DNA from: Synechococcus sp. ROS8604
GTDB taxonomy: Bacteria; Cyanobacteriota; Cyanobacteriia; PCC-6307; Cyanobiaceae
Length of the DNA: 64,000 nt
Direction: 5' to 3'
Assembly: GCF_014279655.1 (NCBI RefSeq)
Contig: NZ_CP047946.1
Location: 1,240,001 to 1,304,000 of the forward strand
Position numbers and translations under genes: made by a program. Positions 1 through 64,000 of this stretch are shown piece after piece. Numbering within the stretch: position 1 is the stretch's first letter; each line of letters begins with the position of its first letter. Below the pieces are notes generated by a model, which saw nothing but the letters and a program-made list of their open reading frames with translations, was not told the DNA's origin and searched no databases.

Positions 1-2
1 CC

Positions 3-548
3 GGTGATTTGCAGTCTCTGGAACGAATCACAGGTCAGTTCCTGCTGTTTGCAGGTGGCGGCGATGAAGAACTTTCTGTGCCCGTTCCTTTGGATCAATT
101 GCTGGCTGAGGTGGCGAGCAGTCATCCTGCCGATCAATTGCAGCTTCAGCTGGACACCTTTGAGGTGATGGTGAAACCAGTGGCTCTGAGTCGAGCCGTT
201 GCCAACTTGATCGACAACGCGTTCACCTATGGCCAAGCTCCCGTGGTGCTGCGATTGCTGCGCTCTGCTGATCAATGTTCAATCGAAGTTTGGGATCAGG
301 GTGATGGCATGCCTCAGCGTCAATGGGAGCAGGCTCTTCAACCGTTTCACCGCCTCGACTCCTCTCGGGGAGGACAGGGGCACTGTGGATTGGGGTTGGC
401 GATTGTTGTGCATGTGGCGCGACTCCATGGTGGCCATCTCGATTGCCTCTATGCCGATGGTTCGGATGATTTGAAGGTTCCAGGCCGCTTTGCGATTCGT
501 TTGTCATTGCCGATGGATCTATTGGTGGAGAACGTTGCGAAAAGCTGA
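3..548 (+). CDS. Sensor histidine kinase, C-terminal part (cut by window edge)
   Basis: This is the catalytic end of a two-component sensor kinase that phosphorylates itself on histidine and passes the phosphate to a response regulator. The reading frame is open from base 3 and continues off the left edge, so the sensor and most of the dimerisation domain are missing. The visible 181 residues carry the HATPase order: N box NLIDNAF near residue 69, G1 box DQGDGMP near 98, and G2 box GHCGLGLAIV near 126. The TTG at base 9 is not the true start, because the frame is open before it. The stimulus cannot be inferred. It ends 59 bases before ppk2 on the same strand. Confidence 0.85.
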   Translation, partial: GDLQSLERITGQFLLFAGGGDEELSVPVPLDQLLAEVASSHPADQLQLQLDTFEVMVKPVALSRAVANLIDNAFTYGQAPVVLRLLRSADQCSIEVWDQGDGMPQRQWEQALQPFHRLDSSRGGQGHCGLGLAIVVHVARLHGGHLDCLYADGSDDLKVPGRFAIRLSLPMDLLVENVAKS

Positions 549-607
549 ATTTCCACCCCTTTTGTTGATTTCGGAGGCACCAATGGGATGTTGCTGATCC
601 CGTTTTC

Positions 608-1585
608 ATGGGCCATAAGGAGAACAAAAAGTCAAAACACAACGGCAAAAGCAAGGAAACGGCCCCATCCACCCCTTCGCAGCCCATATCTGATGAGTGG
701 GTTGATGCCGTGGATCAAAGCCAGCACAACAGCGATTCCTCGCCTGAATGGCACGGAGATGAACTCGAGCGGCCAAGTCACAACGGTGAACGACTCAAGA
801 AAAAGATCTATGAGTCTGAACTGGAAAAACTCCAGACACAGCTCGTCAAAATGCAGTACTGGATCAAGGAAAAGGGTTTCCGCATGATCATCCTGTTTGA
901 GGGACGGGATGCAGCTGGTAAGGGAGGCACGATTAAACGTTTAACGGAACCCTTAAATCCCCGTGGAGCCAGAGTGGTTGCTTTGGGTACCCCTTCTGAT
1001 CTTCAGAAAACGCAGTGGTATTTCCAGCGTTATGTGAAACATTTTCCAGCTGCGGGCGAAATAGTGGTGTTTGACCGCAGTTGGTATAACCGTGCTGGTG
1101 TGGAACGGGTAATGGGGTTCTGTACTCCTAAGGAGGTTGAGGCCTTTCTTGAGGATTGCCCTCAGTTCGAACGAATGTTGGTTCGTAGTGGCGTGTTGTT
1201 GTTGAAGTATTGGTTTTCCGTGAGTGATACGGAACAAGAAAATCGTTTTCAATCACGCATCGATGACCCCACGCGGCGTTGGAAGCTCAGTCCAATGGAT
1301 CTTGAGGCTCGTAATCGTTGGGTTGAGTTTTCTGAGGCAAAGGATCTGATGTTCGCAAGCACCAACATCCCTGAAGCGCCATGGTTCTCGGTAGAAGCAG
1401 ACGATAAGAGGCGAGCCCGTCTTAATTGTTTGAGGCACATTCTTAGCAAAGTGCCCTGGGAAGACATGACTCCTCCAGCGATTGAATTACCACCAAGGCC
1501 AAAACAGGGGTCTTATAAGAGACCACCCATCAATGAACAATTTTTTGTTCCTAATCATTATCCCTATGATTCACCCAGTGATTGA
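608..1585 (+). CDS. ppk2: Polyphosphate kinase 2 (PPK2 family)
   Basis: This is a soluble enzyme of the PPK2 family, which moves phosphate between polyphosphate and nucleotides. The 325-residue protein has a Lys/Ser-rich, probably disordered first 55 residues, then the P-loop GRDAAGKGG (99-107) and the Walker B region VVFDRSWYNR (about 153-162). The lid region follows and includes the conserved stretch around SPMDLEARNRW. The chosen ATG gives a normal family length. Substrate choice (ADP, GDP or AMP class) cannot be settled by eye. A single P-loop domain fits the short one-domain type rather than the tandem AMP-phosphorylating type. Confidence 0.93.
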   Translation: MGHKENKKSKHNGKSKETAPSTPSQPISDEWVDAVDQSQHNSDSSPEWHGDELERPSHNGERLKKKIYESELEKLQTQLVKMQYWIKEKGFRMIILFEGRDAAGKGGTIKRLTEPLNPRGARVVALGTPSDLQKTQWYFQRYVKHFPAAGEIVVFDRSWYNRAGVERVMGFCTPKEVEAFLEDCPQFERMLVRSGVLLLKYWFSVSDTEQENRFQSRIDDPTRRWKLSPMDLEARNRWVEFSEAKDLMFASTNIPEAPWFSVEADDKRRARLNCLRHILSKVPWEDMTPPAIELPPRPKQGSYKRPPINEQFFVPNHYPYDSPSD

Positions 1586-1763
1586 TTGGCCTCTTGCGGT
1601 TTGATCCTATGGAGTCGATCTTTGATGGTGGCATTTTTGTATAACGAGAGTGTTGTAGCAGCTGCATCGAATGCAGAATGCCACTAGCTTTTATGATCAA
1701 TCCATAATTTTTGTCTTGGCTACAATGATTTTTTTCATATGTCGCTGTTCATTGTGACTATTG

Positions 1764-1979
1764 ATGCGGGTTACTGCTTTCTGGCAAATAAGGTTTTGGG
1801 GTTCAATTATTCATGAATACATGGATCTTCGCTTGATTGAATTGCTTGGCAAGTACCAGGAAGAAGAGCTTGAAGCCATCGAGCGATGGTTCAATTACAC
1901 ACAGCCATTGGCAAATGAAATTATGGGAAATATGAAGATTGCGAGAGGAACCATTGTGAGGGAGAAAAACACTCAATGA
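1764..1979 (+). CDS. Small hypothetical protein
   Basis: A 71-residue ORF of unknown function. The C-terminal two thirds look coding: a charged amphipathic stretch (LLGKYQEEELEAIERWF) followed by a basic tail. The first 19 residues are less convincing, so an internal ATG at 1821 is an equally good start. Its stop overlaps the ATG of the next small ORF as TGATG, an arrangement typical of translational coupling. I recognise no family. Confidence 0.4.
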   Translation: MRVTAFWQIRFWGSIIHEYMDLRLIELLGKYQEEELEAIERWFNYTQPLANEIMGNMKIARGTIVREKNTQ

Positions 1980-2110
1980 TGCCTGCGTGGCCCTCTAAAG
2001 GTGACTTGTCGTTGCCTTTTATGGGATCAAATGCTGCATCAGCCGTGGAGCTGTTGAAACCAAAAACCTGCGAGTTGCCAGGAGCTCCAAAGAAAGATTG
2101 CAAGAAATAG
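1979..2110 (+). CDS. Very short Cys-containing ORF coupled to the ORF upstream
   Basis: A 43-residue ORF whose ATG overlaps the upstream stop codon (TGATG). It has two cysteines near the C terminus (CELPGAPKKDC) and a lysine-rich end. No signal peptide is evident. The coupling to the preceding ORF is the main reason to list it. It may be a chance ORF. Confidence 0.33.
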   Translation: MPAWPSKGDLSLPFMGSNAASAVELLKPKTCELPGAPKKDCKK

Positions 2111-2228
2111 CCAGTTCACCCAGGCCGGTCGATCGCGATTTTCAAACATGCAGTGAGGGATGCAACCCTTCAATTGTGGCTGATCAGCGAGGTCAAATCC
2201 TGAATTCTTTGGAAGGCTCGTTCCTGAG

Positions 2229-2456
2229 TCAGGAGCGCACGGTCCCTGAGTACCAATCAGCACTCTGAAGGGACACCTGAGATCCAGCGGCTCGTTTGAG
2301 ATCATGCATTCCTTCAAGCTGCCGGTACACGGCTTTCAATTGTCTTTGGATGTGATCTGTGTGCGGCATGGCGTATAAGGTCAACAGCGCTTCTTCGAGA
2401 TGGTGTTTTGCATCAATCAACAGGCGGCAATCAGTACTCCCAGGTTCGTAGCCCAT
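2229..2456 (-). CDS. Small helical hypothetical protein
   Basis: A 75-residue ORF starting at ATG 2456. Its central part (residues about 14-52) is strongly helical and charged, with the pattern LLIDAKHHLEEALLTLYAMP followed by a second Lys/Arg/Gln helix, as in small two-helix hypothetical proteins of picocyanobacteria. No catalytic motif is visible. It lies just downstream of the nuclease-like gene on the same strand, with about 80 bases between them. Function unknown. Confidence 0.5.
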   Translation of the reverse strand: MGYEPGSTDCRLLIDAKHHLEEALLTLYAMPHTDHIQRQLKAVYRQLEGMHDLKRAAGSQVSLQSADWYSGTVRS

Positions 2457-2534
2457 GAAAAAAGTCGATACTTCGTCTATTCAGCTCTATTGCTAGAAGC
2501 AACGTTGTGGCAATTTTTACCAAGTGACAAATAT

Positions 2535-3071
2535 CTAGTGTTGTGTTTGTCTTCCACTGGCCTCGATCAAGTCCCATGGTCGTGACAGTCCTCCTTCCAC
2601 TGCCCATAGGCCTGCTTTGCTGCGCTGCGCGTGTCTCTCTAGCCTTGGGTAGTCCAGGTCGTCGCATCGGCCCAGATAACCGTCGTAGGCAAAGACGTGT
2701 CCTCTGCTGATGAGTGGGGAAGCGATGTCTGTCTTCTCCTTCAGGAGCCTTGCGACAACCCGCCCATAGACGTCACGGGCCCGTAGTTCCATCTCGACGA
2801 CAGAGCCTTGCGGCAGTGCATTGCTCAGGGCTGTTCTTGCTTGATTGGCCCAAGGTTGTTGCTGCTCCAAAGGAGCTTGAATGCAGGCCAAGCGCACGGC
2901 CCTTCCTTCTCCATTGATTTCCACCAGAACCTCTTGGCCATTGTTGACCTTAAGGACGGTGACTTTTTGGCTGGGATGAGACGGTTGAGCAGCCATAGCG
3001 ATTGGAAAGGCTGCAGCCATTAGTAGGCCGAACAGAACGTTGCGACCTACCGCCTTCAAGGTTGATGCCAT
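2535..3071 (-). CDS. Secreted staphylococcal-nuclease-like protein, probably inactive
   Basis: A 178-residue protein with a signal peptide (hydrophobic residues about 11-28, ending AMAA) and an SNase fold: beta-barrel start around VTVLKV, VRLACIQAP (59-67), DVYGRVVARL (100-109), and the C-terminal signature GLWAVEGG...RPWDL. The family needs the Asp of the DGDT loop, an Arg, an Asp and a Glu in RLxxxDxPE, and the Arg of YGR. Here the DGDT loop reads NNGQ and RLxxxDxPE reads RLACIQAPL, so three acidic positions are lost while both arginines remain. ATG 3071 is preferred over the longer frame because it avoids overlapping glnN and starts at the signal peptide. Confidence 0.8.
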   Translation of the reverse strand: MASTLKAVGRNVLFGLLMAAAFPIAMAAQPSHPSQKVTVLKVNNGQEVLVEINGEGRAVRLACIQAPLEQQQPWANQARTALSNALPQGSVVEMELRARDVYGRVVARLLKEKTDIASPLISRGHVFAYDGYLGRCDDLDYPRLERHAQRSKAGLWAVEGGLSRPWDLIEASGRQTQH

Positions 3072-3085
3072 GACCGGATGTTTAC

Positions 3086-5257
3086 TCAACTGACGAACAG
3101 CATCTCCCGATAGGAAGGAAGGGGCCAACGATCGTCATCCACGGCTTGCTCAAGTCCATCCACCACACCCCTCAGCTGTAGAAGTCGTGGTAGCAGGACG
3201 TTTGCTGAATGATTCATGGAGGCTGTTGTGTCGCCTTGATGCAGCTGGTGCAATTCCTCCTCGAGGGCGTTGATTTGATCCTGCATCCGTTGCCCTAGCT
3301 CTGCTGTCTGTTGCAACGTCCGTTGATCTGGATTCAGACCGACGGCTTGTTGTTGGCTGATGCTGCGTGCCAAAGAGCCCAGATGCTTCTGAACAGCGGG
3401 GCTGATTTGGGTTCGAACCATGGACAGTGCAACCTTGGCTTCAACCTCCACTGCGAGCGTGTACTGCTCGCTGTAAACCTCGTAGCGGCTTTCTAATTCA
3501 ACCGGTGAGATCACAGCTTGACGCTGAAACAGCTCCTTCACGTCATCCCGTCGCAGCACTGGAAGGGCGTTGGCGGTGTTGCGTAGGTTTTCCAATTCTC
3601 GTTCCTCGGTTGCTTCCTGATGCCATGCATCGGAATAGCCATCGCCACCAAAAACGATCGCACCGTGTTGATCCATCACCCGCTTTAAAACAGCAGCAGC
3701 ACACGTTTCCAAAGATTGGCCTGCTGCCATCTGTGCCTCGATTTGATCGCTAACCCACTCCAGCGAATCGGCGAGAACGGTGTTCATTGCCACCAGTGGA
3801 CCCGCCACGGACTGCCCAGATCCCACGGCTCTGAATTCGAATCTGTTCCCTGTAAAAGCAAACGGAGATGTTCGGTTGCGATCCCCGGCATCCTTCTTGA
3901 ACTCAGGAAGGCTGTCGACACCAAGACGCATCACATCTCCTGCGCTGCTTCCGGTAACTTCACCACGCTGGAACTGCTGAAAGACCTCTTCGAGCTGTTT
4001 GCCCAGATACATCGAGATGATCGCGGGTGGTGCCTCATTGGCTCCGAGGCGATGGTCATTTCCTGCTGTTGCAACGACGGCTCTTAACAGTGCGCCGAAG
4101 CGATGCACGCCACGGATGACGGCGGAGCAGAACAGGAGGAATTGCAGGTTGTCGTGGGGCGTTGAGCCAGGGTCCAGAAGATTGCCCTGCGTGCTGTTGC
4201 CCACCGACCAATTCACATGCTTGCCGGAGCCATTGATTCCCGCAAAGGGTTTTTCATGCATGAGGCATGTAAATCCATGCCGTTTTGCTGTGCTGCGAAG
4301 CACAGTCATGATCATCTGTTGATGATCGGTCGCCACGTTGGCGGCTTCATGAACAGGTGCGATCTCGAACTGCCCGGGAGCGACTTCGTTGTGTCGTGTT
4401 TTTGCAGGAATTCCTAGCCTGTACAGCTGGTGTTCCACGTCTTGCATATAGACCTGAACCCGTTCAGGAATGGAACCGAAGTAATGATCATCAAATTGCT
4501 GTCCCTTCGGAGAGGGAGCACCGAACAGGGTTCTGCCTGCGAGAAGTAGATCGGGCCGGAGCGTGGCAAATTGACTGTCGATCAAAAAATATTCCTGTTC
4601 AGCTCCACAAGAGCTATTAACGGCTGCCACGTCCTTGTTGCCAAGCAAACGCAGCAGCCGTTGTGCTTGGCGATTCATGGCTGCGTTAGAGCGCAGGAGT
4701 GGGGTCTTCTTATCGAGAGCTTCTCCTGTCCAACTCACAAACACTGTGGGGATGCATAAGGTGACGCCATTGGGCGTTCGCATTAAATACGCCGGGCTGG
4801 TGATGTCCCAAGCTGTGTATCCCCGGGCTTCAAATGTGGAGCGGATGCCGCCATTGGGGAATGAGCTGCCGTCTGGCTCTCCCTGAATAAGCAGTTTTCC
4901 CGAAAATTCATGGATGGCGTGACCATCCTTTTGAGGACTGATGAAACCGTCGTGTTTCTCTGCAGTTGAGTTGGTAAGGGGATAGAAAACGTGCGCGTAG
5001 TAATGGGCACCGTTGTTGACTGCCCAATCCCTCATGGCCTGAGCGACCGCATCAGCGACCTCCAGGTTCAGCTTGCCTCCGTCACGGATCACGCGACGAA
5101 CCACTTTGAATGCTTCCTTCGGGAGCGCATTTTTCATGCGCGCCAGTGTGAAGACATCACTAGCCCAAATCTCCTCTAGTGGAGGAGTTTTGGCACAAGC
5201 CATGGGCTTGCGTTGCTGAATGGCCTGTAGGGCGGCCAAACGTGAAGGATGGGGCAT
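3086..5257 (-). CDS. glnN: Glutamine synthetase type III
   Basis: This is an ATP-dependent glutamine synthetase of the large GSIII class, which makes glutamine from glutamate and ammonium. At 723 residues it has the normal class length, much longer than GSI. Landmarks are the metal-binding GAEQEYF (218-224), [12 protein letters not shown] (290-301) and [11 protein letters not shown] (341-351). In cyanobacteria glnN is often induced by nitrogen starvation through NtcA, but I found no full GTA-N8-TAC site upstream. The nuclease-like gene follows 14 bases later on the same strand. Confidence 0.96.
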
Positions 5258-5690
5258 CGCTTTTGAAACCCCTCAGGGCGTATTTGTGACATTTAAGCTA
5301 GGCCCTGAGCGGGGCGTCAATTGATTGCTGCTTTTGTTCCATGACAACAGCTCATGGAAAGAGCACGGCTAAGCAGACCGCTGCTACTCATCTCAGATTG
5401 ATACTAAAGGCTTAAATGCTCAGGAAGCTTTCTAGACTAGATTGGATTTGAAGCCTAGGCGGCAGAGATACGGGTCCTCTTGATTTTGTGACCTATCACT
5501 TTATTCCATGATTGGGAATGCTTTGAGTGAATCTTTTGATGATTGGATCAAGATGGATATGGGATTGCAAGCTGTAGATGGGTTATAGTAATTTAATAAT
5601 CTGTGGTTTTATGATAAATATTTATTCTTTAGATATTGGCTCGGCTTTTGGGTTTCATTGACAACCAAAAAGTTTTAATTATTTGTTGTG
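5258..5690. other. Intergenic region between glnN and a methyltransferase
   Basis: This divergent 430-base spacer should hold promoters for both flanking genes. Directly upstream of glnN lies an imperfect inverted repeat (5269-5279 and 5302-5314, CCCCTCAGGGC against its complement with one bulged base). The rest becomes AT-rich towards the methyltransferase. No convincing gene is seen. A 24-codon ORF at 5341 is too short to support. Confidence 0.6.
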
Positions 5691-6344
5691 ATGTTTTCAT
5701 CGTCTGATCAAGACCGTCTTTATTTTCCGGCAACGGAGCGTAATCGTGTCCCCATTGGTGACGCTCTTGCTGAAATGCTTCCTGAGGATGGGTCTGTCCT
5801 TGAAATAGCAAGTGGAAGTGGTGAACATGCTGTGACTTTCCAGCGGCGTTTCCCTGGTATTCGATGGCAAGCCAGTGATTCTGACCCAAGCCATTGCCAG
5901 AGCATTAACGCTTGGATTGCCCATCAGAGTTTGAGTGATCAGATGCCGAAAGCATTGCAACTCAATGTACTTGATCGTCCTTGGCTGCTTCCTGAATCCA
6001 TCAGGCTTGAATTAAAGGTTGTGATTGCGATCAATCTGATTCATATCGCTCCTTGGAGTTGCTGCAAATCATTAATCGATCAAGCATCTGAACACCTTCC
6101 GATGGGAGGTCGCTTCATACTCTATGGACCTTTTCGCCGCAACGGATCTCATACGAGCTTGAGTAATGAGGTCTTTGATCAATCGCTTCGTGATCGTAAT
6201 CCATCTTGGGGGGTTCGAGATCTTGAAGCTGTAGAGAAACTTTGTAGTCAAGTTGGCCTCCAAGCAATGTATTTTCAAGAATGTCCAGCTAATAATCTTA
6301 TCGTTAGCCTAACTAAAGAAGTTAATTGCATTAATTTATTCTAA
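5691..6344 (+). CDS. DUF938-type SAM-dependent methyltransferase
   Basis: A 217-residue class I methyltransferase-fold protein of the DUF938 type. After an N-terminal RLYFPATERNR stretch typical of this family comes the SAM-binding motif I, VLEIASGSGEH (about 36-46). An acidic residue then ends strand 2 (WQASDSDPS), and the INLIHIAPW segment corresponds to the motif IV region. The substrate is unknown. A GTG three bases upstream is an alternative start. The last residues are Ile/Asn/Phe-rich and lie at the edge of the AT-rich accessory region. Confidence 0.82.
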   Translation: MFSSSDQDRLYFPATERNRVPIGDALAEMLPEDGSVLEIASGSGEHAVTFQRRFPGIRWQASDSDPSHCQSINAWIAHQSLSDQMPKALQLNVLDRPWLLPESIRLELKVVIAINLIHIAPWSCCKSLIDQASEHLPMGGRFILYGPFRRNGSHTSLSNEVFDQSLRDRNPSWGVRDLEAVEKLCSQVGLQAMYFQECPANNLIVSLTKEVNCINLF

Positions 6345-7777
6345 TCTATCCAACTCTATCGCTTTATTGAATCGTGTTTTGATTTCAAAATTTTTTGGTA
6401 TGCGCTATACATCTTTCCTGTTGCATTTTGAATCAAAACATTAAGTTGTTTCCAGTCAATACTGAGGCCAATTTATCTCTTTTTTATTGGCCCATAAACA
6501 CCTTCTGCCTGCACTTTTAATGGGGGTTCTTGCATTAATGATTTAAAATATTCATCAGTATTTGCGGAGAAGGTTGATTCTAATCGCGGGGAAAAGGCTT
6601 GGATTTGTGTTTAGTTGCTGTTTAGTGTTCCTTCATGGTTGATTGTATTCCACCTGATTATTTGCGAATTAATGCAATTTAGAAGATATTAGTACTTGCC
6701 GTTGCTATTGTATCGCACTGATTTGTAAGACCTTGGCGAGGCCGACTGCAACCCCACTGCCATTTCCCAACACTCATCGATGCCCTCTTGTTTTCGTCCC
6801 AATTAAAAATCCCCTCGGTAGGAGGGAGAGTCCACTGGAATGATCCCCATCACCCAGCCCATTGAAGGATAGGTTGATTCCTGCATTGCAGATGCGCTGT
6901 TCTCCACCAATTCGAGCAAATCCTCCACAGATCATCTCAACTCCAGGCCTATTTCCCACATGCTGTGGAGAAAACTGGCGAAAGGGCCCTAGATGGCTGA
7001 TTTTGTGGAAAACAAGCCAAAGTGTGTCATGATTGTGATTCCCCATCACCCAGCCTCGCTTAGCGCAGCTAAGCGGGGCTTTTTGCTGCATGCAAGGCAG
7101 GAAAAGCAACAATTTGATAGTACTGATTGGCCCATTTCTGCTTGAGCTGAGGAAGATGCAACTAATTTTACTGAGTCATTTGCTAGATGTTGTTCAAACT
7201 CTGCATTTTTTGGAACCTAAGCGACAATCTGAGTCGATTTATGCCTTTACGCGTATGTCTATCATCTCTCAAGATTGTTGCTTAACGTGGATGGATTTGG
7301 CAGGAATAGGCTAAAGAGGGTAAAATTGCATGAAAATGACAATAAGGTTGATAATATTTGTATTTTCTACTCTTTAGCCTATCGCTGGTTGCAACGATTG
7401 CGCCACTTCATTTCTCCATCGGGATAGTCAAAGCCAGCCTTACTTGCATTCTTTTCAACTTCAGCTGGATTTGATCAACTGAAGCTTCGTGTTGATTTAG
7501 CTCGTGCTGGTGTAACAAAATCTCATCCAAGCGGGTGCATGCAAGCAAAAGGTCAAAAACTTGAGTCCTTGCATGTTTGATTCTGTTCAATCAGCTCTCA
7601 TCTTACTGAAGCATCTCAATCTCAGCTGTTAAGTCATGCATTATATGGATTATTTTCGAGTAGAGTGATGCTTTAGTGTGCTTATTCCAGTATCTGTGAT
7701 TGCCGGCAAAAGACATAGAGAACGTGCAATATGTTATTGATGCGTTCCCAACACATCAAGATGTTCAGCCCTTGTGA
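6345..7777. other. Gene-poor stretch with a terminator and DnaA-box-like words
   Basis: About 1.4 kb without a convincing gene. The first 370 bases are very AT-rich. Bases 6721-7086 are clearly more GC-rich, contain several CCACA/TGTGG words, and end in a strong hairpin plus T-run, so an untranslated RNA is possible. Three short ORFs (minus 6774-7112, plus 7090-7314, minus 7408-7590) show no recognisable family or start signal. The last, 60 codons with a helical composition, is the least unlikely. Confidence 0.5.
7052..7084 (+). terminator. Intrinsic terminator
   Basis: A 13-base-pair stem, 7052-7064 with 7068-7080, has one U-G pair and a three-base GCA loop, followed at once by a T-run and then GC. 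This is a textbook rho-independent terminator for plus-strand transcription. No plausible ORF ends just before it, so the transcript may be non-coding. Confidence 0.8.
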
Positions 7778-8011
7778 TCAAACGGAAATAGGTTTTTCAG
7801 TTTGAGTTTGTCCCATGACTTCTGAGCTGGCATTGATCCAGATGATTCCCTGCTGCCGTACGAGACAGATTAAGTCGTCGTTGCGGAGAACTCTGTACGT
7901 AGAGGGTTCTTCCATGCAAAGCGTTTTCGCATAGGTGACCGCTGCATGGATATCTTCCTGTCTGGCACTGGGCTTCCACCCATCAGGAGTGAGCCGTTCA
8001 ATATCAACCAT
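7778..8011 (-). CDS. Small hypothetical protein
   Basis: A 77-residue soluble ORF with balanced, coding-like composition: an acidic N-terminal half, a CMEEPSTYRVLRNDDLICLV core and a hydrophobic WINASSEV segment. It starts at ATG 8011. No family is recognised. It sits alone in the accessory region, pointing the same way as the next small ORF at 8265-8471. Confidence 0.5.
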   Translation of the reverse strand: MVDIERLTPDGWKPSARQEDIHAAVTYAKTLCMEEPSTYRVLRNDDLICLVRQQGIIWINASSEVMGQTQTEKPISV

Positions 8012-8264
8012 GAGTAAAATTACTTATGGTTGACAGTTTCTCGTATTGTGGCTCCCATTAGCAAGCAAAGTGTTCACATCCATACCGAGTGGTGAGAATT
8101 GACGGACAACGCGTTTTTTTTTGTGGTTTGAATTGATACTTAAGTTTTGGCTTGAATGTGTTGAAAGAAAATCATCAAGTTTTCTTCTCCTTTTTTGCGG
8201 TTTTCATTTTTTGCTTCGACGATGCGTCTGTCGGAATGATGTGTCGATTTCATTCCTCTGAAGA

Positions 8265-8471
8265 TCAATCCAGATCAGTGGCGATATAGCAGCGTCTGCG
8301 GAGCTGGTCTACAAAAGCCCTTGCATCTGTGCCCCTGTACTTTTCCTTCAGCTGATCAACGATTCCCCCTTGTTCAAGGTTCTTACCGTAAGCATCAACG
8401 ACCAGATCGAGTGCAAAGTCGATGAGTTCAGCTTCTTCTGCACTCAGTCGTACATCGACAAATTTGTCCAT
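8265..8471 (-). CDS. Small hypothetical protein
   Basis: A 68-residue ORF with strong coding character: VRLSAEEAELIDFALDLVVD forms a helix, then a Gly break, a second helix with LKEKYRG, and a basic RRRCY end. No transmembrane segment or known motif is seen. The regular helix pattern and ATG start support a real gene. Function unknown. Confidence 0.58.
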   Translation of the reverse strand: MDKFVDVRLSAEEAELIDFALDLVVDAYGKNLEQGGIVDQLKEKYRGTDARAFVDQLRRRCYIATDLD

Positions 8472-9083
8472 TCGAGCACGGTCTTTCTAGGATTTTCATC
8501 AGAATTCTGGAGCAATTTCTCGTATTTGTCTTTCGCGTGAAGTGATTCCTTACAGGCTCTTGGCTTTATTCCTGAGGGATTTGAAGATAAGTCTAGTTTC
8601 TTCCGAGTGTTCGTTCGTCTGATTAAACCAGATTTTCCAAGTTATTAATCATGTGGTCAATCTAAAGCGATTTGATTTGCTTGTAATGATCATTCTCTGC
8701 TCGCCTCGATCAATTGATATTGATGCTGTCTTGTTCGTGGAAGGATTGATTATTGATGGCTTCTCCGATTGCGTGAGTGAAGACAACTGCGGCCTGAATC
8801 TTAAATCTTTCCAATGTTCGCTGATTTGTGTCATTCACGACTTGTGTTCATCTGCCGAGACAGCTATCAGGGATTTAGTCATTACCAAATCTTGCTATGG
8901 CCATTCTATTCGCCTCTCCTAAAACACAGTCGATCTACCGTCGTTATTGGGCTTCGACCGCTAAGTAGACCATTCAATATTCAGGCCATCTGTTGAGATG
9001 GCCTTTGCACGGTCGTTTGTTTTCTCTTGGGATGTTGAGCTAAGGCTTTTGAGCTGGGCAAGGGTTTTCGCGAGAATGGTGCC
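8472..9083. other. Intergenic stretch with no supported gene
   Basis: About 610 bases, AT-rich at the left. Opposed short ORFs (plus 8653-8922, minus 8649-8834) overlap without start signals or recognisable domains. Around 8985-9010 a weak inverted repeat (GGCCATCT and AGATGGCC) could form a hairpin. Nothing else stands out. Confidence 0.5.
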
Positions 9084-9530
9084 ATGCACAACATTCCTTC
9101 TACCGTCTTTCTTCTTATGTTGGCTCATGGTTTTTCGGAACATGTGAGTGTTCAAGACATGCCTTTGGTGCGATTTCAGTCGTGTTACGACGGGGATACT
9201 TGTACGACCACCCATGCTGAAAAAGTCAGGTTGGCCTGTATCGATGCTCCTGAAAGGAAGAAGCGGCCTCGTTTCAGGGCAACCAGAATGCAGCCCACTG
9301 CCTATGACAACAGCTTGGCCGACCAATCGGCATTCCATTTGAGAACATTGGTTTTAGGTCGATTGGTGGGTATCCGCCGAATCACCACTGATCGCTATGG
9401 GCGCACGGTTGCGGAGCTTTTCATTGATAACACCAGCGTTGGCCAGCAGCAGGTAGAGAATGGTCATGCTGTGATTTCTCAGCGACATGCGTGGCAATGC
9501 GCGTGGGCAACGCACCGCACTGACCAGTAG
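9084..9530 (+). CDS. Secreted thermonuclease-like protein, C terminus damaged
   Basis: A staphylococcal-nuclease family protein of 148 residues with a short hydrophobic leader. It keeps the catalytic set: DGDT (36-39), RLACIDAPE (49-57) and DRYGRTVAEL (103-112). It should therefore be capable of Ca-dependent nucleic acid cleavage if folded. It stops shortly after GHAVI, before the usual last helix and the GLW...PW(D/E) ending. Downstream bases in a shifted frame still resemble that ending (WIPP... near 9570) but contain stops, which suggests a frameshift. It is a paralogue of the nuclease-like gene at 2535-3071, which has lost active-site residues but kept its C terminus. Confidence 0.72.
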   Translation: MHNIPSTVFLLMLAHGFSEHVSVQDMPLVRFQSCYDGDTCTTTHAEKVRLACIDAPERKKRPRFRATRMQPTAYDNSLADQSAFHLRTLVLGRLVGIRRITTDRYGRTVAELFIDNTSVGQQQVENGHAVISQRHAWQCAWATHRTDQ

Positions 9531-9892
9531 AAAAGTTCCTTCCTTGATCGTCAGCAACCCTATTGATGGATTCCTCCATGACAGTTGAGGTTCTCCTGTG
9601 ACAGTCATCTAAGTGTTGACGATCTGTTGCAGGGCGTTGTTTGGGACTCAAAATAGGTAAGTGAGGAGGGCTTCTTCACGGAGTGGAAACTAGGCAACAC
9701 TCCCAGCGAGAAGCCGAGAAACCCTGCCTTCGGCGGGGTTTTCTTTTATCTGTTCACTCTCGATCGGTTGCATCTTTAGGACCCACGGCAGAGGCCATGC
9801 GAGCAGGTGTTTCGAGTGCCGCGAGGTTTTTCTGTTCAGCGGATTCTCGGCCTGACGTGAGGTGAGAATGGTGGAAATCGAATCGTTCGTCC
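9531..9892. other. Intergenic stretch with a terminator
   Basis: The first 80 bases look like the decayed 3' end of the nuclease gene. A plus-strand terminator follows at 9720-9748. The remainder shows no supported gene. Opposed ORFs at 9683-9865 and 9754-9993 have no recognisable features. Confidence 0.5.
9720..9748 (+). terminator. Intrinsic terminator
   Basis: Stem AACCCTGCC, loop TTC, stem GGCGGGGTT, then a T-rich tail. It lies downstream of the nuclease gene. The surrounding bases (about 9712-9748) resemble 12151-12187, a degenerate second copy. Confidence 0.75.
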
Positions 9893-10159
9893 ATGTCCCA
9901 AGCTCGCGAGATGATCAATGCCCACCTGTTTCCCGTATTAGCTGTTGTTGCCACAGTGAGTTCTGCATCAGTTGCGATTTCACTGCGACCCATTGCTCAG
10001 CATTCGGCGCGTTGGAACACCTGCTACAGCGACAGCATTGCCTGGTATCAAGCCAATAAACCCGATTGGACAGTTCAGGACAAAGAAGTGTTTGCTTCTA
10101 ATTTCTGCAACGGTGGTACTCCAGTGATGCCAGGGCCAGGTTTCAAGCCTGCAAGCTGA
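9893..10159 (+). CDS. Small exported or membrane-anchored hypothetical protein
   Basis: An 88-residue ORF with one hydrophobic segment (residues about 12-30, LFPVLAVVATVSSASVAISL) acting as signal or anchor. A mature part follows with two cysteines (WNTCY near 42 and NFCNGG near 72) that could form a disulfide. Small secreted proteins of this type are common in picocyanobacteria. No family name is recognised. Confidence 0.55.
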   Translation: MSQAREMINAHLFPVLAVVATVSSASVAISLRPIAQHSARWNTCYSDSIAWYQANKPDWTVQDKEVFASNFCNGGTPVMPGPGFKPAS

Positions 10160-10201
10160 TTCTGATCGCTGCCTGTGAATTTCACTCCGTCTTTACATGG
10201 T

Positions 10202-10558
10202 TTATGACGACCTCGTCGGCAATTCCCCTTGCGGTGTTTCACTGCTTAAAAGCACAGCTGTGCCACTGAGTGACACCATCATCATTCCGCCTTCACCAAA
10301 GACTTCGTAATCGATATCCACGCCAATCACAGCATTGGCTTTCATAGCGGTTGCTCTTGCCACCATTTCTTCAGTAGCGACTTGTCGGGCTTTCTCCAGT
10401 GCTTGCTCGTACGCACGTGAGCGCCCCCCAATAATGTCCGTCATGCTTGCAAGCATGTCCCGGAAAATATTGGCCCCGATGATTGCTTCGCCCGTCACTA
10501 GACCGCGGTAGTGAATGATGTTCCTGCCTTCCACGGTTGGCGTTGTTGTAATCAGCAT
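10202..10558 (-). CDS. YbjQ/UPF0145 family protein
   Basis: A 118-residue cytosolic protein of the YbjQ (UPF0145, DUF74) family, whose role is unknown. The family pattern is clear: N-terminal [11 protein letters not shown], then [15 protein letters not shown], the [13 protein letters not shown] helix and the [12 protein letters not shown] strand. Start at ATG 10558 and length are typical. It is one of the few intact, recognisable genes in the accessory region. Confidence 0.9.
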
Positions 10559-10690
10559 GGTCAGTTTTCAACCCTTAAATTGTCCCAACTTAAGATGCCA
10601 TTGTCGATTGAATTTGCTGAGTTGATCTACGACATCGGTCTCTTCAATAATGTTGACCTTTTTGTTCTAGGGTTACGGCGTAGGGTCTAG

Positions 10691-11041
10691 CTATCCATCG
10701 ATCTGGCGATTGCAAGCAGGGATTTTGCTTCAACATTTGGCTATGGCAACTGCATATACGACCCAACAATATGGGTCAAAAGTGATTCTGACATCTATTA
10801 GCGTTGGCTTCATCGCATGGCCAATGCCTTGATGAAGGCTGAGCGGTAACAATGCGGTTCTGCTCAAAGGCGAGAGTTCTTCCGGCTACCCACCGTTGAC
10901 TATCGGAACACTGAGCCAGTGTGTGACTTTCAGATCGTTCATTGTCAGACCAAAGCTGCAAAGGATGACAAGAATCCGGAGGACTATCTCACTCCCTGTC
11001 TAGCTTTGGTGATCTGCCACAACCTTCAATGTTTTGTGTGA
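10691..11041 (+). pseudogene. Possible gene remnant with two in-frame stops
   Basis: The frame runs from just after a TAG at 10688 to TGA 11039. It is interrupted by TAG at 10799 and TAA at 10847. The last part is open for 63 codons with several Cys and charged residues (VDYRNTEPVCDFQIVHC). No family is recognised. The protein-like composition is suggestive only; this may be chance. Confidence 0.25.
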
Positions 11042-11123
11042 TGAAAACGTTTTGCTATTCGTGTCCGATGTTATGAATCATGCTCCAGCCTCTTGAGGTT
11101 ACGAAGACCTATCTCAGCAATAG

Positions 11124-11531
11124 AATGATGAATCATTTAAAAGTGATGACTGCCACGTTTCAGCTTTCTGCGGCTTTGGTCACTATAACTTTATAGTCCA
11201 CTCTAAAGCCGAGGTTAACTACGGTAACTCTGAAACCCTTGCGGTGATGTCATTCCAGTAATGGGATAATGTTAAGGCGGGGTGTGTTATTAACGTCACA
11301 GAAGTTGATTCTAGATTTGGAGCAACCGGGCGCTGGGAGAGAAAAGCTCAGCTTTGGGATAAGGATTGCGTAAACAGAAAAATCAAGGAGCAACGGTAAG
11401 CCAATGCGGTCGTTTTTGACCCAGATAAAATGTCTGATTGTAATAAAGAAATCTGTGACCTTTATGATCTATCGGTTGTAACGGTTTATGGTTTTGTTTT
11501 GGAAAAAAGGTTTGGAACTGATTTTAAGTAA
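11124..11531 (+). pseudogene. Gene remnant with two in-frame stops
   Basis: A single frame from 11124 to TAA 11529 has only two interruptions, TAA at 11259 and TAA at 11397, over 136 codons. Each piece is protein-like: an aromatic N-terminal stretch with FGHYNFIVHSKAEVNYGN, a middle with VTEVDSRFGATGRWERK, and a Cys-containing end. Four or more cysteines suggest an exported ancestor. The family is not recognised, and the original start is not found. Confidence 0.38.
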
Positions 11532-11680
11532 TGTCAATAGAAGATTCTGTGGCTTAGAAATAAGTGGAAGGATATTATTAAGCAGGGAGTGGCAAATAGC
11601 AGCTTCAAGGGCTGACTGAAGCGATGATTTAGCTGTCAGCCCACGTTGTTCAAAAGGTTTCTTTGAACAGCTTTTTCTGA

Positions 11681-12016
11681 TCAGAACCCGATTTGCACAT
11701 TGAAGCCAGAAGGACGGTGATACCTGACTCCATCCCGATATCCATATCCATAGGCATAGGCTGGGCGAAGAGGGCGGTAACCGCTGTATCGACCATTGCT
11801 ATAGGAATTACGGCGATATCGACTCCAATCTCGCCTGTCATGACGCACGACACGACGTAGTTGCCTGTTCTCATGGCGCAGCTCACTGTTGCTCTTGTTT
11901 GCTTCAGCTGCTGGAGCTGTCGCCAACGATGCGACTCCGATCATTCCAATGCAGACAACAGCATTGATGAACCTGTTTTGGATGAGGCTTGAGAAAACTC
12001 TCGATTTGATAGCCAT
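11681..12016 (-). CDS. Exported Arg/Tyr-rich small protein
   Basis: A 111-residue protein with a signal peptide (hydrophobic core VVCIGMIGVASLATAPA followed by AEA) and a mature part very rich in Arg, Tyr, Asn and Gly (for example RRNSYSNGRYSGYRPL), ending in an aromatic NVQIGF. It is probably periplasmic or surface-associated and highly basic. The ATG at 12016 begins directly before the basic n-region. A longer frame to 12058 adds an unlikely leader. Function unknown. Confidence 0.62.
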   Translation of the reverse strand: MAIKSRVFSSLIQNRFINAVVCIGMIGVASLATAPAAEANKSNSELRHENRQLRRVVRHDRRDWSRYRRNSYSNGRYSGYRPLRPAYAYGYGYRDGVRYHRPSGFNVQIGF

Positions 12017-12150
12017 CGAATCCTGTGTGCTCACCTGACAATGGCGCAATCTCAGCAATCTGAGACTGGTTTAGGGGTATCCGTAACCAATTCATGCAAG
12101 TAGCTGGGATGAAGATATGCGCCAATGAATCCATCACAATGCTTAATAAG

Positions 12151-12187
12151 ATGCCGAGAACTTCTGTCTTTGGTGGGTTTTTCTTGT
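12151..12187 (+). repeat. Degenerate copy of the 9712-9748 terminator segment
   Basis: Aligns by eye with 9712-9748: both begin with a GCCGAGAA core, then a pyrimidine-rich arm, then GG(T/C)GGGTTTT and TTCTT. The hairpin here is weaker because of substitutions. It suggests a duplicated or dispersed short element in the accessory region. Confidence 0.4.
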
Positions 12188-12317
12188 TCCAAGCACAGAC
12201 ACAAAGAGGGGGTACTCAGCCGCACTCCATGGCGTTTTCCGCGCCGCTCGTCTCGACATAGCCTTAGGTGGGAATGCTTATGTTCAATTTGAATCCTTAG
12301 TGTTGCAGGTCCGGAAG

Positions 12318-12518
12318 CTAACGCTCACAGTTGTAGTCACTGTTGCAGGGATACAGGGCATATCCCTCGCCAACTAGTTCAGCGATAGTGCTGTTGTTAA
12401 TTATCCACTTATCGAGTTTGAGAACATATTTCTCACTATTTTTCTTGAAAATGACCAGCGAACTAGATTTCGATGAAGGCTGGCCAACCGCCAGCGTTCC
12501 CTGGCTCATTGTCTGCAT
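12318..12518 (-). CDS. Small hypothetical protein
   Basis: A 66-residue ORF starting at ATG 12518 with a GAGG-like sequence about ten bases upstream. The body (VIFKKNSEKYVLKLDKWIIN, then a hydrophobic helix and YPCNSDYNCER) looks like real protein with two C-terminal cysteines. No family is recognised. It lies downstream of the SIR2-like remnant on the same strand. A plus-strand ORF over the same bases looks less likely. Confidence 0.4.
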   Translation of the reverse strand: MQTMSQGTLAVGQPSSKSSSLVIFKKNSEKYVLKLDKWIINNSTIAELVGEGYALYPCNSDYNCER

Positions 12519-12554
12519 AGCACTTCCAGCCTCTATCTCTTAGTTTTTATTGTC

Positions 12555-12591
12555 AGTTTCCTCAGATGTCTTTGAGGTATCTGAGGAAACT
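12555..12591. other. Perfect 13-bp hairpin
   Basis: AGTTTCCTCAGAT (12555-12567) pairs perfectly with 12579-12591 around an 11-base loop. There is no T-run on either side, so this may be a processing or degenerate termination hairpin at the end of the minus-strand SIR2-like remnant. Confidence 0.55.
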
Positions 12592-12903
12592 ACATTGATC
12601 TAGAGATCATCTGAATCTGCTCCACCTGGAACCTCACCTCCTTCCATTCTTGCTTCGGATAGTGGATCTCTCTTCGTCTTTATAGAGATCGACACTTTTA
12701 TCTTCTTTGATGAGATTATCCTTAACAGTTCTGTTCTGTGACGCATAACGCAAAGGCTTCGTCAACTCACTCAGAATCTTGTGTTTTAAGAATATTTATC
12801 ATTGCTTCTCTTGCTTCTGTCGCGACTCTGTATGGCGTTTTATGCTTCAATGATCACCATCTTCGGGAGACTAAGATATCGTGTAAACATTGGAAAAGTA
12901 ATT

Positions 12904-13614
12904 TCAATTCGTGGCTTCAGCCAAGTCTACTAGGAATTGTTTGATTTGGGGATCTGAGAGACTGTAACTAAGCAACAAACAAAGATTTTCAATGAAATCT
13001 ATGAGTAATTTAGCAATTGAATTTCTGTGCTTTATAGAAAAATCCTCGTAGTCCGATGGGAGGATGGTTATCGAATCAGGGTTGTCGATTGATCCATGTG
13101 CATGCAGAACAGAAGTCGCTCCATCCTTCTCAAGGATTTCATGCCCTCTTCACTTCCTTAGGCCCAAGAGGTCTGAGAAAAAGTGATCGTAGTTTGTTGT
13201 TACTACCTCTTGAGCATCTATGCTTTTTAAGGCTTCCAGCTCTGAAGCATGTTCAGCTAATGGAGTATTGTAACTTGATATTATATTGCCAACAAGCCTT
13301 TTGAAAAATACCTTGTGAGAAATGCTAGGGCTGTAAAGTGATTTATTGATGATATTTTTTCCTTCCCTGGTCCATGCCTATGTGTGAACAAGATCTGCAA
13401 TGATTTCAGTAACTTCGATTAAGTCGTTATCTAGATCTTTTTTGTCAGTTTTTTGACGATAAAAGTTAATTTCTGTTGGTTTTTGATAAACTCAAGGACT
13501 CCCTCCAGTAGTGCTCGCCAATTGGGGGCATTTAAGTATCTTCGTGATACACCGGCGCCAACGAATAATACGGGCTTGGTAGAGCCGCAATTGAGTCTAT
13601 TCTATTTTATCCAT
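12904..13614 (-). pseudogene. SIR2-like (SIR2_2-type) gene, broken by frameshifts and stops
   Basis: Read on the minus strand across frames, this region rebuilds a SIR2-like NAD-binding domain. ATG 13614 has a strong ribosome site AAAGGAAGG six bases upstream. After MDKIE the frame shifts to KPVLFVGAGVSRRYLNAPNW, the Gly-rich NAD-binding start of the family. A second shift occurs at the A6 run near 13438. The next frame holds AWTREGKNII, VVTTNYDHFFSDLL, HAHGSIDNPDSI, SDYEDF and LLLSYSLSDPQIKQF, which are the family's TTNYD, HG and GYS-D positions. In-frame stops lie at 13380 (TAG, probably from a Trp codon), 13152 (TGA) and 12906 (TGA). Such domains are NAD-consuming effectors in several anti-phage systems. 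Remnants may extend to about 12720. Confidence 0.85.
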
Positions 13615-13757
13615 TTTGATCCTTCCTTTCTGTAATTTATGTCATGCAGTGTAGTGGTTGATGAAACGTAGATTCTCCTGAAGACTTTCTTCTTGAATTA
13701 TAAATTGATGTTAAAGCATCCGTGTATATCCAGTGTTTTTGAATCAAACTCACTTTC

Positions 13758-13973
13758 TCACATGATTTTCTTCACTCCGAGTGGCATGCAAGTTTCAATA
13801 AGTTTCTCACGTGCTTTTTGGGCTGCCGCATTGTTGATCAATCCTTGCATTACTAAAAACTTAGTTCGATCGCAAGCATTAAATAGGTCATCTCTCAAAC
13901 GGGTGAGTTTGAGTCCGATGCCAACAGTCAAAATCAGGGTTGACAGCGGGACGGTTGCTGACCTCTTAAGCAT
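13758..13973 (-). CDS. Small exported hypothetical protein
   Basis: A 71-residue ORF with a hydrophobic N-terminal segment (residues about 9-21, PLSTLILTVGIGL) after a basic start, then a charged helical part with two cysteines (NACDRT and ETCMPLG). This fits a small secreted or membrane-anchored protein. It lies between the SIR2-like remnant and the integrase remnant. The opposite-strand ORF is less protein-like. No family is recognised. Confidence 0.45.
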   Translation of the reverse strand: MLKRSATVPLSTLILTVGIGLKLTRLRDDLFNACDRTKFLVMQGLINNAAAQKAREKLIETCMPLGVKKIM

Positions 13974-14054
13974 CTAGCTGACTGCTTACGGGCTAATACA
14001 GAAGAACTGAGCCATGGCGAGAAATCGCCCCGCCCGATAATCGATAATCGAGCC

Positions 14055-14336
14055 ATGGCAACGGAACACCCCCCCCTGCATGGGCCAAGAGTGATTCGCA
14101 TACCTACAGCGTTGGCTCAGCCGCAAAGCCTCACTGATCAAGCTTCACCGCAAGAGAGGAGGACTTACAGGGTGAAGGAGGCCGTATATGCCATCCATGA
14201 AGCGACGCACCGATCAGACGGCGTTCATCCATTCGACGCTCAGGAAATGGATTCAGAGCTGCTTGGGGCCTACAGTAGGGCTCAAAGCAAAGAGCGGCGA
14301 TCAACTCAGCATGCTCGACTATTCTGTTTCCGCTAA
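14055..14336 (+). CDS. Doubtful hypothetical ORF next to the integrase remnant
   Basis: A 93-codon plus-strand ORF with an ATG start, a His/Pro-rich N terminus and a charged middle (RRTYRVKEAVYAIHEATHRS). It overlaps the end of the minus-strand integrase remnant by 18 bases. No signal, domain or ribosome site is evident. It could be part of the decayed integrase region read on the wrong strand. Confidence 0.22.
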   Translation: MATEHPPLHGPRVIRIPTALAQPQSLTDQASPQERRTYRVKEAVYAIHEATHRSDGVHPFDAQEMDSELLGAYSRAQSKERRSTQHARLFCFR

Positions 14337-14522
14337 TCCAAGAACTTCCTCCTGTGCATTAAGTCGCAGGTGAAACTTTCGTATCTTGCTCTCACCAAAT
14401 GCGTCAGTTATTCGAATACGCCAATAGAGAGAACCTCGCTCCTGAAACAAGCTTCCGCCAAGCCCTTTGGCTTTGATGCTGGCGTTTGTGGCGGCCGGAT
14501 CCACGCTATTTCTTCTACACAT
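14319..14522 (-). pseudogene. Integrase N-terminal remnant (arm-type DNA-binding part)
   Basis: A 67-residue ORF reads like the first domain of a cyanobacterial tyrosine recombinase: a Lys/Ala-rich start, then KGLGGSLFQERGSLYWRIRI, a beta-hairpin of the kind seen in integrase arm-binding domains, then a FHLRLNAQEEVLGLAE segment. The core-binding and catalytic (R-H-R-Y) domains are absent. The reading frame stops at 14319 and no continuation was found in other frames. It lies about 140 bases from the 3' end of tRNA-Ser, where integrases of tRNA-targeted islands normally sit. The assignment rests on pattern and position. Confidence 0.5.
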
Positions 14523-14617
14523 CTTCGAGATATTCTGCCTTGTTTAGGCATATCTCAAGCCGAACCAAGCTCGGAGAGGCTTGACGCCAGGAGGCTCTAT
14601 GCCCGGCCCTAGGCAAT

Positions 14618-14645
14618 AAAAAACCCAGTCAATGACCGGGTTTTG
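14618..14645 (-). terminator. Terminator downstream of tRNA-Ser
   Basis: Read on the minus strand, AAACCCGGTC, a short ATT loop and GACTGGGTTT form a hairpin with one mismatch, followed by a T-run (complement of AATAAAAAA at 14614-14622). It lies just 3' of the tRNA. Confidence 0.65.
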
Positions 14646-14658
14646 CTTGGCTATTGAG

Positions 14659-14745
14659 CGGAGAGGGTCGGATTCGAACCGACGGTGGGCTTGCACCCAC
14701 GCTGGTTTTCAAGACCAGAGCCATAAACCACTCGACCACCTCTCC
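14659..14745 (-). tRNA. tRNA-Ser (UGA anticodon)
   Basis: An 87-base class II tRNA. The acceptor arm GGAGAGG pairs with CCTCTCC and the discriminator base is G. The anticodon loop CTTGAAA carries TGA. A long variable arm (CGTGGGTGCAAGCCCACC) is typical of tRNA-Ser, and the T loop is GGTTCGAATCC. CCA is not encoded. Its 3' end faces the accessory region and the integrase remnant. Confidence 0.96.
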
Positions 14746-14996
14746 TGGAAGCTTCAATATTTTATCATCTCATCTTAATGATGCCTGGAGTTCTCCAAAT
14801 CTGTCTCAAGACGATTGAGTGGTTGTACCTTTCGTTCGTTAGCCATTGAGTAAGATTTCAAGATCGAACTCGTGATTAATGTGTAGATATTGCGTTTACT
14901 CTTTGGATGGATTTGAGGGAGTTCTGACTCGCCTTGTCTGTATTTATTTTTTCACATAAAGTCTCAGGATTGAAGCCTGAGACTTTTTGGGATTCT

Positions 14997-17339
14997 TTAG
15001 TTATTGGGTTTGGCTAGAGGTAAGAGGCATTTATCTGAATCGCATCCAGCTGGACCCGCTTCGGTGAGCTCTCCGCTGTCATACCTTTGCAATGCGTCGA
15101 AAAAGTCACTGTTGACCCGACGTTGAAGCACTTCTTTCTGCATGCGCTCGTAGGTTTGTGCATCGATTGGTTCAAATGGCAAACGAGGGAAGGTTGCGTT
15201 TGCGTCGAATCGAGCGAGTAGTGCTGCAGAAATGTAACCGCCACCCTCTTGGATCGTCTGATGTAGAGCATCGGTTAAGGGCTCAATCTCATGCTCACGA
15301 AATTCGATCGTTGCCGATGTGTTGTGGGCGGTGAAGTGCGATTGGACTTGCATGTAAAAATCAAACTGTGCCAATGCTGAAAACGCATTGATGTCCACAG
15401 TGTCTGCTCCAGGCAGATTGGCCCAACTCACCTCGGTTGGAATTTCTACTAACCATTCCGTGCAGCGTGTATCGAATGGGTCGTTCAAAAGTCGACCTTG
15501 ATCATCCTTATCAGACTGAGAAGGAACCACTGTGTAGCCGTAGTCCATACAGGCCATTGCTACAGGATCGTTTTTCCGGAATGTAATCCTGCGGATAAAG
15601 CGCTGAGCTTTGGGAGGATGCCAACCAGGTGCAGCCCCTGTAAGCAGACTTTTTGTTCCAGCGGGCTGAACTGTGGTGCAGCGGTTTGGCCTCCTCAGTC
15701 CATGACGATCGCAGTAATCCCATACGGTTTCATTCACAATTAATTTCCAGCGCTTTAAGTAATCAGCCTCTTGCCTCTTGTATTCCAATCCTTCTTCTGT
15801 TTCTGGTCGGCCAGCTTCCCACCATTGCAACCAAGGTGTGCCGTATGCATGCACGAAAAAGTCAAACAAGCCAGTAAAGCTCACACCTACGATTGGGTCC
15901 CAGGCACGACTTTGGCGGTAACGCTCTACTTCAAATTTGTGATTGAGTAGGCAGGCAACAGAAAGGGCAGCGGCTCGGAATGCATCGCGTTGTGACGCTT
16001 CATCCTTGGGGTCGATTTGGTTTAAATGAACTTCTGCAAGGTTGCAATGAAAATCTGCACCGAGGATTTCACCGCAAGGGTTTAATCCGTAGCGGCTCAG
16101 TCGATGCTCAAGTTCATTTTCTGACATTGGACCATGATTTTGTTGAAGCCATCGACCAGCTTCTTCACGACCTTGGTCGCAGTAAATCTCGATAAATTCG
16201 CCTTTAAGTTCTTGTGTGGTGAGCACATCAGCGTTGGAGCGAGCCAGAGCTTCAGGTGCAAATTGAATGGCACCTTCTCCGCTGTGGAATTGACGCGTCA
16301 CTGCTTCAAGCAGAACATCTCTGCTTGGGCGGGTGTGATAAACGCGGGTATGGTTCGCCATTCGTAGCGCATCGCGCTCAGGATCAATTCTCCAATTCCC
16401 TACTGAATCCTGTTCCCACAAATTCTCCTTGGCTCCTGCTGCTGAGGTGTCATCGGAAGCGAATTGGCGCATCCCTGCGCTGCGTCGGATGTTGCCTGCG
16501 ACAATCGTGACGGCTGCTTCGTCAATCAGCAGACAGCATTCAATCGATGTGAGCTTTCGACCGATTGCTTTGCCAAGCAATTTTGCGACGCGACCGTAGA
16601 GATCTTTCAATTTCACTGGGTTCGCCATGCCTCCGAAACCCTTGAGCGTTTCACCGACGGGGCGAATATCAGTGAGATCGATCTCGACTTCGACTTTTCT
16701 GCCTTCGAATCGTGGATCGCTGCTCAGTTCTAAGAGCAATTGATAGCTGTCGACCCAGCCACGTCTGGTGTCCCCCACCTTGATCGAAACGCTGTGATCG
16801 CTGATGCTGTATGTGGTTGCTTCTTGGCGTTGTTCTTCAGCTGTGATTCCAATATCGGAAACGCTTAGAACTTTAATTGGGTTGGTAACAACTGGAAGTC
16901 GATCAATGAAGTGAGGCTCAATGATGGCGCCTGTTCCACACCCCATCATCGCCAAATCCATCATCAGCCCGAAAGCCTCCCAATCCACAAGATTTGTGGA
17001 GGTGCAGTTGTAGGCCCCGGAGAAATTTTCAGGCTTTTCGATCCATGGAGTACCACCAATCCATTGCCACCGTCCTGAGGGAAGGGCTTTTTTCTCAGCC
17101 TGCATCCTGGCCAATAGAGCCATTTCCTCAGCATTGAGGGAACCAAGCTTTAGGAGCCCCGATCGATTTCTTTCCCCTACTTCGCTCCAGCTTTCTCTTC
17201 CTTTGGTTAGGCGACGGCTGTAAGTGCGATAAAAAACCGGGTTGGCGGCAGGCGCGCTTGCTGGGAATTCACCATTAATGGGCGCGAGCCCGCTGGATTG
17301 TGTATCTGACTTTTCTGTGCGGCTTGGTGTGAGAGTCAC
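14997..17339 (-). CDS. nrdJ: Adenosylcobalamin-dependent (class II) ribonucleotide reductase
   Basis: This is a cytosolic enzyme reducing ribonucleotides to deoxyribonucleotides with coenzyme B12, so DNA synthesis here depends on cobalamin. The 780-residue length and layout match the monomeric Lactobacillus-type class II enzyme. Landmarks are ENFSGAYNCTSTN near residue 115, the LNPCGE finger-loop region near 421, TTVQPAGTKSLL near 560, and the C-terminal redox pair CDSDKC about ten residues from the end. No cobalamin riboswitch was recognised upstream. The spacer to the divergent MscS remnant is about 160 bases. Confidence 0.95.
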   Translation of the reverse strand: MTLTPSRTEKSDTQSSGLAPINGEFPASAPAANPVFYRTYSRRLTKGRESWSEVGERNRSGLLKLGSLNAEEMALLARMQAEKKALPSGRWQWIGGTPWIEKPENFSGAYNCTSTNLVDWEAFGLMMDLAMMGCGTGAIIEPHFIDRLPVVTNPIKVLSVSDIGITAEEQRQEATTYSISDHSVSIKVGDTRRGWVDSYQLLLELSSDPRFEGRKVEVEIDLTDIRPVGETLKGFGGMANPVKLKDLYGRVAKLLGKAIGRKLTSIECCLLIDEAAVTIVAGNIRRSAGMRQFASDDTSAAGAKENLWEQDSVGNWRIDPERDALRMANHTRVYHTRPSRDVLLEAVTRQFHSGEGAIQFAPEALARSNADVLTTQELKGEFIEIYCDQGREEAGRWLQQNHGPMSENELEHRLSRYGLNPCGEILGADFHCNLAEVHLNQIDPKDEASQRDAFRAAALSVACLLNHKFEVERYRQSRAWDPIVGVSFTGLFDFFVHAYGTPWLQWWEAGRPETEEGLEYKRQEADYLKRWKLIVNETVWDYCDRHGLRRPNRCTTVQPAGTKSLLTGAAPGWHPPKAQRFIRRITFRKNDPVAMACMDYGYTVVPSQSDKDDQGRLLNDPFDTRCTEWLVEIPTEVSWANLPGADTVDINAFSALAQFDFYMQVQSHFTAHNTSATIEFREHEIEPLTDALHQTIQEGGGYISAALLARFDANATFPRLPFEPIDAQTYERMQKEVLQRRVNSDFFDALQRYDSGELTEAGPAGCDSDKCLLPLAKPNN

Positions 17340-17502
17340 TAGCGGTTGTCATCTTGTCCTAGGCCAATCTTAACGCCACCAATGGGGTGTGCCTAGGTTT
17401 GTAGGCACCATCAACAGTGTTTTTCTGGGATGGAGGACTGATGGTTCCCCTGAGATCTGCCTCGCGGGCACGATGGAAGTCTGTATTCAGCGTCCAAGAG
17501 GC

Positions 17503-19690
17503 ATGGTTAAGCGCCCTCGGAGTGATTCATGGAGATGGCGTGCACTGGCTTTCGTGGTTGCTGTTGTGTTGTCTGTACTCCCAACAATCGGACTTCGATC
17601 AGCGGAGGCACGATCCGTCTATTCCGTTTCAGCTCCCTCGAGCGCGATCCCCCTTCAAGATCAACCTTTTTAACCTTCCTTCGAGGAAATTTCATCGTCT
17701 TGGGCTGACATTGTTCTGGGACAAGTGATAGGGGAGAGTCGAAGAATTACATTGCTGAATTTTTATGCCGTGATGGCAAAGGCTGGTCATCGTGCTGATT
17801 CACTTGGTCAACAGGCAACGCTGAGCAAGGGATTGTTCTCGTCCCAGAAGCGACGAGAACAATTTGAAGATACAAATTTATTATTTCATCTGGCGGTGAA
17901 ATCGCTTGATTCCTCCCTTTTTCTGGAGAGTGTTCGTAGCGATATAGCTGATTAGGCTGCTATTCAGCTGAAACATGTACTTGATTATGTGTTTTCTCAC
18001 AGTCATCAGAAAATCGTTATTCGTAATATTGAGGACCTTAAAATATCGGCTGATGTAGGAGCTGATTTAATGTCACCTTGGAGGATCCCAGGAACGGCCA
18101 TTGAGCTCACGACTGTGATTGATAATGACACCAGTAATGAAAATTTTACTTCTCAAGTAATACGGTTGCGTCTATTCATGAAATGTACGAAGAAATTGAA
18201 AATCAAGCACCTACCGATCAATCCTACGCAACCCCTCATTTTTACAAGGATTTTTTTTTACCCCTGGCTACTTGGTTCCTACCAAATAGTATTTGATGCT
18301 TCCTACCGGGGTCAGACGTGTGGTCGAGATCCCTGCTGATGGGCAAACTCTCTTTCAGATTGGCTGTGCCATTGTTGTCTTCGCTTTATATATTCTTGCA
18401 AGTTTTTGGTTTGTTGGTCGACTGATCACAACGTATAGGGACTCTGGTTCTCTTCAGATTTTAGTGTCTGATTGGCTTCAGGATGATATTCCTTGGACAC
18501 GAGTTCTGATCGTTCTTACTGTTGTCTTGCTAACCATCTTGACCGATAGATTTATTGATGATGTCATCAATTTTACTGGATTTTCTTTAGTATTTGCAGC
18601 CTATTTTTCTATATTATTTTTACTCTGCCGCAAGTATCTTTGCTTTTTATTTGTTAGAGGCGATTGGCCGAAGTGGTGCTGAGCTTCTGACGCGTTTGCG
18701 CGGTGGGCATTCCACCCTTCAATTGCAGCGGATCAGCAACTTGGTGATGCCTCTGAGTAGGGCTGTAGGACTGCTTGTGGCGGTTGTGCTCATCTATCGA
18801 TTGCTTTTCTGCTGGGTTTGCCTGCGAGCACGGTGCTTGCTTTTTCAGCCGTCCCTGGACTCGCCATTGGTCTCGGTGTTTCTAAATTGCTGGGCAGTTT
18901 ATTTGCCGGTTTATCCATTCAAGCGGATCGCCCTCTTCGCGTTGGTGAATTTTGTCAAATTGGTGAGAATCTTGGTTTTGTGACGAAAATTGGTCTTCGT
19001 TCTTTAGAGCTGCAAGCACTTGAAAGTCTCGTTAAGATTCCAAATTCTCTTGCTGACGAAGCCACGATTGTTAATTTTTCAAGGCGAGTTCGTTTCTCCT
19101 CACCCGATCCTCGGCAGGGCATGGAAGTGCGTTTGCAACTGCCTGCCGATTTTTCACCCTTCCAGTTGGAAGAGTTGCTTCGTCAAACTCGTCTATTGAT
19201 CGATGACCCTGATCGCCTTCACGGTTTAAAAGCAGAGTCGTCTCTCGTGAGTTTGGATAATGATTCTGGAGATTCCAAGACATTGATCGTTTTTGTTTTG
19301 GTTGAACTACACGGCAGGCCTGCCTATCTGCAGATGAGAGAGACCCTGTTGGTGCAGCTCGAGGAATTGCTTGAGAGGATTGAATTGTATGAAATTACGA
19401 TTGGGGATCCTTACTACACAACCTCAGAGCAGTTGGTGCGTGTTCCAGAGCTACTGAGATGCGCTGTCAATACTGATCCTTGTCTAAATTGTGTGAATTG
19501 TCGTCTGCTGAAAATTTCCGCCTGTAGTTATGATCACGAGTTGGAGATATCATCTACTCATCGCTTGCAGGATGATTTTCAAGAAAGCATTCATAGGCTG
19601 CATCAACGATTCATTAAAGTGCTTGCTAAAACCAATATTGAAATTCCTTTCCCCACTCAGACTCTCTTTGTGGAGTCTCCACGTCCTTAA
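17503..19690 (+). pseudogene. MscS-family mechanosensitive channel, multiply disrupted
   Basis: Read across frames, this is one membrane protein: signal peptide (residues about 12-34 from ATG 17503), a periplasmic domain, several transmembrane helices, the MscS pore and beta domain (GLPASTVLAFSAVPGLAIGL and RVGEFCQIGENLGFVTKIGL), and a C-terminal domain to 19690. It is broken by TAA at 17671, TAG at 17953 and frameshifts near 18160, 18285, 18620 and 18810. The pieces keep good protein character, so decay seems fairly recent. The largest open part, 18818-19690, holds the pore and cytosolic domain but lacks the membrane helices before it. The intact ancestor would have been a large MscS-type channel for osmotic shock. 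Confidence 0.82.
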
Positions 19691-19695
19691 GTCAG

Positions 19696-20391
19696 ATGCA
19701 ACGTTGTCCTGAACCAGAGTTGATGAATGCGCCTGATCAGGCGATCGCCTATGCCGAAGCTGATTTTAGTTCCGGCGACCATTCTGTGATTGAACGTTTA
19801 TATGAACTGATTGATGAATCTCCGACGACTCTTCCTCCAGGTAGCTTGATCCTTGACTTAGGTTGCGGTCCGGGAAATATATCTGAGCGGCTTGCTGCTC
19901 GTTGGCCCCTGTCTAACGTGATTGGTCTGGATGGCGCTCCTTCCATGATCAATATTGCTACACAGCGACTGACTGGTTTAAGGCCCGCTTTTCAGAATTT
20001 GAACTACAATCTTGTTGATTTAAGCCACTGTTCTATCGATAAAATGACACAATTAAAGGGTGCTTCTGTGATTGTTAGTAATAGTCTTTTGCATCATCTC
20101 CATCATCCCCAAAAGCTTTGGGATTGCGTGAAGGGGCTTGCCGCTCCCAATGCTTTTATGTTGCACCGCGATCTTCGTCGTCCCTCCCACGAGCGGGAGG
20201 TTGACGCTTTATGTGATCGGTACGCCAGGGAGGCTCCTTCCGTTTTGCAACGCGATTTTCGAGCATCATTGATCGCCGCTTTCACTCCAGAAGAGGTTCG
20301 TGAACAGCTCGATCTGGCCGGACTGAGTCAATTCAGGGTGGGGGCGATTGGTGATCGTTACCTTGAGGTATGCGGTCAGTGGTGTTCTTGA
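19696..20391 (+). CDS. Class I SAM-dependent methyltransferase
   Basis: A 231-residue soluble methyltransferase. Motif I is [13 protein letters not shown] (about 51-63). The strand-2 acidic residue is in [10 protein letters not shown]. The motif IV region is [14 protein letters not shown] (about 124-137), followed by [11 protein letters not shown] and a C-terminal helical end. The HH-rich loop after motif IV resembles small-molecule methyltransferases of the UbiE/Coq5-like group, but the substrate is unknown. It begins five bases after the MscS remnant. MNAPDQ at 19723 is an alternative start. Confidence 0.8.
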
Positions 20392-20440
20392 GGCTGTCTC
20401 GACCGTTGACTGTCAGGCTGGTGGTGTCAACAGCGAGATC

Positions 20441-22105
20441 ATGAGCACGCATTTGGGAGCTGAAAGCAGCGAGTCGTTGGATGCATTGCGTGGTGAGGAT
20501 GGTCTTGCTGAAGCTGTGGCGAGACGTCGCAATTTTGCGATTATTTCCCACCCAGATGCTGGAAAAACCACACTCACCGAGAAGCTCTTGCTGTATGGAG
20601 GTGCGATTCAGCAGGCTGGTGCCGTGAAGTCACGTGGTGAGCAACGCAAGGTCACCTCTGATTGGATGGAGCTGGAAAAACAGCGCGGTATTTCGATTAC
20701 GTCGACCGTTCTGCAATTCGACTATTCCGGAAGCACCATTAATTTGCTGGATACGCCTGGTCACCAGGACTTTTCTGAAGATACCTACCGAACCCTTGCT
20801 GCAGCCGATAACGCGGTGATGCTTGAAGATGCTGCAAAGGGTCTTGAGCCTCAAACACGCAAGCTGTTTGAGGTTTGCCGGATGCGGGAGATCCCGATTT
20901 TTACGTTCATCAACAAGATGGATCGCCCTGGAAGAGAGCCCTTAGCTCTGTTGGACGAAATTGAGGCTGAATTAGGCCTGACTCCTTGGGCTGTGAATTG
21001 GCCGATTGGCAGCGGTGAACTGTTTCGTGGTGTGATTGATCGCCGTACGCGTCAGGTTGTTCTATTTAGTCGCGCTGAGCGTGGTCGGCAGTCTGAGGAA
21101 AAGTTGTTGGACTTGGATGATCCACAATTAACTGACTTGGTAGAGCCAGAGTTGCTTGCTCAGGCTGTGGAAGATCTTGATCTGCTTGAAGCTGCTGGTG
21201 CAGAACTTGACCTTGAATTGGTCCATGCAGGTGAACTTACTCCGGTCTTTTTTGGATCAGCCATGACTAATTTTGGCGTGCGTCCATTCCTGGATGCATT
21301 TATGGATATGGCCCAAAAGCCAGTTGCACGATTAGGTATAGACGGCCCTGTTGACCCTTTGCGACCAGAATTCAGCGGATTTGTGTTCAAGCTGCAGGCA
21401 AATATGGATCCACGTCACCGTGACCGTGTCGCTTTCGTTCGTGTTTGTAGTGGACGTTTTGAAAAAGATATGTCCGTACGCCACGCCCGTACTGGACGCA
21501 CCATTCGTCTTTCGCGTCCTCAGAAGTTATTTGGTCAAGATAGGGCTGTTGTTGAAGATGCTTATCCAGGTGATGTAATTGGTTTAAATAATCCCGGTAT
21601 GTTCTCTATTGGAGATACGCTTTATACGGGGGTAAAGGTTGAATATGAAGGAATTCCCTGTTTTAGTCCGGAAATCTTTAGTTGGTTGCGCAATCCAAAT
21701 CCATCTGCCTTCAAAAACTTCCGCAAAGGCGTTAATGAACTCCGAGAGGAGGGTGCCGTTCAAATTCTCTATGACACCGACGAAAGCAAGCGTGATCCAA
21801 TTCTTGCCGCCGTGGGTCAGTTGCAGTTGGAAGTTGTTCAGCACCGCCTGGAAAATGAGTATGGCGTCGATACCCGCCTAGAGCCCCTTGGTTTTCAGGT
21901 GGCACGTTGGGTCACTGGTGGCTGGTCATCGTTGGATGACGTGGGACGCATCTTTAATTGCAAAACCGTGCGCGATGCCTGGAATCGCCCCGTCTTGTTG
22001 TTCAAAAACGAATGGAATTTGAATCAACTTGTGGAGGAGCATCCCGAGTTGGATCTCAGCACTGTCGCGCCTGTTGTGAGTGGTGTTGAGCCAATCAGCC
22101 TTTAA
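20441..22105 (+). CDS. prfC: Peptide chain release factor 3
   Basis: This GTPase recycles RF1 and RF2 after translation termination. The 554-residue protein has G1 SHPDAGKTT near residue 40, switch [16 protein letters not shown] near 105, and G4 [10 protein letters not shown] near 160, followed by the RF3-type domains II and III. The ATG at 20441 gives normal family length. The longer frame upstream overlaps the methyltransferase and is not conserved-looking. Confidence 0.96.
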
Positions 22106-22165
22106 TCGGCCGTCGCTGCTTCAAGGCCTCTCACAACATTGCTTCACAATCGCCAGACTGATCCA

Positions 22166-22402
22166 ATGGATCTGTTTGTGTTGAGCCACGTTTGGCTTCT
22201 ACGCCCATGCCCTGACGGCGGCACCGACTACGTGTGTTTTCGTCCTGGGCAGGACCGTGTTGAGGTGGTTGAGGGCTATCACCTCCCCCCCCAGATGCCA
22301 TTGATCAAACGCAGAAAATGGCTGGATAGCGCTGAGGTGCCCCATTGCAGGAGCCAACTTGAAAAGGTGCAGGGGTTCAAGCACGGCCAGCCACTGTTTT
22401 GA
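22166..22402 (+). CDS. Small conserved-looking hypothetical protein
   Basis: A 78-residue soluble protein with the pattern LFVLSHVWLLRPCPDGGTDYVCF, then a basic LIKRRKWLDS stretch. It is compact and coding-like, without a signal peptide, between prfC and the CPP1-like gene. Its end overlaps the longest possible frame of the next gene by four bases. A start at 22139 is possible but adds an atypical leader. Function unknown. Confidence 0.62.
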   Translation: MDLFVLSHVWLLRPCPDGGTDYVCFRPGQDRVEVVEGYHLPPQMPLIKRRKWLDSAEVPHCRSQLEKVQGFKHGQPLF

Positions 22403-22467
22403 TTCAACTCAGCTCTCCCGATTGCGCGCTCCGCTCGATACGCTCAATAGAGACTGAACTTGGATTA

Positions 22468-23157
22468 ATGGCATCAGGGGTTGATCTCGGCTCGAGCTCA
22501 GAGTCCCAGGATCCTTACGAAAGGCTCGGAATTTCTGCTGATGCAGGGTTTGAGGAGGTCCAACAGGCCCGCGAAACCTCTCTTAAAGCTGCTGGTGATG
22601 ATCCAATGGCTCGGGCACGGATCGAAACCGCCTACGACGCCGTTCTGATGGGGCGCTTGCGTCAACGACAGTCGGGAACGATTAGTTCCGCTGCTGCCAC
22701 GGCGTCTCGGCTTGAGAGTCAAAGCACAACGACTGCCCCAACGTCCCCTGTCAACAGCTCCGCGCTGCTAACAAGAATTCGGAATCTCTCCCTCCCGAAT
22801 CCAAAGCTGAACTCAGCCGGTTTTCTTCCGACCTTGCGCTTGGTCGATGGGCAAGGGTTGGTGGTGAGACTCATTGCTGGCGGAATTGGTCTGTTGCTGC
22901 TCCTTGCCGCTCCCACCGCTGTCGACTTAGTGCTTGCCCTCTCCACGATTGGCTTGTTCATTTCTCAGGTCAAGCGTGGTCGCCGTCCCCTTGGTGCTTT
23001 GGGGTGGAGTTTGGCCCTAGTGGCCTTGGGTCTGGTCCTGGGAGCCGTGGTCGGAGCCTTGTTTGCGACGCAAGCAGGATTGCCCTTTAATCCGATTCTC
23101 CTCCAAGCAGTCCCCGCCTATTTGATTCTGCTCGCTGGAGCGTTGTTGTTGCTTTGA
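22468..23157 (+). CDS. CPP1-like (DUF3353) J-like membrane protein
   Basis: A 229-residue protein combining an N-terminal J-like helical domain (DPYERLGISADAGFEEVQQA, then an ARIETAYDAVLM helix), a Ser/Thr/Ala-rich linker and three to four C-terminal transmembrane helices (from about residue 130). This is the layout of the cyanobacterial and plant CPP1 family; plant CPP1 helps stabilise protochlorophyllide oxidoreductase. The HPD motif of true J proteins is absent. ATG 22468 is preferred; a TTG-type start at 22399 would extend it. Confidence 0.78.
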   Translation: MASGVDLGSSSESQDPYERLGISADAGFEEVQQARETSLKAAGDDPMARARIETAYDAVLMGRLRQRQSGTISSAAATASRLESQSTTTAPTSPVNSSALLTRIRNLSLPNPKLNSAGFLPTLRLVDGQGLVVRLIAGGIGLLLLLAAPTAVDLVLALSTIGLFISQVKRGRRPLGALGWSLALVALGLVLGAVVGALFATQAGLPFNPILLQAVPAYLILLAGALLLL

Positions 23158-23180
23158 GCTTGTTGCTTTGAGTAAGCCAC

Positions 23181-24095
<915 letters not shown>

Positions 24096-24098
24096 TCA

Positions 24099-24740
24099 TC
24101 ACACCGGCAATGGTGACAGAGCGTGGAGACGCCCCTCCCTCAGGCTCCAATGGTGACCGATCCATCCTTCAAACAGATCCGGTTCATGGGTGACCACGAT
24201 GAGCAATCGATCGTGGGCGAGATCTTGAAGCAATTCGAGCACTTCGGAGCGAACGGACCAATCAAGACCAGCGGTTGGTTCATCTAACAGCAGCACTTGT
24301 GGGCGGCGCAACAGCTGCACGGCTAAGGCAAGGCGTCGTTGTTGCCCTCCGCTTAAACGTTCGGGGGCCTGTCGCAGATCCACATCACCGAGTCCCACTC
24401 GTCTCAGCACATGGCTTCGCTCCTCACTCGTAAGCCGTTTGTGGCCAAGCTTTAACTCCTGAGACACGTTCAATCCCAGAAAATGACGTTCAGGAAACTG
24501 AAAAACCACACCGCATAGCCAGCGCCTTTGCCGTCGCGACAGCTCTTCTTGATTCCAGCGGATTGAGCCTTTCTGCGCTGCCGCTAAGCCACTGATCATT
24601 TCCAGCAGGCTTGTTTTACCACTGCCGCTATTGCCCGAGATCAGCACTGGCTCGCCTGGCGATGCCTTGAGGTTGATGTCGCTCAGGACCACGCGTTCTG
24701 ACGTCGCCGGCCGGAATCGAATGTCGTTCAGCTCCAGCAT
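24099..24740 (-). CDS. ABC transporter ATP-binding protein
   Basis: A 213-residue single ATPase domain: Walker A GNSGSGKT (about 35-42), Q-loop VVFQFPE (about 78-84), signature LSGGQQRR (about 123-130), Walker B LLLDEP and an H-loop in VVTHEPD. The FQFPE Q-loop and short length resemble energy-coupling-factor (CbiO/EcfA-type) ATPases. No permease gene is adjacent, so substrate and partner are unknown. It precedes hslO by 12 bases. Confidence 0.88.
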   Translation of the reverse strand: MLELNDIRFRPATSERVVLSDINLKASPGEPVLISGNSGSGKTSLLEMISGLAAAQKGSIRWNQEELSRRQRRWLCGVVFQFPERHFLGLNVSQELKLGHKRLTSEERSHVLRRVGLGDVDLRQAPERLSGGQQRRLALAVQLLRRPQVLLLDEPTAGLDWSVRSEVLELLQDLAHDRLLIVVTHEPDLFEGWIGHHWSLREGRLHALSPLPV

Positions 24741-24847
24741 GTGGTTCAGAGGCTTCCGTTGGTAGCAGTGCTGTAATCAGCATGATTGATCATGATCGTG
24801 GCCGATCTCTTTTGAGACAGCGATGATGCGGAGGTCTCCCACAGGCC

Positions 24848-25297
24848 ATGCACGTTCGTTTTCGAGAGGTTGATCCGTTTAATTGCTGGGTGTGGCTTCG
24901 CTTCAGTGAGGCACCCAGTCAAGGGGAGCGAAACTATGTGGATGGCATCTTTGACAGTTGGTATGTGATCGGTCGACTGGGAGGTTTCAATGCCGAGAAC
25001 CTTCAGGTGCATGAAGAAGCTGAGGATCTCAGTTTCATGCGTTACGACAACGACGATGCCTCCAAGGCGATGCCGGCCTTGATGCACAACATGGGTCAGC
25101 TCGAATACCACGAGGAGTGGGCGCGTTGCTGGTTGGACTTGGGGACCAGTGATGGAATTGCTCTGGACGTTTTAATCAATGCCTTAAAGCAGCTCAACTC
25201 GGATGTTGTGAAGCTCGATGAATTGCTGATCGGTGGCGTCAATGAGGATTGGCCTGTTGAGGATCACCCCGACAGCGTGTTCCCAAACATGAACTGA
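24848..25297 (+). CDS. DUF3531 family protein
   Basis: A 149-residue acidic soluble protein of the cyanobacterial and plastid DUF3531 family. The pattern MHVRFREVDPFNCWVWLRF, then an internal NYVDGIFDSWYVIGRLGGFN and a Trp-rich EYHEEWARCWLDLGT, is characteristic. No catalytic motif is known. It ends 134 bases before the rpsB start and is divergent from the ABC ATPase gene. Confidence 0.82.
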   Translation: MHVRFREVDPFNCWVWLRFSEAPSQGERNYVDGIFDSWYVIGRLGGFNAENLQVHEEAEDLSFMRYDNDDASKAMPALMHNMGQLEYHEEWARCWLDLGTSDGIALDVLINALKQLNSDVVKLDELLIGGVNEDWPVEDHPDSVFPNMN

Positions 25298-25333
25298 CTC
25301 TTTGTTAAATTAAGGCGTCCTACTCACCCCGCA

Positions 25334-25404
25334 CACCTGTCCGTTTCGGGTGCTGGACGTTGTGCTCTGAGCTTTGGCTCATCACGCGCCATACCTGACA
25401 GGTG
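25334..25404 (+). promoter_or_regulatory. Possible structured leader of rpsB
   Basis: In the 134-base leader before rpsB, CACCTGTC (25334-25341) is complementary to GACAGGTG (25397-25404), enclosing about 55 bases with smaller possible stems. Ribosomal protein S2 represses its own mRNA in other bacteria, so an autoregulatory leader is plausible, but this fold was judged by eye only. Confidence 0.3.
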
Positions 25405-25431
25405 GAGGCGAACCCGAAACCCTCAACAAAC

Positions 25432-26148
25432 ATGGCTGTCGTCACTCTCGCCGAGATGATGGAAGCTGGTGCCCACTTTGGCCACCAGACCCGTCGTTGG
25501 AACCCTAAAATGTCGCGCTACATCTATTGCGCGCGCAACGGAGTTCACATTATTGATTTGGTGCAGACAGCTGTCTGCATGAATAACGCCTACAAATGGG
25601 TGCGTTCAGCTGCACGTAGCGGCAAGCGTTTCCTTTTTGTTGGTACCAAGAAGCAAGCGTCTGAAGTGGTGGCTCAAGAGGCCCTTCGCTGCGGATCGTC
25701 TTACGTTAACCAGCGTTGGTTGGGCGGAATGCTGACCAACTGGACCACGATGAAGGCCCGGATTGATCGTCTCAAAGATCTTGAAAGGATGGAATCCAGT
25801 GGTGCCATCGCGATGCGCCCCAAGAAAGAAGGTGCGGTTCTGCGCCGTGAACTCGAGCGTCTCCAGAAGTACTTGGGTGGTCTGAAGAACATGCGTCGGA
25901 TCCCCGACGTCGTGGTGCTTGTGGATCAGCGCCGTGAAACCAACGCTGTGCTCGAAGCTCGCAAGCTCGACATCTCTTTGGTTTCGATGCTGGATACCAA
26001 TTGCGACCCTGACTTGTGTGAGGTTCCTATCCCTTGCAACGACGACGCGGTTCGTTCGATTCAGTTGGTTTTGAGCCGTTTGGCTGATGCGATCAACGAA
26101 GGACGTCACGGCGGCCAAGATGGCCGTGGTGATGATGGCCAGGGCTGA
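25432..26148 (+). CDS. rpsB: 30S ribosomal protein S2
   Basis: Small-subunit ribosomal protein S2, 238 residues. It begins with the conserved [20 protein letters not shown] and contains [21 protein letters not shown] and the [10 protein letters not shown] segment. ATG 25432 matches the family start; an in-frame GTG at 25402 would add an atypical leader. Translation elongation factor Ts follows 86 bases later, the standard rpsB-tsf pair. Confidence 0.98.
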
Positions 26149-26234
26149 TCGTCAGCTCTTAGACGCTTCGTTTTAGCCGCTGCGCGCTCATCGCCGTAGC
26201 GGCATTCTCATAGACCCCCCACTTAATTCACCTC

Positions 26235-26891
26235 ATGGCGGCCGTTTCAGCCAAGCTGGTTAAAGAACTGCGCGACAAAACTGGCGCAGGAATGATGGAT
26301 TGCAAAAAAGCCCTGGCAGAAACCAGTGGTGACACGACGAAAGCCATCGAATGGCTTCGTCAAAAAGGCATCGCAAGTGCTGAAAAGAAATCCACTCGTG
26401 CAGCTGCAGAAGGTGCGATTGGCAGTTACATCCATACCGGTGCTCGTGTGGGTGTGTTGCTAGAGCTCAACTGTGAGACTGATTTCGTTGCCCGTGGCGA
26501 TCTCTTCCAGGGATTGCTCCGCGACGTGTCGATGCAAGTTGCAGCCTGCCCCAACGTCGAATACGTCAGCACAGACGACATTCCTCAAGACATCATCGAT
26601 CGTGAGAAATCGATCGAGATGGGGCGCGACGACCTGGATGGCAAGCCTGAACAGATGAAGGTCAAGATCGTCGAAGGACGCATTGGCAAGCGCTTGAAGG
26701 AGTTGTCCTTGCTGGATCAGCCCTTTATTCGTGACAGCTCAATGTCCGTAGCCGATCTGGTCAAGGAGGTGGTTGGAAAGATTGGTGAAAACGTAAAGGT
26801 TCGCCGCTTTACCCGTTACACCCTTGGTGAAGGCATTGAAATCGAGCAGGTCGACTTTGCTACGGAAGTGGCATCGATGACGAACAGCTGA
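26235..26891 (+). CDS. tsf: Elongation factor Ts
   Basis: The guanine-nucleotide exchange factor for EF-Tu. It is 218 residues, the shorter form usual in cyanobacteria. The N-terminal UBA-like part carries [19 protein letters not shown], and [11 protein letters not shown] (about 76-86) is the conserved core that contacts EF-Tu. It lies between rpsB and a hypothetical gene on the same strand. Confidence 0.98.
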
Positions 26892-26893
26892 TT

Positions 26894-28078
26894 TTGACGG
26901 CTGAGTCTCACTCCACGAGCGGTTACGACCCCAAGGAGCAGCTGCGTCGGCTTCAACAACAAAGCCGACGTCTTGCTCCAGTGTTGTATCGAGAGCAAGC
27001 GCTTTACCTACAACTTTTGCGCGAGCTCTTGTTGCCAAGCGTGCGTAATGCCGTAGGCCATCTCTTGTGCGAACGGGGTGAACGACTGTCGCGGATTTCC
27101 GTCGAGCAACAGGCGGAACTGCAGCAAACCTTTGATGGACTCGTCCAGCGCTGCTCCAGCCTGCTGACTGTTGAGCAGCTGATGGATCTTTCCAGGCGCC
27201 TTCAGAAAGAAGTTTCAGAATATCGGCAGCAGGCCCAACGCGAGGTGAGCCAGTCCCTTCAGGCTGATGCTCAAACTGAACCGAGAGACATCAATCGTGG
27301 TGGGATTGAGTTAAGCCTGAGTCCTCCCATTGAGCATCCTGATCTGCTCGAGGGATTGCTTCCTCGCATGGAGCCTGATGTGGAGATTGAGGTTGATGAG
27401 CCATCCATGGAACCCGTGGATGAGCAGCCTCCATCGGTTCAGGATCCGATTGATTCAGAGTCAGCCGCTGACGGCACGTCAGCCGACTTTGATCTGTTGC
27501 GCTCCCTGTTTTTGATGGCTGGTGAGGCGATGCAGCAGGGCGATTCGGCTGGCGAGCCAATCAGTTTTGAATCCGATGCGTCTGGGCTGGGTGCCTCCGT
27601 TTTCCCAGCAGATCAGCTGGAGGAGGAATGGATCCCCTCGATGCCTGTGGATTTGGTCCATTGGCTGGAAGGACAGGAGGCCGCGTTAAACCGCAGGATT
27701 CGCAATTTGTCCCATTCCCTCAATGTTGAGTTGCTGAGAGCAGGTTTGGTGAGCAGCCTGCTTCCAACCACGCTCCTGGATGCCGCCATCGCTGGACAGT
27801 TGCAGGCCCTTCCTTCGCCCTCAAATCTTTTACGGCTCAAGCTTCCTTTGCCCATTCCTTCGCAGGACCAGCCGTTGGAAATCCTCAGCATTTTGCTGAG
27901 GCCAGCAGATCTCGAATATGACAACGGTTCTCTGAGGCACAGCCGATACCGATTGCGCCAACATCGCAGCAATTTGCTCACAATGGTGCGGCAGCAGCGG
28001 CATTGGCAGAGCCGTCTTACCAGTCAGGAGGTTCATAGTCAGTGGTGGCCCAATCCGCCGACGACAGGTCAGGACTGA
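26894..28078 (+). CDS. Conserved-type hypothetical protein, helical and acidic
   Basis: A 394-residue soluble protein. The N-terminal 130 residues are helical and rich in Arg, Gln and Leu (LRRLQQQSRRLAPVLYREQA and similar). A long acidic Pro/Asp/Glu linker follows (about 135-210), then a second helical part (VDLVHWLEGQEAALNRRIRN). The best start is TTG 26894, two bases after the tsf stop; no ATG fits. The 3' end overlaps recG by 37 bases in another frame, so the two are probably co-transcribed. Function unknown. Confidence 0.72.
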   Translation: MTAESHSTSGYDPKEQLRRLQQQSRRLAPVLYREQALYLQLLRELLLPSVRNAVGHLLCERGERLSRISVEQQAELQQTFDGLVQRCSSLLTVEQLMDLSRRLQKEVSEYRQQAQREVSQSLQADAQTEPRDINRGGIELSLSPPIEHPDLLEGLLPRMEPDVEIEVDEPSMEPVDEQPPSVQDPIDSESAADGTSADFDLLRSLFLMAGEAMQQGDSAGEPISFESDASGLGASVFPADQLEEEWIPSMPVDLVHWLEGQEAALNRRIRNLSHSLNVELLRAGLVSSLLPTTLLDAAIAGQLQALPSPSNLLRLKLPLPIPSQDQPLEILSILLRPADLEYDNGSLRHSRYRLRQHRSNLLTMVRQQRHWQSRLTSQEVHSQWWPNPPTTGQD

Positions 28079-30576
28079 CCCCGGCGCTGGATCGTCAGGG
28101 CTTGGAGTGTTTTCTTGCCTGGCTACGCCCGCTGCAGCAGTCCCTCTCCTTAGAAGCGGATAGGGGATTTCTCGATCTACAAGGGCGTCATGAACGGTTT
28201 CATGCCTTTCTGAGCCGCCAATTGGCAACGCCCCCTCCGGTGCCTTTGCCCCATGACAGCTTGGTCCGTCTGCAGGCTTTATCAACTGACTTTGCTGCCT
28301 ATCCCGAATTAGGGGATGCCGGCCGCCGCCGCCTCGTCACTGGTACTCGGCAGTGGCTCCACGGTTTGCGTGCGCGCCTTGAACCATCGGCACCGATGGC
28401 CCCCCCGCGGATCAAGGTGTCGTCGTCGTCCCAGTCTTCCGAGCGGGCCACCTCCACTGCTTTCAGGCTCGATTTGGAGTCACCGCTTGCCAGGGTGCAT
28501 GGCATCGGTCCCAAGTTGGCAGAGCGTTTAGCCAGCCTCGGTCTGCTGGTCGTTCGTGATCTGATCCAGCACTACCCGAGGGACTATGTCGATTACTCCG
28601 CCTTGCGCAGAATTGAGGCCTTGGAGGCTGGGGAAACCGCAACGATCGTGGCCACGGTGCGTCGATCCCATGGATTTACCAGTCCTCGCAATCCGAATCT
28701 TTCGATTATTGAGTTGCAGCTTCAAGACCCCACCGGTCGGATCAAGGTGACACGCTTTTTGGCGGGGAAACGATTTAGCAATCCCTCCTATCTGCATGGT
28801 CAGACCCGTCAGTACCCAGTGGGTGTCACGGTGGCTGTGAGCGGTTTGGTCAAAAGTGGGCCCTACGGCGTCAGCTTTCAGGACCCCTTGATTGAGGTGA
28901 TGGAAAGTGCCAACGCACCGTTGGGCTCTCGCCAAATCGGCCGCTTGTTGCCTGTGTATCCCCTAACCGAAGGTCTCACGGCCGATCGTTTTCGAAGCTT
29001 GGTGGAAGCGGTTTTACCCGCTGTTCGTCTTTGGCCTGAACCCCTGCCTGCGCCGCGCCGCGAAGCACGTGGTTTGTTGGCTCGCGATCAAGCGCTGGTG
29101 GCCATCCATCGGCCAGAAAGCAGCGAGCAATTACAGCAAGCGCGTCATCGCTTGGTGTTTGACGAATTTCTGCTTCTGCAGCTCAGCTTGATGCAACGCA
29201 GAGCTGCCCTGCGTCAGCGTTCAGCACCCGTGCTTCATGGGGGCTTGGAGCGTGAAGGATTGGTGGGTCGATTTCTATCCCTCCTCCCGTTTGAACTCAC
29301 GGGTGCTCAGAAGCGGGTGTTCGCGGACATCGAACAGGATCTGGAGCGACCCGAACCGATGGCGCGGCTCGTGCAGGGGGATGTGGGCAGCGGAAAAACC
29401 GTTGTAGCGATTGCGGCGCTGCTCCGGGCCGTGGAAGCTGGCTGGCAAGGCGCCTTGATGGCGCCAACAGAGGTTTTGGCGGCGCAGCACTACCGCAGTC
29501 TGTGTAGCTGGTTGCCTCCACTCCACGTCAGCGTGGAGCTGCTCACTGGCTCGACCCCGCGTCGCAGCCGACGCCAAATTTTGAGCGATCTCGCCGGCGG
29601 TACGTTGCGCATTCTTGTGGGCACCCATGCTCTCTTGGAGGATCCAGTCGAGTTCGAACGGTTGGGACTGGTGGTGGTGGATGAGCAACATCGCTTTGGC
29701 GTGCGTCAACGAAATCGTCTTCTTGATAAAGGACTGCAACCCCATCTGCTCACGATGACCGCCACACCGATCCCGCGAACGTTGGCGCTGTCGCTCCATG
29801 GTGATCTTGACGTGAGTCAAATCGATGAACTCCCTCCGGGGCGAACGCCGATTCGCACCAAGGTTGTGAAGAGCTCTGAGCGTGAGGAGGCCTATGAGCT
29901 CATCCGGGAACAGGTGCTTCAGGGGCAGCGGATTTATGTGGTGCTCCCTTTGGTGGAGGAATCAGAAAAAGTTGATCTTCGTTCAGCGGTTGATGTGCAT
30001 CGTCAGCTCTCGGAGGAGGTGTTTCCAGAGTTCAGCGTTGGCCTGCTCCACGGCCGTTTAGCCAGCGCTGAGAAACAGGCCGTGATTGCTGATTTTGCCG
30101 GTGGCGCCACTCAGATCTTGGTATCAACCACCGTGGTGGAAGTGGGGGTGGATGTTCCTGAAGCCAGTGTGATGGTGATTGATCATGCTGATCGGTTTGG
30201 TTTGGCCCAGTTGCACCAGTTGCGGGGGCGGGTGGGTCGTGGAGCGGCCGCTTCTTACTGCTTACTCGTGAACGACAGCCGCAACCCTCTGGCCAGACAG
30301 CGCCTTGAAGTGTTGGTGCGTTCCAATGATGGATTTGAGATTGCGGAGATGGACCTTCGCTTTCGAGGTCCTGGTCAGGTGTTGGGCACCCGTCAATCGG
30401 GTTTACCCGATTTGGCGCTCGCCAGCCTCGCGGACGATGGCTCTGTTTTGGAGGAAGCTCGGGATGAGGCAGCGAGCATCTTGAAGGAGGATCCCGAACT
30501 GAAGGCTCACGATCAACTTCGTGTGCTGTTGGAACAACAACGCAAGCGCGCTGCTGCAGCTGTGCAACTCAACTAG
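28042..30576 (+). CDS. recG: ATP-dependent DNA helicase RecG
   Basis: This monomeric helicase remodels stalled replication forks and Holliday junctions. About 844 residues, beginning at tandem GTG codons and overlapping the previous gene. An N-terminal extension precedes the wedge/OB domain (VHGIGPKLAERLASLGL near 150). Helicase motifs are QGDVGSGKTVVA, DEQHRFGVRQR, MTATPIPRTLAL and the C-terminal QLRGRVGRG. The long N terminus before the wedge is usual in cyanobacterial RecG. Confidence 0.95.
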   Translation: MVAQSADDRSGLTPALDRQGLECFLAWLRPLQQSLSLEADRGFLDLQGRHERFHAFLSRQLATPPPVPLPHDSLVRLQALSTDFAAYPELGDAGRRRLVTGTRQWLHGLRARLEPSAPMAPPRIKVSSSSQSSERATSTAFRLDLESPLARVHGIGPKLAERLASLGLLVVRDLIQHYPRDYVDYSALRRIEALEAGETATIVATVRRSHGFTSPRNPNLSIIELQLQDPTGRIKVTRFLAGKRFSNPSYLHGQTRQYPVGVTVAVSGLVKSGPYGVSFQDPLIEVMESANAPLGSRQIGRLLPVYPLTEGLTADRFRSLVEAVLPAVRLWPEPLPAPRREARGLLARDQALVAIHRPESSEQLQQARHRLVFDEFLLLQLSLMQRRAALRQRSAPVLHGGLEREGLVGRFLSLLPFELTGAQKRVFADIEQDLERPEPMARLVQGDVGSGKTVVAIAALLRAVEAGWQGALMAPTEVLAAQHYRSLCSWLPPLHVSVELLTGSTPRRSRRQILSDLAGGTLRILVGTHALLEDPVEFERLGLVVVDEQHRFGVRQRNRLLDKGLQPHLLTMTATPIPRTLALSLHGDLDVSQIDELPPGRTPIRTKVVKSSEREEAYELIREQVLQGQRIYVVLPLVEESEKVDLRSAVDVHRQLSEEVFPEFSVGLLHGRLASAEKQAVIADFAGGATQILVSTTVVEVGVDVPEASVMVIDHADRFGLAQLHQLRGRVGRGAAASYCLLVNDSRNPLARQRLEVLVRSNDGFEIAEMDLRFRGPGQVLGTRQSGLPDLALASLADDGSVLEEARDEAASILKEDPELKAHDQLRVLLEQQRKRAAAAVQLN

Positions 30577-30673
30577 CCATCAACCGGATCGAGATCTCAG
30601 CGTCGCTGCATGTCGCTGCATTCTCCCCAAGAAACTGGCAATCTGCTCAAATCGATTTCTGTGACTTCTCACC

Positions 30674-31417
30674 ATGCAGCGTCCATGGCATGCCGTTTCG
30701 ATTGACGATTGCGGTGAATCCTTGCGACCGCTGCGATCTGTTGTGACCTGCATGGAACCGCACCCCTACGTGTCGTTAGGGGCGCCCTATGGCAAGGGAG
30801 CAGACCCCTTTTGTCTTCGCCAAGGGGTAAGGAGCCGTTTGCTGGCTGCTCAGGTTCATCTTCTGGGATTAACGCTGGGTGCAGGGCTCCCACCCCTTCG
30901 GCTTGGGATTTTCGATGCTTGGCGTCCCGTGTCCGTCCAAGCTTTTATGGTGAACCACGCTGTTGAGCAGGAGTGTGCTCGCCAAGGCATCAATCCGGAT
31001 GATTCTGAGCAGCTGGAGTGCCTGAAGAGCGTTAGCTCCGAGGTGGCACGTTTTTGGGCACCACCGAGCACTGATTTTTTAATACCGCCACCTCACAGCA
31101 CCGGTGCTGCTGTGGATCTCACTCTGATTGATGCAAAGGGCACCCCCTTGGATATGGGGGGAGACATCGACGCGATCGGAGCTGAATCTCTGCCGCTTCA
31201 CCATGCCGATGCCGCAGCTGAACATCCTGATGGGAGCGCAGCTTTATTCCATAGCCGGCGATGTTTGCTGCATCGGGTGATGTCGCAAGCTGGATTTGTT
31301 CGTCACCCCAATGAGTGGTGGCACTTCAGTTTTGGTGATCAGCTTTGGGCTTGGAGCGTTCAAGCGGATCGTGCCATCTACGGACGGGATCCAGACTTGT
31401 TCAGCCTGGAACCTTGA
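30674..31417 (+). CDS. D-Ala-D-Ala dipeptidase (VanX-like, M15 family)
   Basis: A zinc peptidase of the VanX type, 247 residues. It shows FDAWRPVSVQ near residue 85, the zinc motif HSTGAAVDL near 155 (His and Asp ligands) and EWWHFSF near 213 (catalytic Glu and third ligand His). No signal peptide is seen, which suggests a cytosolic enzyme recycling D-Ala-D-Ala rather than conferring vancomycin resistance. Its 3' end overlaps the end of the convergent sir gene by 17 bases. Confidence 0.88.
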   Translation: MQRPWHAVSIDDCGESLRPLRSVVTCMEPHPYVSLGAPYGKGADPFCLRQGVRSRLLAAQVHLLGLTLGAGLPPLRLGIFDAWRPVSVQAFMVNHAVEQECARQGINPDDSEQLECLKSVSSEVARFWAPPSTDFLIPPPHSTGAAVDLTLIDAKGTPLDMGGDIDAIGAESLPLHHADAAAEHPDGSAALFHSRRCLLHRVMSQAGFVRHPNEWWHFSFGDQLWAWSVQADRAIYGRDPDLFSLEP

Positions 31418-33158
31418 GCATCTCTTGAACAGTGGCGTCACCAAGTTTGGTGATGTGTTCGCCAAAGCCACGCCGCCCGCCAGCATCTTTCCAACTGAGA
31501 AGCAAGGGTTCGATGGTTGCTTCAAGGTCTTCCAGGGGCATCTTCTGTAGAAACGGACGCGCCAGTCGCTGCAAATTGGCGCTGCCACCAAGCCAGAGCT
31601 GATACTGATTCACGCCGCTGCCAACAAGGCCAAGCTCGGCCATGTAAGGACGAGCGCAACCATTCGGACATCCGGTCATGCGGACAAGAATGGATTTTTT
31701 GATCTCTAAATTGTTGAGCTGGGAGTCAAGTCTTTCAAGAACATCGGGCAGAATTCGTTCTGATTCCGTCACGGCCAGTCCGCAGGTCGGTAGGGCCGGA
31801 CAGGCGAGGGCATGGCGGACCAGGGGAGCAACTTCTGCTGGGAGTTCAAACCCCAATTCAGCCAATTCGGCTTTGATGGATGATTTTTGACTGGATCCAA
31901 TATTGCAAAGGAGTAGATCTTGATTAGGGGTTAGTCGGATTTCAAGTTGATATCTTTGAACAATCGAGCGAATCCCTACTTTGATATCTCCTTCAAGGCG
32001 ACCACACATGAAGGGGAGACCTACAAACCACAACCCCGGTTTTTGTCGGTGCCACCCCAAGTAATCCATCAACTTTGCAGGTGCCTCGTTGATCAGTTTT
32101 TTGATATCTCTTTTGAAATAATCCTTGATTAAGGTTTCGCGGAACCACTCAATCCCACGATTGTGCAAAAGATATTTCATGCGTGCGTGCTTTCTAACCT
32201 CACGATCCCCATGGTCTCGTTGCAGCGCCATGATGGATTGAAGGAGGTCGAAAATGTTTTCAGCTTCTACATAGCCCAAGGGATCAGCAATTCTTGCGAA
32301 TGTGTCGTCTTGGTTGTGTGTTCTTCCAAGGCCTCCGCCAACGTAAACGTTGCATCCACGCATGGTTCCATTCTTATTGGTGAACAGAACGAGTCCAATG
32401 TCTTGGGTTAGGAGGTCAACAGAGTTGTCTCCAGGAACGGTTACGGCGACTTTAAATTTTCTGGGGAGATAGGTATCGCCATAAATGGGTTCATCTTTGC
32501 TGCCGGAAAACACCCCTTTGGCGAACTGACGTTCGCGGGCTTGCTTAACAGGCTTTGCAGGCTTGAATCGATAACTAAGGTCTCCATCAACCCACATGTC
32601 TAAGTAAGAACCTTCTGCTGCTTTAGGGCTCAGTAGATCAGCAATCTCGTCGGCCAGTTTTCTGGCGGCCGGATATCCATTGTTTTCAAATGGTGCAGCT
32701 GGTGCCATCACGTTTCGATTGATATCACCACAGGCAGCTAATGTTGATCCAAGGTTTTCAATGATCGTGCCTATAACTGTTTTAAGATCAGCTTTCGGTA
32801 TGCCATGCATTTGAAAAGCTTGGCGTGTTGTGATGCGTAGGGTTCCGTTTCCGTACTGATTGGAAAGATCGTCGAGAGCCGAAAATAGTTGTGCTGGAAC
32901 TCTTCCGCCTGGATTCCTAAGGCGAAGCATCATCTGCCAGCATTTGATTTTATCGGTTTTTCTTAATTCTCTATGGTTTTGTTGGTAGCTCCCATGAAAC
33001 TTGAGTAACTGAACCGCATCCTCACTAAAGCGAATTTCGTCATTGCCCAGCTCTGTCAATAACGGTTCTCGAAGATGTCCGCTGTAGAGCTTTCTCTTTT
33101 CAGCCTTAGACAGCGCTGTGTCAATCGATTCCGTAGGTTTTGAAGGGCCATCAAACAT
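31401..33158 (-). CDS. sir: Ferredoxin-sulfite reductase
   Basis: Reduces sulfite to sulfide with electrons from ferredoxin during assimilatory sulfur metabolism. From ATG 33158 it is 585 residues, a typical length. It has the siroheme/4Fe-4S cysteines CPALPTC and GCPNGC in the C-terminal half, plus TLRITTRQAFQMHG and GDINRNVM. The duplicated nitrite/sulfite reductase fold is complete. The frame is open to a TTG at 33266, which would add 36 weakly conserved-looking residues. It is divergent from glyS, whose start lies about 130 bases away. Confidence 0.92.
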   Translation of the reverse strand: MFDGPSKPTESIDTALSKAEKRKLYSGHLREPLLTELGNDEIRFSEDAVQLLKFHGSYQQNHRELRKTDKIKCWQMMLRLRNPGGRVPAQLFSALDDLSNQYGNGTLRITTRQAFQMHGIPKADLKTVIGTIIENLGSTLAACGDINRNVMAPAAPFENNGYPAARKLADEIADLLSPKAAEGSYLDMWVDGDLSYRFKPAKPVKQARERQFAKGVFSGSKDEPIYGDTYLPRKFKVAVTVPGDNSVDLLTQDIGLVLFTNKNGTMRGCNVYVGGGLGRTHNQDDTFARIADPLGYVEAENIFDLLQSIMALQRDHGDREVRKHARMKYLLHNRGIEWFRETLIKDYFKRDIKKLINEAPAKLMDYLGWHRQKPGLWFVGLPFMCGRLEGDIKVGIRSIVQRYQLEIRLTPNQDLLLCNIGSSQKSSIKAELAELGFELPAEVAPLVRHALACPALPTCGLAVTESERILPDVLERLDSQLNNLEIKKSILVRMTGCPNGCARPYMAELGLVGSGVNQYQLWLGGSANLQRLARPFLQKMPLEDLEATIEPLLLSWKDAGGRRGFGEHITKLGDATVQEMLKVPG

Positions 33159-33286
33159 CCGATCGTGCCCTGCTTCTTGCGTCCCTGAGGTTGTCGTCAA
33201 ACCTTCGTTCACGGATTCAAGGGATAGGTCTTTTGAAACTAGCGAAGCGGCTTCCAATACAGTCAATAGCTACATACCCAATCGGC

Positions 33287-35446
33287 GTGTCCTCAACATT
33301 CCTCCTTGAAATCGGTACCGAGGAACTGCCAGCAGAGTTTGTGCACTCGGCACTGAAGCAGCTTCAGCAGATGGTGGTGTCCGATTTGAAGGACCTTCGC
33401 TTAAGTCATGGCCGAGTCAGGGTTTCTGGGACGCCTAGACGCCTTGCTGTGCAGGTGGAGGCGTTGATGGATCGTCAGCCCGATTTAGAGGAAGAACGCA
33501 AGGGCCCACCCGTGAAACAGGCCCTGGTGGATGGTCAACCCGGCCCTGCGGCTCTGGGTTTTGCCAAACGTTGTGGGGTGGACCCGGCTGAACTTCAAGC
33601 GCGTGACACCCCCAAGGGTCCTTGTTTGTTTGCCCGTGTTTGTACCCCCGGTGATGCCACCACAACCCTGCTGAAGGAGCGCATTCCTGCCTGGATCAAT
33701 GGTTTGCAAGGCAGGCGATTCATGCGCTGGGGTGATGGCGATCAGCGCTTCAGCCGTCCCGTGCGTTGGTTGGTGTCGCTGGTCGGGTCTGAGTTGATTC
33801 CGGTCACTCTTTCGGCGGCACAACCCCCGGTTCAAAGCGGGCGGTTGAGTCGATCCCATCGTCTCCGCGACAGCACCTTGGAGATTGCCCATGCGGATGA
33901 TTACGTCGATGCCCTAGCGAAGGCCGGTGTGATGGTGGATCGCTCTCAACGGGAGCAGTTGATTCGCTCAGCGTTGGACCAGGAGGCAAGCGCCTGTTCT
34001 GCCTCTGTTGATTGTCCTGAGGATTTATTTGAGGAGTTGGTTGATCTTGTTGAGGCCCCCAGGGTGCTGAGTGGGGAGATTGCCGACTGTTATCTCGATT
34101 TGCCACCAGAAGTGATTGTCACGGTGATGCAATCCCATCAGCGCTATGTCCCTTTGAAACGAGAGAACGCTCATGACGATCCCCTGGCTCTTCAGGCTCG
34201 GGACGTTCTGTTGTCCAAGTTTTTGCTGGTGGGCAATGGCCTTGATCGTGCAGATGGAACCATCGTTCGGGGGAATGAGCGGGTGTTGGGTGCCCGCTTG
34301 GCTGATGCTGAGTTTTTCCTGAATGTGGATCGGAAAAGTCCGAGTGAGACGCGCCGCGATGGCCTGGATCGCGTCACCTTTGCCAAGGGGCTCGGCAGCT
34401 TGCGAGATCGATGTGACCGGATCGCCTGGATGACGGAGCGTTTGATCGAATCGCTCTCCATTCCTGCGGACATCGCCATGCATGCCAAGAGAGCAGCTCA
34501 TTTTTGCAAGCATGATTTGGTGAGCCAGATGGTGGGCGAGTTCCCTGAGCTGCAGGGATTGATGGGCGGAAAATACCTGTTGGAAGAGGGGGAAGATCGC
34601 CAGGTTGCTCTTGCTGTCGCTGAGCACTACCAGCCCCGCGGGGCTGGAGATGCCCTTCCCTCCAGCGATGCTGGAGCGCTCTTGGCCCTATCTGAGCGCT
34701 TGGAATTGCTCTTGAGCATCTACGCCAAGGGCGACCGTCCCAGTGGTTCATCGGATCCTTATGCCTTGCGTCGGGCTGGGAATGGCATTGTTCAGATTCT
34801 TTGGGACAGGGGATGGCGTCTCTCGTTGCAGAGCCTGCTTTCGGATGCAGCCAATTATTGGGAGGAACGCTTCCCCTCCTTTGCGGTGCAACCGGAGGCT
34901 TTAGTGGCAGATCTTTCGCTGTTATTACGACAGCGAATGGTGTCTCAGTTTGAGGAGGATGGCTTCCCTGCCGATTTGGTTCAAGCCGTGGCAGGGGAGT
35001 CCGTCGGCGACGAGCGTCTGCTCAGTGATCCAGTCGATGCTCGAGAACGTCTGGTCCTGCTGCATCAGCTTCGTGGTGATCAACGCCTGCAGGCCGTGCA
35101 AGCGGTTGTGCAACGTGCAGCCAAACTCGCCGAGAAGGGTGATCTCGGAAGCGATCAGCTCAGTCCTACGGGGGTTGTTAATGCTGATTTGTTCGAATCA
35201 GAGAGCGAAGCTTCCCTGCTGCAATCGCTGGACGACCTGTCGCCTCTCGCACAATCACGCAATTACATCCAGCTTGCAGAAGGTTTGCAGGGTGCCGCCA
35301 AGGCACTTGAGGCCTTTTTTGATGGACCACAAAGCGTGATGGTGATGGCGGACAATCCCGATGTCCGCCGTAATCGCCTCAACCTTCTAAGTGTTTTGAA
35401 AAATCAGGCATCAGTCCTGGCGCAATTTGATTGCATCCAGTCCTGA
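33287..35446 (+). CDS. glyS: Glycyl-tRNA synthetase beta subunit
   Basis: The beta subunit of the tetrameric bacterial glycyl-tRNA synthetase; it recognises tRNA-Gly and works with the alpha subunit GlyQ, which is not in this window. 719 residues from GTG 33287, where the conserved start SSTFLLEIGTEELPAEFV begins. The conserved PEVIVTVMQSHQRY and FRWGDG-type (FMRWGDGDQRF) segments are present. The upstream in-frame ATG at 33140 would overlap sir and is not supported. Confidence 0.95.
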   Translation: MSSTFLLEIGTEELPAEFVHSALKQLQQMVVSDLKDLRLSHGRVRVSGTPRRLAVQVEALMDRQPDLEEERKGPPVKQALVDGQPGPAALGFAKRCGVDPAELQARDTPKGPCLFARVCTPGDATTTLLKERIPAWINGLQGRRFMRWGDGDQRFSRPVRWLVSLVGSELIPVTLSAAQPPVQSGRLSRSHRLRDSTLEIAHADDYVDALAKAGVMVDRSQREQLIRSALDQEASACSASVDCPEDLFEELVDLVEAPRVLSGEIADCYLDLPPEVIVTVMQSHQRYVPLKRENAHDDPLALQARDVLLSKFLLVGNGLDRADGTIVRGNERVLGARLADAEFFLNVDRKSPSETRRDGLDRVTFAKGLGSLRDRCDRIAWMTERLIESLSIPADIAMHAKRAAHFCKHDLVSQMVGEFPELQGLMGGKYLLEEGEDRQVALAVAEHYQPRGAGDALPSSDAGALLALSERLELLLSIYAKGDRPSGSSDPYALRRAGNGIVQILWDRGWRLSLQSLLSDAANYWEERFPSFAVQPEALVADLSLLLRQRMVSQFEEDGFPADLVQAVAGESVGDERLLSDPVDARERLVLLHQLRGDQRLQAVQAVVQRAAKLAEKGDLGSDQLSPTGVVNADLFESESEASLLQSLDDLSPLAQSRNYIQLAEGLQGAAKALEAFFDGPQSVMVMADNPDVRRNRLNLLSVLKNQASVLAQFDCIQS

Positions 35447-35463
35447 TGTCTCGAGGCGGGACC

Positions 35464-36852
35464 TCAGCCTGCGGTGACCTTGGAACGCTCTTCCTCGATC
35501 CCCGCCTCCCCTTGTTTGGGAGCATGCCCTGAGGTCTGGGCCTTGATCGCTTGGGCAGCTTCATCGGCTAAGAAGTCACCATCGGACCTGCCAACGGCTG
35601 AAGGAACGGAGTCGTAGGTGGAGGGGGCTAAAGCTTGACCGCGGAGAAGACTGCCAAGGGTGCGAGCGGTGAGTTTCACCTGTTGCCAGGGATTCATCAT
35701 CACGACCTTTTTGTACAGATAGCTGTCAAAGGTCAGCTTCTGGACGTCTTGGTCATCGCACATTTCAACGAATGCTTCTCGAGCTGCATCAGTGCGATAG
35801 AAGATGCGTTGAAGAATATCGAGCACGATGTACGTGGCTCCATATTTGCGATCCCATCGCTTGAGGTAGGTGTTTTTGATCTCCTTTTCAGTGGGCATTT
35901 GCGTGCCGTTTTTGGAGATTTCAACAATCGCTTCCGCGCACATGCGGCCGCTCTTGGCGGCGAAATAGATCCCTTCTCCTGAGCTCTTGGTCACGTAACC
36001 AGCGGCATCTCCCACAAGGGCCATACGGCCCACGACTCTGCGAGGGCGGGGATGTTCGGGAATGGGGTGCGCTTCAACTTTGATCACTTCGCCCTTGAAC
36101 AGACGCTTACGGGCCCGTTCGCGAATGCCTTTTTGAAGCCCCTTAATCAAGGATTGATTTTGTTGCATGGTCCCTGTCCCCACGGCCACATGGTCGTACT
36201 TAGGGAACACCCAGGCGTAGAAGTCGGGTGAGACATCTGTTCCTACGTACATCTCGGCGAGATCCTCGTAGTAAGCCATCTCTTCTGCCGGCAGCTTGAT
36301 GCGTTCCTGAAACGCGATCGCCACCTTGTAATTACCAGCGTCCATCGCTTTGGCGACACGGGAGTTGGCTCCATCGGCGCCAATGATCAGATCCACGTCC
36401 AGGCTTTTTATTTCGCCGGTAGGACCGCCTGAGCTGTAATCGGCGTAATGGAGGGTGTAAGGACCTTGGCGATTGTCTCCAGTGTCGATCTTTTGCACCA
36501 ACCCATTAATAAGGGTGGTGCCTAGGTCGGCAGCTCGGTTGCGAAGGAAGGAGTCGAACACCTCGCGTCGACACATGCCGATATAGGCATTGTCGTCGTA
36601 TCCGAGGGGATCCAACTTGATATCAACCTCCCGATTGGAGGGTGAAATCATCTTCATGTTTCGAACTTTGCGGTCGATGATCGAATCCGGAAGATCGAAT
36701 TCCTCAACCATGCAAAGCGGAATTGCTCCCCCGCAAGGCTTGGCGTTATCGAGTTTTCTCTCGAACAACCAGGTCTTGATGCCGGCCCGTGCAAGCACTT
36801 CTGCGGCACAGGATCCGCTCGGTCCACCACCGACAACGGCAACTCTCAGCAT
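35464..36852 (-). CDS. chlP: Geranylgeranyl reductase
   Basis: This flavoprotein saturates the geranylgeranyl chain to phytyl for chlorophyll a and tocopherol synthesis, acting at the thylakoid membrane. 462 residues: N-terminal FAD motif VVGGGPSGSCAAE (about 6-18), ERKLDNAKPCGGAIP, IGADGANSRVA (about 166-176) and GDAAGYVTKSSGEGIY (about 285-300). The last 60 residues are variable. It converges on glyS, with 17 bases between the two ends. Confidence 0.96.
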   Translation of the reverse strand: MLRVAVVGGGPSGSCAAEVLARAGIKTWLFERKLDNAKPCGGAIPLCMVEEFDLPDSIIDRKVRNMKMISPSNREVDIKLDPLGYDDNAYIGMCRREVFDSFLRNRAADLGTTLINGLVQKIDTGDNRQGPYTLHYADYSSGGPTGEIKSLDVDLIIGADGANSRVAKAMDAGNYKVAIAFQERIKLPAEEMAYYEDLAEMYVGTDVSPDFYAWVFPKYDHVAVGTGTMQQNQSLIKGLQKGIRERARKRLFKGEVIKVEAHPIPEHPRPRRVVGRMALVGDAAGYVTKSSGEGIYFAAKSGRMCAEAIVEISKNGTQMPTEKEIKNTYLKRWDRKYGATYIVLDILQRIFYRTDAAREAFVEMCDDQDVQKLTFDSYLYKKVVMMNPWQQVKLTARTLGSLLRGQALAPSTYDSVPSAVGRSDGDFLADEAAQAIKAQTSGHAPKQGEAGIEEERSKVTAG

Positions 36853-36952
36853 CTCAGCAAACTCCGCCGGGTCATTGATTTCAAACTAATCACGCATCCT
36901 GAAAAGTGGTACTAGGCCCTGGCGGAGCCCCTTACGATTGAAACAACACTGC

Positions 36953-37720
36953 ATGAATCCTCTGGGAAGAGCCGTCGCCACTCGTCGCAGCACACGGGAT
37001 GACATTCCTGTTGCCCGTCGCTCGAAACCTGCTCCTCGTCAGCGACGGAGCGGTTTTGAAGTGTTTTTGGCCTGTCTCCTCGTGGGGGGAGGAAGTTTGG
37101 CGGCTGTTTGGTTAGGGCCAGGTTTGTTGGCGAGTCGTTCTTTTTGGTTTTCTTCGGCTCCAGTTCCGGTGGTGGAAGGGATTGAAGCGCCGCCAGATGC
37201 CGATGGTCGACTGCTTGGTCATTTTCCTTATGACGAGGCGATTTCCAGCCAACTCGTGCCCGTTGAGGCTGGAATTGAGTTGCACCAGGATGCAGCCTTG
37301 GCCCTGGATTCGATGCGCCGTGCCGCAGCTTCCGATGGAATCGATCTAAGGCTGATCAGTGGTTATCGATCCCATAGGTTGCAGCAAGGGATTTTCTTTG
37401 ATGTGAAATCAGAAAGAAATCAAACCGCCGAAGAGCGGGCCAAGGTTTCGGCACCGCCGGGTTATTCCGAGCACAGCACTGGTTATGCGATTGATCTTGG
37501 CGATGGCAGCCGTCCAGATACCAATCTTTCCGTCTCTTTTGAGACGACTCCGGCATTTCGTTGGTTGCAGGATTACGCCGCTAGTTATCACTTTACGCTG
37601 TCCTTCCCTGAAGTGAATCCTCAGGGTGTGAGCTATGAGCCTTGGCACTGGCGTTTTGAGGGGTCGGCGGAGGCTTTGCGCCAATTTGAACCCGCACGTC
37701 AGATGGCTCTCGGGCGTTGA
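36953..37720 (+). CDS. D-Ala-D-Ala carboxypeptidase (VanY-like, M15B)
   Basis: A zinc carboxypeptidase trimming peptidoglycan stem peptides. 255 residues with a basic N terminus, one hydrophobic anchor (about 33-52, FLACLLVGGGSLAAVWLGPG) and a periplasmic catalytic domain: SGYRSHRLQ, SEHSTGYAIDLGDG (His and Asp ligands) and PWHWRF (last His). ATG 36953 is preferred over an upstream TTG. Its stop overlaps the TTG start of the U32 peptidase gene (TTGA). Confidence 0.9.
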   Translation: MNPLGRAVATRRSTRDDIPVARRSKPAPRQRRSGFEVFLACLLVGGGSLAAVWLGPGLLASRSFWFSSAPVPVVEGIEAPPDADGRLLGHFPYDEAISSQLVPVEAGIELHQDAALALDSMRRAAASDGIDLRLISGYRSHRLQQGIFFDVKSERNQTAEERAKVSAPPGYSEHSTGYAIDLGDGSRPDTNLSVSFETTPAFRWLQDYAASYHFTLSFPEVNPQGVSYEPWHWRFEGSAEALRQFEPARQMALGR

Positions 37721-40284
37721 ACACATCATCTTTCCCAGAGTTGCTCTCCCCAGCTGGGGATTGGAAGGCCTTGAGGGCGGCGGTCTCCAACGGTGCTGAT
37801 GCCGTTTATTTCGGGGTTGAGGCTTTCAATGCTCGTCTTCGGGCAGAGAACTTCCAGCTTGTTGAGCTGCCCGAGATCATGGCCTGGCTTCATGCCCGGG
37901 GGGTGAAGGGATTTCTCACGGTGAACGTCCTCCTCTTTGGCGATGAGTTGGAGCAAGCGGCCCCTCTGCTGTTGGCCGCAGATCGGGCTGGCGTTGATGC
38001 TCTGATTGTTCAGGACTTAGGGCTTTGCCTTCTTGCGAAAGCGCTTGTTCCCACGTTGTCTTTGCATGCATCCACCCAGATGTCGATCACCAGTGCTGCT
38101 GGTGTGGCGCAGGCAGCGGCAGCGGGCTGTGAGCGGGTTGTGCTGGCGAGGGAACTCGCCCTCCGCGATCTTGAGAGGCTGCAAAACCAACTGAAGGAGA
38201 GATCCCTTGCCATACCTCTCGAGGTGTTTGTGCACGGGGCCTTATGCGTGGCTTACTCCGGTCAGTGCCTCACCAGTGAATCCCTGGGCCAGCGCAGTGC
38301 CAATCGTGGTGAATGTGCACAAGCTTGCCGTTTGCCTTATGAATTGGTGGTGGATGGTGAATCGCTCGATCTCGGAGATCAACGCTATTTACTGTCTCCC
38401 CAGGATCTCGCCGCTTGGCCACTCCTGGCGGATTTGGTGAAGCTCGGAATCAGGAGTTTCAAGATCGAAGGTCGCCTCAAGGATCCCACCTATGTGGCGT
38501 CGGTCACGGATGCCTATCGCCGCAGTCTCGATGGCTTGGTCTGTGATCTTGCGGAGATTCAACGCCAGCTTGAGCTTGGTTTTTCCAGGGGCTTATCCAC
38601 TGGTTGGTTGCGGGGCATTGATCACCGTGCCCTCGTGCATGGTCGTTGGAGCAAGAAGCGTGGTCCGGTGATTGGTGAACTGGTTCGCGTCGAGTCAAAG
38701 GGATGGTTGGTGTTGCAGTGCACGGAGAGCCCTCGCAACGGTCAGGGTTTGGTTTTGGAAGCGACGGATCGTCAGGATGACCCTCTGACACCTCCGCGTG
38801 AAATTGGTGGACGGGTGATGGAGGTGAAGGCGATGGAGAGAGGGCTCGTTCGTTTGCGGATAGGACCTGGCCGTGTCGATCTATCCGGTCTGCGTTCAGG
38901 ATCCTCGGTCTGGCTCACCAGTGATCCGCAATGGCAAAGCACCTGGCAGCGTCGATCGGAACGCGTGGTGTCTCCGCTTGAACGGGGTCTTCACATTCGT
39001 GTGAGTGGGCAGATCGGTGAAGTTCTGGAGTTGGAGCTTATTGAACCTGTTTTGCCTGGTGGAGAATGCTGCAGCGTGACGAGTCAGGCCGTGTTGGAGC
39101 CTGCCCGTGATCACGGTTTAGATCGTGAGCGCTTGGTCGCTCAGCTTGGGCGTTTGGGTGGCACGGGCTGGTGTCTTGAGCATCTGGAAACCAACCTGGG
39201 ATCGGGGTTGTTTCTTCCCGTTGCTGAGCTGAACAGGATGCGCCGCTCGTTGTTGCAGCAGATGGCTGATGGCGGCCTCACGGCAGCCTTTCAACAGGTG
39301 GGGCTGGAGGCGTCTTCGGAGCGGGTGGACCCTCAGCCCATCGTTGCGGCAACACTCGAGCGCTTGGCTGATTGGCGGGACTCAGCACAGCCGCAGTCCA
39401 AGTCGCCGTCGTTGGTTGTGCTCGTTCGAAGCCTGGAGCAGTTGCGTGCTCTTCAAGACATGGGCGATGGACCGATGACCTCGGTTATTGCCGATCTAGA
39501 GCATCCGAAGGATCTCAAAGAAGCTGTGGCGATAGGCCGTGGCTGCTGGCCTGATGGAATTTGGTTGGCCGGACCTCGCATCACCAGGCCTGGTGAACGC
39601 TGGATGTTGGAACCGCTTCTGAAAGCGAAAGCGGATGGATATCTCGTACGCAACGCGGATCAGTTGGAGCTACTCACGGGCCAGGCTCCCTGTGCTGGAG
39701 ACTTCACGTTGAATGTCGCAAACCCGCTCAGCTTGCTTTGGTTCCTGGAGACCTGGGGACTGGATCGGGTCACAGCCAGTTGTGATTTGAACCTCAGCCA
39801 ATTGCTTGATTTGGTGCAGGCATCTCCACCCGAACGGATCGAAGTGGTGTTGCATCAACACATGCCGCTCTTTCATATGGAGCATTGCTTGTTCTGTTCG
39901 TTCCTCTCGGAGGGCCACGATCACACCGATTGCGGCAGGCCCTGTGAGCAGCACACCGTGATGCTGAGAGATCGGAGTGGCGTTGAGCATCCGCTGAAAG
40001 CGGATCTTGGCTGTCGCAACACGTTGTTTAATGGCAAGCCGCAGACGGGAGTTGAGGCGCTATCGGCCTTGCGTCATGCAGGGATTCATCGCTATCGATT
40101 GGATCTTCTCGATGAAGGGGCCGAGGCCACGTTGCGGCGGGTCCAGCTGTACAGCGAAACTATTTTAGGACGTACTCTCTCAGCTGACGTTTGGAGGCGC
40201 GAGCAAATCGATCACAAACTCGGCGTCACGCGTGGCAGTTTGCGCATCGGTCGAGAAAATCAAGCGTTGCAAGTCTCATGTTGA
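37717..40284 (+). CDS. U32 family peptidase-like protein
   Basis: An 855-residue cytosolic protein of the U32 family, with the family start ELLSPAGDWKALRAAVSNGA followed by ADAVYFGVEAFNAR, HGALCVAYSGQCLTS (about 170-184) and RGECAQACRLPY. The C-terminal half has further Cys-rich segments (HCLFCSFLSEG, DCGRPCEQH). Characterised bacterial U32 proteins act in hydroxylation of tRNA or rRNA bases, with Cys clusters that may bind Fe-S. A DUF3656-type region follows the U32 core. The exact target is not known here. Starts at TTG 37717, overlapping the upstream stop. Confidence 0.88.
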   Translation: MNTSSFPELLSPAGDWKALRAAVSNGADAVYFGVEAFNARLRAENFQLVELPEIMAWLHARGVKGFLTVNVLLFGDELEQAAPLLLAADRAGVDALIVQDLGLCLLAKALVPTLSLHASTQMSITSAAGVAQAAAAGCERVVLARELALRDLERLQNQLKERSLAIPLEVFVHGALCVAYSGQCLTSESLGQRSANRGECAQACRLPYELVVDGESLDLGDQRYLLSPQDLAAWPLLADLVKLGIRSFKIEGRLKDPTYVASVTDAYRRSLDGLVCDLAEIQRQLELGFSRGLSTGWLRGIDHRALVHGRWSKKRGPVIGELVRVESKGWLVLQCTESPRNGQGLVLEATDRQDDPLTPPREIGGRVMEVKAMERGLVRLRIGPGRVDLSGLRSGSSVWLTSDPQWQSTWQRRSERVVSPLERGLHIRVSGQIGEVLELELIEPVLPGGECCSVTSQAVLEPARDHGLDRERLVAQLGRLGGTGWCLEHLETNLGSGLFLPVAELNRMRRSLLQQMADGGLTAAFQQVGLEASSERVDPQPIVAATLERLADWRDSAQPQSKSPSLVVLVRSLEQLRALQDMGDGPMTSVIADLEHPKDLKEAVAIGRGCWPDGIWLAGPRITRPGERWMLEPLLKAKADGYLVRNADQLELLTGQAPCAGDFTLNVANPLSLLWFLETWGLDRVTASCDLNLSQLLDLVQASPPERIEVVLHQHMPLFHMEHCLFCSFLSEGHDHTDCGRPCEQHTVMLRDRSGVEHPLKADLGCRNTLFNGKPQTGVEALSALRHAGIHRYRLDLLDEGAEATLRRVQLYSETILGRTLSADVWRREQIDHKLGVTRGSLRIGRENQALQVSC

Positions 40285-40348
40285 GATAGCATGTCGCGGC
40301 TGCGCCTGCTGGCGTTCCAAAGTTTCCCCTAATAACGTTACGGACCTC

Positions 40349-42151
40349 ATGAGCGCCCCGAACAAGGCGATTCGCAATATAGCGATCATCGCCCACGTGG
40401 ATCACGGCAAAACCACTCTGGTGGATGCCCTGCTCAGCCAGTCCGGAATCTTTCGCGACAACGAGGCCGTTCCAACATGCGTTCTTGATTCCAACGATTT
40501 GGAGCGGGAGCGCGGAATTACGATCCTTTCGAAAAATACTGCGGTCACCTATAACGACACGAGAATCAATATTGTTGATACCCCTGGCCACGCTGATTTC
40601 GGGGGCGAAGTCGAGCGTGTGCTCGGCATGGTGGATGGATGTTTGCTGATCGTTGATGCAAACGAGGGGCCCATGCCCCAAACCCGTTTTGTGCTTAAAA
40701 AAGCCCTCGAGCAGGGTTTAAGACCGATTGTGTTCGTCAACAAGATTGACCGTGCACGTGTCGACCCAGAAACGGCTGTCGATAAGGTTCTTGATCTCTT
40801 TCTAGAGCTTGGTGCTGACGACGATCAGTGTGATTTCCCTTATTTGTTCGGGAGTGGTTTGGGTGGCTTCTCGAAGCCCGATATGAAAACAGAGAGCGAC
40901 AATATGCGTCCTCTCTTTGATGCAATTTTGCGTCATGTTCCGCCTCCAGTAGGAGATCCTGAGAAGCCTCTACAGCTTCAAATCACGACTCTTGATTATT
41001 CCGATTTCCTTGGTCGGATCATCATTGGTCGCGTTCATAATGGTGTTATTAAACAGGGGCAAAGAGCTACGCTCATTAAAGATGACGGCAGCGTCAAAAA
41101 AGGTCGTATCAGTAAGCTTTTGGGCTTCGAGGGTCTTCAAAGAGTCGATATCGAAGAGGCATCTGCTGGCGATCTTGTGGCAGTGGCTGGTTTTGATGAT
41201 GTCAACATCGGCGAAACGATTGCTTGCCCTGATGAGCCAAAAGCTTTACCGCTCATCAAGGTTGATGAACCCACCCTGCAAATGACCTTTGTGGTCAATG
41301 ATTCACCTTTCGCGGGGAAAGAAGGCAAGTTTGTGACCAGTCGCCAGCTTCGCGATCGCTTGCAGCGCGAACTGCTCACCAATGTGGCGTTACGGGTTGA
41401 AGATACGGATTCCCCAGATCGTTTTGCTGTGAGTGGGAGGGGGGAACTTCACCTCGGCATCTTGATTGAGACGATGCGACGCGAGGGCTATGAGTTTCAA
41501 GTGTCTCAGCCTCAAGTGATCTTCCGCACCATTGATGGAACTCCCTGTGAACCTGTGGAAACACTGGTGATGGATGTTCCTGAAGCTGCCGTTGGTTCCT
41601 GTATCGAGAAGCTCGGAACGCGCAAAGCTGAGATGCAGAACATGGAAACAGGCGCTGACAACCGCACGCAACTCGAATTTGTGGTTCCGTCGCGGGGGCT
41701 GATTGGTTTCCGCGGTGAATTCATTCGCGCTACTCGCGGAGAAGGAATCATGAGCCATTCATTTTTCGAATATCGCCCGATGCAGGGTGAGTTCGATACG
41801 CGAAGGAACGGTGTTTTGATTGCATTTGAAGAAGGCACAGCTACTTTCTATGCTCTTAAAGGAGCGGAAGATCGTGGCCAATTCTTTATTACTCCAGGCA
41901 CTAAGGTTTATAAGGGAATGATCATTGGTGAGAACACCCGTCAGCAAGATATGGAAATTAATATCTGCAAGGCAAAGCAAGTTACCAACATTCGTTCTGC
42001 TGGAGCAGATGTTTTAGACACATTGCAGTCACCGATTCAGATGACGCTCGAGCGGGCTCTGGAATACATCGGTCCTGATGAAATGCTGGAAGTCACTCCT
42101 GAATCCATGCGGTTAAGGAAATTACCAGCCAAAAAAATGGCTAAGCGTTGA
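40349..42151 (+). CDS. typA: GTP-binding protein TypA/BipA
   Basis: A ribosome-associated translational GTPase involved in stress responses and 50S assembly. 600 residues starting at ATG 40349: G1 AHVDHGKTT, switch [17 protein letters not shown]4 NKIDR, then EF-G-like domains and the TypA-specific C-terminal domain with [12 protein letters not shown] and [10 protein letters not shown]. An upstream in-frame extension is rejected because it overlaps the U32 gene. It couples to the DUF309 gene by a four-base overlap. Confidence 0.96.
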
Positions 42152-42507
42152 GCGCTCGCTTAGATCCCCGATTCCAGCAGGCCGTCGATCTTTTTAATCG
42201 ACGTGCCTGGTATGAGACGCATGATGCTTTTGAGGAGATTTGGCATGAAACGGCAGGACCGGAACGTCGATTGCTCCAAGGAATTCTGCAAATCGCAGTT
42301 GCTCACGTTCATTTAGAACGGGGCAACCTCAAGGGAGCAACAATTTTGTTGGGTGAAGGAGTAGGACGTCTTTCTTCCGCCCAACCAGGTGATCTTGGGC
42401 TCGATTTACCCTCGGTTCGAGATCAGGCCCGTTTGAGGCTTGAAGCGTTGCAACATGAGACTGATCCTGTCGTACTTCCAGTACCTGAGTTGCGTGACCA
42501 CTCCTGA
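42148..42507 (+). CDS. DUF309 family protein
   Basis: A 119-residue all-helical protein of the DUF309 family. The family signature is clear: FNRRAWYETHDAFEEIWHE followed by GPERRLLQGILQIAVAHVHL. The conserved His and Glu residues resemble a small hydrolase or binding site, but no function is established. Starts at TTG 42148, overlapping the typA stop. Confidence 0.87.
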   Translation: MSARLDPRFQQAVDLFNRRAWYETHDAFEEIWHETAGPERRLLQGILQIAVAHVHLERGNLKGATILLGEGVGRLSSAQPGDLGLDLPSVRDQARLRLEALQHETDPVVLPVPELRDHS

Positions 42508-42546
42508 GTTTCTAGGTACATTGGCTTTGATGATGAGGGTGCTCTG

Positions 42547-42999
42547 ATGGTCTTCCGTTCCCTCGCAGTTGCAATGAACAATCGGATTGGCAATCTCGTA
42601 TCCGCTGCTGCCCTGTTGGTGTTTGCTTGTTCTGTGCTCCCTGTGAGTGCTCAGACAGCAGAAGCAGAAGACAGTTTGATCACGATTGAATCGGATACGC
42701 AAAGCGCCGACAACATCACAGGTGTCGTGACAGCCCTGGGTAATGTTCGGATTGTTTATCCCTCTCGAGGGATGGTGGCAACGTCCCGTCAGGCGCAGTA
42801 TTTCAGCCGGGAAGCGTTGCTGGTTTTAAGCGGAGATGTGGATGTGGTGCAGGAGGATGGAAATAGTATTCGCGCTGAACGGGTTACTTACAACCTTGAC
42901 GATGAACGTGCTCTGGCGAAACCAATGCCGGGTCAGCAAGTGCAGTCCACCCTCTTGTTAAAGCAGAGTCCCTCCTCGCAGACTCCCTTAACGCCATGA
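42547..42999 (+). CDS. LptA/OstA-like LPS transport protein
   Basis: A 150-residue periplasmic protein with a signal peptide (hydrophobic core AAALLVFACSVLPVSA, residues about 20-35) and an OstA-type beta fold: ITIESDTQSADNITGVVTAL, GNVRIVYPSRGMVATSRQAQY and a second SGDVDVV repeat. It should bind lipopolysaccharide in transit to the outer membrane. It overlaps lptB by four bases and is followed by the permease, forming an LPS export operon. MNNRIGN at 42574 is an alternative start. Confidence 0.85.
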   Translation: MVFRSLAVAMNNRIGNLVSAAALLVFACSVLPVSAQTAEAEDSLITIESDTQSADNITGVVTALGNVRIVYPSRGMVATSRQAQYFSREALLVLSGDVDVVQEDGNSIRAERVTYNLDDERALAKPMPGQQVQSTLLLKQSPSSQTPLTP

Positions 43000-43724
43000 G
43001 TTTGAGTCTTGAGCAGGTCACTCTGACCCTGGGTGGCCGAACGTTAGTCCGCTCCCTTTCACTGACTTTGAAGCCTGGTGAAGTGATTGGCTTGCTTGGA
43101 CCCAATGGGGCAGGCAAAACCACAAGCTTCAATTTAGTGATTGGATTGTTGCGTCCTGATAGCGGTCAAGTTCTTCTGGATGGGCATCCCGTCGCGGACT
43201 TGCCGATGCCCCAAAGGGCTCGTCTTGGCATTGGCTACCTGCCGCAGGAACCCAGTGTGTTTCGCCAATTGACCGTTCAAGAAAACCTTGAACTTGTGTT
43301 AGTTCAAAGCGGACTTTCTAAGGCCGATAGTCGTCAACGTCTCCATCAATTAATCGAGGACTTTCATCTCGAGTCTTTCATCCATCGTTGTGGGTACCAG
43401 CTTTCGGGTGGTGAACGCAGGCGTTGTGAAGTCGCCCGTGCCCTTGCCGTTGGTTTAGAAGGTCCGCGCTATCTACTTCTTGATGAACCCTTCGCGGGGG
43501 TGGATCCACTGGCTGTAGCTGATCTGCAACAAATGATCCACGGGCTGCGCGAACGCGGAATGGGCATCCTTATTACCGACCATAACGTTCGAGAAACTCT
43601 TGCTATTACGGATCGGGCCTACATTTTGACGGAAGGAAGCATCCTTGCTTCCGGCCGCTCTGATGAAGTGGCGCATGACCCACTCGTACGCCGTCATTAT
43701 CTTGGGGAGGATTTTCAGCTTTGA
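42996..43724 (+). CDS. lptB: LPS export ABC transporter ATPase LptB
   Basis: The ATPase driving LPS extraction from the inner membrane. 242 residues: Walker A GPNGAGKTT (about 35-43), Q-loop LPQEPSVFRQL, signature LSGGERRR (about 136-143), Walker B LLLDEPFAGVDP and H-loop ITDHNVRETL. The IGYLPQEPS and RARLGIG pattern is LptB-specific. Four-base overlaps with genes on both sides show an operon. Confidence 0.95.
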   Translation: MSLSLEQVTLTLGGRTLVRSLSLTLKPGEVIGLLGPNGAGKTTSFNLVIGLLRPDSGQVLLDGHPVADLPMPQRARLGIGYLPQEPSVFRQLTVQENLELVLVQSGLSKADSRQRLHQLIEDFHLESFIHRCGYQLSGGERRRCEVARALAVGLEGPRYLLLDEPFAGVDPLAVADLQQMIHGLRERGMGILITDHNVRETLAITDRAYILTEGSILASGRSDEVAHDPLVRRHYLGEDFQL

Positions 43725-44899
43725 ATAATCATATTTTGATAGATGTCCAACATAAAATTCGCAAGCTTATTCATCGAATTCCATTGCTTGATCGGTGGCT
43801 TCTTGGTGAGCTCATTGGCCCATTATTGTTTGGTCTCACATTATTTACGGTCGTATCCCTATCCGTAGGGGTGATGTTTGATCTGGTTCGCAAGATTGTT
43901 GAATCGAATCTCCCATGGACGATTGCCGTACAGGTGCTGTTGCTGAAGTTGCCCAGTTTTTTGGTGATTTCTTTCCCAATGGCGACGTTGATTGCATCGC
44001 TGCTTGCCTATAGCCGACTTTCTGCCAATAGCGAGCTGACGGCACTACGAAGTGTTGGCGTTACAGCGAGTCGCATGATTGCACCTGCGATTGCCTTGGC
44101 ACTGTTGATGACAGGCCTTTCGTTTGTTTTCAACGATGTCATCGTGCCTCGTACGAATCGCTCTGCTGAATTCACATTGCAACGTGCCCTGGGTCAAGCG
44201 ATTGCTGCTGAGAAGGGAGAAGACATCATCTACTCCCGTTTTGGACGAGTCACTGGTCCTGATGGAGATGTAGGTAAAGGTTTAACCCAATTATTTTATG
44301 CAACTAAGTTTATAGACGGAAAGATGATTGGCGTCACTGTTTTAGATTTTTCGCGATTTGGATTTACTCAGATGCTTGTTGCTGACCATGCAAATTGGAA
44401 CGAGTCTCAGGCTAAGTGGGAGTTTAATGACGGCAAAATTCTTACTCTGACTCCATCTGGTAGTACAACATCAGCGGATTTCGATCGATATTTCTATCCA
44501 CTGAGCCCTGCGCCGTTACGGATCGCGAAATTGCCTAAAGATGCCAACAATATGACCGTGTCGGAAGCCATTGAAGCTGAACAACTGCTCTCTGATGCGG
44601 GGGACCGCAAAGAAGCACGCAGGCTAAGGGTTCGAATCCAGGAGAAATTTACTGTTCCGATGGCCTGTTTGGTGTTTGGTTTGATTGGTTCAAGTCTTGG
44701 TGCCAAGCCCAACAGCAGAACCAGTCGGAGTCAGGGATTTGGTATCAGCGTCGTTCTGATTTTTGTTTACTACGTTTTGAGTTTCAGTTTCAGTTCCCTC
44801 GGTGTGAAAGGCACCTTGCCTCCCCCCCTAGCCGCTTGGGTGCCTGTTTTGATTTGTCTTGCTGGTGGTGGAGTGTTGTTGCGGCAGGCCAGCCGGTAA
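43721..44899 (+). CDS. LptF/LptG-type (YjgP/YjgQ) LPS permease
   Basis: A 392-residue inner-membrane permease of the YjgP/YjgQ family. Three N-terminal helices (about 28-125) include LSVGVMFDLVRKIVESNLP and the SANSELTALRSVGV coupling segment. A periplasmic beta domain (about 140-290) and three C-terminal helices follow. Only one such gene is visible, as usual in cyanobacteria, so it may work as a homodimer with LptB. Confidence 0.92.
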   Translation: MNNHILIDVQHKIRKLIHRIPLLDRWLLGELIGPLLFGLTLFTVVSLSVGVMFDLVRKIVESNLPWTIAVQVLLLKLPSFLVISFPMATLIASLLAYSRLSANSELTALRSVGVTASRMIAPAIALALLMTGLSFVFNDVIVPRTNRSAEFTLQRALGQAIAAEKGEDIIYSRFGRVTGPDGDVGKGLTQLFYATKFIDGKMIGVTVLDFSRFGFTQMLVADHANWNESQAKWEFNDGKILTLTPSGSTTSADFDRYFYPLSPAPLRIAKLPKDANNMTVSEAIEAEQLLSDAGDRKEARRLRVRIQEKFTVPMACLVFGLIGSSLGAKPNSRTSRSQGFGISVVLIFVYYVLSFSFSSLGVKGTLPPPLAAWVPVLICLAGGGVLLRQASR

Positions 44900-44932
44900 C
44901 CAAACACGTCAGAATCAGGTTGTTTCGTGGTG

Positions 44933-45889
44933 ATGGCGTTCATGGAGTTGGCTGGGATTGATCCGGTGCTTGGCCTGGGATTGTTTTCTTTCGGTCTGTT
45001 GCTGTTGGCCCTGCCGCTCGCCTTCTGGAAAGTGAGCTCTGAACAGACGTCTGGCCTCGTCACGTTGCTGATTGCCACTGCCAACCTGGCATTAACGGCT
45101 CAACTGGTCCTGCGTTGGTGGCAATCGGGACATTTCCCGATCAGCAACCTCTACGAATCACTTTGCTTCTTGGCCTGGGCCTGCACGCTCACTCAATTGC
45201 TGGTGGAGAGAACTTGGCCTACGCCGATTGTCGCTGCAGCCGCGACTCCGATGGGTTTGGGGTGTATCGCGTTTGCCAGCTTTGCGCTTCCTGACCAGTT
45301 GCAAGAAGCGTCTCCGCTCGTTCCAGCGCTGCGATCCAGTTGGCTGGTCATGCACGTGAGCGTGATTATGGTGAGTTATGCCGCCCTTTTGGTGGGCTCA
45401 CTGTTATCAGTGGCTGTTTTGCTGACCGACCGTGGTCATGCTTTGCAACTGCGCAGCAGCTCGATAGGAAGTGGAGGGTATCGACGTGCTGCGCTTGCGA
45501 CTCCCCTCGGCAGCGTGGGTGACCCTGAAGGAACCACGTCTTCCATTGAGCTCTCATCGGTTCAGTTCACTCGGAACGAACGTTTGGACAGCCTCAGCTA
45601 CCGCACGATTACGGTTGGCTTTCTCCTGCTCACCGTTGGCATCATTAGCGGGGCTGTGTGGGCCAATGAGGCCTGGGGCAGCTACTGGAGCTGGGATCCC
45701 AAGGAAACCTGGGCACTCATTTGCTGGCTTGTGTATGCCGCTTATCTGCATACGCGCTTAAGCAGAGGCTGGCAGGGAAGGCGTCCGGCATTCGTAGCGA
45801 GTGCAGGGTTGGTTGTGATTGGCGTTTGTTATATCGGCGTGAATCTTCTGGGTATTGGTCTCCATAGTTATGGCTGGTTCTTTGGATAA
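44933..45889 (+). CDS. ccsA: Cytochrome c biogenesis protein CcsA
   Basis: A thylakoid-membrane haem lyase subunit of System II cytochrome c maturation, partner of Ccs1/CcsB. 318 residues with about eight transmembrane helices, the conserved [11 protein letters not shown] segment, and the haem-handling WWD motif [16 protein letters not shown] near residue 242, flanked by His residues. Tandem GTG codons precede the chosen ATG. A poorly conserved loop (about 165-210) separates the halves. Confidence 0.94.
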
Positions 45890-46028
45890 AAGGTTTTCGT
45901 TGGGTTTTGAGTTGTGATCGCTTAGAAGAGGACCATTTAGACCATTTGGTATGTGTGCCATGTACGGCGATAAAGGCAAGTTCTTTCTCTATCTTTCAAT
46001 TATCTCTCCAATAGACTGAGAGCAAACT

Positions 46029-46072
46029 CCTCAAATGGGAAACAACTAGTTACCTCGCTCACCCATTTGAGG
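46029..46072 (+). ncRNA. Possible Yfr2-like small RNA hairpin
   Basis: CCTCAAATGGG (46029-46039) pairs perfectly with CCCATTTGAGG (46062-46072). The 5' edge of the loop reads GGGAAACAACTAGTTACC, containing the GGAAACA word known as the conserved loop element of Yfr2-family RNAs of picocyanobacteria. No clear terminator follows, and the true ends are unknown. It is a pattern match only. Confidence 0.33.
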
Positions 46073-46175
46073 GAAAGCATGGCAGGTACCAGATGAGTCA
46101 GTGAATGCTTCAACGTTTTGGTAGAACACGGTTAGAGATTGAATGGACTAGGATGGCTTTCCGCTCTTTTACAAA

Positions 46176-46277
46176 ATGGAACAACAGAGATACCAACCAT
46201 TTGACATTGATAAAGCTCCAGACAAGGTCTTCTTGATTGGAAGTTCGTTCATTGTGCTCTTTCTGTTTCTCCTGTGA
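46176..46277 (+). CDS. Candidate 33-residue single-span membrane peptide
   Basis: ATG 46176 to TGA 46275. A polar charged first half (QQRYQPFDIDKAPDK) is followed by one hydrophobic segment of about 17 residues (VFLIGSSFIVLFLFLL) to the end. This is the shape of tiny photosynthetic or stress membrane peptides. No good ribosome site is close to the start. No family is recognised. Confidence 0.33.
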   Translation: MEQQRYQPFDIDKAPDKVFLIGSSFIVLFLFLL

Positions 46278-46422
46278 TCTGAGCTTCCGTCTAACCAGTG
46301 GCTGACCTCCACCTTGAAGCAATCTGGGCTAGAAGTAGACCTGATACGTATGTATATAGTGCGACTATGAGGAATGAATTGCATATGCTTGTAACATCTG
46401 TCGCCGCAGCATCGATTGAGCA

Positions 46423-46709
46423 ATGCTCGCAAAAGCTTTGCTTATAACGTTTGTACTGCTGCCAACTTCGCTAGCAAGTGCTGATGAAGCTTTTGCTGAT
46501 GATTTCAGTATTTTTCTGGCTTAATGTTGATGATATCGTATTCATATTGATCGCTACAAAGAAAGGCTGGCTGTGCCTTCCAGCCTGAATTCCCAACTGG
46601 AACCTTCCATTCTTTTGTTGCAGCTGTCTGCGGAGACCCTGGCAAGGGTTGTCAAGGTCACAGTATGAAATGCACACATTTGTTGCCTCGGGCGCAAATC
46701 AACTGTTAG
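46423..46709 (+). pseudogene. Possible broken gene for a small Cys-rich secreted protein
   Basis: A 33-codon ORF at 46423-46524 encodes a good signal peptide (LLITFVLLPTSLASA, then an acidic segment). About 30 bases after its stop another frame (46551-46709) encodes a Cys-rich stretch (AGCAFQPEF, VCGDPGKGC, MKC). Together they look like one exported protein separated by a stop and a frameshift. Homology is unproven. Confidence 0.27.
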
Positions 46710-46798
46710 TTTTGATACCAGGACAATTAATCGTCATATTCATTTAATCCATTCGATGGAATATACAGTTAGTATCTAATTGTTCTTGTTGACTCATC

Positions 46799-46993
46799 AT
46801 GACGGACATCACCGATAAGTACGAAAAGTTCAAAGTTCCCTACAGCACGAACGAAAAGCATTCTGCTGACGAGTTTGATCCCAAGGAAAATGGTGGCTTA
46901 GACAATCCAGCTAATCGTCACAAAGACAAAGTGTTGGATGATATCTGTGATACCCACCCCGGTTCACCAATGTGCAAAGTGTTTGATTGCTGA
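46799..46993 (+). CDS. Small protein with a CP12-like C-terminal cysteine loop
   Basis: A 64-residue hydrophilic, probably disordered protein. Its end, ICDTHPGSPMCKVFDC, matches the C-terminal motif of CP12 (two cysteines separated by eight residues with a central Pro, followed by a V-[YF]-D-like end). In CP12 that loop inserts into GAPDH under oxidising conditions and links it to phosphoribulokinase. The N-terminal CP12 cysteine pair and the central AWD-VEEL signature are absent, so only the GAPDH-binding part would be shared. A strong terminator follows. Confidence 0.7.
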   Translation: MTDITDKYEKFKVPYSTNEKHSADEFDPKENGGLDNPANRHKDKVLDDICDTHPGSPMCKVFDC

Positions 46994-47024
46994 TAAACTC
47001 AGCTGATTCATCGAGTTTTAACAA

Positions 47025-47069
47025 GGCGCTGCGAGGCAAGAGATGATCTCTAGCTTCGCAGCTTTTTTA
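47025..47069 (+). terminator. Intrinsic terminator
   Basis: The outer stem GCTGCGA (47028-47034) pairs with TCGCAGC (47056-47062). An inner AGAGAT/ATCTCT stem sits inside, and the structure is followed by TTTTTT. It terminates the CP12-like gene. Confidence 0.8.
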
Positions 47070-47363
47070 TGGCCAAAACGTTGTTTCATTCACCTGATTT
47101 GATGATTTATTGATCGTTCACGATTGGTGCGTTGTCATAGGTCCGTCTTGGTTGATCCTGGTTTCCTTTTCTGGCATCGAGGAAAGCATGCCGGCGCTGG
47201 CTCGTACAGCCGTTTGCCTTTGAGCTTTCTCGACTTTGAGCTCTTGATTTTGAGATCAGTGCCCTGATGAGCCTTGGCCCTTTAGGTTTTCTTTACATTT
47301 CGCTATGCAGAGTGGCATTTATTTTTTGTTTGGGTTAGAGCTGTAGAAGATAGGGCTTAAATC
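47070..47363. other. Intergenic stretch, nothing supported
   Basis: About 290 bases between a terminator and the DUF3104 gene. It presumably holds the promoter of the latter. No ORF or repeat of note is seen. Confidence 0.4.
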
Positions 47364-47660
47364 ATGAGTTATGAAGCTAAGGAGCGCACGCCATTTCCCT
47401 ATGGCCAGGTTGCTTATCCAGCTTTTCTTGGTGTAAAGCCCGGTGACTACATCATTGTTAAAGGGGAAAACCAAGTACAACTCAAGAAGGATCACAGCTG
47501 GTGGATGGGACAGGTTGTTTCTTGTAAAGCTGAAGCTAGAGATCCCAGTGGAGATCGTGTGATTCAAGTTGTGGATGTTGATGACGAGAAGATCAGCTGG
47601 GTAAATGTGGATGAAATATCACATGTGTTGTATGGGCTAGATGGTTTGTCAAATGATTAA
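47364..47660 (+). CDS. DUF3104 family protein
   Basis: A 98-residue soluble protein of the picocyanobacterial DUF3104 type. It has the pattern LGVKPGDYIIVKGE, a WWMGQVV core (about 46-52), an ARDPSGDRVIQVVDVDD segment and WVNVDEI near residue 79. The fold looks like a small beta barrel. Family function is unknown. It starts at ATG 47364 and stands alone between small hypothetical genes. Confidence 0.75.
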   Translation: MSYEAKERTPFPYGQVAYPAFLGVKPGDYIIVKGENQVQLKKDHSWWMGQVVSCKAEARDPSGDRVIQVVDVDDEKISWVNVDEISHVLYGLDGLSND

Positions 47661-47742
47661 ATAGCCTGCTGCTTCGAAGCTGTGATGTTCAACGCTCCCC
47701 TTGTCCATAACAATATTTTTTAAAAGTAGGAATTCTCTCTAT

Positions 47743-47976
47743 TTACACATAGCGAGTCATAAATTCCGATAGTGTGATGCCTTCTTTCTTTGCTGAATTA
47801 CAGCAATCTCTGAAAAGCTCTTCATCAGTTTCTGTGCGGGCTAGGTCTCGAAATTGTTCTAGGCTCAGCTGATTGTGATCAGGGCTGCTCTCCCGCATTG
47901 AATTCCATTTGGCACAGAGTGAATCGACCATCTCTTTTCTTGAATAGGGAGGGTTGATCTTCTGCTGTTTTGCCAA
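47743..47976 (-). CDS. Small helical hypothetical protein
   Basis: A 77-residue charged, helical protein with coding-like composition (PPYSRKEMVDSLCAKWNSM, then LSLEQFRDLARTETDEELF and a final FMTRYV). No signal peptide or known motif. It starts at ATG 47976, convergent with the DUF3104 gene. Function unknown. Confidence 0.52.
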   Translation of the reverse strand: MAKQQKINPPYSRKEMVDSLCAKWNSMRESSPDHNQLSLEQFRDLARTETDEELFRDCCNSAKKEGITLSEFMTRYV

Positions 47977-48207
47977 ATGGATGAGACTCCAGTTCTTGTC
48001 TAAACTATAGTGACCAAAAGGATTTTTGACAATAGTCTCTAGTGGTGAGGCTTTTTTCGGTTTTGATATTTTATTGTGTTGCGTAATTGCATTGAAAGCA
48101 AGTAATCCGTACTGTTTGCTTTCAATGCTCTTTATTGTTTTCGGCTGAAAATGGTTTGAATCGAAGTCTATTCAACTCCATGTAACTATTAAAAGTTGTC
48201 TTTGAAA

Positions 48208-48237
48208 GTTCACTTGGCGACTGTTCACTTGGCGACT
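48208..48237 (+). repeat. Exact tandem duplication of 15 bases
   Basis: GTTCACTTGGCGACT occurs twice in direct succession (48208-48222 and 48223-48237). A 15-base unit keeps any reading frame, but no convincing gene covers it. Confidence 0.9.
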
Positions 48238-48269
48238 GATTGCCGCGCCACTTGCCAAGATGGCATTGG

Positions 48270-48473
48270 CTAACTGGCCAGTGTTTGGCAAGACTGGACA
48301 TCACCGTTCATCCGTGATCGCCATCTGCGCAGTTCATGGTGATCAAGCATGGCTCGACGAGATTTCTCTGCATGAGCTAGGCGTTGAATCAATGCATGGG
48401 TGTCATGGGTAGAAAGCTCACCGTCTGAATCCCACTTCATGCAGGAAACGCCTTTTTTGGAAGTGTTGGCCAT
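48270..48473 (-). CDS. Small hypothetical protein
   Basis: A 67-residue basic, hydrophilic ORF starting at ATG 48473: a short KKGVSCMKWDSDGEL stretch, then a helix with HALIQRLAHAEKSRRAML and an Arg-rich HHELRRWRSRMNG part. It looks like a small nucleic-acid-binding or regulatory protein but has no recognised family. It lies downstream of dnaK on the same strand, separated by a strong hairpin. Confidence 0.55.
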   Translation of the reverse strand: MANTSKKGVSCMKWDSDGELSTHDTHALIQRLAHAEKSRRAMLDHHELRRWRSRMNGDVQSCQTLAS

Positions 48474-48625
48474 TGTGTTTGCCTCTTCGTTCTGTCACGG
48501 TATGCGCACATAAAGTCTTTGCCATGGAGCAAACCTTAAGAAGTCTCGATTGCGACGCCTGAGACCGGCAGGCCTTTGCGTTGTTCTTGGGAGTGGTGTT
48601 TCGCTTTTTGCCCTTCTTGTTGATG

Positions 48626-48660
48626 TGATGTAGGGAGGCCTTTTGGGCCTCCCTACATCA
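48626..48660. terminator. Perfect 15-bp hairpin downstream of dnaK
   Basis: TGATGTAGGGAGGCC (48626-48640) pairs perfectly with 48646-48660 around a five-base TTTTG loop, 28 bases past the dnaK stop. No T-run follows on either strand, so it may act as an mRNA-stabilising or processing end rather than a classic terminator. Confidence 0.65.
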
Positions 48661-48687
48661 CGATGTTCCCGATCAAACGATCGATCT

Positions 48688-50568
48688 CTACCGAGGTGAC
48701 TCGACAAATTCAGCATCGATCACATCATCGTTCTCACTGTTTGGTTGTGAGGCTTCAGGCGCCTCTTCCTGCTGCGAGTACAGGGAAGTCCCCATTTCCA
48801 TCAGCGCAGTTTTCACTCCATCAAGGCGTTCCTTGATGAGCGGTGTGTTCTCTGTTTTAAGGGTTTCCTTGAGTTCCGATAGCACCAACTCCACTTTGGT
48901 TTTGGCCTCGGCTGAGATCTTGCCTTCTAATTCCAGCAGTTGCTTTTCTGCCTGGTAAATCAGGGATTCAGCGTCGTTCTTGGTGTCGATCGCTTCTCGC
49001 TTTTGCTGATCCGAGTCAGCGTGTGCTTCTGCGTCCTTCACCATTCGATCCACTTCGTCCTCGCTGAGGGTTGAGGCACCACTGATGGTGATCGATTGTT
49101 CTTTCCCTGAGCCTTTATCTTTTGCTGTGACACTCAAGATTCCATTGGCATCAATGTCAAAAGCCACTTCTACTTGAGGAACACCACGAGGCGCAGCAGG
49201 GATCCCATCTAATCGGAAGGTTCCAAGGCTCTTGTTATCAGACACCATCTGTCGCTCTCCTTGGAGAATGTGAATCTCCACGGAGGTTTGGCCATCCATG
49301 GCGGTGGAATAGATCTCGGTTTTGTTTGTTGGAATGGTTGTGTTCCTCGGAACCATCACATTCACCACACTGCCCATGGTTTCCACTCCCAAGGAAAGAG
49401 GCGTGACATCCAATAAAAGGATGTCTTTCACTTCACCTGAGAGAACACCCCCCTGCACAGCTGCACCGATGGCAACCACCTCATCAGGATTCACGGTTTG
49501 ATTGGGATCTTGACCCGTTGCCGCTTTGACCAGCTCCAACACGGCAGGAATGCGTGAACTGCCGCCCACCATCACGACTTCACTGAGGTCATGAGCTGAG
49601 AGTTTGGCGTCCTTGATCGCCTGTTGAACTGGTTTCTTACAACGATCAATCAAATCAGAAGACAACTCCTCAAATTTGGCTCGGGTCACTGTCAGCGTCA
49701 GATGCTTGGGACCATCAGCCGTTGCCGTGATGAAGGGGAGATTCACTTCGCTCTGTGTGGAAGAGGAGAGTTCAATCTTTGTTTTTTCTGCCGCTTCCGT
49801 GAGGCGTTGCAGGGCTTGCGAATCCTTCCTTAAATCAATCCCTTCCTCTTTTTGGAAGGTTTCAGCCATGTAATCAACAAGCACTTTGTCGAAGTTGTCA
49901 CCTCCAAGATGGGCATCACCACAGGTGCTGATCACTTCAAAAACACCATCTCCTACTTCCAAGATGGAGACATCAAACGTTCCACCTCCCAAGTCAAAGA
50001 CCAGGATCTTTTCTGCATCCCTCTTATCCAAACCGTAAGCCAGCGCTGCTGCTGTGGGTTCGTTGATGATCCTCAGGACTTCTAGGCCAGCAATTTTGCC
50101 AGCATCTTTAGTGGCTTGTCGCTGGGAGTCATTGAAGTAGGCGGGAACAGTCACCACCGCTTGAGTCACGGTTTGACCCAAATATTTCGAGGCATCATCG
50201 GCCAGCTTCCTAAGCACACTGGCGCTGATCTCCTCTGGAGAGAAGGATTTCTCCATCCATGATGATTGGATTTTGATCTTGCTTCCTACCGATTCAACGG
50301 TGTATGGAACGTCTTTGGTTGCATCGGTGACCTCATCCGTGCGCCTGCCAATGAAGCGTTTGACAGATCCAAATGTGTTGTCTGCATTCATCACCGCTTG
50401 GCGTTTGGCGATCTGTCCAACGAGCTGGTCCTTGCCCTTGGTGTAGGCAACCACAGAGGGAGTGGTCCTAAACCCTTCTGCATTTGCGATCACGGTGGGG
50501 TTTCCCCCTTCCATTACGGCGACACAGCTGTTGGTTGTGCCTAGGTCAATGCCAATTACTTTTGTCAT
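48688..50568 (-). CDS. dnaK: Hsp70 chaperone DnaK
   Basis: An ATP-driven cytosolic chaperone. 626 residues: ATPase start [19 protein letters not shown], phosphate loop [14 protein letters not shown] (about 193-206), [13 protein letters not shown] (about 332-344), then the substrate-binding domain and a short acidic tail ending [13 protein letters not shown]. Cyanobacteria carry several dnaK genes; the EEVD-like tail and full length suggest a DnaK2-type essential copy, but this is uncertain. No CIRCE element (TTAGCACTC inverted repeat) was seen upstream. Confidence 0.96.
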
Positions 50569-50595
50569 TTGTTTTTATTGATTGAATCTATTTTT

Positions 50596-50604
50596 GTGGA
50601 TAAC
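50596..50604 (-). promoter_or_regulatory. Perfect DnaA-box sequence upstream of dnaK
   Basis: TGTGGATAA on the plus strand is TTATCCACA on the minus strand, the strict bacterial DnaA-box consensus. It lies 28 bases upstream of the dnaK start, in the leader or promoter. A single copy could be chance. Confidence 0.35.
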
Positions 50605-50778
50605 TCTTCCAAGCAAGGAGCGAGTAAACCCAACCAATGAGGTGGGTTTTCCCCCAAATCCATCCTTTTGGTTCGGTTGGAGTACGGTTTATACGACTTC
50701 TTTATTCTGTTTTTTTGATGGGCTTGTCCAAGGTCGGGTTTGTGCCTTATTTGCTTCGATTCTAAGTCCGAATCGCGT

Positions 50779-51546
50779 CTAGTTTTCTTGTGGTATTGCG
50801 GTTATGAGTTGCTCTTCTAATAACATGTTGAACTCAAATAATTGTTCGTCACTGAGTTGTTGCCTTGATGAGGCCCCTAGTTTTGACTGCAGGAACGTCT
50901 TTGCACGTTCTTGATCCCATTTCAGTGTCGTGAGCATTTCGTCGCCTTGCGCGATTAAGTCGCTTCTGCGTAACGGAGTTGGAGATGAACCGGCATCAGC
51001 GCCGGCTTCAATGCTTTTAAGCTTATTGAGAAAGGAAACGAGATCGCTATATCTCGTTAATTTGTGCCTGCTTCCATGGCCATAGGCTCGCTCCAAATAG
51101 ATCTTTTCCTGATCCCGGGTCCAGCCAATTCGTTTTAGTTGTAGATCGATGGCTGTTAGTTCTTCGCTCCAATCCTCCGGGTCCGTGGGAGCTTCGCTTG
51201 GTTCAGGAGTGGAGACGGGCTGAGGCTCATTCTTCTGAACGGGGATTTTGGACGCTGTGTTGGCTGGATTGGTCTCACTACTGCCTGGATCTTTGGCTGG
51301 TTTTGCTGGTTGCACCTGGGGGTCACCCTGCTGTTTGATGGCTGGCTGCGGGTTCCGCTTCGGCTCAGAGCTCACCTTCCCTTTCAGATTACGTTCCTCT
51401 AATCGCTGTCGAGCTCTGTCCTCTGCCTCCTCAGCATCGCCTCCCTCTCCTAGCGAGCTACCCAGATCTCGTTCTCCATCAAAGCCGCTGACACGCACCA
51501 CACATCGATTGCTATCGATGTGGCAAATCTCCACCTTTGTTTTCAT
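50779..51546 (-). CDS. Hypothetical protein with disordered linker
   Basis: A 255-residue protein: an N-terminal beta-like segment (KVEICHIDSNRCVVRVSGFD), a charged helix, then a Pro/Gln/Lys/Glu-rich disordered linker (about 55-125). Two similar helical units follow, around LKRIGWTRDQEKIYLERAYG and LKWDQERAKTFLQSKLGASS, each ending in a Ser/Arg-containing turn. The paired units look like an internal repeat of roughly 75 residues. No known domain is recognised. Its start lies 37 bases from the divergent terC start. Confidence 0.75.
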   Translation of the reverse strand: MKTKVEICHIDSNRCVVRVSGFDGERDLGSSLGEGGDAEEAEDRARQRLEERNLKGKVSSEPKRNPQPAIKQQGDPQVQPAKPAKDPGSSETNPANTASKIPVQKNEPQPVSTPEPSEAPTDPEDWSEELTAIDLQLKRIGWTRDQEKIYLERAYGHGSRHKLTRYSDLVSFLNKLKSIEAGADAGSSPTPLRRSDLIAQGDEMLTTLKWDQERAKTFLQSKLGASSRQQLSDEQLFEFNMLLEEQLITAIPQEN

Positions 51547-51583
51547 GCCTCTGGAGGGGGGTAACCATTTCTAAGCTGTTGGG

Positions 51584-52306
51584 ATGGATTCAGCTGCCTT
51601 AACGTCCCTAACTCCTGTTCTCGACGGTGTAGATCGATGGGCTGAGCTTTTGCCTCTCCTTCCAGTGCTCGTGGCCTTGGAGCTGGTGCTCTCCGCTGAC
51701 AATGCGATCGCTTTAGCTGCTGTCGCTCGCAAGCAACATGACCCAATCAAGGAAAAGAAGGCCCTTGACCTTGGTATATCCATTGCTTTCTTTTTCAGGG
51801 TTGGCTTGATTTTGTTGGCTCAGTGGGTGTTGGCATTCAAGCCATTGCAACTCCTTGCTGGTGTTTATCTTCTCTGGCTTTTCGTATCCCATCTTTGGTT
51901 CAAACCATCAGACACCGAGAGTTCTTCCGGATCCTCAGGGCAAGTCACCTCGATTTCTTTCGCGCGAACGATTGTTGCCTTGGCTCTAACAGATCTCGCT
52001 TTCTCTGTGGATAGTGTTGCTGCTGCTGTCGCAATTAGTGATCAACTGATTCTTGTGATTACTGGGGCCTTAATTGGAGTTATAGCGCTACGATTTACCT
52101 CTGGTTTGTTTATTCGCTGGCTTGATATTTATACGCGCTTAGAGACGGCTGGTTATCTTGCGGTTGGTTTAGTGGGCATCAAACTCATTGGATCGCTGAT
52201 TGTTTCGGATTTGCATCCACCTGCGTGGTGGACCCTACTCATTGTTGCCTTGCTAATGATTTGGGGCTTTTCTGAGCGCAGAGAGCGCTTAGGTCGCGAG
52301 GCTTGA
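51584..52306 (+). CDS. TerC family membrane protein
   Basis: A 240-residue integral membrane protein of the TerC family, related to bacterial metal-efflux proteins and to the plant thylakoid insertion factor. About seven helices; the family signatures are LVLSADNAIALAAVARK (about 35-51) and LTDLAFSVDSVAAAVAIS (about 135-152), with conserved intramembrane Asp residues. Manganese or calcium export, or help with membrane insertion, is possible. It is followed by the DUF6464 gene four bases later. Confidence 0.93.
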   Translation: MDSAALTSLTPVLDGVDRWAELLPLLPVLVALELVLSADNAIALAAVARKQHDPIKEKKALDLGISIAFFFRVGLILLAQWVLAFKPLQLLAGVYLLWLFVSHLWFKPSDTESSSGSSGQVTSISFARTIVALALTDLAFSVDSVAAAVAISDQLILVITGALIGVIALRFTSGLFIRWLDIYTRLETAGYLAVGLVGIKLIGSLIVSDLHPPAWWTLLIVALLMIWGFSERRERLGREA

Positions 52307-52310
52307 TCTG

Positions 52311-52649
52311 ATGCTTGTTGAATTACGTCAGGCTGCTACGCAGGTTTTGCTCGATCGCATGGAGTTGAGTGATCCTCCAATGCCGGGGCATTGGTTTACT
52401 CATGATCATGACAGTTATCTCGTGATCCAACGCAGACATCGCTATAAATTGTATTCAGGTCGTTATGAACTGTCTTCGATTGTTCTCCTTGTTAAATGTC
52501 AAAAACAGCCTGCTGATGCACGGTTTATTGGTCACGGTTGGGTGATTGGAGACGCTGAGTGCCGCTTCAATGCTTTGAGCCCTTTGCTTCGCTGTGCCGT
52601 ATTGCCAGATGGACCTTGTGATCGTTGTGTTCACCGGGAAGTTCGTTGA
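52311..52649 (+). CDS. DUF6464 family protein
   Basis: A 112-residue cyanobacterial protein with GHWFTHDHDSYLVIQRRHRY near residue 28, an LVKCQKQP strand and a C-terminal cysteine set (DAECRF, LLRCAV, GPCDRCVH) that may bind a metal. This matches the DUF6464 layout. Function unknown. Its stop overlaps the start of the following gene as TGATG, so the two are coupled. Confidence 0.82.
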   Translation: MLVELRQAATQVLLDRMELSDPPMPGHWFTHDHDSYLVIQRRHRYKLYSGRYELSSIVLLVKCQKQPADARFIGHGWVIGDAECRFNALSPLLRCAVLPDGPCDRCVHREVR

Positions 52650-53143
52650 TGACATCCTTCCGTTGGCATTCAGCCGTTCTGCTCGCTGGGCATGGAGTGG
52701 CCTCAGGCCAAGCTTTGGATCGCGCTGAACCACGCCTGTCTCCTTACCCAAAAGGCACGATTGCGATGCAAACTCCGTTTTTTGCGGCGTTAGGTCTTGA
52801 TCTTTCTCCGTATTGGCCTGGAACACTCAACCTTTCGTTTTCACCTGCTGAGCTACAGCTCACCAATGCAGATTATTCGTTTCCTGATCTGGAATGGACC
52901 GACTTACATCCGCCTGAAACCTTTTCCTTTTGGAAGGTTCGCCTGCGTTCTGTTGGACTTTTAGATTTTGATGTTCCAGGTTTGGTTTACCGGCCTCATC
53001 CAGAAACAAAGATAAGGCACTGGCAAAACACGTCCGTTCTTGAGATTCTTGCTCCCTATCTTGATGGTGTTTGTTTGGGTCAACGCCTTGAGCTTGGCGT
53101 GAATCCTGACGCAATGAAAGTATTGGGTTCTTCGTTGTCGTGA
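52649..53143 (+). CDS. Protein resembling archaeal CTP-dependent riboflavin kinase
   Basis: A 164-residue protein. Three segments match the layout of the archaeal riboflavin kinase family (RibK, PF01982): HGVASGQA near residue 13 (archaeal G-G-EG), LSPYWPGTLNLSF near 52 (archaeal PY-GTLN) and SVLEILAPYLDGVCLGQRLEL near 131 (archaeal EIIAP-LR--L-L-DGD). The spacing and total length also fit. If correct it may bind a flavin or nucleotide; activity is not shown. Translation is coupled to DUF6464 by TGATG. Confidence 0.6.
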   Translation: MTSFRWHSAVLLAGHGVASGQALDRAEPRLSPYPKGTIAMQTPFFAALGLDLSPYWPGTLNLSFSPAELQLTNADYSFPDLEWTDLHPPETFSFWKVRLRSVGLLDFDVPGLVYRPHPETKIRHWQNTSVLEILAPYLDGVCLGQRLELGVNPDAMKVLGSSLS

Positions 53144-53280
53144 TTGTTTGTCTGTTTTTTGAGAGTTGGTTGTTGGTCGCCTTTCCTTTTATCTTTCGGT
53201 TAGTTGTGCTTGCTGCCCGTTTTTTGAATCTCCCCCTTTGTTTAAATTTGGCAGTTCCTCAAGCTTGCGGGTAAAACTTG

Positions 53281-53493
53281 ATGACGGATGCTGAACGGAT
53301 TAAAACTCGCTCAGTGCTGCTTGAATTTTTGAAATTCAGGGTGTTAGCCGCAGGCCAGCAGTTTTTTGATGGCACTGCCTCGGATCATCGGCGGCAGTGG
53401 TTGGCTTTGGTGCACCCGCAAGCGCTTGCCCTCTCAGATGAGGATCTGGAGCAGATCTGGAATCAGGCTCGTTCGCTCTATACGGAGGGTTGA
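53281..53493 (+). CDS. Small hypothetical protein
   Basis: A 70-residue helical protein (DAERIKTRSVLLEFLKFRVL, then a loop with FFDGTASDHRRQWLALVHP and an acidic helix). ATG 53281 is preferred over the TTG three bases earlier. It lies about 100 bases before the DEAD-box helicase on the same strand. No family is recognised, but composition is good. Confidence 0.6.
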   Translation: MTDAERIKTRSVLLEFLKFRVLAAGQQFFDGTASDHRRQWLALVHPQALALSDEDLEQIWNQARSLYTEG

Positions 53494-53531
53494 AGGTGTG
53501 GATCTAGGCTGAATCTTTCGCTCTGCTGGCC

Positions 53532-54806
53532 ATTTCCGCTTCCCCTGTCGCATCTGAGTCCACAGCCTCTGGTTTTGATTCCCTTGGTTTGAGTCAGCCG
53601 TTGCTGAAGGCTTTGCAGGAGAAGGGATACACCGCTCCGTCGCCGATTCAGTTGCAGGCCATTCCCGCTGTGATCTCTGGTCGGGATGTGATGGCCGCAG
53701 CGCAAACAGGAACGGGTAAAACTGCAGGCTTCACGCTGCCAATGTTGGAGCGCCTGAACCATGGAGCGCGTCCTGGACGCGCACAAATACGCGCCTTGGT
53801 GCTGACCCCTACGCGTGAGCTTGCTGCGCAGGTGTTGGCCAGTGTTCGTGATTACAGCAAGCATCTTCCGCTGACCAGTGACGTCGTGTTTGGTGGTGTC
53901 AAGATCAACCCTCAAATTCAGCGGTTGCAGAAGGGCGTTGATGTGTTGGTTGCCACCCCAGGCCGCTTGTTAGATCTGCTCCAGCAGGGGGCTGTTCGTT
54001 TCGACCGCGTGGAATTTTTGGTGCTTGATGAAGCCGACCGAATGTTGGATATGGGGTTTATTCATGACATCCGGCGTGTGATTTCTCGCCTTCCTGATCG
54101 TCGTCAAACCCTGATGTTTTCGGCCACTTTTAGTGCGCCAATTCGGAAACTAGCGACCGGCTTGCTTGATCACCCTGTTCAAATTCAGGTGGCTCCTGCC
54201 AACCAAACCGTGCGCTCTGTGGAGCAGGTTGTTCATCCTTGCGACATGGTCCGCAAGATTGATCTGCTCAGCCATCTCATTCGCAGTGGAGATTGGCTTC
54301 AGGTGTTGGTCTTTTCCCGCACGAAGCATGGTGCCAATCGTGTTGTGGAACGTCTCAGTCAGCAGGGTCTCCTAGCTGCTGCCATCCATGGCAACAAGAG
54401 CCAGGGTGCGCGCACCCGCGCTTTGCAGGGATTTAAGGACGGTTCGGTGCGCGTTCTTGTCGCCACAGATATTGCAGCCCGAGGAATTGATATTCAGCAG
54501 CTGCCTCATGTGGTGAATCTCGATCTCCCGAATGTTGCTGAGGACTATGTGCATCGTATTGGTCGTACAGGTCGGGCTGGAGAAACTGGACACGCCATTT
54601 CTCTTGTTGCTGCTGAAGAGGCACTGCTCTTGAAGGCAATTGAACGCTTAACGGGTGAGTCCCTTCGTCGAGAAAACGTGCCGGGATTTGAGCCCACCGT
54701 TCTCAAGGCTGCCCCCCTGGATCTGAGCGGAGGACGGGGACGGCGTTCAGGGGGCTCATCGCGCCGTCGGCAAGACACGCGTAGCACGAGAGCGTACCGC
54801 CGCTAA
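53532..54806 (+). CDS. DEAD-box ATP-dependent RNA helicase
   Basis: An ATP-driven RNA helicase of about 424 residues. Motifs in order: Q motif PSPIQ with an upstream aromatic, [43 protein letters not shown] and HRIGRTGR. A basic Arg/Gly/Ser tail follows. The first standard start codon, TTG 53589, lies inside the conserved [11 protein letters not shown] segment, so the real start must be upstream. The frame is open back to TAG 53505, and only ATT 53532 or CTG 53523/53526 are candidates. I place the start at ATT 53532 provisionally. Confidence 0.9.
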
Positions 54807-54816
54807 CGCTAATTCG

Positions 54817-55845
54817 TTACGTAAACGTGCCAAACTGTTGTTTGGGTGCTGCGTTTAGTTGTTGGATCAGGGAGTCGCCGTGGCTCCGCCCTTTCCCTTC
54901 CAGCTGCGCAGCGCGAATCAGGATTGGGCAGCCATTCGTGCTGACCACCACGCCCATTCCCTTCACCGATTCCAGCACTGTGCCTGGTGGATGCCCTCCT
55001 GTGGGCCAGCGGCCGATGAGGGGGTGCACCTCTGCCGGCAGCTCTTTTCTCAAGCGATCGATGAGCGGTTCGCAATGCAGAAGTTTGAGGCGTTTGTCGT
55101 TCCAAAGCGTGACGGCATTCGGATAGAGCGCCATCACCTTGCGATGAATGTTGAGTGCCGATGCGGACCAGTCGATTTGGTGGTCTTGTTTGCTGAGCAT
55201 GCGCGCGTAACTCGCTTCTCCAGGACGATCGGCCTGGTCGACCAGCTTCAGCCTTGCTCTGCGCTCGGGTTCGGACCCATGTCCTGCCGATTCGATCAAT
55301 GGCATCGCTTCCACCATCAGATCAGCTGTCAGAGCACTCATCCGCTCTGCCAGGGTGTGGCCGTTATCGAGTAGCCCAATCGATAGGTTCCTTTCGATCA
55401 GAACGGGTCCAGTGTCGAGGCCTTCTTCCATGGCCATCACCCCCACACCTGTTTCGGAGTCACCTTCCAGCAGGGACCACTGAATTGGTCCTGCACCTCG
55501 CCAGCGGGGAAGCAGAGATCCATGGCCGTTCCAGCATCCCAGCGGCGGTTGATCCAGCACACTTTTGGGCAAAATTTGCCCGAAAGCCACCACCACGGAC
55601 AGATCGGCATGGAGCTCAGCGAGTTGCTGTTGGCAGGTTTTGTCCTGTTTGATGCGTTCGGGGGTGAAAACCGTTAACCCCAGCTCAAGAGCTTTGGCTT
55701 TCACCGATGAAGGAATCAAAGTTTTTCCGCGTCCCCGGCGTCGATCCGGCTGGGTGACCACTCCCACAAGCGTATGGCCAGCTTGATGGAGAGCCACCAG
55801 TGTTGGCACGGCATAGTCGGGCGTTCCCCAGAACAAAATGTTCAT
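54817..55845 (-). CDS. fmt: Methionyl-tRNA formyltransferase
   Basis: Formylates initiator Met-tRNA using 10-formyl-tetrahydrofolate. 342 residues: start ILFWGTPDYAVPTL, catalytic region NGHGSLLPRWRGAGPIQW (about 108-125) containing the conserved Asn and His, the Asp in LDTGPVL, and a C-terminal tRNA-binding barrel. It converges on the DEAD-box helicase and lies ten bases after the pmbA-type gene on the same strand. Confidence 0.97.
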   Translation of the reverse strand: MNILFWGTPDYAVPTLVALHQAGHTLVGVVTQPDRRRGRGKTLIPSSVKAKALELGLTVFTPERIKQDKTCQQQLAELHADLSVVVAFGQILPKSVLDQPPLGCWNGHGSLLPRWRGAGPIQWSLLEGDSETGVGVMAMEEGLDTGPVLIERNLSIGLLDNGHTLAERMSALTADLMVEAMPLIESAGHGSEPERRARLKLVDQADRPGEASYARMLSKQDHQIDWSASALNIHRKVMALYPNAVTLWNDKRLKLLHCEPLIDRLRKELPAEVHPLIGRWPTGGHPPGTVLESVKGMGVVVSTNGCPILIRAAQLEGKGRSHGDSLIQQLNAAPKQQFGTFT

Positions 55846-55855
55846 CGAGCGAAGC

Positions 55856-57223
55856 TCAGGCCTCTCCCGTGATCGCTAAACCATCCACCCAGACATGGGG
55901 TGAAACGCCTTGATGGGTCACCACCTCATGGGGTTCTAGGTGAACGATTTCTTTCAAAACCTCGCGGATGTCGCCAGCGATCGTGGCTGCTTCCACAGAG
56001 ATGCGCTCGCCATCCTTCACGAGCCAGCCATCAAACGGCAGTGAAAAGGCTCCTTGGCTGGCCTTTACGCCTGCATGGAGTGCGCTCAAGCTTTCAATCA
56101 ACACGAAGGGCTCTTGGGTGCTGCGATGGTCGAGATGGGCAGCGGGACTGATCAATCCTTGACTGGAAGTCACCTCAAACCAATCGGGTCCAACGGAGAC
56201 CTTGGCTCCGAGTCCGGCGTGACCGGTGGGAGACACTCCAAATTGACGTGCTGTGGCTTCGGAATGGAGAAGATTCTCCAAGGTGCCGTTGCCGATGAGG
56301 CAGAGCCGTTTGGTTGGTGTGCCTTCTCCATCAAAGGCCGCTGCCCCCACGTGATCGGGATGTAACCCGTTGTCGTGCAAATTAAAAAATGGCACGGCGA
56401 GCTGTTGGCCAAGCGACTCTTTGCTGCTCAGGCTGACGCCATCGAGAATCGATCTGGCATTGAGCATGCTGTTGAAAGCACCAATCAGATCAAGGAATGC
56501 CTCCGGTGTGAAACAGACCAAATAACGACCGGTATCAATCGGTTTGTAGTTGAGATGGCTGATGGTGCGCTCGGCTGCTTCCTTGATACAGCCGGCAAGG
56601 TCAAGATCGGAACTGCCAAGCGCAACGCGAACGGCCCCACCGCTGCGTGGTTTTCTGCCGCTTTCTTCGGCACGGGCATACAGGTAGAGGCTTGCCTGAG
56701 TGCGTTGCATGTGGCGAAGTGCCCCCTCGCTATTGAGGTAGATCCGCTCGCTATTGCCTTCGGTCAAGCCGTTGTAGGGGACGGTTTCGATCGCAGGATG
56801 TTTGGAAAGCAGCTCCTCTTCCACCTCTTTTAGGGTGCTGAGCAATTTTTGAATGCTCTGAGAGGGTTTTAGCGGCCGATCAAGCTCCGGAATCGGTGCC
56901 GTTGCCAAGGGTGAAAAGCCTGGGATGTCTTCTGTGTTGCCAAAGGAACTGGCCTGATAAGCGCCATGTAGGGCTTTCTCGAGGCCTCCTGGAGAAAGGT
57001 CAGACGTGCTGGTTATACCAACCAGTCCTTGCTCATTCCAAACGCGAACGGTGATCGAGCTGCGTTGAGCCGCTTTCATTTGCTTGGCTTCACCTCGATC
57101 CACTTGCACCGAGGCATTCATTCCTCGGCTGGCTCCAAGGTCCCATCGACGGATTCCGTCCCTGGTCGCGAGGGTGTGGAGCTGATCGCGGAGCTCTTTC
57201 ACATTGAGAGGTGTATGGGTCAT
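55856..57223 (-). CDS. pmbA: PmbA-type partner of TldD metalloprotease
   Basis: The non-metal-binding partner (PmbA/TldE) of the TldD/E heterodimeric protease, which trims peptides such as modified-peptide precursors in other bacteria. 455 residues with the paired N-terminal domain (LGASRGMNASVQVDRG) and a C-terminal barrel (GHAGLGAKVSVGPDWFEV). The HExxxH motif found in TldD is absent, as expected. It starts directly after tldD, two bases from its stop, so the pair is one operon. Confidence 0.9.
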   Translation of the reverse strand: MTHTPLNVKELRDQLHTLATRDGIRRWDLGASRGMNASVQVDRGEAKQMKAAQRSSITVRVWNEQGLVGITSTSDLSPGGLEKALHGAYQASSFGNTEDIPGFSPLATAPIPELDRPLKPSQSIQKLLSTLKEVEEELLSKHPAIETVPYNGLTEGNSERIYLNSEGALRHMQRTQASLYLYARAEESGRKPRSGGAVRVALGSSDLDLAGCIKEAAERTISHLNYKPIDTGRYLVCFTPEAFLDLIGAFNSMLNARSILDGVSLSSKESLGQQLAVPFFNLHDNGLHPDHVGAAAFDGEGTPTKRLCLIGNGTLENLLHSEATARQFGVSPTGHAGLGAKVSVGPDWFEVTSSQGLISPAAHLDHRSTQEPFVLIESLSALHAGVKASQGAFSLPFDGWLVKDGERISVEAATIAGDIREVLKEIVHLEPHEVVTHQGVSPHVWVDGLAITGEA

Positions 57224-57225
57224 GC

Positions 57226-58689
57226 TCAGCGGCCTCCCACAGTGATCGAATCAACCTTGATGTGGGGTTGCCCCACCGTGACAGAAATGTTGCCGCTCAC
57301 CGAGCCGCAGTATCCAGCGGCTAAATCGAGATCATTGGCGCACATGGAAATCCTTGGCATGACTTCCTTGGCTTCACCGATCAAGGTGGCCCCTTTGACC
57401 GGACGGCCTAATTGGCCATTTTCAATGATGTAGCCCTCTTCCACAGAAAAATTGAATTGACCCGTGGGTCCCACACTTCCTCCGCCCATGGACTTGCAAT
57501 ACAAGCCACAGTCAACAGATTGGATCAGCTCATCGGTGCTGTGGGGACCTGCAGCAATGTAGGTGTTGCGCATGCGGCTCGCAGCTGCAAATCCATGGTT
57601 TTGCCGTCGACCACTTCCCGTTCGTGGATGTCCGGTGCGGAGTTCACCGGCGCGATCGCTCAAAAATCCTTTTAGGACGCCATTTTCAATGAGGACGGTT
57701 TTCTGCGATTCCATTCCTTCATCGTCCATCGATAAAGAACCGAAGGCACCGGTACTCAGCCCTTCATCAATCGCGGTTACAGCCGGATTGGCAATCGTTT
57801 TCCCGACTTGATCGGCAAACGGGGTTGTCCCCCGTTCCACTTGGGTGGTTTCGAGCAGATGGCCGCAGGCCTCATGGAAAATCACGCCTCCAAAACGATT
57901 GGCGAGGACCACGGGCATTTGTCCTCCATCCACGTAATCGGCATGAAGCATGGTGGCGGCACTGCTGCACACTTCGTTGGCGGCTGCATCCACATCCCAC
58001 TCCCGCAAATCATCCGGGCGGTCGCTCGATCCAAAGCGGCGAGCGATGCTTGCACGATGCTCACCATCGGCGGCTAAGACACTGAGGCCGCTGGACTGAT
58101 GCAGGCGGATGTCGCGGGCATAGGTTCCATCACTCGCAGCGACAAGCACCTCTTGCCAGTCGCGTGAAAAGCTGCCGCGACGCACGTCAAGATGCTGTCC
58201 GAGCTGATCCAGACGCGCTGTTCCTTCCAGCAAACGTTGGGTGATTTCAGCGAGCTCAGGTGACTGAGCGAGCCAGGTATCTTTCTTCGCACCAAAATCC
58301 TTGAGCTGATGGAGACCTTGAAAGCCTCCCTCGCGCTGGAGACCCTTGTGCTCCAGTTCGAGCATGGCCAACGCTTGGTCCAGTGCTTGGACAAGGCCTG
58401 ATTCACTGAGGTCGTTGGTGCTAACGAACCCATCTCGATGTCCAAGGAAGACCCGAATCCCCGCTCCCATCCCGAAGGATGGGGACACGCTGGTGATGCG
58501 CTCCTGTTCGGCAAGAACTCCGAGGTGATCAGTGCGCTCTAAGAACACCTCCACAAGATCAGCGCCGGCACGCATCCCTGTATGGAGAAGCGTTTCCAGG
58601 CGATCTTTCCAGGGTGTGTGGCTCGGATCCAGATTGAATGTCTGGTTAAGACCGGGATGGGTGACGACCAAGCCCCTCGTCTGCGTCAA
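57226..58689 (-). CDS. tldD: TldD-type metalloprotease
   Basis: The catalytic zinc subunit of the TldD/PmbA protease. 487 residues with the zinc motif HEACGH (about 272-277) and the downstream Cys-containing NDLDLAAGYCGSVSG near the C terminus, which supplies another ligand in this family. The NHGFAAASRMRNTYI segment is typical. pmbA follows in the same operon. No modified-peptide precursor gene is visible nearby. Confidence 0.93.
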   Translation of the reverse strand: MTQTRGLVVTHPGLNQTFNLDPSHTPWKDRLETLLHTGMRAGADLVEVFLERTDHLGVLAEQERITSVSPSFGMGAGIRVFLGHRDGFVSTNDLSESGLVQALDQALAMLELEHKGLQREGGFQGLHQLKDFGAKKDTWLAQSPELAEITQRLLEGTARLDQLGQHLDVRRGSFSRDWQEVLVAASDGTYARDIRLHQSSGLSVLAADGEHRASIARRFGSSDRPDDLREWDVDAAANEVCSSAATMLHADYVDGGQMPVVLANRFGGVIFHEACGHLLETTQVERGTTPFADQVGKTIANPAVTAIDEGLSTGAFGSLSMDDEGMESQKTVLIENGVLKGFLSDRAGELRTGHPRTGSGRRQNHGFAAASRMRNTYIAAGPHSTDELIQSVDCGLYCKSMGGGSVGPTGQFNFSVEEGYIIENGQLGRPVKGATLIGEAKEVMPRISMCANDLDLAAGYCGSVSGNISVTVGQPHIKVDSITVGGR

Positions 58690-58751
58690 CCTTGATTATG
58701 GAGAATCGCGGAAGGAATCGGAGACAGGGGCTCTGGTTGCTTTGGCAGTCC

Positions 58752-59846
58752 TCAACGAACGCTGGGGTGGTACTGATCGCTGCGGATCGGTGCCATGAAG
58801 AACAGGGACGCCATTTGAACGCCGTTGGCCACCCAATGGGGAAGTTTGCGCAGCACTTTGATGGGTGCAGGGGAGTGCGTTGCATCCACAGCGCTGAGCG
58901 CTGCGTTGTTGTTCACCAAGCGCTCGAGACCATCGAAAAAGCGGGGATTTTTCACGTCGAGGACCACGGGGAACACCCGTGCCGTGTTTTCGTTCGTCTT
59001 GTCGATGACCAAGCGGTCGTATTCGCGCGCATCCAATCCGAGGGATTCGTAAAACTCTTTGCGCGCCACATCACGGACATACATGGTGGCGAAGACAGCA
59101 AGAAGGAAAAAACGGCACCAGAGCCTTGCGCGCAATCCCCTCACCGTGTCCGGCTGCGCTTTCATTAAAGCGTCGAAGAAATCACCGTGGCGATTTTCGT
59201 CTTGGCACCAATTTTCGAAGAAGTTGAAGATCGGGAAAATCTTGCAATCTGGATTTTGCTCAAGATGGCGGAAAATGGTGATGTAACGCCAGTAACCGAT
59301 TTTTTCAGACAGATATGTGGCGTAAAAGATAAATTTCGGTTTGAAGAATGTATAGCTTTTGCTGGCCGTTAAGAAGCCAAGATCAAGTTGGAGACCGAAA
59401 TCGCTCATCGACTTATTGAGGAAGCCGGCATGCCGAGCCTCATCACGGGCCATGTGCGAGAAGCATTCGGCAAGGAGGGGGTTCTTGGTTTTAATCCGAC
59501 GACTGAGCTCTTTGTAAAGCAAAAATCCGGAAAACTCAGACGTGCAACTTTGCTCTAAAAATTCAACGAATACTTTGCGAGTTTCCGGGTCGAGTTGATC
59601 GGCGGCTCCATCAAATTCGCCATTGCGGACGAAGTGATGGCGGTTGTAATCCTTGCGAAATTCTTCGCAGATGGCCTCTAATTCCGCCTCATTAGGCCGC
59701 AGATCCATCGCGGCCATCGCCTCGAAATCTGTCGTGTAAAAACGAGGGGTCAGGATCGTGTCCTTCTCCGGGTCTTTCGCCGTTACGTTGGATCCTGGTG
59801 CTGCTGTGGCTTCCGTCACGGCTGTTGGAGGCACCATCGGTTGCAT
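58752..59846 (-). CDS. acsF: Mg-protoporphyrin IX monomethyl ester oxidative cyclase
   Basis: The oxygen-dependent diiron enzyme that forms ring E of chlorophyll at the thylakoid membrane. 364 residues with two carboxylate-bridge motifs, [10 protein letters not shown] (about 141-150) and ENRHGDFF (about 231-238), and conserved [11 protein letters not shown] and [11 protein letters not shown] segments. The first 35 residues are variable. The start at ATG 59846 gives normal length. chlP elsewhere in the window serves the same pathway. Confidence 0.97.
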
Positions 59847-59912
59847 CAGTCACTACAGCCCATCGTAGGTCGCCCTCTGGTAACCCCGCAGCCCACTGTT
59901 ACGAGCTCTCAG

Positions 59913-60350
59913 TTAATTCCCACCTAGCCATTTCTGGCCATTGAGACGCTGCAGCAAACGGGACTGGAGCAGGGCCAGATTGATGCGCTTTTCGTCGATT
60001 AAAAAAGACTCCAGCAGGCTTGGCTCTGTACCGGACTCTGCAAGCGCAATCGTTTTACCGGATGTGATCGAATCCGATTCAAAGCAAACCCAGAAGCGCC
60101 GATCGCCAGGGAGGGCACCGGTGAGCATCCAGCATTGGCCTCCCACCACGGGACGATCGCCTTCAACTAAATCGATCAAAGCGGTGATTTGGTGATTGGT
60201 GCTCAGCGCTTTGCTGAGGGATGGGATCAGGTCGTCCTTCATGAACGCCTGAAAGGGCTTGTCCTCCAGCTTTGGCTTTGGAGCAGGCTTGGCTGCGGGC
60301 TTTGCCGCTGATTTGGCTTCAGCTTTGGGTGTTGCGGGAGTTTCGCTCAC
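59913..60350 (-). CDS. DUF2996 family protein
   Basis: A 145-residue protein with an Ala/Lys/Pro-rich, flexible N terminus (about 1-30, repeats of AAKPA) and a folded domain with KPFQAFMKDDLIPSLSKAL, VGGQCWMLTGALPGDRRFWV near residue 75 and a helical end. This matches DUF2996, found in cyanobacteria and chloroplasts. Function is not established. It lies between acsF and a membrane protein gene on the same strand. Confidence 0.8.
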   Translation of the reverse strand: MSETPATPKAEAKSAAKPAAKPAPKPKLEDKPFQAFMKDDLIPSLSKALSTNHQITALIDLVEGDRPVVGGQCWMLTGALPGDRRFWVCFESDSITSGKTIALAESGTEPSLLESFLIDEKRINLALLQSRLLQRLNGQKWLGGN

Positions 60351-60395
60351 CGGACTTTGGTCGCTGGGCGAACTGTAGACAGCCCAGTGCGCTCT

Positions 60396-60932
60396 CTACC
60401 AATCATCGCCAATCTGTTGATTCCAATCGTCGGCCTCAACGCTTTCTCCTCTCCCGGCATCAGCCGCCGATGGATTGGTCTTTTGTTCCCTTGGCTTGAT
60501 GGGGTTGCTGTCGGCGGCCTGGGTTGCTGATGGAGTGGCTTGATTGGCTCGATGCACCACCCTGAACGGCACCGAGACGGTTGGGGCTGGATCGCGCACG
60601 TCCCGTTCTGGCCAGGGCGTGGGTTGAGCCGGTCTGGCCTGGGATGGTTGCTCGCGAGGCATCGGCTCGTGAACATCGGGCCCTGTGGCTGGACGCCGAA
60701 CCTCTCGGCGCAGCAGAGGTCTTGAGGTCACCATCGCCAATCCCCCCACTGCGCTGACGCTCGATCCCAACACGGTTGCGACGGCGATCCAGGCCCCAAT
60801 CGGCAATGGTGGCAATCTCCAGGTGAGCACCCGCAACGATGAGGCCTGTCCGAGATTGAGGGTTGCGATCAACAGCATCACCACCACCGGACTCAGACAG
60901 GGAATCAGCAGCAAGCGTTGAAAAGGCGTCAT
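60396..60932 (-). CDS. Two-span membrane protein with Pro-rich tail
   Basis: A 178-residue protein with two N-terminal transmembrane helices (about 8-30, LLLIPCLSPVVVMLLIATLN, and about 46-70, IGAWIAVATVLGSSVSAVGG). A long hydrophilic tail rich in Pro, Arg and Gln follows, with short acidic ends (ADDWNQQIGDDW). ATG 60932 overlaps the ubiX stop by four bases (ATGA), indicating coupling. No family is recognised; it may be an assembly or scaffold protein. Confidence 0.72.
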   Translation of the reverse strand: MTPFQRLLLIPCLSPVVVMLLIATLNLGQASSLRVLTWRLPPLPIGAWIAVATVLGSSVSAVGGLAMVTSRPLLRREVRRPATGPDVHEPMPREQPSQARPAQPTPWPERDVRDPAPTVSVPFRVVHRANQATPSATQAADSNPIKPREQKTNPSAADAGRGESVEADDWNQQIGDDW

Positions 60933-61573
60933 GGCTGGCGCCCCTGCCAACGGTTCAAAGGACTTAATTCCTCACCGAGGGAGTCGAAGAGGCGTACGAC
61001 GAGGAAATCAACCATCTCGCTGAGATTTTGAGGTTGGCTGTACCAGGCAGGAATTGGGGGGGCAATTCTTGCTCCCGCTTCCGCGAGCGTTGTGAGATTG
61101 CGGAGATGGATCAGGCTCCATGGCATTTCTCTTGGAGCAAGCACCAGGGGTCGGCCTTCCTTGAGATGAACATCCGCACAACGTTCGAGAAGATCACTGG
61201 CGACACCGGCGGCAATGCGTCCCACGGTGCCCATCGAGCAAGGAACAATCACCATGCCCCGAGTGGCCACACTGCCACTGGCAATGGTGGCGGCTTGATC
61301 TCCCCAGCGATGGCAAATTAGAGATCCGGTCTGAACATTCAGCCGCGTTCTCCAAAAGCGTTCCTGAAGCTCAGGATCGACGGGCACTTGGATGGATTGT
61401 TCCGCGAGCCAAACCTCATGGGCACCACGACTCATGATCAGGTGAACGCTGCGTTCCCGCTGAAGCAGCAGTTGCAGGGCCCGCTGGGCAAGCGGTTGGG
61501 CTGAGGCACCGCTCACTCCCAGGACGTAAGGACGATCTCGTTGCTCCGAGAGGGACACGGCCTTAACCCTCAC
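60929..61573 (-). CDS. ubiX: Flavin prenyltransferase UbiX
   Basis: Makes prenylated FMN, the cofactor of UbiD-type decarboxylases. 214 residues with the flavin-binding start YVLGVSGASAQPLAQRAL (about 16-33), VPCSMGTVGRIAAGVASDLL (about 109-128), the PLVLAPREMPWS segment and a C-terminal IAPPIPAWY. The first 14 residues are not part of the core. It overlaps the RNB-family gene by 11 bases and the next membrane-protein gene by four, so the three form one transcript. Confidence 0.94.
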   Translation of the reverse strand: MRVKAVSLSEQRDRPYVLGVSGASAQPLAQRALQLLLQRERSVHLIMSRGAHEVWLAEQSIQVPVDPELQERFWRTRLNVQTGSLICHRWGDQAATIASGSVATRGMVIVPCSMGTVGRIAAGVASDLLERCADVHLKEGRPLVLAPREMPWSLIHLRNLTTLAEAGARIAPPIPAWYSQPQNLSEMVDFLVVRLFDSLGEELSPLNRWQGRQP

Positions 61574-63920
61574 TCACTGCCACCGGCAGTGGCGACGCAT
61601 CCTCAGCTACTGCCGATGCCATCACGATGTCCAAGTCGATTTGATTGCGCAGGACATCCACCTTGGACACACGCACCGTGACGGGATCTCCAAGTTTGTA
61701 AACGCGGCGGTTGCGTCGACCGACCAAGCGATTTTGGCGTGATCGGTATTCGTACCAATCGTCGTTCAAGGAGCTGACATGCACGAGTCCCTCCACCATC
61801 GAGGGAGCAATTTCCACGAAGAATCCATAACTTTGAACGCCGCTGATGACGCCTTGTTGCTCCTGATCGAGCATGGGTTCAGCGCTTCGTGCCTGAGCCA
61901 TCGCAATCACGTCTCGGCAAAGCTCTGCCTGCTGGCGACGCCGAGAATTGAGCCGTTGTAGGTGGCGTTCTTGGAGCAGCTCCTCCAATCGTTGTTGCAG
62001 AGACCCACTAAACAGGGGCCAGGTCAGCGTTGAAGCAGCCCCTTTGCTGCCCAAGTTGACCGTTTCTTTTTGGCGAACGCTGGGACGATCTTTGCCGTCG
62101 TTGAGCAGCTGACACAGCACCTGCTGGTTCAACAAATCGGCGTAATGCAGGGTGGGACAACACCAAGGAGCCAAGAGGGGAGTCGATTCGTCCTGAGCGG
62201 GCAGAGACGTGTCTTCTGTCTCGGTCGCTGATGCATCGTCTTCCCCTGCAATGTCCTCGCTGCCGTGCGTGATGTGCTTGGCTTTCGTCTGCATCAAACG
62301 GAACTGGGGATCGGGAAGGGTCTGTTTCAGCTGAAGGTTGAGCACCCGTCTGGATGGGCTTGCGATCAAGGCTTGAGCAAGTTCGGATGCCGAGGTGGTG
62401 CCCTCCTCATCCAGGGAGAGGGGTAGCTCCAAGGCAATGGCTGCTTTGGCAACATCATTCAGAGCTCCACTTTCGGGCTCGTTGGCTTGAAGCACCAAAG
62501 CGGGAAGATTGAAATCCTGGCAATGCTGAGTCCAGGTTGCATGCGCTGCTCGCAGGAAAACAGCCAAGAGTGAGAAGGGATCCTCTTCCCTTAGGGGTTC
62601 CATCCACTGACGATTGCCCCCATCAGGTTCGCTGGCTCGGAGGTCTCCCAGAGAGTCCAAATCGGGTGTTGGGAGATCCAATTCGATCTGACCATGCTTC
62701 AACTCGGCGGCGTGAAGAGCTTTGGCACAAAAGATCAGGGTCTCGAGTTGTCCGATCTGATCTTTGATGGATTTGAGGGCTGCTGGAATGGCACGAGATC
62801 GGGGTTTTCGCCCCGCCAAAGCTGCCAAAGCCCCAGATGTCACCTCAGCGACAGGGCGAATCTTCGTTAAACAAAACTCCCAATCGCGTGCTTCACCTTC
62901 AGAATCGAACTCAACGCGAAGACTCACCGCAGCTTGGGACTCACCAACGTTGAAGGCTGCCGCTTTGGCCAGGTTGGGACTCAGCAGCGGGATCCACTTA
63001 TTGCCGAGACAAAGAGCTTCGCTTTGTTCGCACAGCCACTGATCAAGGCTGTTTCCGGGGTTAACGCGCTCAGCGACCGCAGGAGCATGAATCCATAGCT
63101 GGGTCCCACCTTCATGGGGGCTGACATGGACTGCTGGTAGGTGGGGAGCACCATCCATTACCCAGTTGTTCAGGAGCAAACAGGGCTGATCGGTGAGGTC
63201 TTTGCGACGTTTATCTATTGGTGCCTTAATCGTGGTTCTGGGCGCACTTGCCCTGGTGTGCAGATGGGCCTTGGTGAGTAAGAGATCGCGATCAGCATCG
63301 ACTCCGCCGTTGAGTGGCAGCGATCGGGCCACATGACCGCGCGCTGGGTGTTGAGCAATCGGATAGCGATCGAGCTGCACTTCAACCACCGATGTGGCTG
63401 GTCCCTCAAGGCGATAGTTGCGATCGCCTTCTGGTAATTCGATCGAGGCGAGCACGCGATCATCGAGCGGGACGGCGAGCAGGCGCTCATCCTGTTGTTC
63501 CACCTGGGCCAGAAGGCTCGTCGTGGCTCTCTGCAAAATGCATTGCACCCCTCCTTCTGGAGATCGGCGTCGGCCTGCATCACGGATGATGCGCACCAAC
63601 ACACGGTCGCCATTCCAAGCGTGATTCAGCTGATGGTCACGGATGTAAATGTCTTCACCGCCGTCATCACGAATGGCAAAACAGAACCCTTTGCTGCTGC
63701 AGCGCAAACGGGCTTCGATTAACCCGATTTCATCGCCTCGGGAGACGGAACTCTCCTCTTCAAGGCTCAGCACTCCAAGCCGATCAAGGCCCTTAAGCGC
63801 AATGCTGAGTGACTGTTTGTCGGCTCGATTCGTTAATCGGAGAATTTTCTCGAGCTTGCTGACCTCAAGGGAACCGTCGTGGGGGACCTGGTCGAGAAGG
63901 TCGGCGACCGTGAATTTCAT
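61563..63920 (-). CDS. RNase II/R-family protein with degenerate catalytic motif
   Basis: A 785-residue protein with RNase R/II architecture: N-terminal winged helix (MKFTVADLLDQVP and on), cold-shock OB domains, an RNB domain and a C-terminal S1 domain (GVISGVQSYGFFVEIAPSM near residue 690). RNB enzymes have a motif close to DARDFDDAV after RRDLRDLPFVTID. Here RRKDLTDQPCLLLNNW is followed by MDGAPHLPAV, without the metal-binding Asp cluster. The later YTHFTSPIRRYPD motif is replaced by a WCCPTLHYADLL stretch lacking both arginines. It is probably an RNA-binding protein rather than an exonuclease. ATG 63920 is chosen over an upstream TTG. Confidence 0.82.
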   Translation of the reverse strand: MKFTVADLLDQVPHDGSLEVSKLEKILRLTNRADKQSLSIALKGLDRLGVLSLEEESSVSRGDEIGLIEARLRCSSKGFCFAIRDDGGEDIYIRDHQLNHAWNGDRVLVRIIRDAGRRRSPEGGVQCILQRATTSLLAQVEQQDERLLAVPLDDRVLASIELPEGDRNYRLEGPATSVVEVQLDRYPIAQHPARGHVARSLPLNGGVDADRDLLLTKAHLHTRASAPRTTIKAPIDKRRKDLTDQPCLLLNNWVMDGAPHLPAVHVSPHEGGTQLWIHAPAVAERVNPGNSLDQWLCEQSEALCLGNKWIPLLSPNLAKAAAFNVGESQAAVSLRVEFDSEGEARDWEFCLTKIRPVAEVTSGALAALAGRKPRSRAIPAALKSIKDQIGQLETLIFCAKALHAAELKHGQIELDLPTPDLDSLGDLRASEPDGGNRQWMEPLREEDPFSLLAVFLRAAHATWTQHCQDFNLPALVLQANEPESGALNDVAKAAIALELPLSLDEEGTTSASELAQALIASPSRRVLNLQLKQTLPDPQFRLMQTKAKHITHGSEDIAGEDDASATETEDTSLPAQDESTPLLAPWCCPTLHYADLLNQQVLCQLLNDGKDRPSVRQKETVNLGSKGAASTLTWPLFSGSLQQRLEELLQERHLQRLNSRRRQQAELCRDVIAMAQARSAEPMLDQEQQGVISGVQSYGFFVEIAPSMVEGLVHVSSLNDDWYEYRSRQNRLVGRRNRRVYKLGDPVTVRVSKVDVLRNQIDLDIVMASAVAEDASPLPVAVSEG

Positions 63921-64000
63921 CGGAGCGTGAAAGAAACCGGCCTTCAGGACCGGGAGTTGAATCAAAACCGTTGCACTCGAAGAGTTGGTAATGCAACGGC

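What the first reader, a model, noticed from the sequence alone, without database searches (positions are those of the whole stretch)
14319..14745. Integrase remnant at the 3' end of tRNA-Ser(UGA)
An isolated 67-codon ORF resembling an integrase arm-binding domain lies about 140 bases from the tRNA 3' end, the classic insertion site of genomic islands. It points to past integration followed by loss of the catalytic part, and explains the odd content of the preceding region.
Basis: partly seen in the sequence, partly recalled or inferred. Interest (0 to 1): 0.58.

Follow-up and report, generated by a model that had tools for sequence, protein, structure and literature searches.

The report
Integrase fragment beside a serine tRNA
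A 67-codon stub beside a serine tRNA gene is the leftover front end of an integrase, the enzyme that inserts mobile DNA into tRNA genes in ocean cyanobacteria; intact copies occur at the same spot in relatives, so this is an ordinary genomic scar.

Summary
tRNA-Ser(UGA) lies at 14658-14745 (-) and the 67-aa ORF at 14319-14522 (-), 135 bp from its 3' end. The ORF alone hits no Pfam or NCBIfam family. It is nonetheless the N-terminal, probably arm-binding, domain of a divergent tyrosine recombinase. It matches the first 66 or so residues of 360-380-aa proteins in the genus (54% identity, E 3.8e-17). A family HMM of 24 proteins built without it finds it at E 1.6e-7. An intact relative models as a tyrosine recombinase. 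Of the 30 best family loci, 20 lie beside tRNA-Ser(UGA), 4 beside tRNA-Arg(CCU), 6 beside no intact tRNA. Partial tRNA copies in four relatives begin in the anticodon arm, which places the crossover there. The stub is shared with one sister genome (92%), so the truncation predates their split. No attR copy remains in the window. The 'odd' region is only partly explained: most of its recognisable genes also occur in relatives without this stub. Ordinary biology; low interest.

The parts
14658..14745 (-). tRNA-Ser(UGA) gene, the attachment site; crossover inferred in the anticodon arm (14701-14716)
   Evidence: ARAGORN, Rfam; partial copies in relatives start at GGTCTTGAAAACCAGC
14319..14522 (-). 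67-aa remnant: N-terminal (arm-binding-like) domain of a divergent tyrosine recombinase; catalytic part lost
   Evidence: fold of an intact relative
14041..14300 (+). frameshifted fragment of an unrelated gene of about 140 codons (open elsewhere in G007, G012, G015, G016) that abuts the truncated integrase end
14620..14644 (.). inverted repeat next to a T-run just past the tRNA 3' end, terminator-like
   Evidence: self-match in blastn
8972..14657 (.). variable segment between conserved backbone and tRNA; probable decayed island (SNase 9084-9530, hyp 9893-10159, YbjQ 10202-10558, hyp 11681-12058, integrase remnant); limits approximate

Best explanation
The ORF is the surviving N-terminal domain of a tyrosine recombinase of a mobile element that integrated into tRNA-Ser(UGA) in an ancestor of this strain and its sister G006. 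Shown: homology, position beside the tRNA, loss of everything after about residue 66-75, sharing with G006. Inferred: intact relatives recombine attP with the anticodon arm of tRNA-Ser(UGA), the element restoring the 3' half of the tRNA; afterwards a rearrangement joined the integrase end to a fragment of another gene and removed the catalytic part and the far att site. The stub most likely has no function now.
For: Homology: 54% to G008, 52% to G017, 39% to G005; HMM E 1.6e-7 built without it; shuffle control. Co-location: 20 of the 30 best family loci have tRNA-Ser(UGA) within about 1.5 kb, 4 tRNA-Arg(CCU), 6 none. Spacing from integrase start to tRNA 3' end, measured against the G005 protein: 135, 136 and 134 bp in G005, G008 and G074, 126-152 bp in all seven intact-start 3'-side loci; 144 bp here by the same measure, 135 bp from the ORF's own ATG. 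att duplications: 3'-half tRNA copies in G008 (about 19 kb away), G013, G028 and G017, all starting in the anticodon arm. Tree: stub and G006 group with the 3'-side integrases of G008 and G017 (100/96), though the stub fills only 16% of the columns. Fold of intact relative L122: all 7 Foldseek hits at E <= 0.001 are tyrosine recombinases, TM-scores 0.29-0.47; VIA lambda Int Z 10.5, 295 residues, model 1-372, rmsd 10.6. Loss: G006 keeps 102 codons, then diverges.
Against: No Pfam or NCBIfam hit and only one weak PHROG hit (unknown function, E 0.15) to the ORF; the 9 relatives or pieces of them that were scanned stay below the PF00589 cut-off. No attR found in the window. The stub's own model finds no fold match at E <= 0.001. 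Profile-profile comparison with two own-genome integrases failed, and a profile search of PDB sequences gave only unrelated chains. The partial tRNA copies of G013 and G028 have no integrase of this family within 6 kb, so they may come from other elements. Three further relatives (L004, L006, L008) have no intact tRNA gene in their loci. The stub differs less between G000 and G006 (10 of 199) than pooled neighbouring non-coding or fragment DNA (82 of 624; Fisher p 0.001), but not than the adjacent 135-bp gap alone (p 0.12), which could hint at constraint.
Confidence: 0.9

Rival explanations
1. The stub is a domesticated small DNA-binding protein (arm-binding domain kept for regulation or as an inhibitor of incoming elements at the same site).
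For: Open in both G000 and G006; lower divergence than pooled flanks; 5 of 9 differences non-synonymous where 76% would be expected, dN 0.034, dS 0.091.
Against: The binomial test is not significant (p 0.23) and the differences show no clear third-position bias (2, 3 and 4 at positions 1, 2, 3); lengths differ (67 and 102 codons). At the other tRNA-Ser loci examined, only intact or broken integrases of the family were found.
Confidence: 0.07
2. Chance ORF with a spurious resemblance.
For: No hit in curated families.
Against: E 3.8e-17 in a relative, shuffle z up to 33, same position beside the same tRNA in other genomes.
Confidence: 0.01
3. The stub and the neighbouring segment 8972-12067 come from two different integrations at the same tRNA: an older island whose genes stayed in the clade, and a later element of which only the stub remains. 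(Compatible with the best explanation of the stub itself.)
For: SNase, hyp9893, YbjQ and hyp11681 are in relatives without the stub; G008 shows two tandem integrase islands at this tRNA; G015 has a weak, different integrase N-terminal trace (tblastn E 0.001, not found by HMM).
Against: The stub may simply have been lost from the other relatives.
Confidence: 0.45

Closest known systems
Tyrosine recombinases with lambda-Int-like three-domain layout (XerA, Tn1549 Int, lambda Int)
   Same: Model of intact relative L122: N-terminal helix, three strands and helix, helical core-binding region, catalytic domain; top fold matches are this family; R226, K249, R329, H352, Y361 (L122 numbering) conserved in 7 of 7 (their catalytic role is assigned from recalled motifs)
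   Different: Sequence below the Pfam cut-off; the H of HxxR is Y or M; the window copy keeps only the N-terminal domain
Novel picocyanobacterial integrase family of PMC10187409 (passages read)
   Same: Divergent tyrosine recombinase of Prochlorococcus and Synechococcus missed by standard annotation, next to tRNAs in variable islands
   Different: That family is reported at tRNA-Phe and tRNA-Cys; this one is at tRNA-Ser(UGA) and tRNA-Arg(CCU). Sequence relation not tested
Tycheposons (Hackl et al.; original not held; mentioned in passages read of PMC10187409 and PMC10872708)
   Same: tRNA-associated elements with tyrosine recombinases in Prochlorococcus; named relatives here include three Prochlorococcus records
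   Different: Cannot be matched to tycheposon integrases without the paper's sequences

Membership tests
Tyrosine recombinase (integrase) | Catalytic residues R, K, H-x-x-R, H/W, Y in intact relatives (motif recalled) | tested here: met
   R226, K249, R329, H352, Y361 invariant in 7 of 7 aligned proteins; the first H of HxxR is Y or M instead, so met except for that residue
Tyrosine recombinase (integrase) | Curated family score (PF00589, 27.1 bits) | tested here: not met
   Best relative 26.1 bits (L124); no PF00589 hit at E <= 1 for L005, L007, L008 or the pieces of L003 and L004; window ORF no hit. PHROG integrase family phrog_1 hits 4 of 7, best 3.6e-13
Tyrosine recombinase (integrase) | Fold | tested here: met
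   For intact relative L122 only: 7 matches at E <= 0.001, all tyrosine recombinases; model pLDDT 70, pTM 0.41. The stub's own model was uninformative
Tyrosine recombinase (integrase) | Catalytic domain present in the window copy | tested here: not met
   Homology covers HMM 17-82 of 389; no further significant piece in the window. A remnant, not an integrase
tRNA-borne integrative island | attL and attR direct repeats of the tRNA end | tested here: not met
   Window: none found. Present in relatives G008, G013, G028, G017
Tycheposon | Integrase family and element structure as published | not testable with these tools
   Original paper not held

The most novel reading that the evidence does not exclude
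A divergent picocyanobacterial integrase family uses the near-symmetric anticodon arm of tRNA-Ser(UGA) to integrate on either side of the tRNA: some members restore its 3' half (8 of 20 loci on the 3' side), others its 5' half (12 of 20 on the 5' side; far end checked in G025 only). The window stub would be a scar of the 3' type.
Probability: 0.35. Interest if true: 0.4.

Novelty: new member of a known kind. Interest (0 to 1): 0.22.

Why it matters
It marks tRNA-Ser(UGA) as a repeated integration site in marine picocyanobacteria: 7 of 27 tRNA-Ser loci examined in the genus hold this integrase or a piece of it. It also shows that several of these integrases escape standard family models, so some tRNA-borne islands are likely under-annotated. 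The stub itself is a common kind of scar.

Tried and rejected
Chance ORF: rejected. attR within the window: none found; the 3 hits of the 15-base core (the tRNA itself, its own mirror match, and one with 3 mismatches) are no more than chance (2.27 expected). Further integrase pieces in the window: a weak tblastn hit at about 8349-8596 (E 0.06; 0.006 in a smaller search) falls on a conserved small reading frame of 73 codons open in relatives too and is not recognised by the family HMM, so it was set aside. Viral contigs: no relative of the ORF. PDB by sequence profile: only unrelated hits. Profile-profile comparison with two own-genome integrases: no relation found, small alignments. Fold search with the stub alone: nothing at E <= 0.001. 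Tree labels: tRNA side and type are clustered but do not form single clades (8 changes for 5 groups, least possible 4). Papers: searches. The search for 'tyrosine recombinase' with 'Synechococcus' and 'tRNA-Ser' found no held paper; this does not show absence from print.

Rows dropped: L101 in the tree was read in a wrong frame (538 aa) and is not trusted; it was left out of the HMM. The HMM also left out both stubs and the broken G008 and G017 copies, leaving 24 rows. Genomes G010, G029 and G030 (contig ends within about 1.2 kb of the tRNA on the island side) and G026 (no tRNA match) were not among the 27 loci, which looked 6 kb to the 3' side and 1.5 kb to the 5' side. The sensitive tblastn covered 15 of the 27 loci. 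The tRNA count uses only the best 30 loci, in which 368 of 400 genomes match, most of those listed through a distant (about 30%) homologue. The G018 row (a C-terminal fragment) is left out of the spacing range.

Full report
What is there. The window is 1240001-1304000 of a 2.88 Mb genome held as one contig. The four nearest named relatives of the integrase are one Synechococcus and three Prochlorococcus records, so the host is taken to be a marine picocyanobacterium (inference). The only tRNA is tRNA-Ser(UGA), 14658-14745 on -. On its 3' side, same strand, 135 bp away, is a 67-aa ORF, 14319-14522. Beyond the tRNA 5' end lies a 780-aa ORF resembling a ribonucleotide reductase (14997-17339; name recalled).

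What the ORF is. Curated libraries do not know it: Pfam 0, NCBIfam 0, PHROGs one family of unknown function at E 0.15. Whole-genome search finds relatives in 4 of the 30 other genomes of the genus: G006 92% over 66 residues, G008 54%, G017 52%, G005 39%. In G005, G017 and G008 the match is the start of integrase-like proteins: intact ones of 367, 379 and 362 aa, one G017 copy with an internal stop, and two broken G008 copies. They share boxes such as GCRP(A/S)E, RHAW and MGH followed by Y. Four of 7 family proteins hit the PHROG integrase family phrog_1, best 3.6e-13; PF00589 hits stay below the cut-off. The AlphaFold model of L122 (pLDDT 70, pTM 0.41) has as its best solved neighbours XerA, Tn1549 Int and lambda Int, and aligns to lambda Int over model residues 1-372 (Z 10.5, rmsd 10.6). 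Its first 73 residues form a helix, three strands and a helix; the window ORF covers most of that part, and its own model gives a helix plus three strands, though alone it finds no significant fold match.

Position. Of the 30 best family loci among 400 genomes of the family, 20 have tRNA-Ser(UGA) within about 1.5 kb, 4 tRNA-Arg(CCU), 6 none. Of the 20, 8 lie on the 3' side and 12 on the 5' side of the tRNA. On the 3' side the integrase start lies 126-152 bp from the tRNA in seven loci, 134-136 bp in G005, G008 and G074; by the same measure it is 144 bp here. With an HMM that excludes the stubs, 7 of 27 tRNA-Ser loci of the genus have a hit: G000, G005, G006, G008, G017 and G018 (C-terminal part only) on the 3' side and G025 on the 5' side.

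Attachment site. Partial tRNA copies in G008, G013, G017 and G028 begin at the anticodon arm (GGTCTTGAAAACCAGC, with two changes in G028) and run to the tRNA end and terminator; in G025 the far copy is the 5' half instead. This places the crossover in the anticodon arm and suggests that 3'-side elements restore the 3' half of the tRNA. G013 and G028 have no integrase of this family nearby, so their copies may be due to other elements. The window has no second copy that the searches could find.

History. G006 carries the same stub (102 codons, 92% identical, 135 bp from its tRNA), so truncation predates their split. Past about residue 66-75 the integrase homology stops, and the DNA matches a fragment, on the other strand, of a gene of about 140 codons that lies elsewhere in G007, G012, G015 and G016. 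G006 also lacks window 10838-14079. Genes of the window's left part (polyphosphate-kinase-like, SNase, glutamine-synthetase-like, DUF938, a short ORF; the first and third names recalled, others) lie on the same side of tRNA-Ser in whole or part in 11 of the 26 other genomes examined; the piece from about 8972 to the tRNA varies. SNase, hyp9893, YbjQ and hyp11681 homologues occur there in G024 and G015, two of them in G001 and G007 and one in G027, without the stub, so the stub alone does not explain this content. SNase homologues also follow the integrase in G008's two islands.

Function. Nothing shows that the stub works. Between G000 and G006 there are 9 differences in 198 bases, 5 non-synonymous, not different from neutral expectation (p 0.23). 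Divergence is lower than in pooled flanks (10 of 199 against 82 of 624, p 0.001) but not than in the adjacent gap (p 0.12). I hold it to be a dead scar.

Verdict. Observation confirmed; interpretation partly supported. It is a decayed member of a known kind.

Noticed in passing
9655-9719 (+): Cyano-1 RNA (RF01701, 53.3 bits, cut-off 41) inside the variable segment.
   Followed up: no
8268-8486 (-): A 73-codon reading frame (ending ...CYIATDLD) under a stretch conserved at about 79-85% DNA identity in relatives; the same frame, mostly 73 codons or longer, is open in all 8 loci compared. A small conserved gene of unknown function; it resembles the integrase N-terminus only weakly and not by HMM.
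   Followed up: partly
8795-8971: Second stretch conserved at about 69-75% DNA identity in 6 relatives, the left edge of the variable segment.
   Followed up: no
L143:10334-10430 (G000:C1 about 965333-965429): An old copy (72%) of the tRNA-Ser(UGA) 3' half and terminator, starting in the anticodon arm, some 289 kb from the tRNA, in a region with integrases and no intact tRNA; looks like a displaced att site.
   Followed up: partly
L145:7442-7472 (G000:C1:2077441): 31-base, 94% copy of the tRNA-Ser(UGA) 3' end without a tRNA gene.
   Followed up: partly
L071 (G015), 3' side of tRNA-Ser: Weak trace of a different integrase N-terminus (tblastn E 0.001 to the G017 B type; not found by HMM), perhaps a second independent stub.
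   Followed up: partly
10838-14079: Absent from sister G006, whose junction falls where two stretches of similar sequence overlap.
   Followed up: partly
L026 and L027 (G008): Two integrase-bearing islands in tandem at tRNA-Ser(UGA), with a partial tRNA copy about 19 kb from the intact one.
   Followed up: partly
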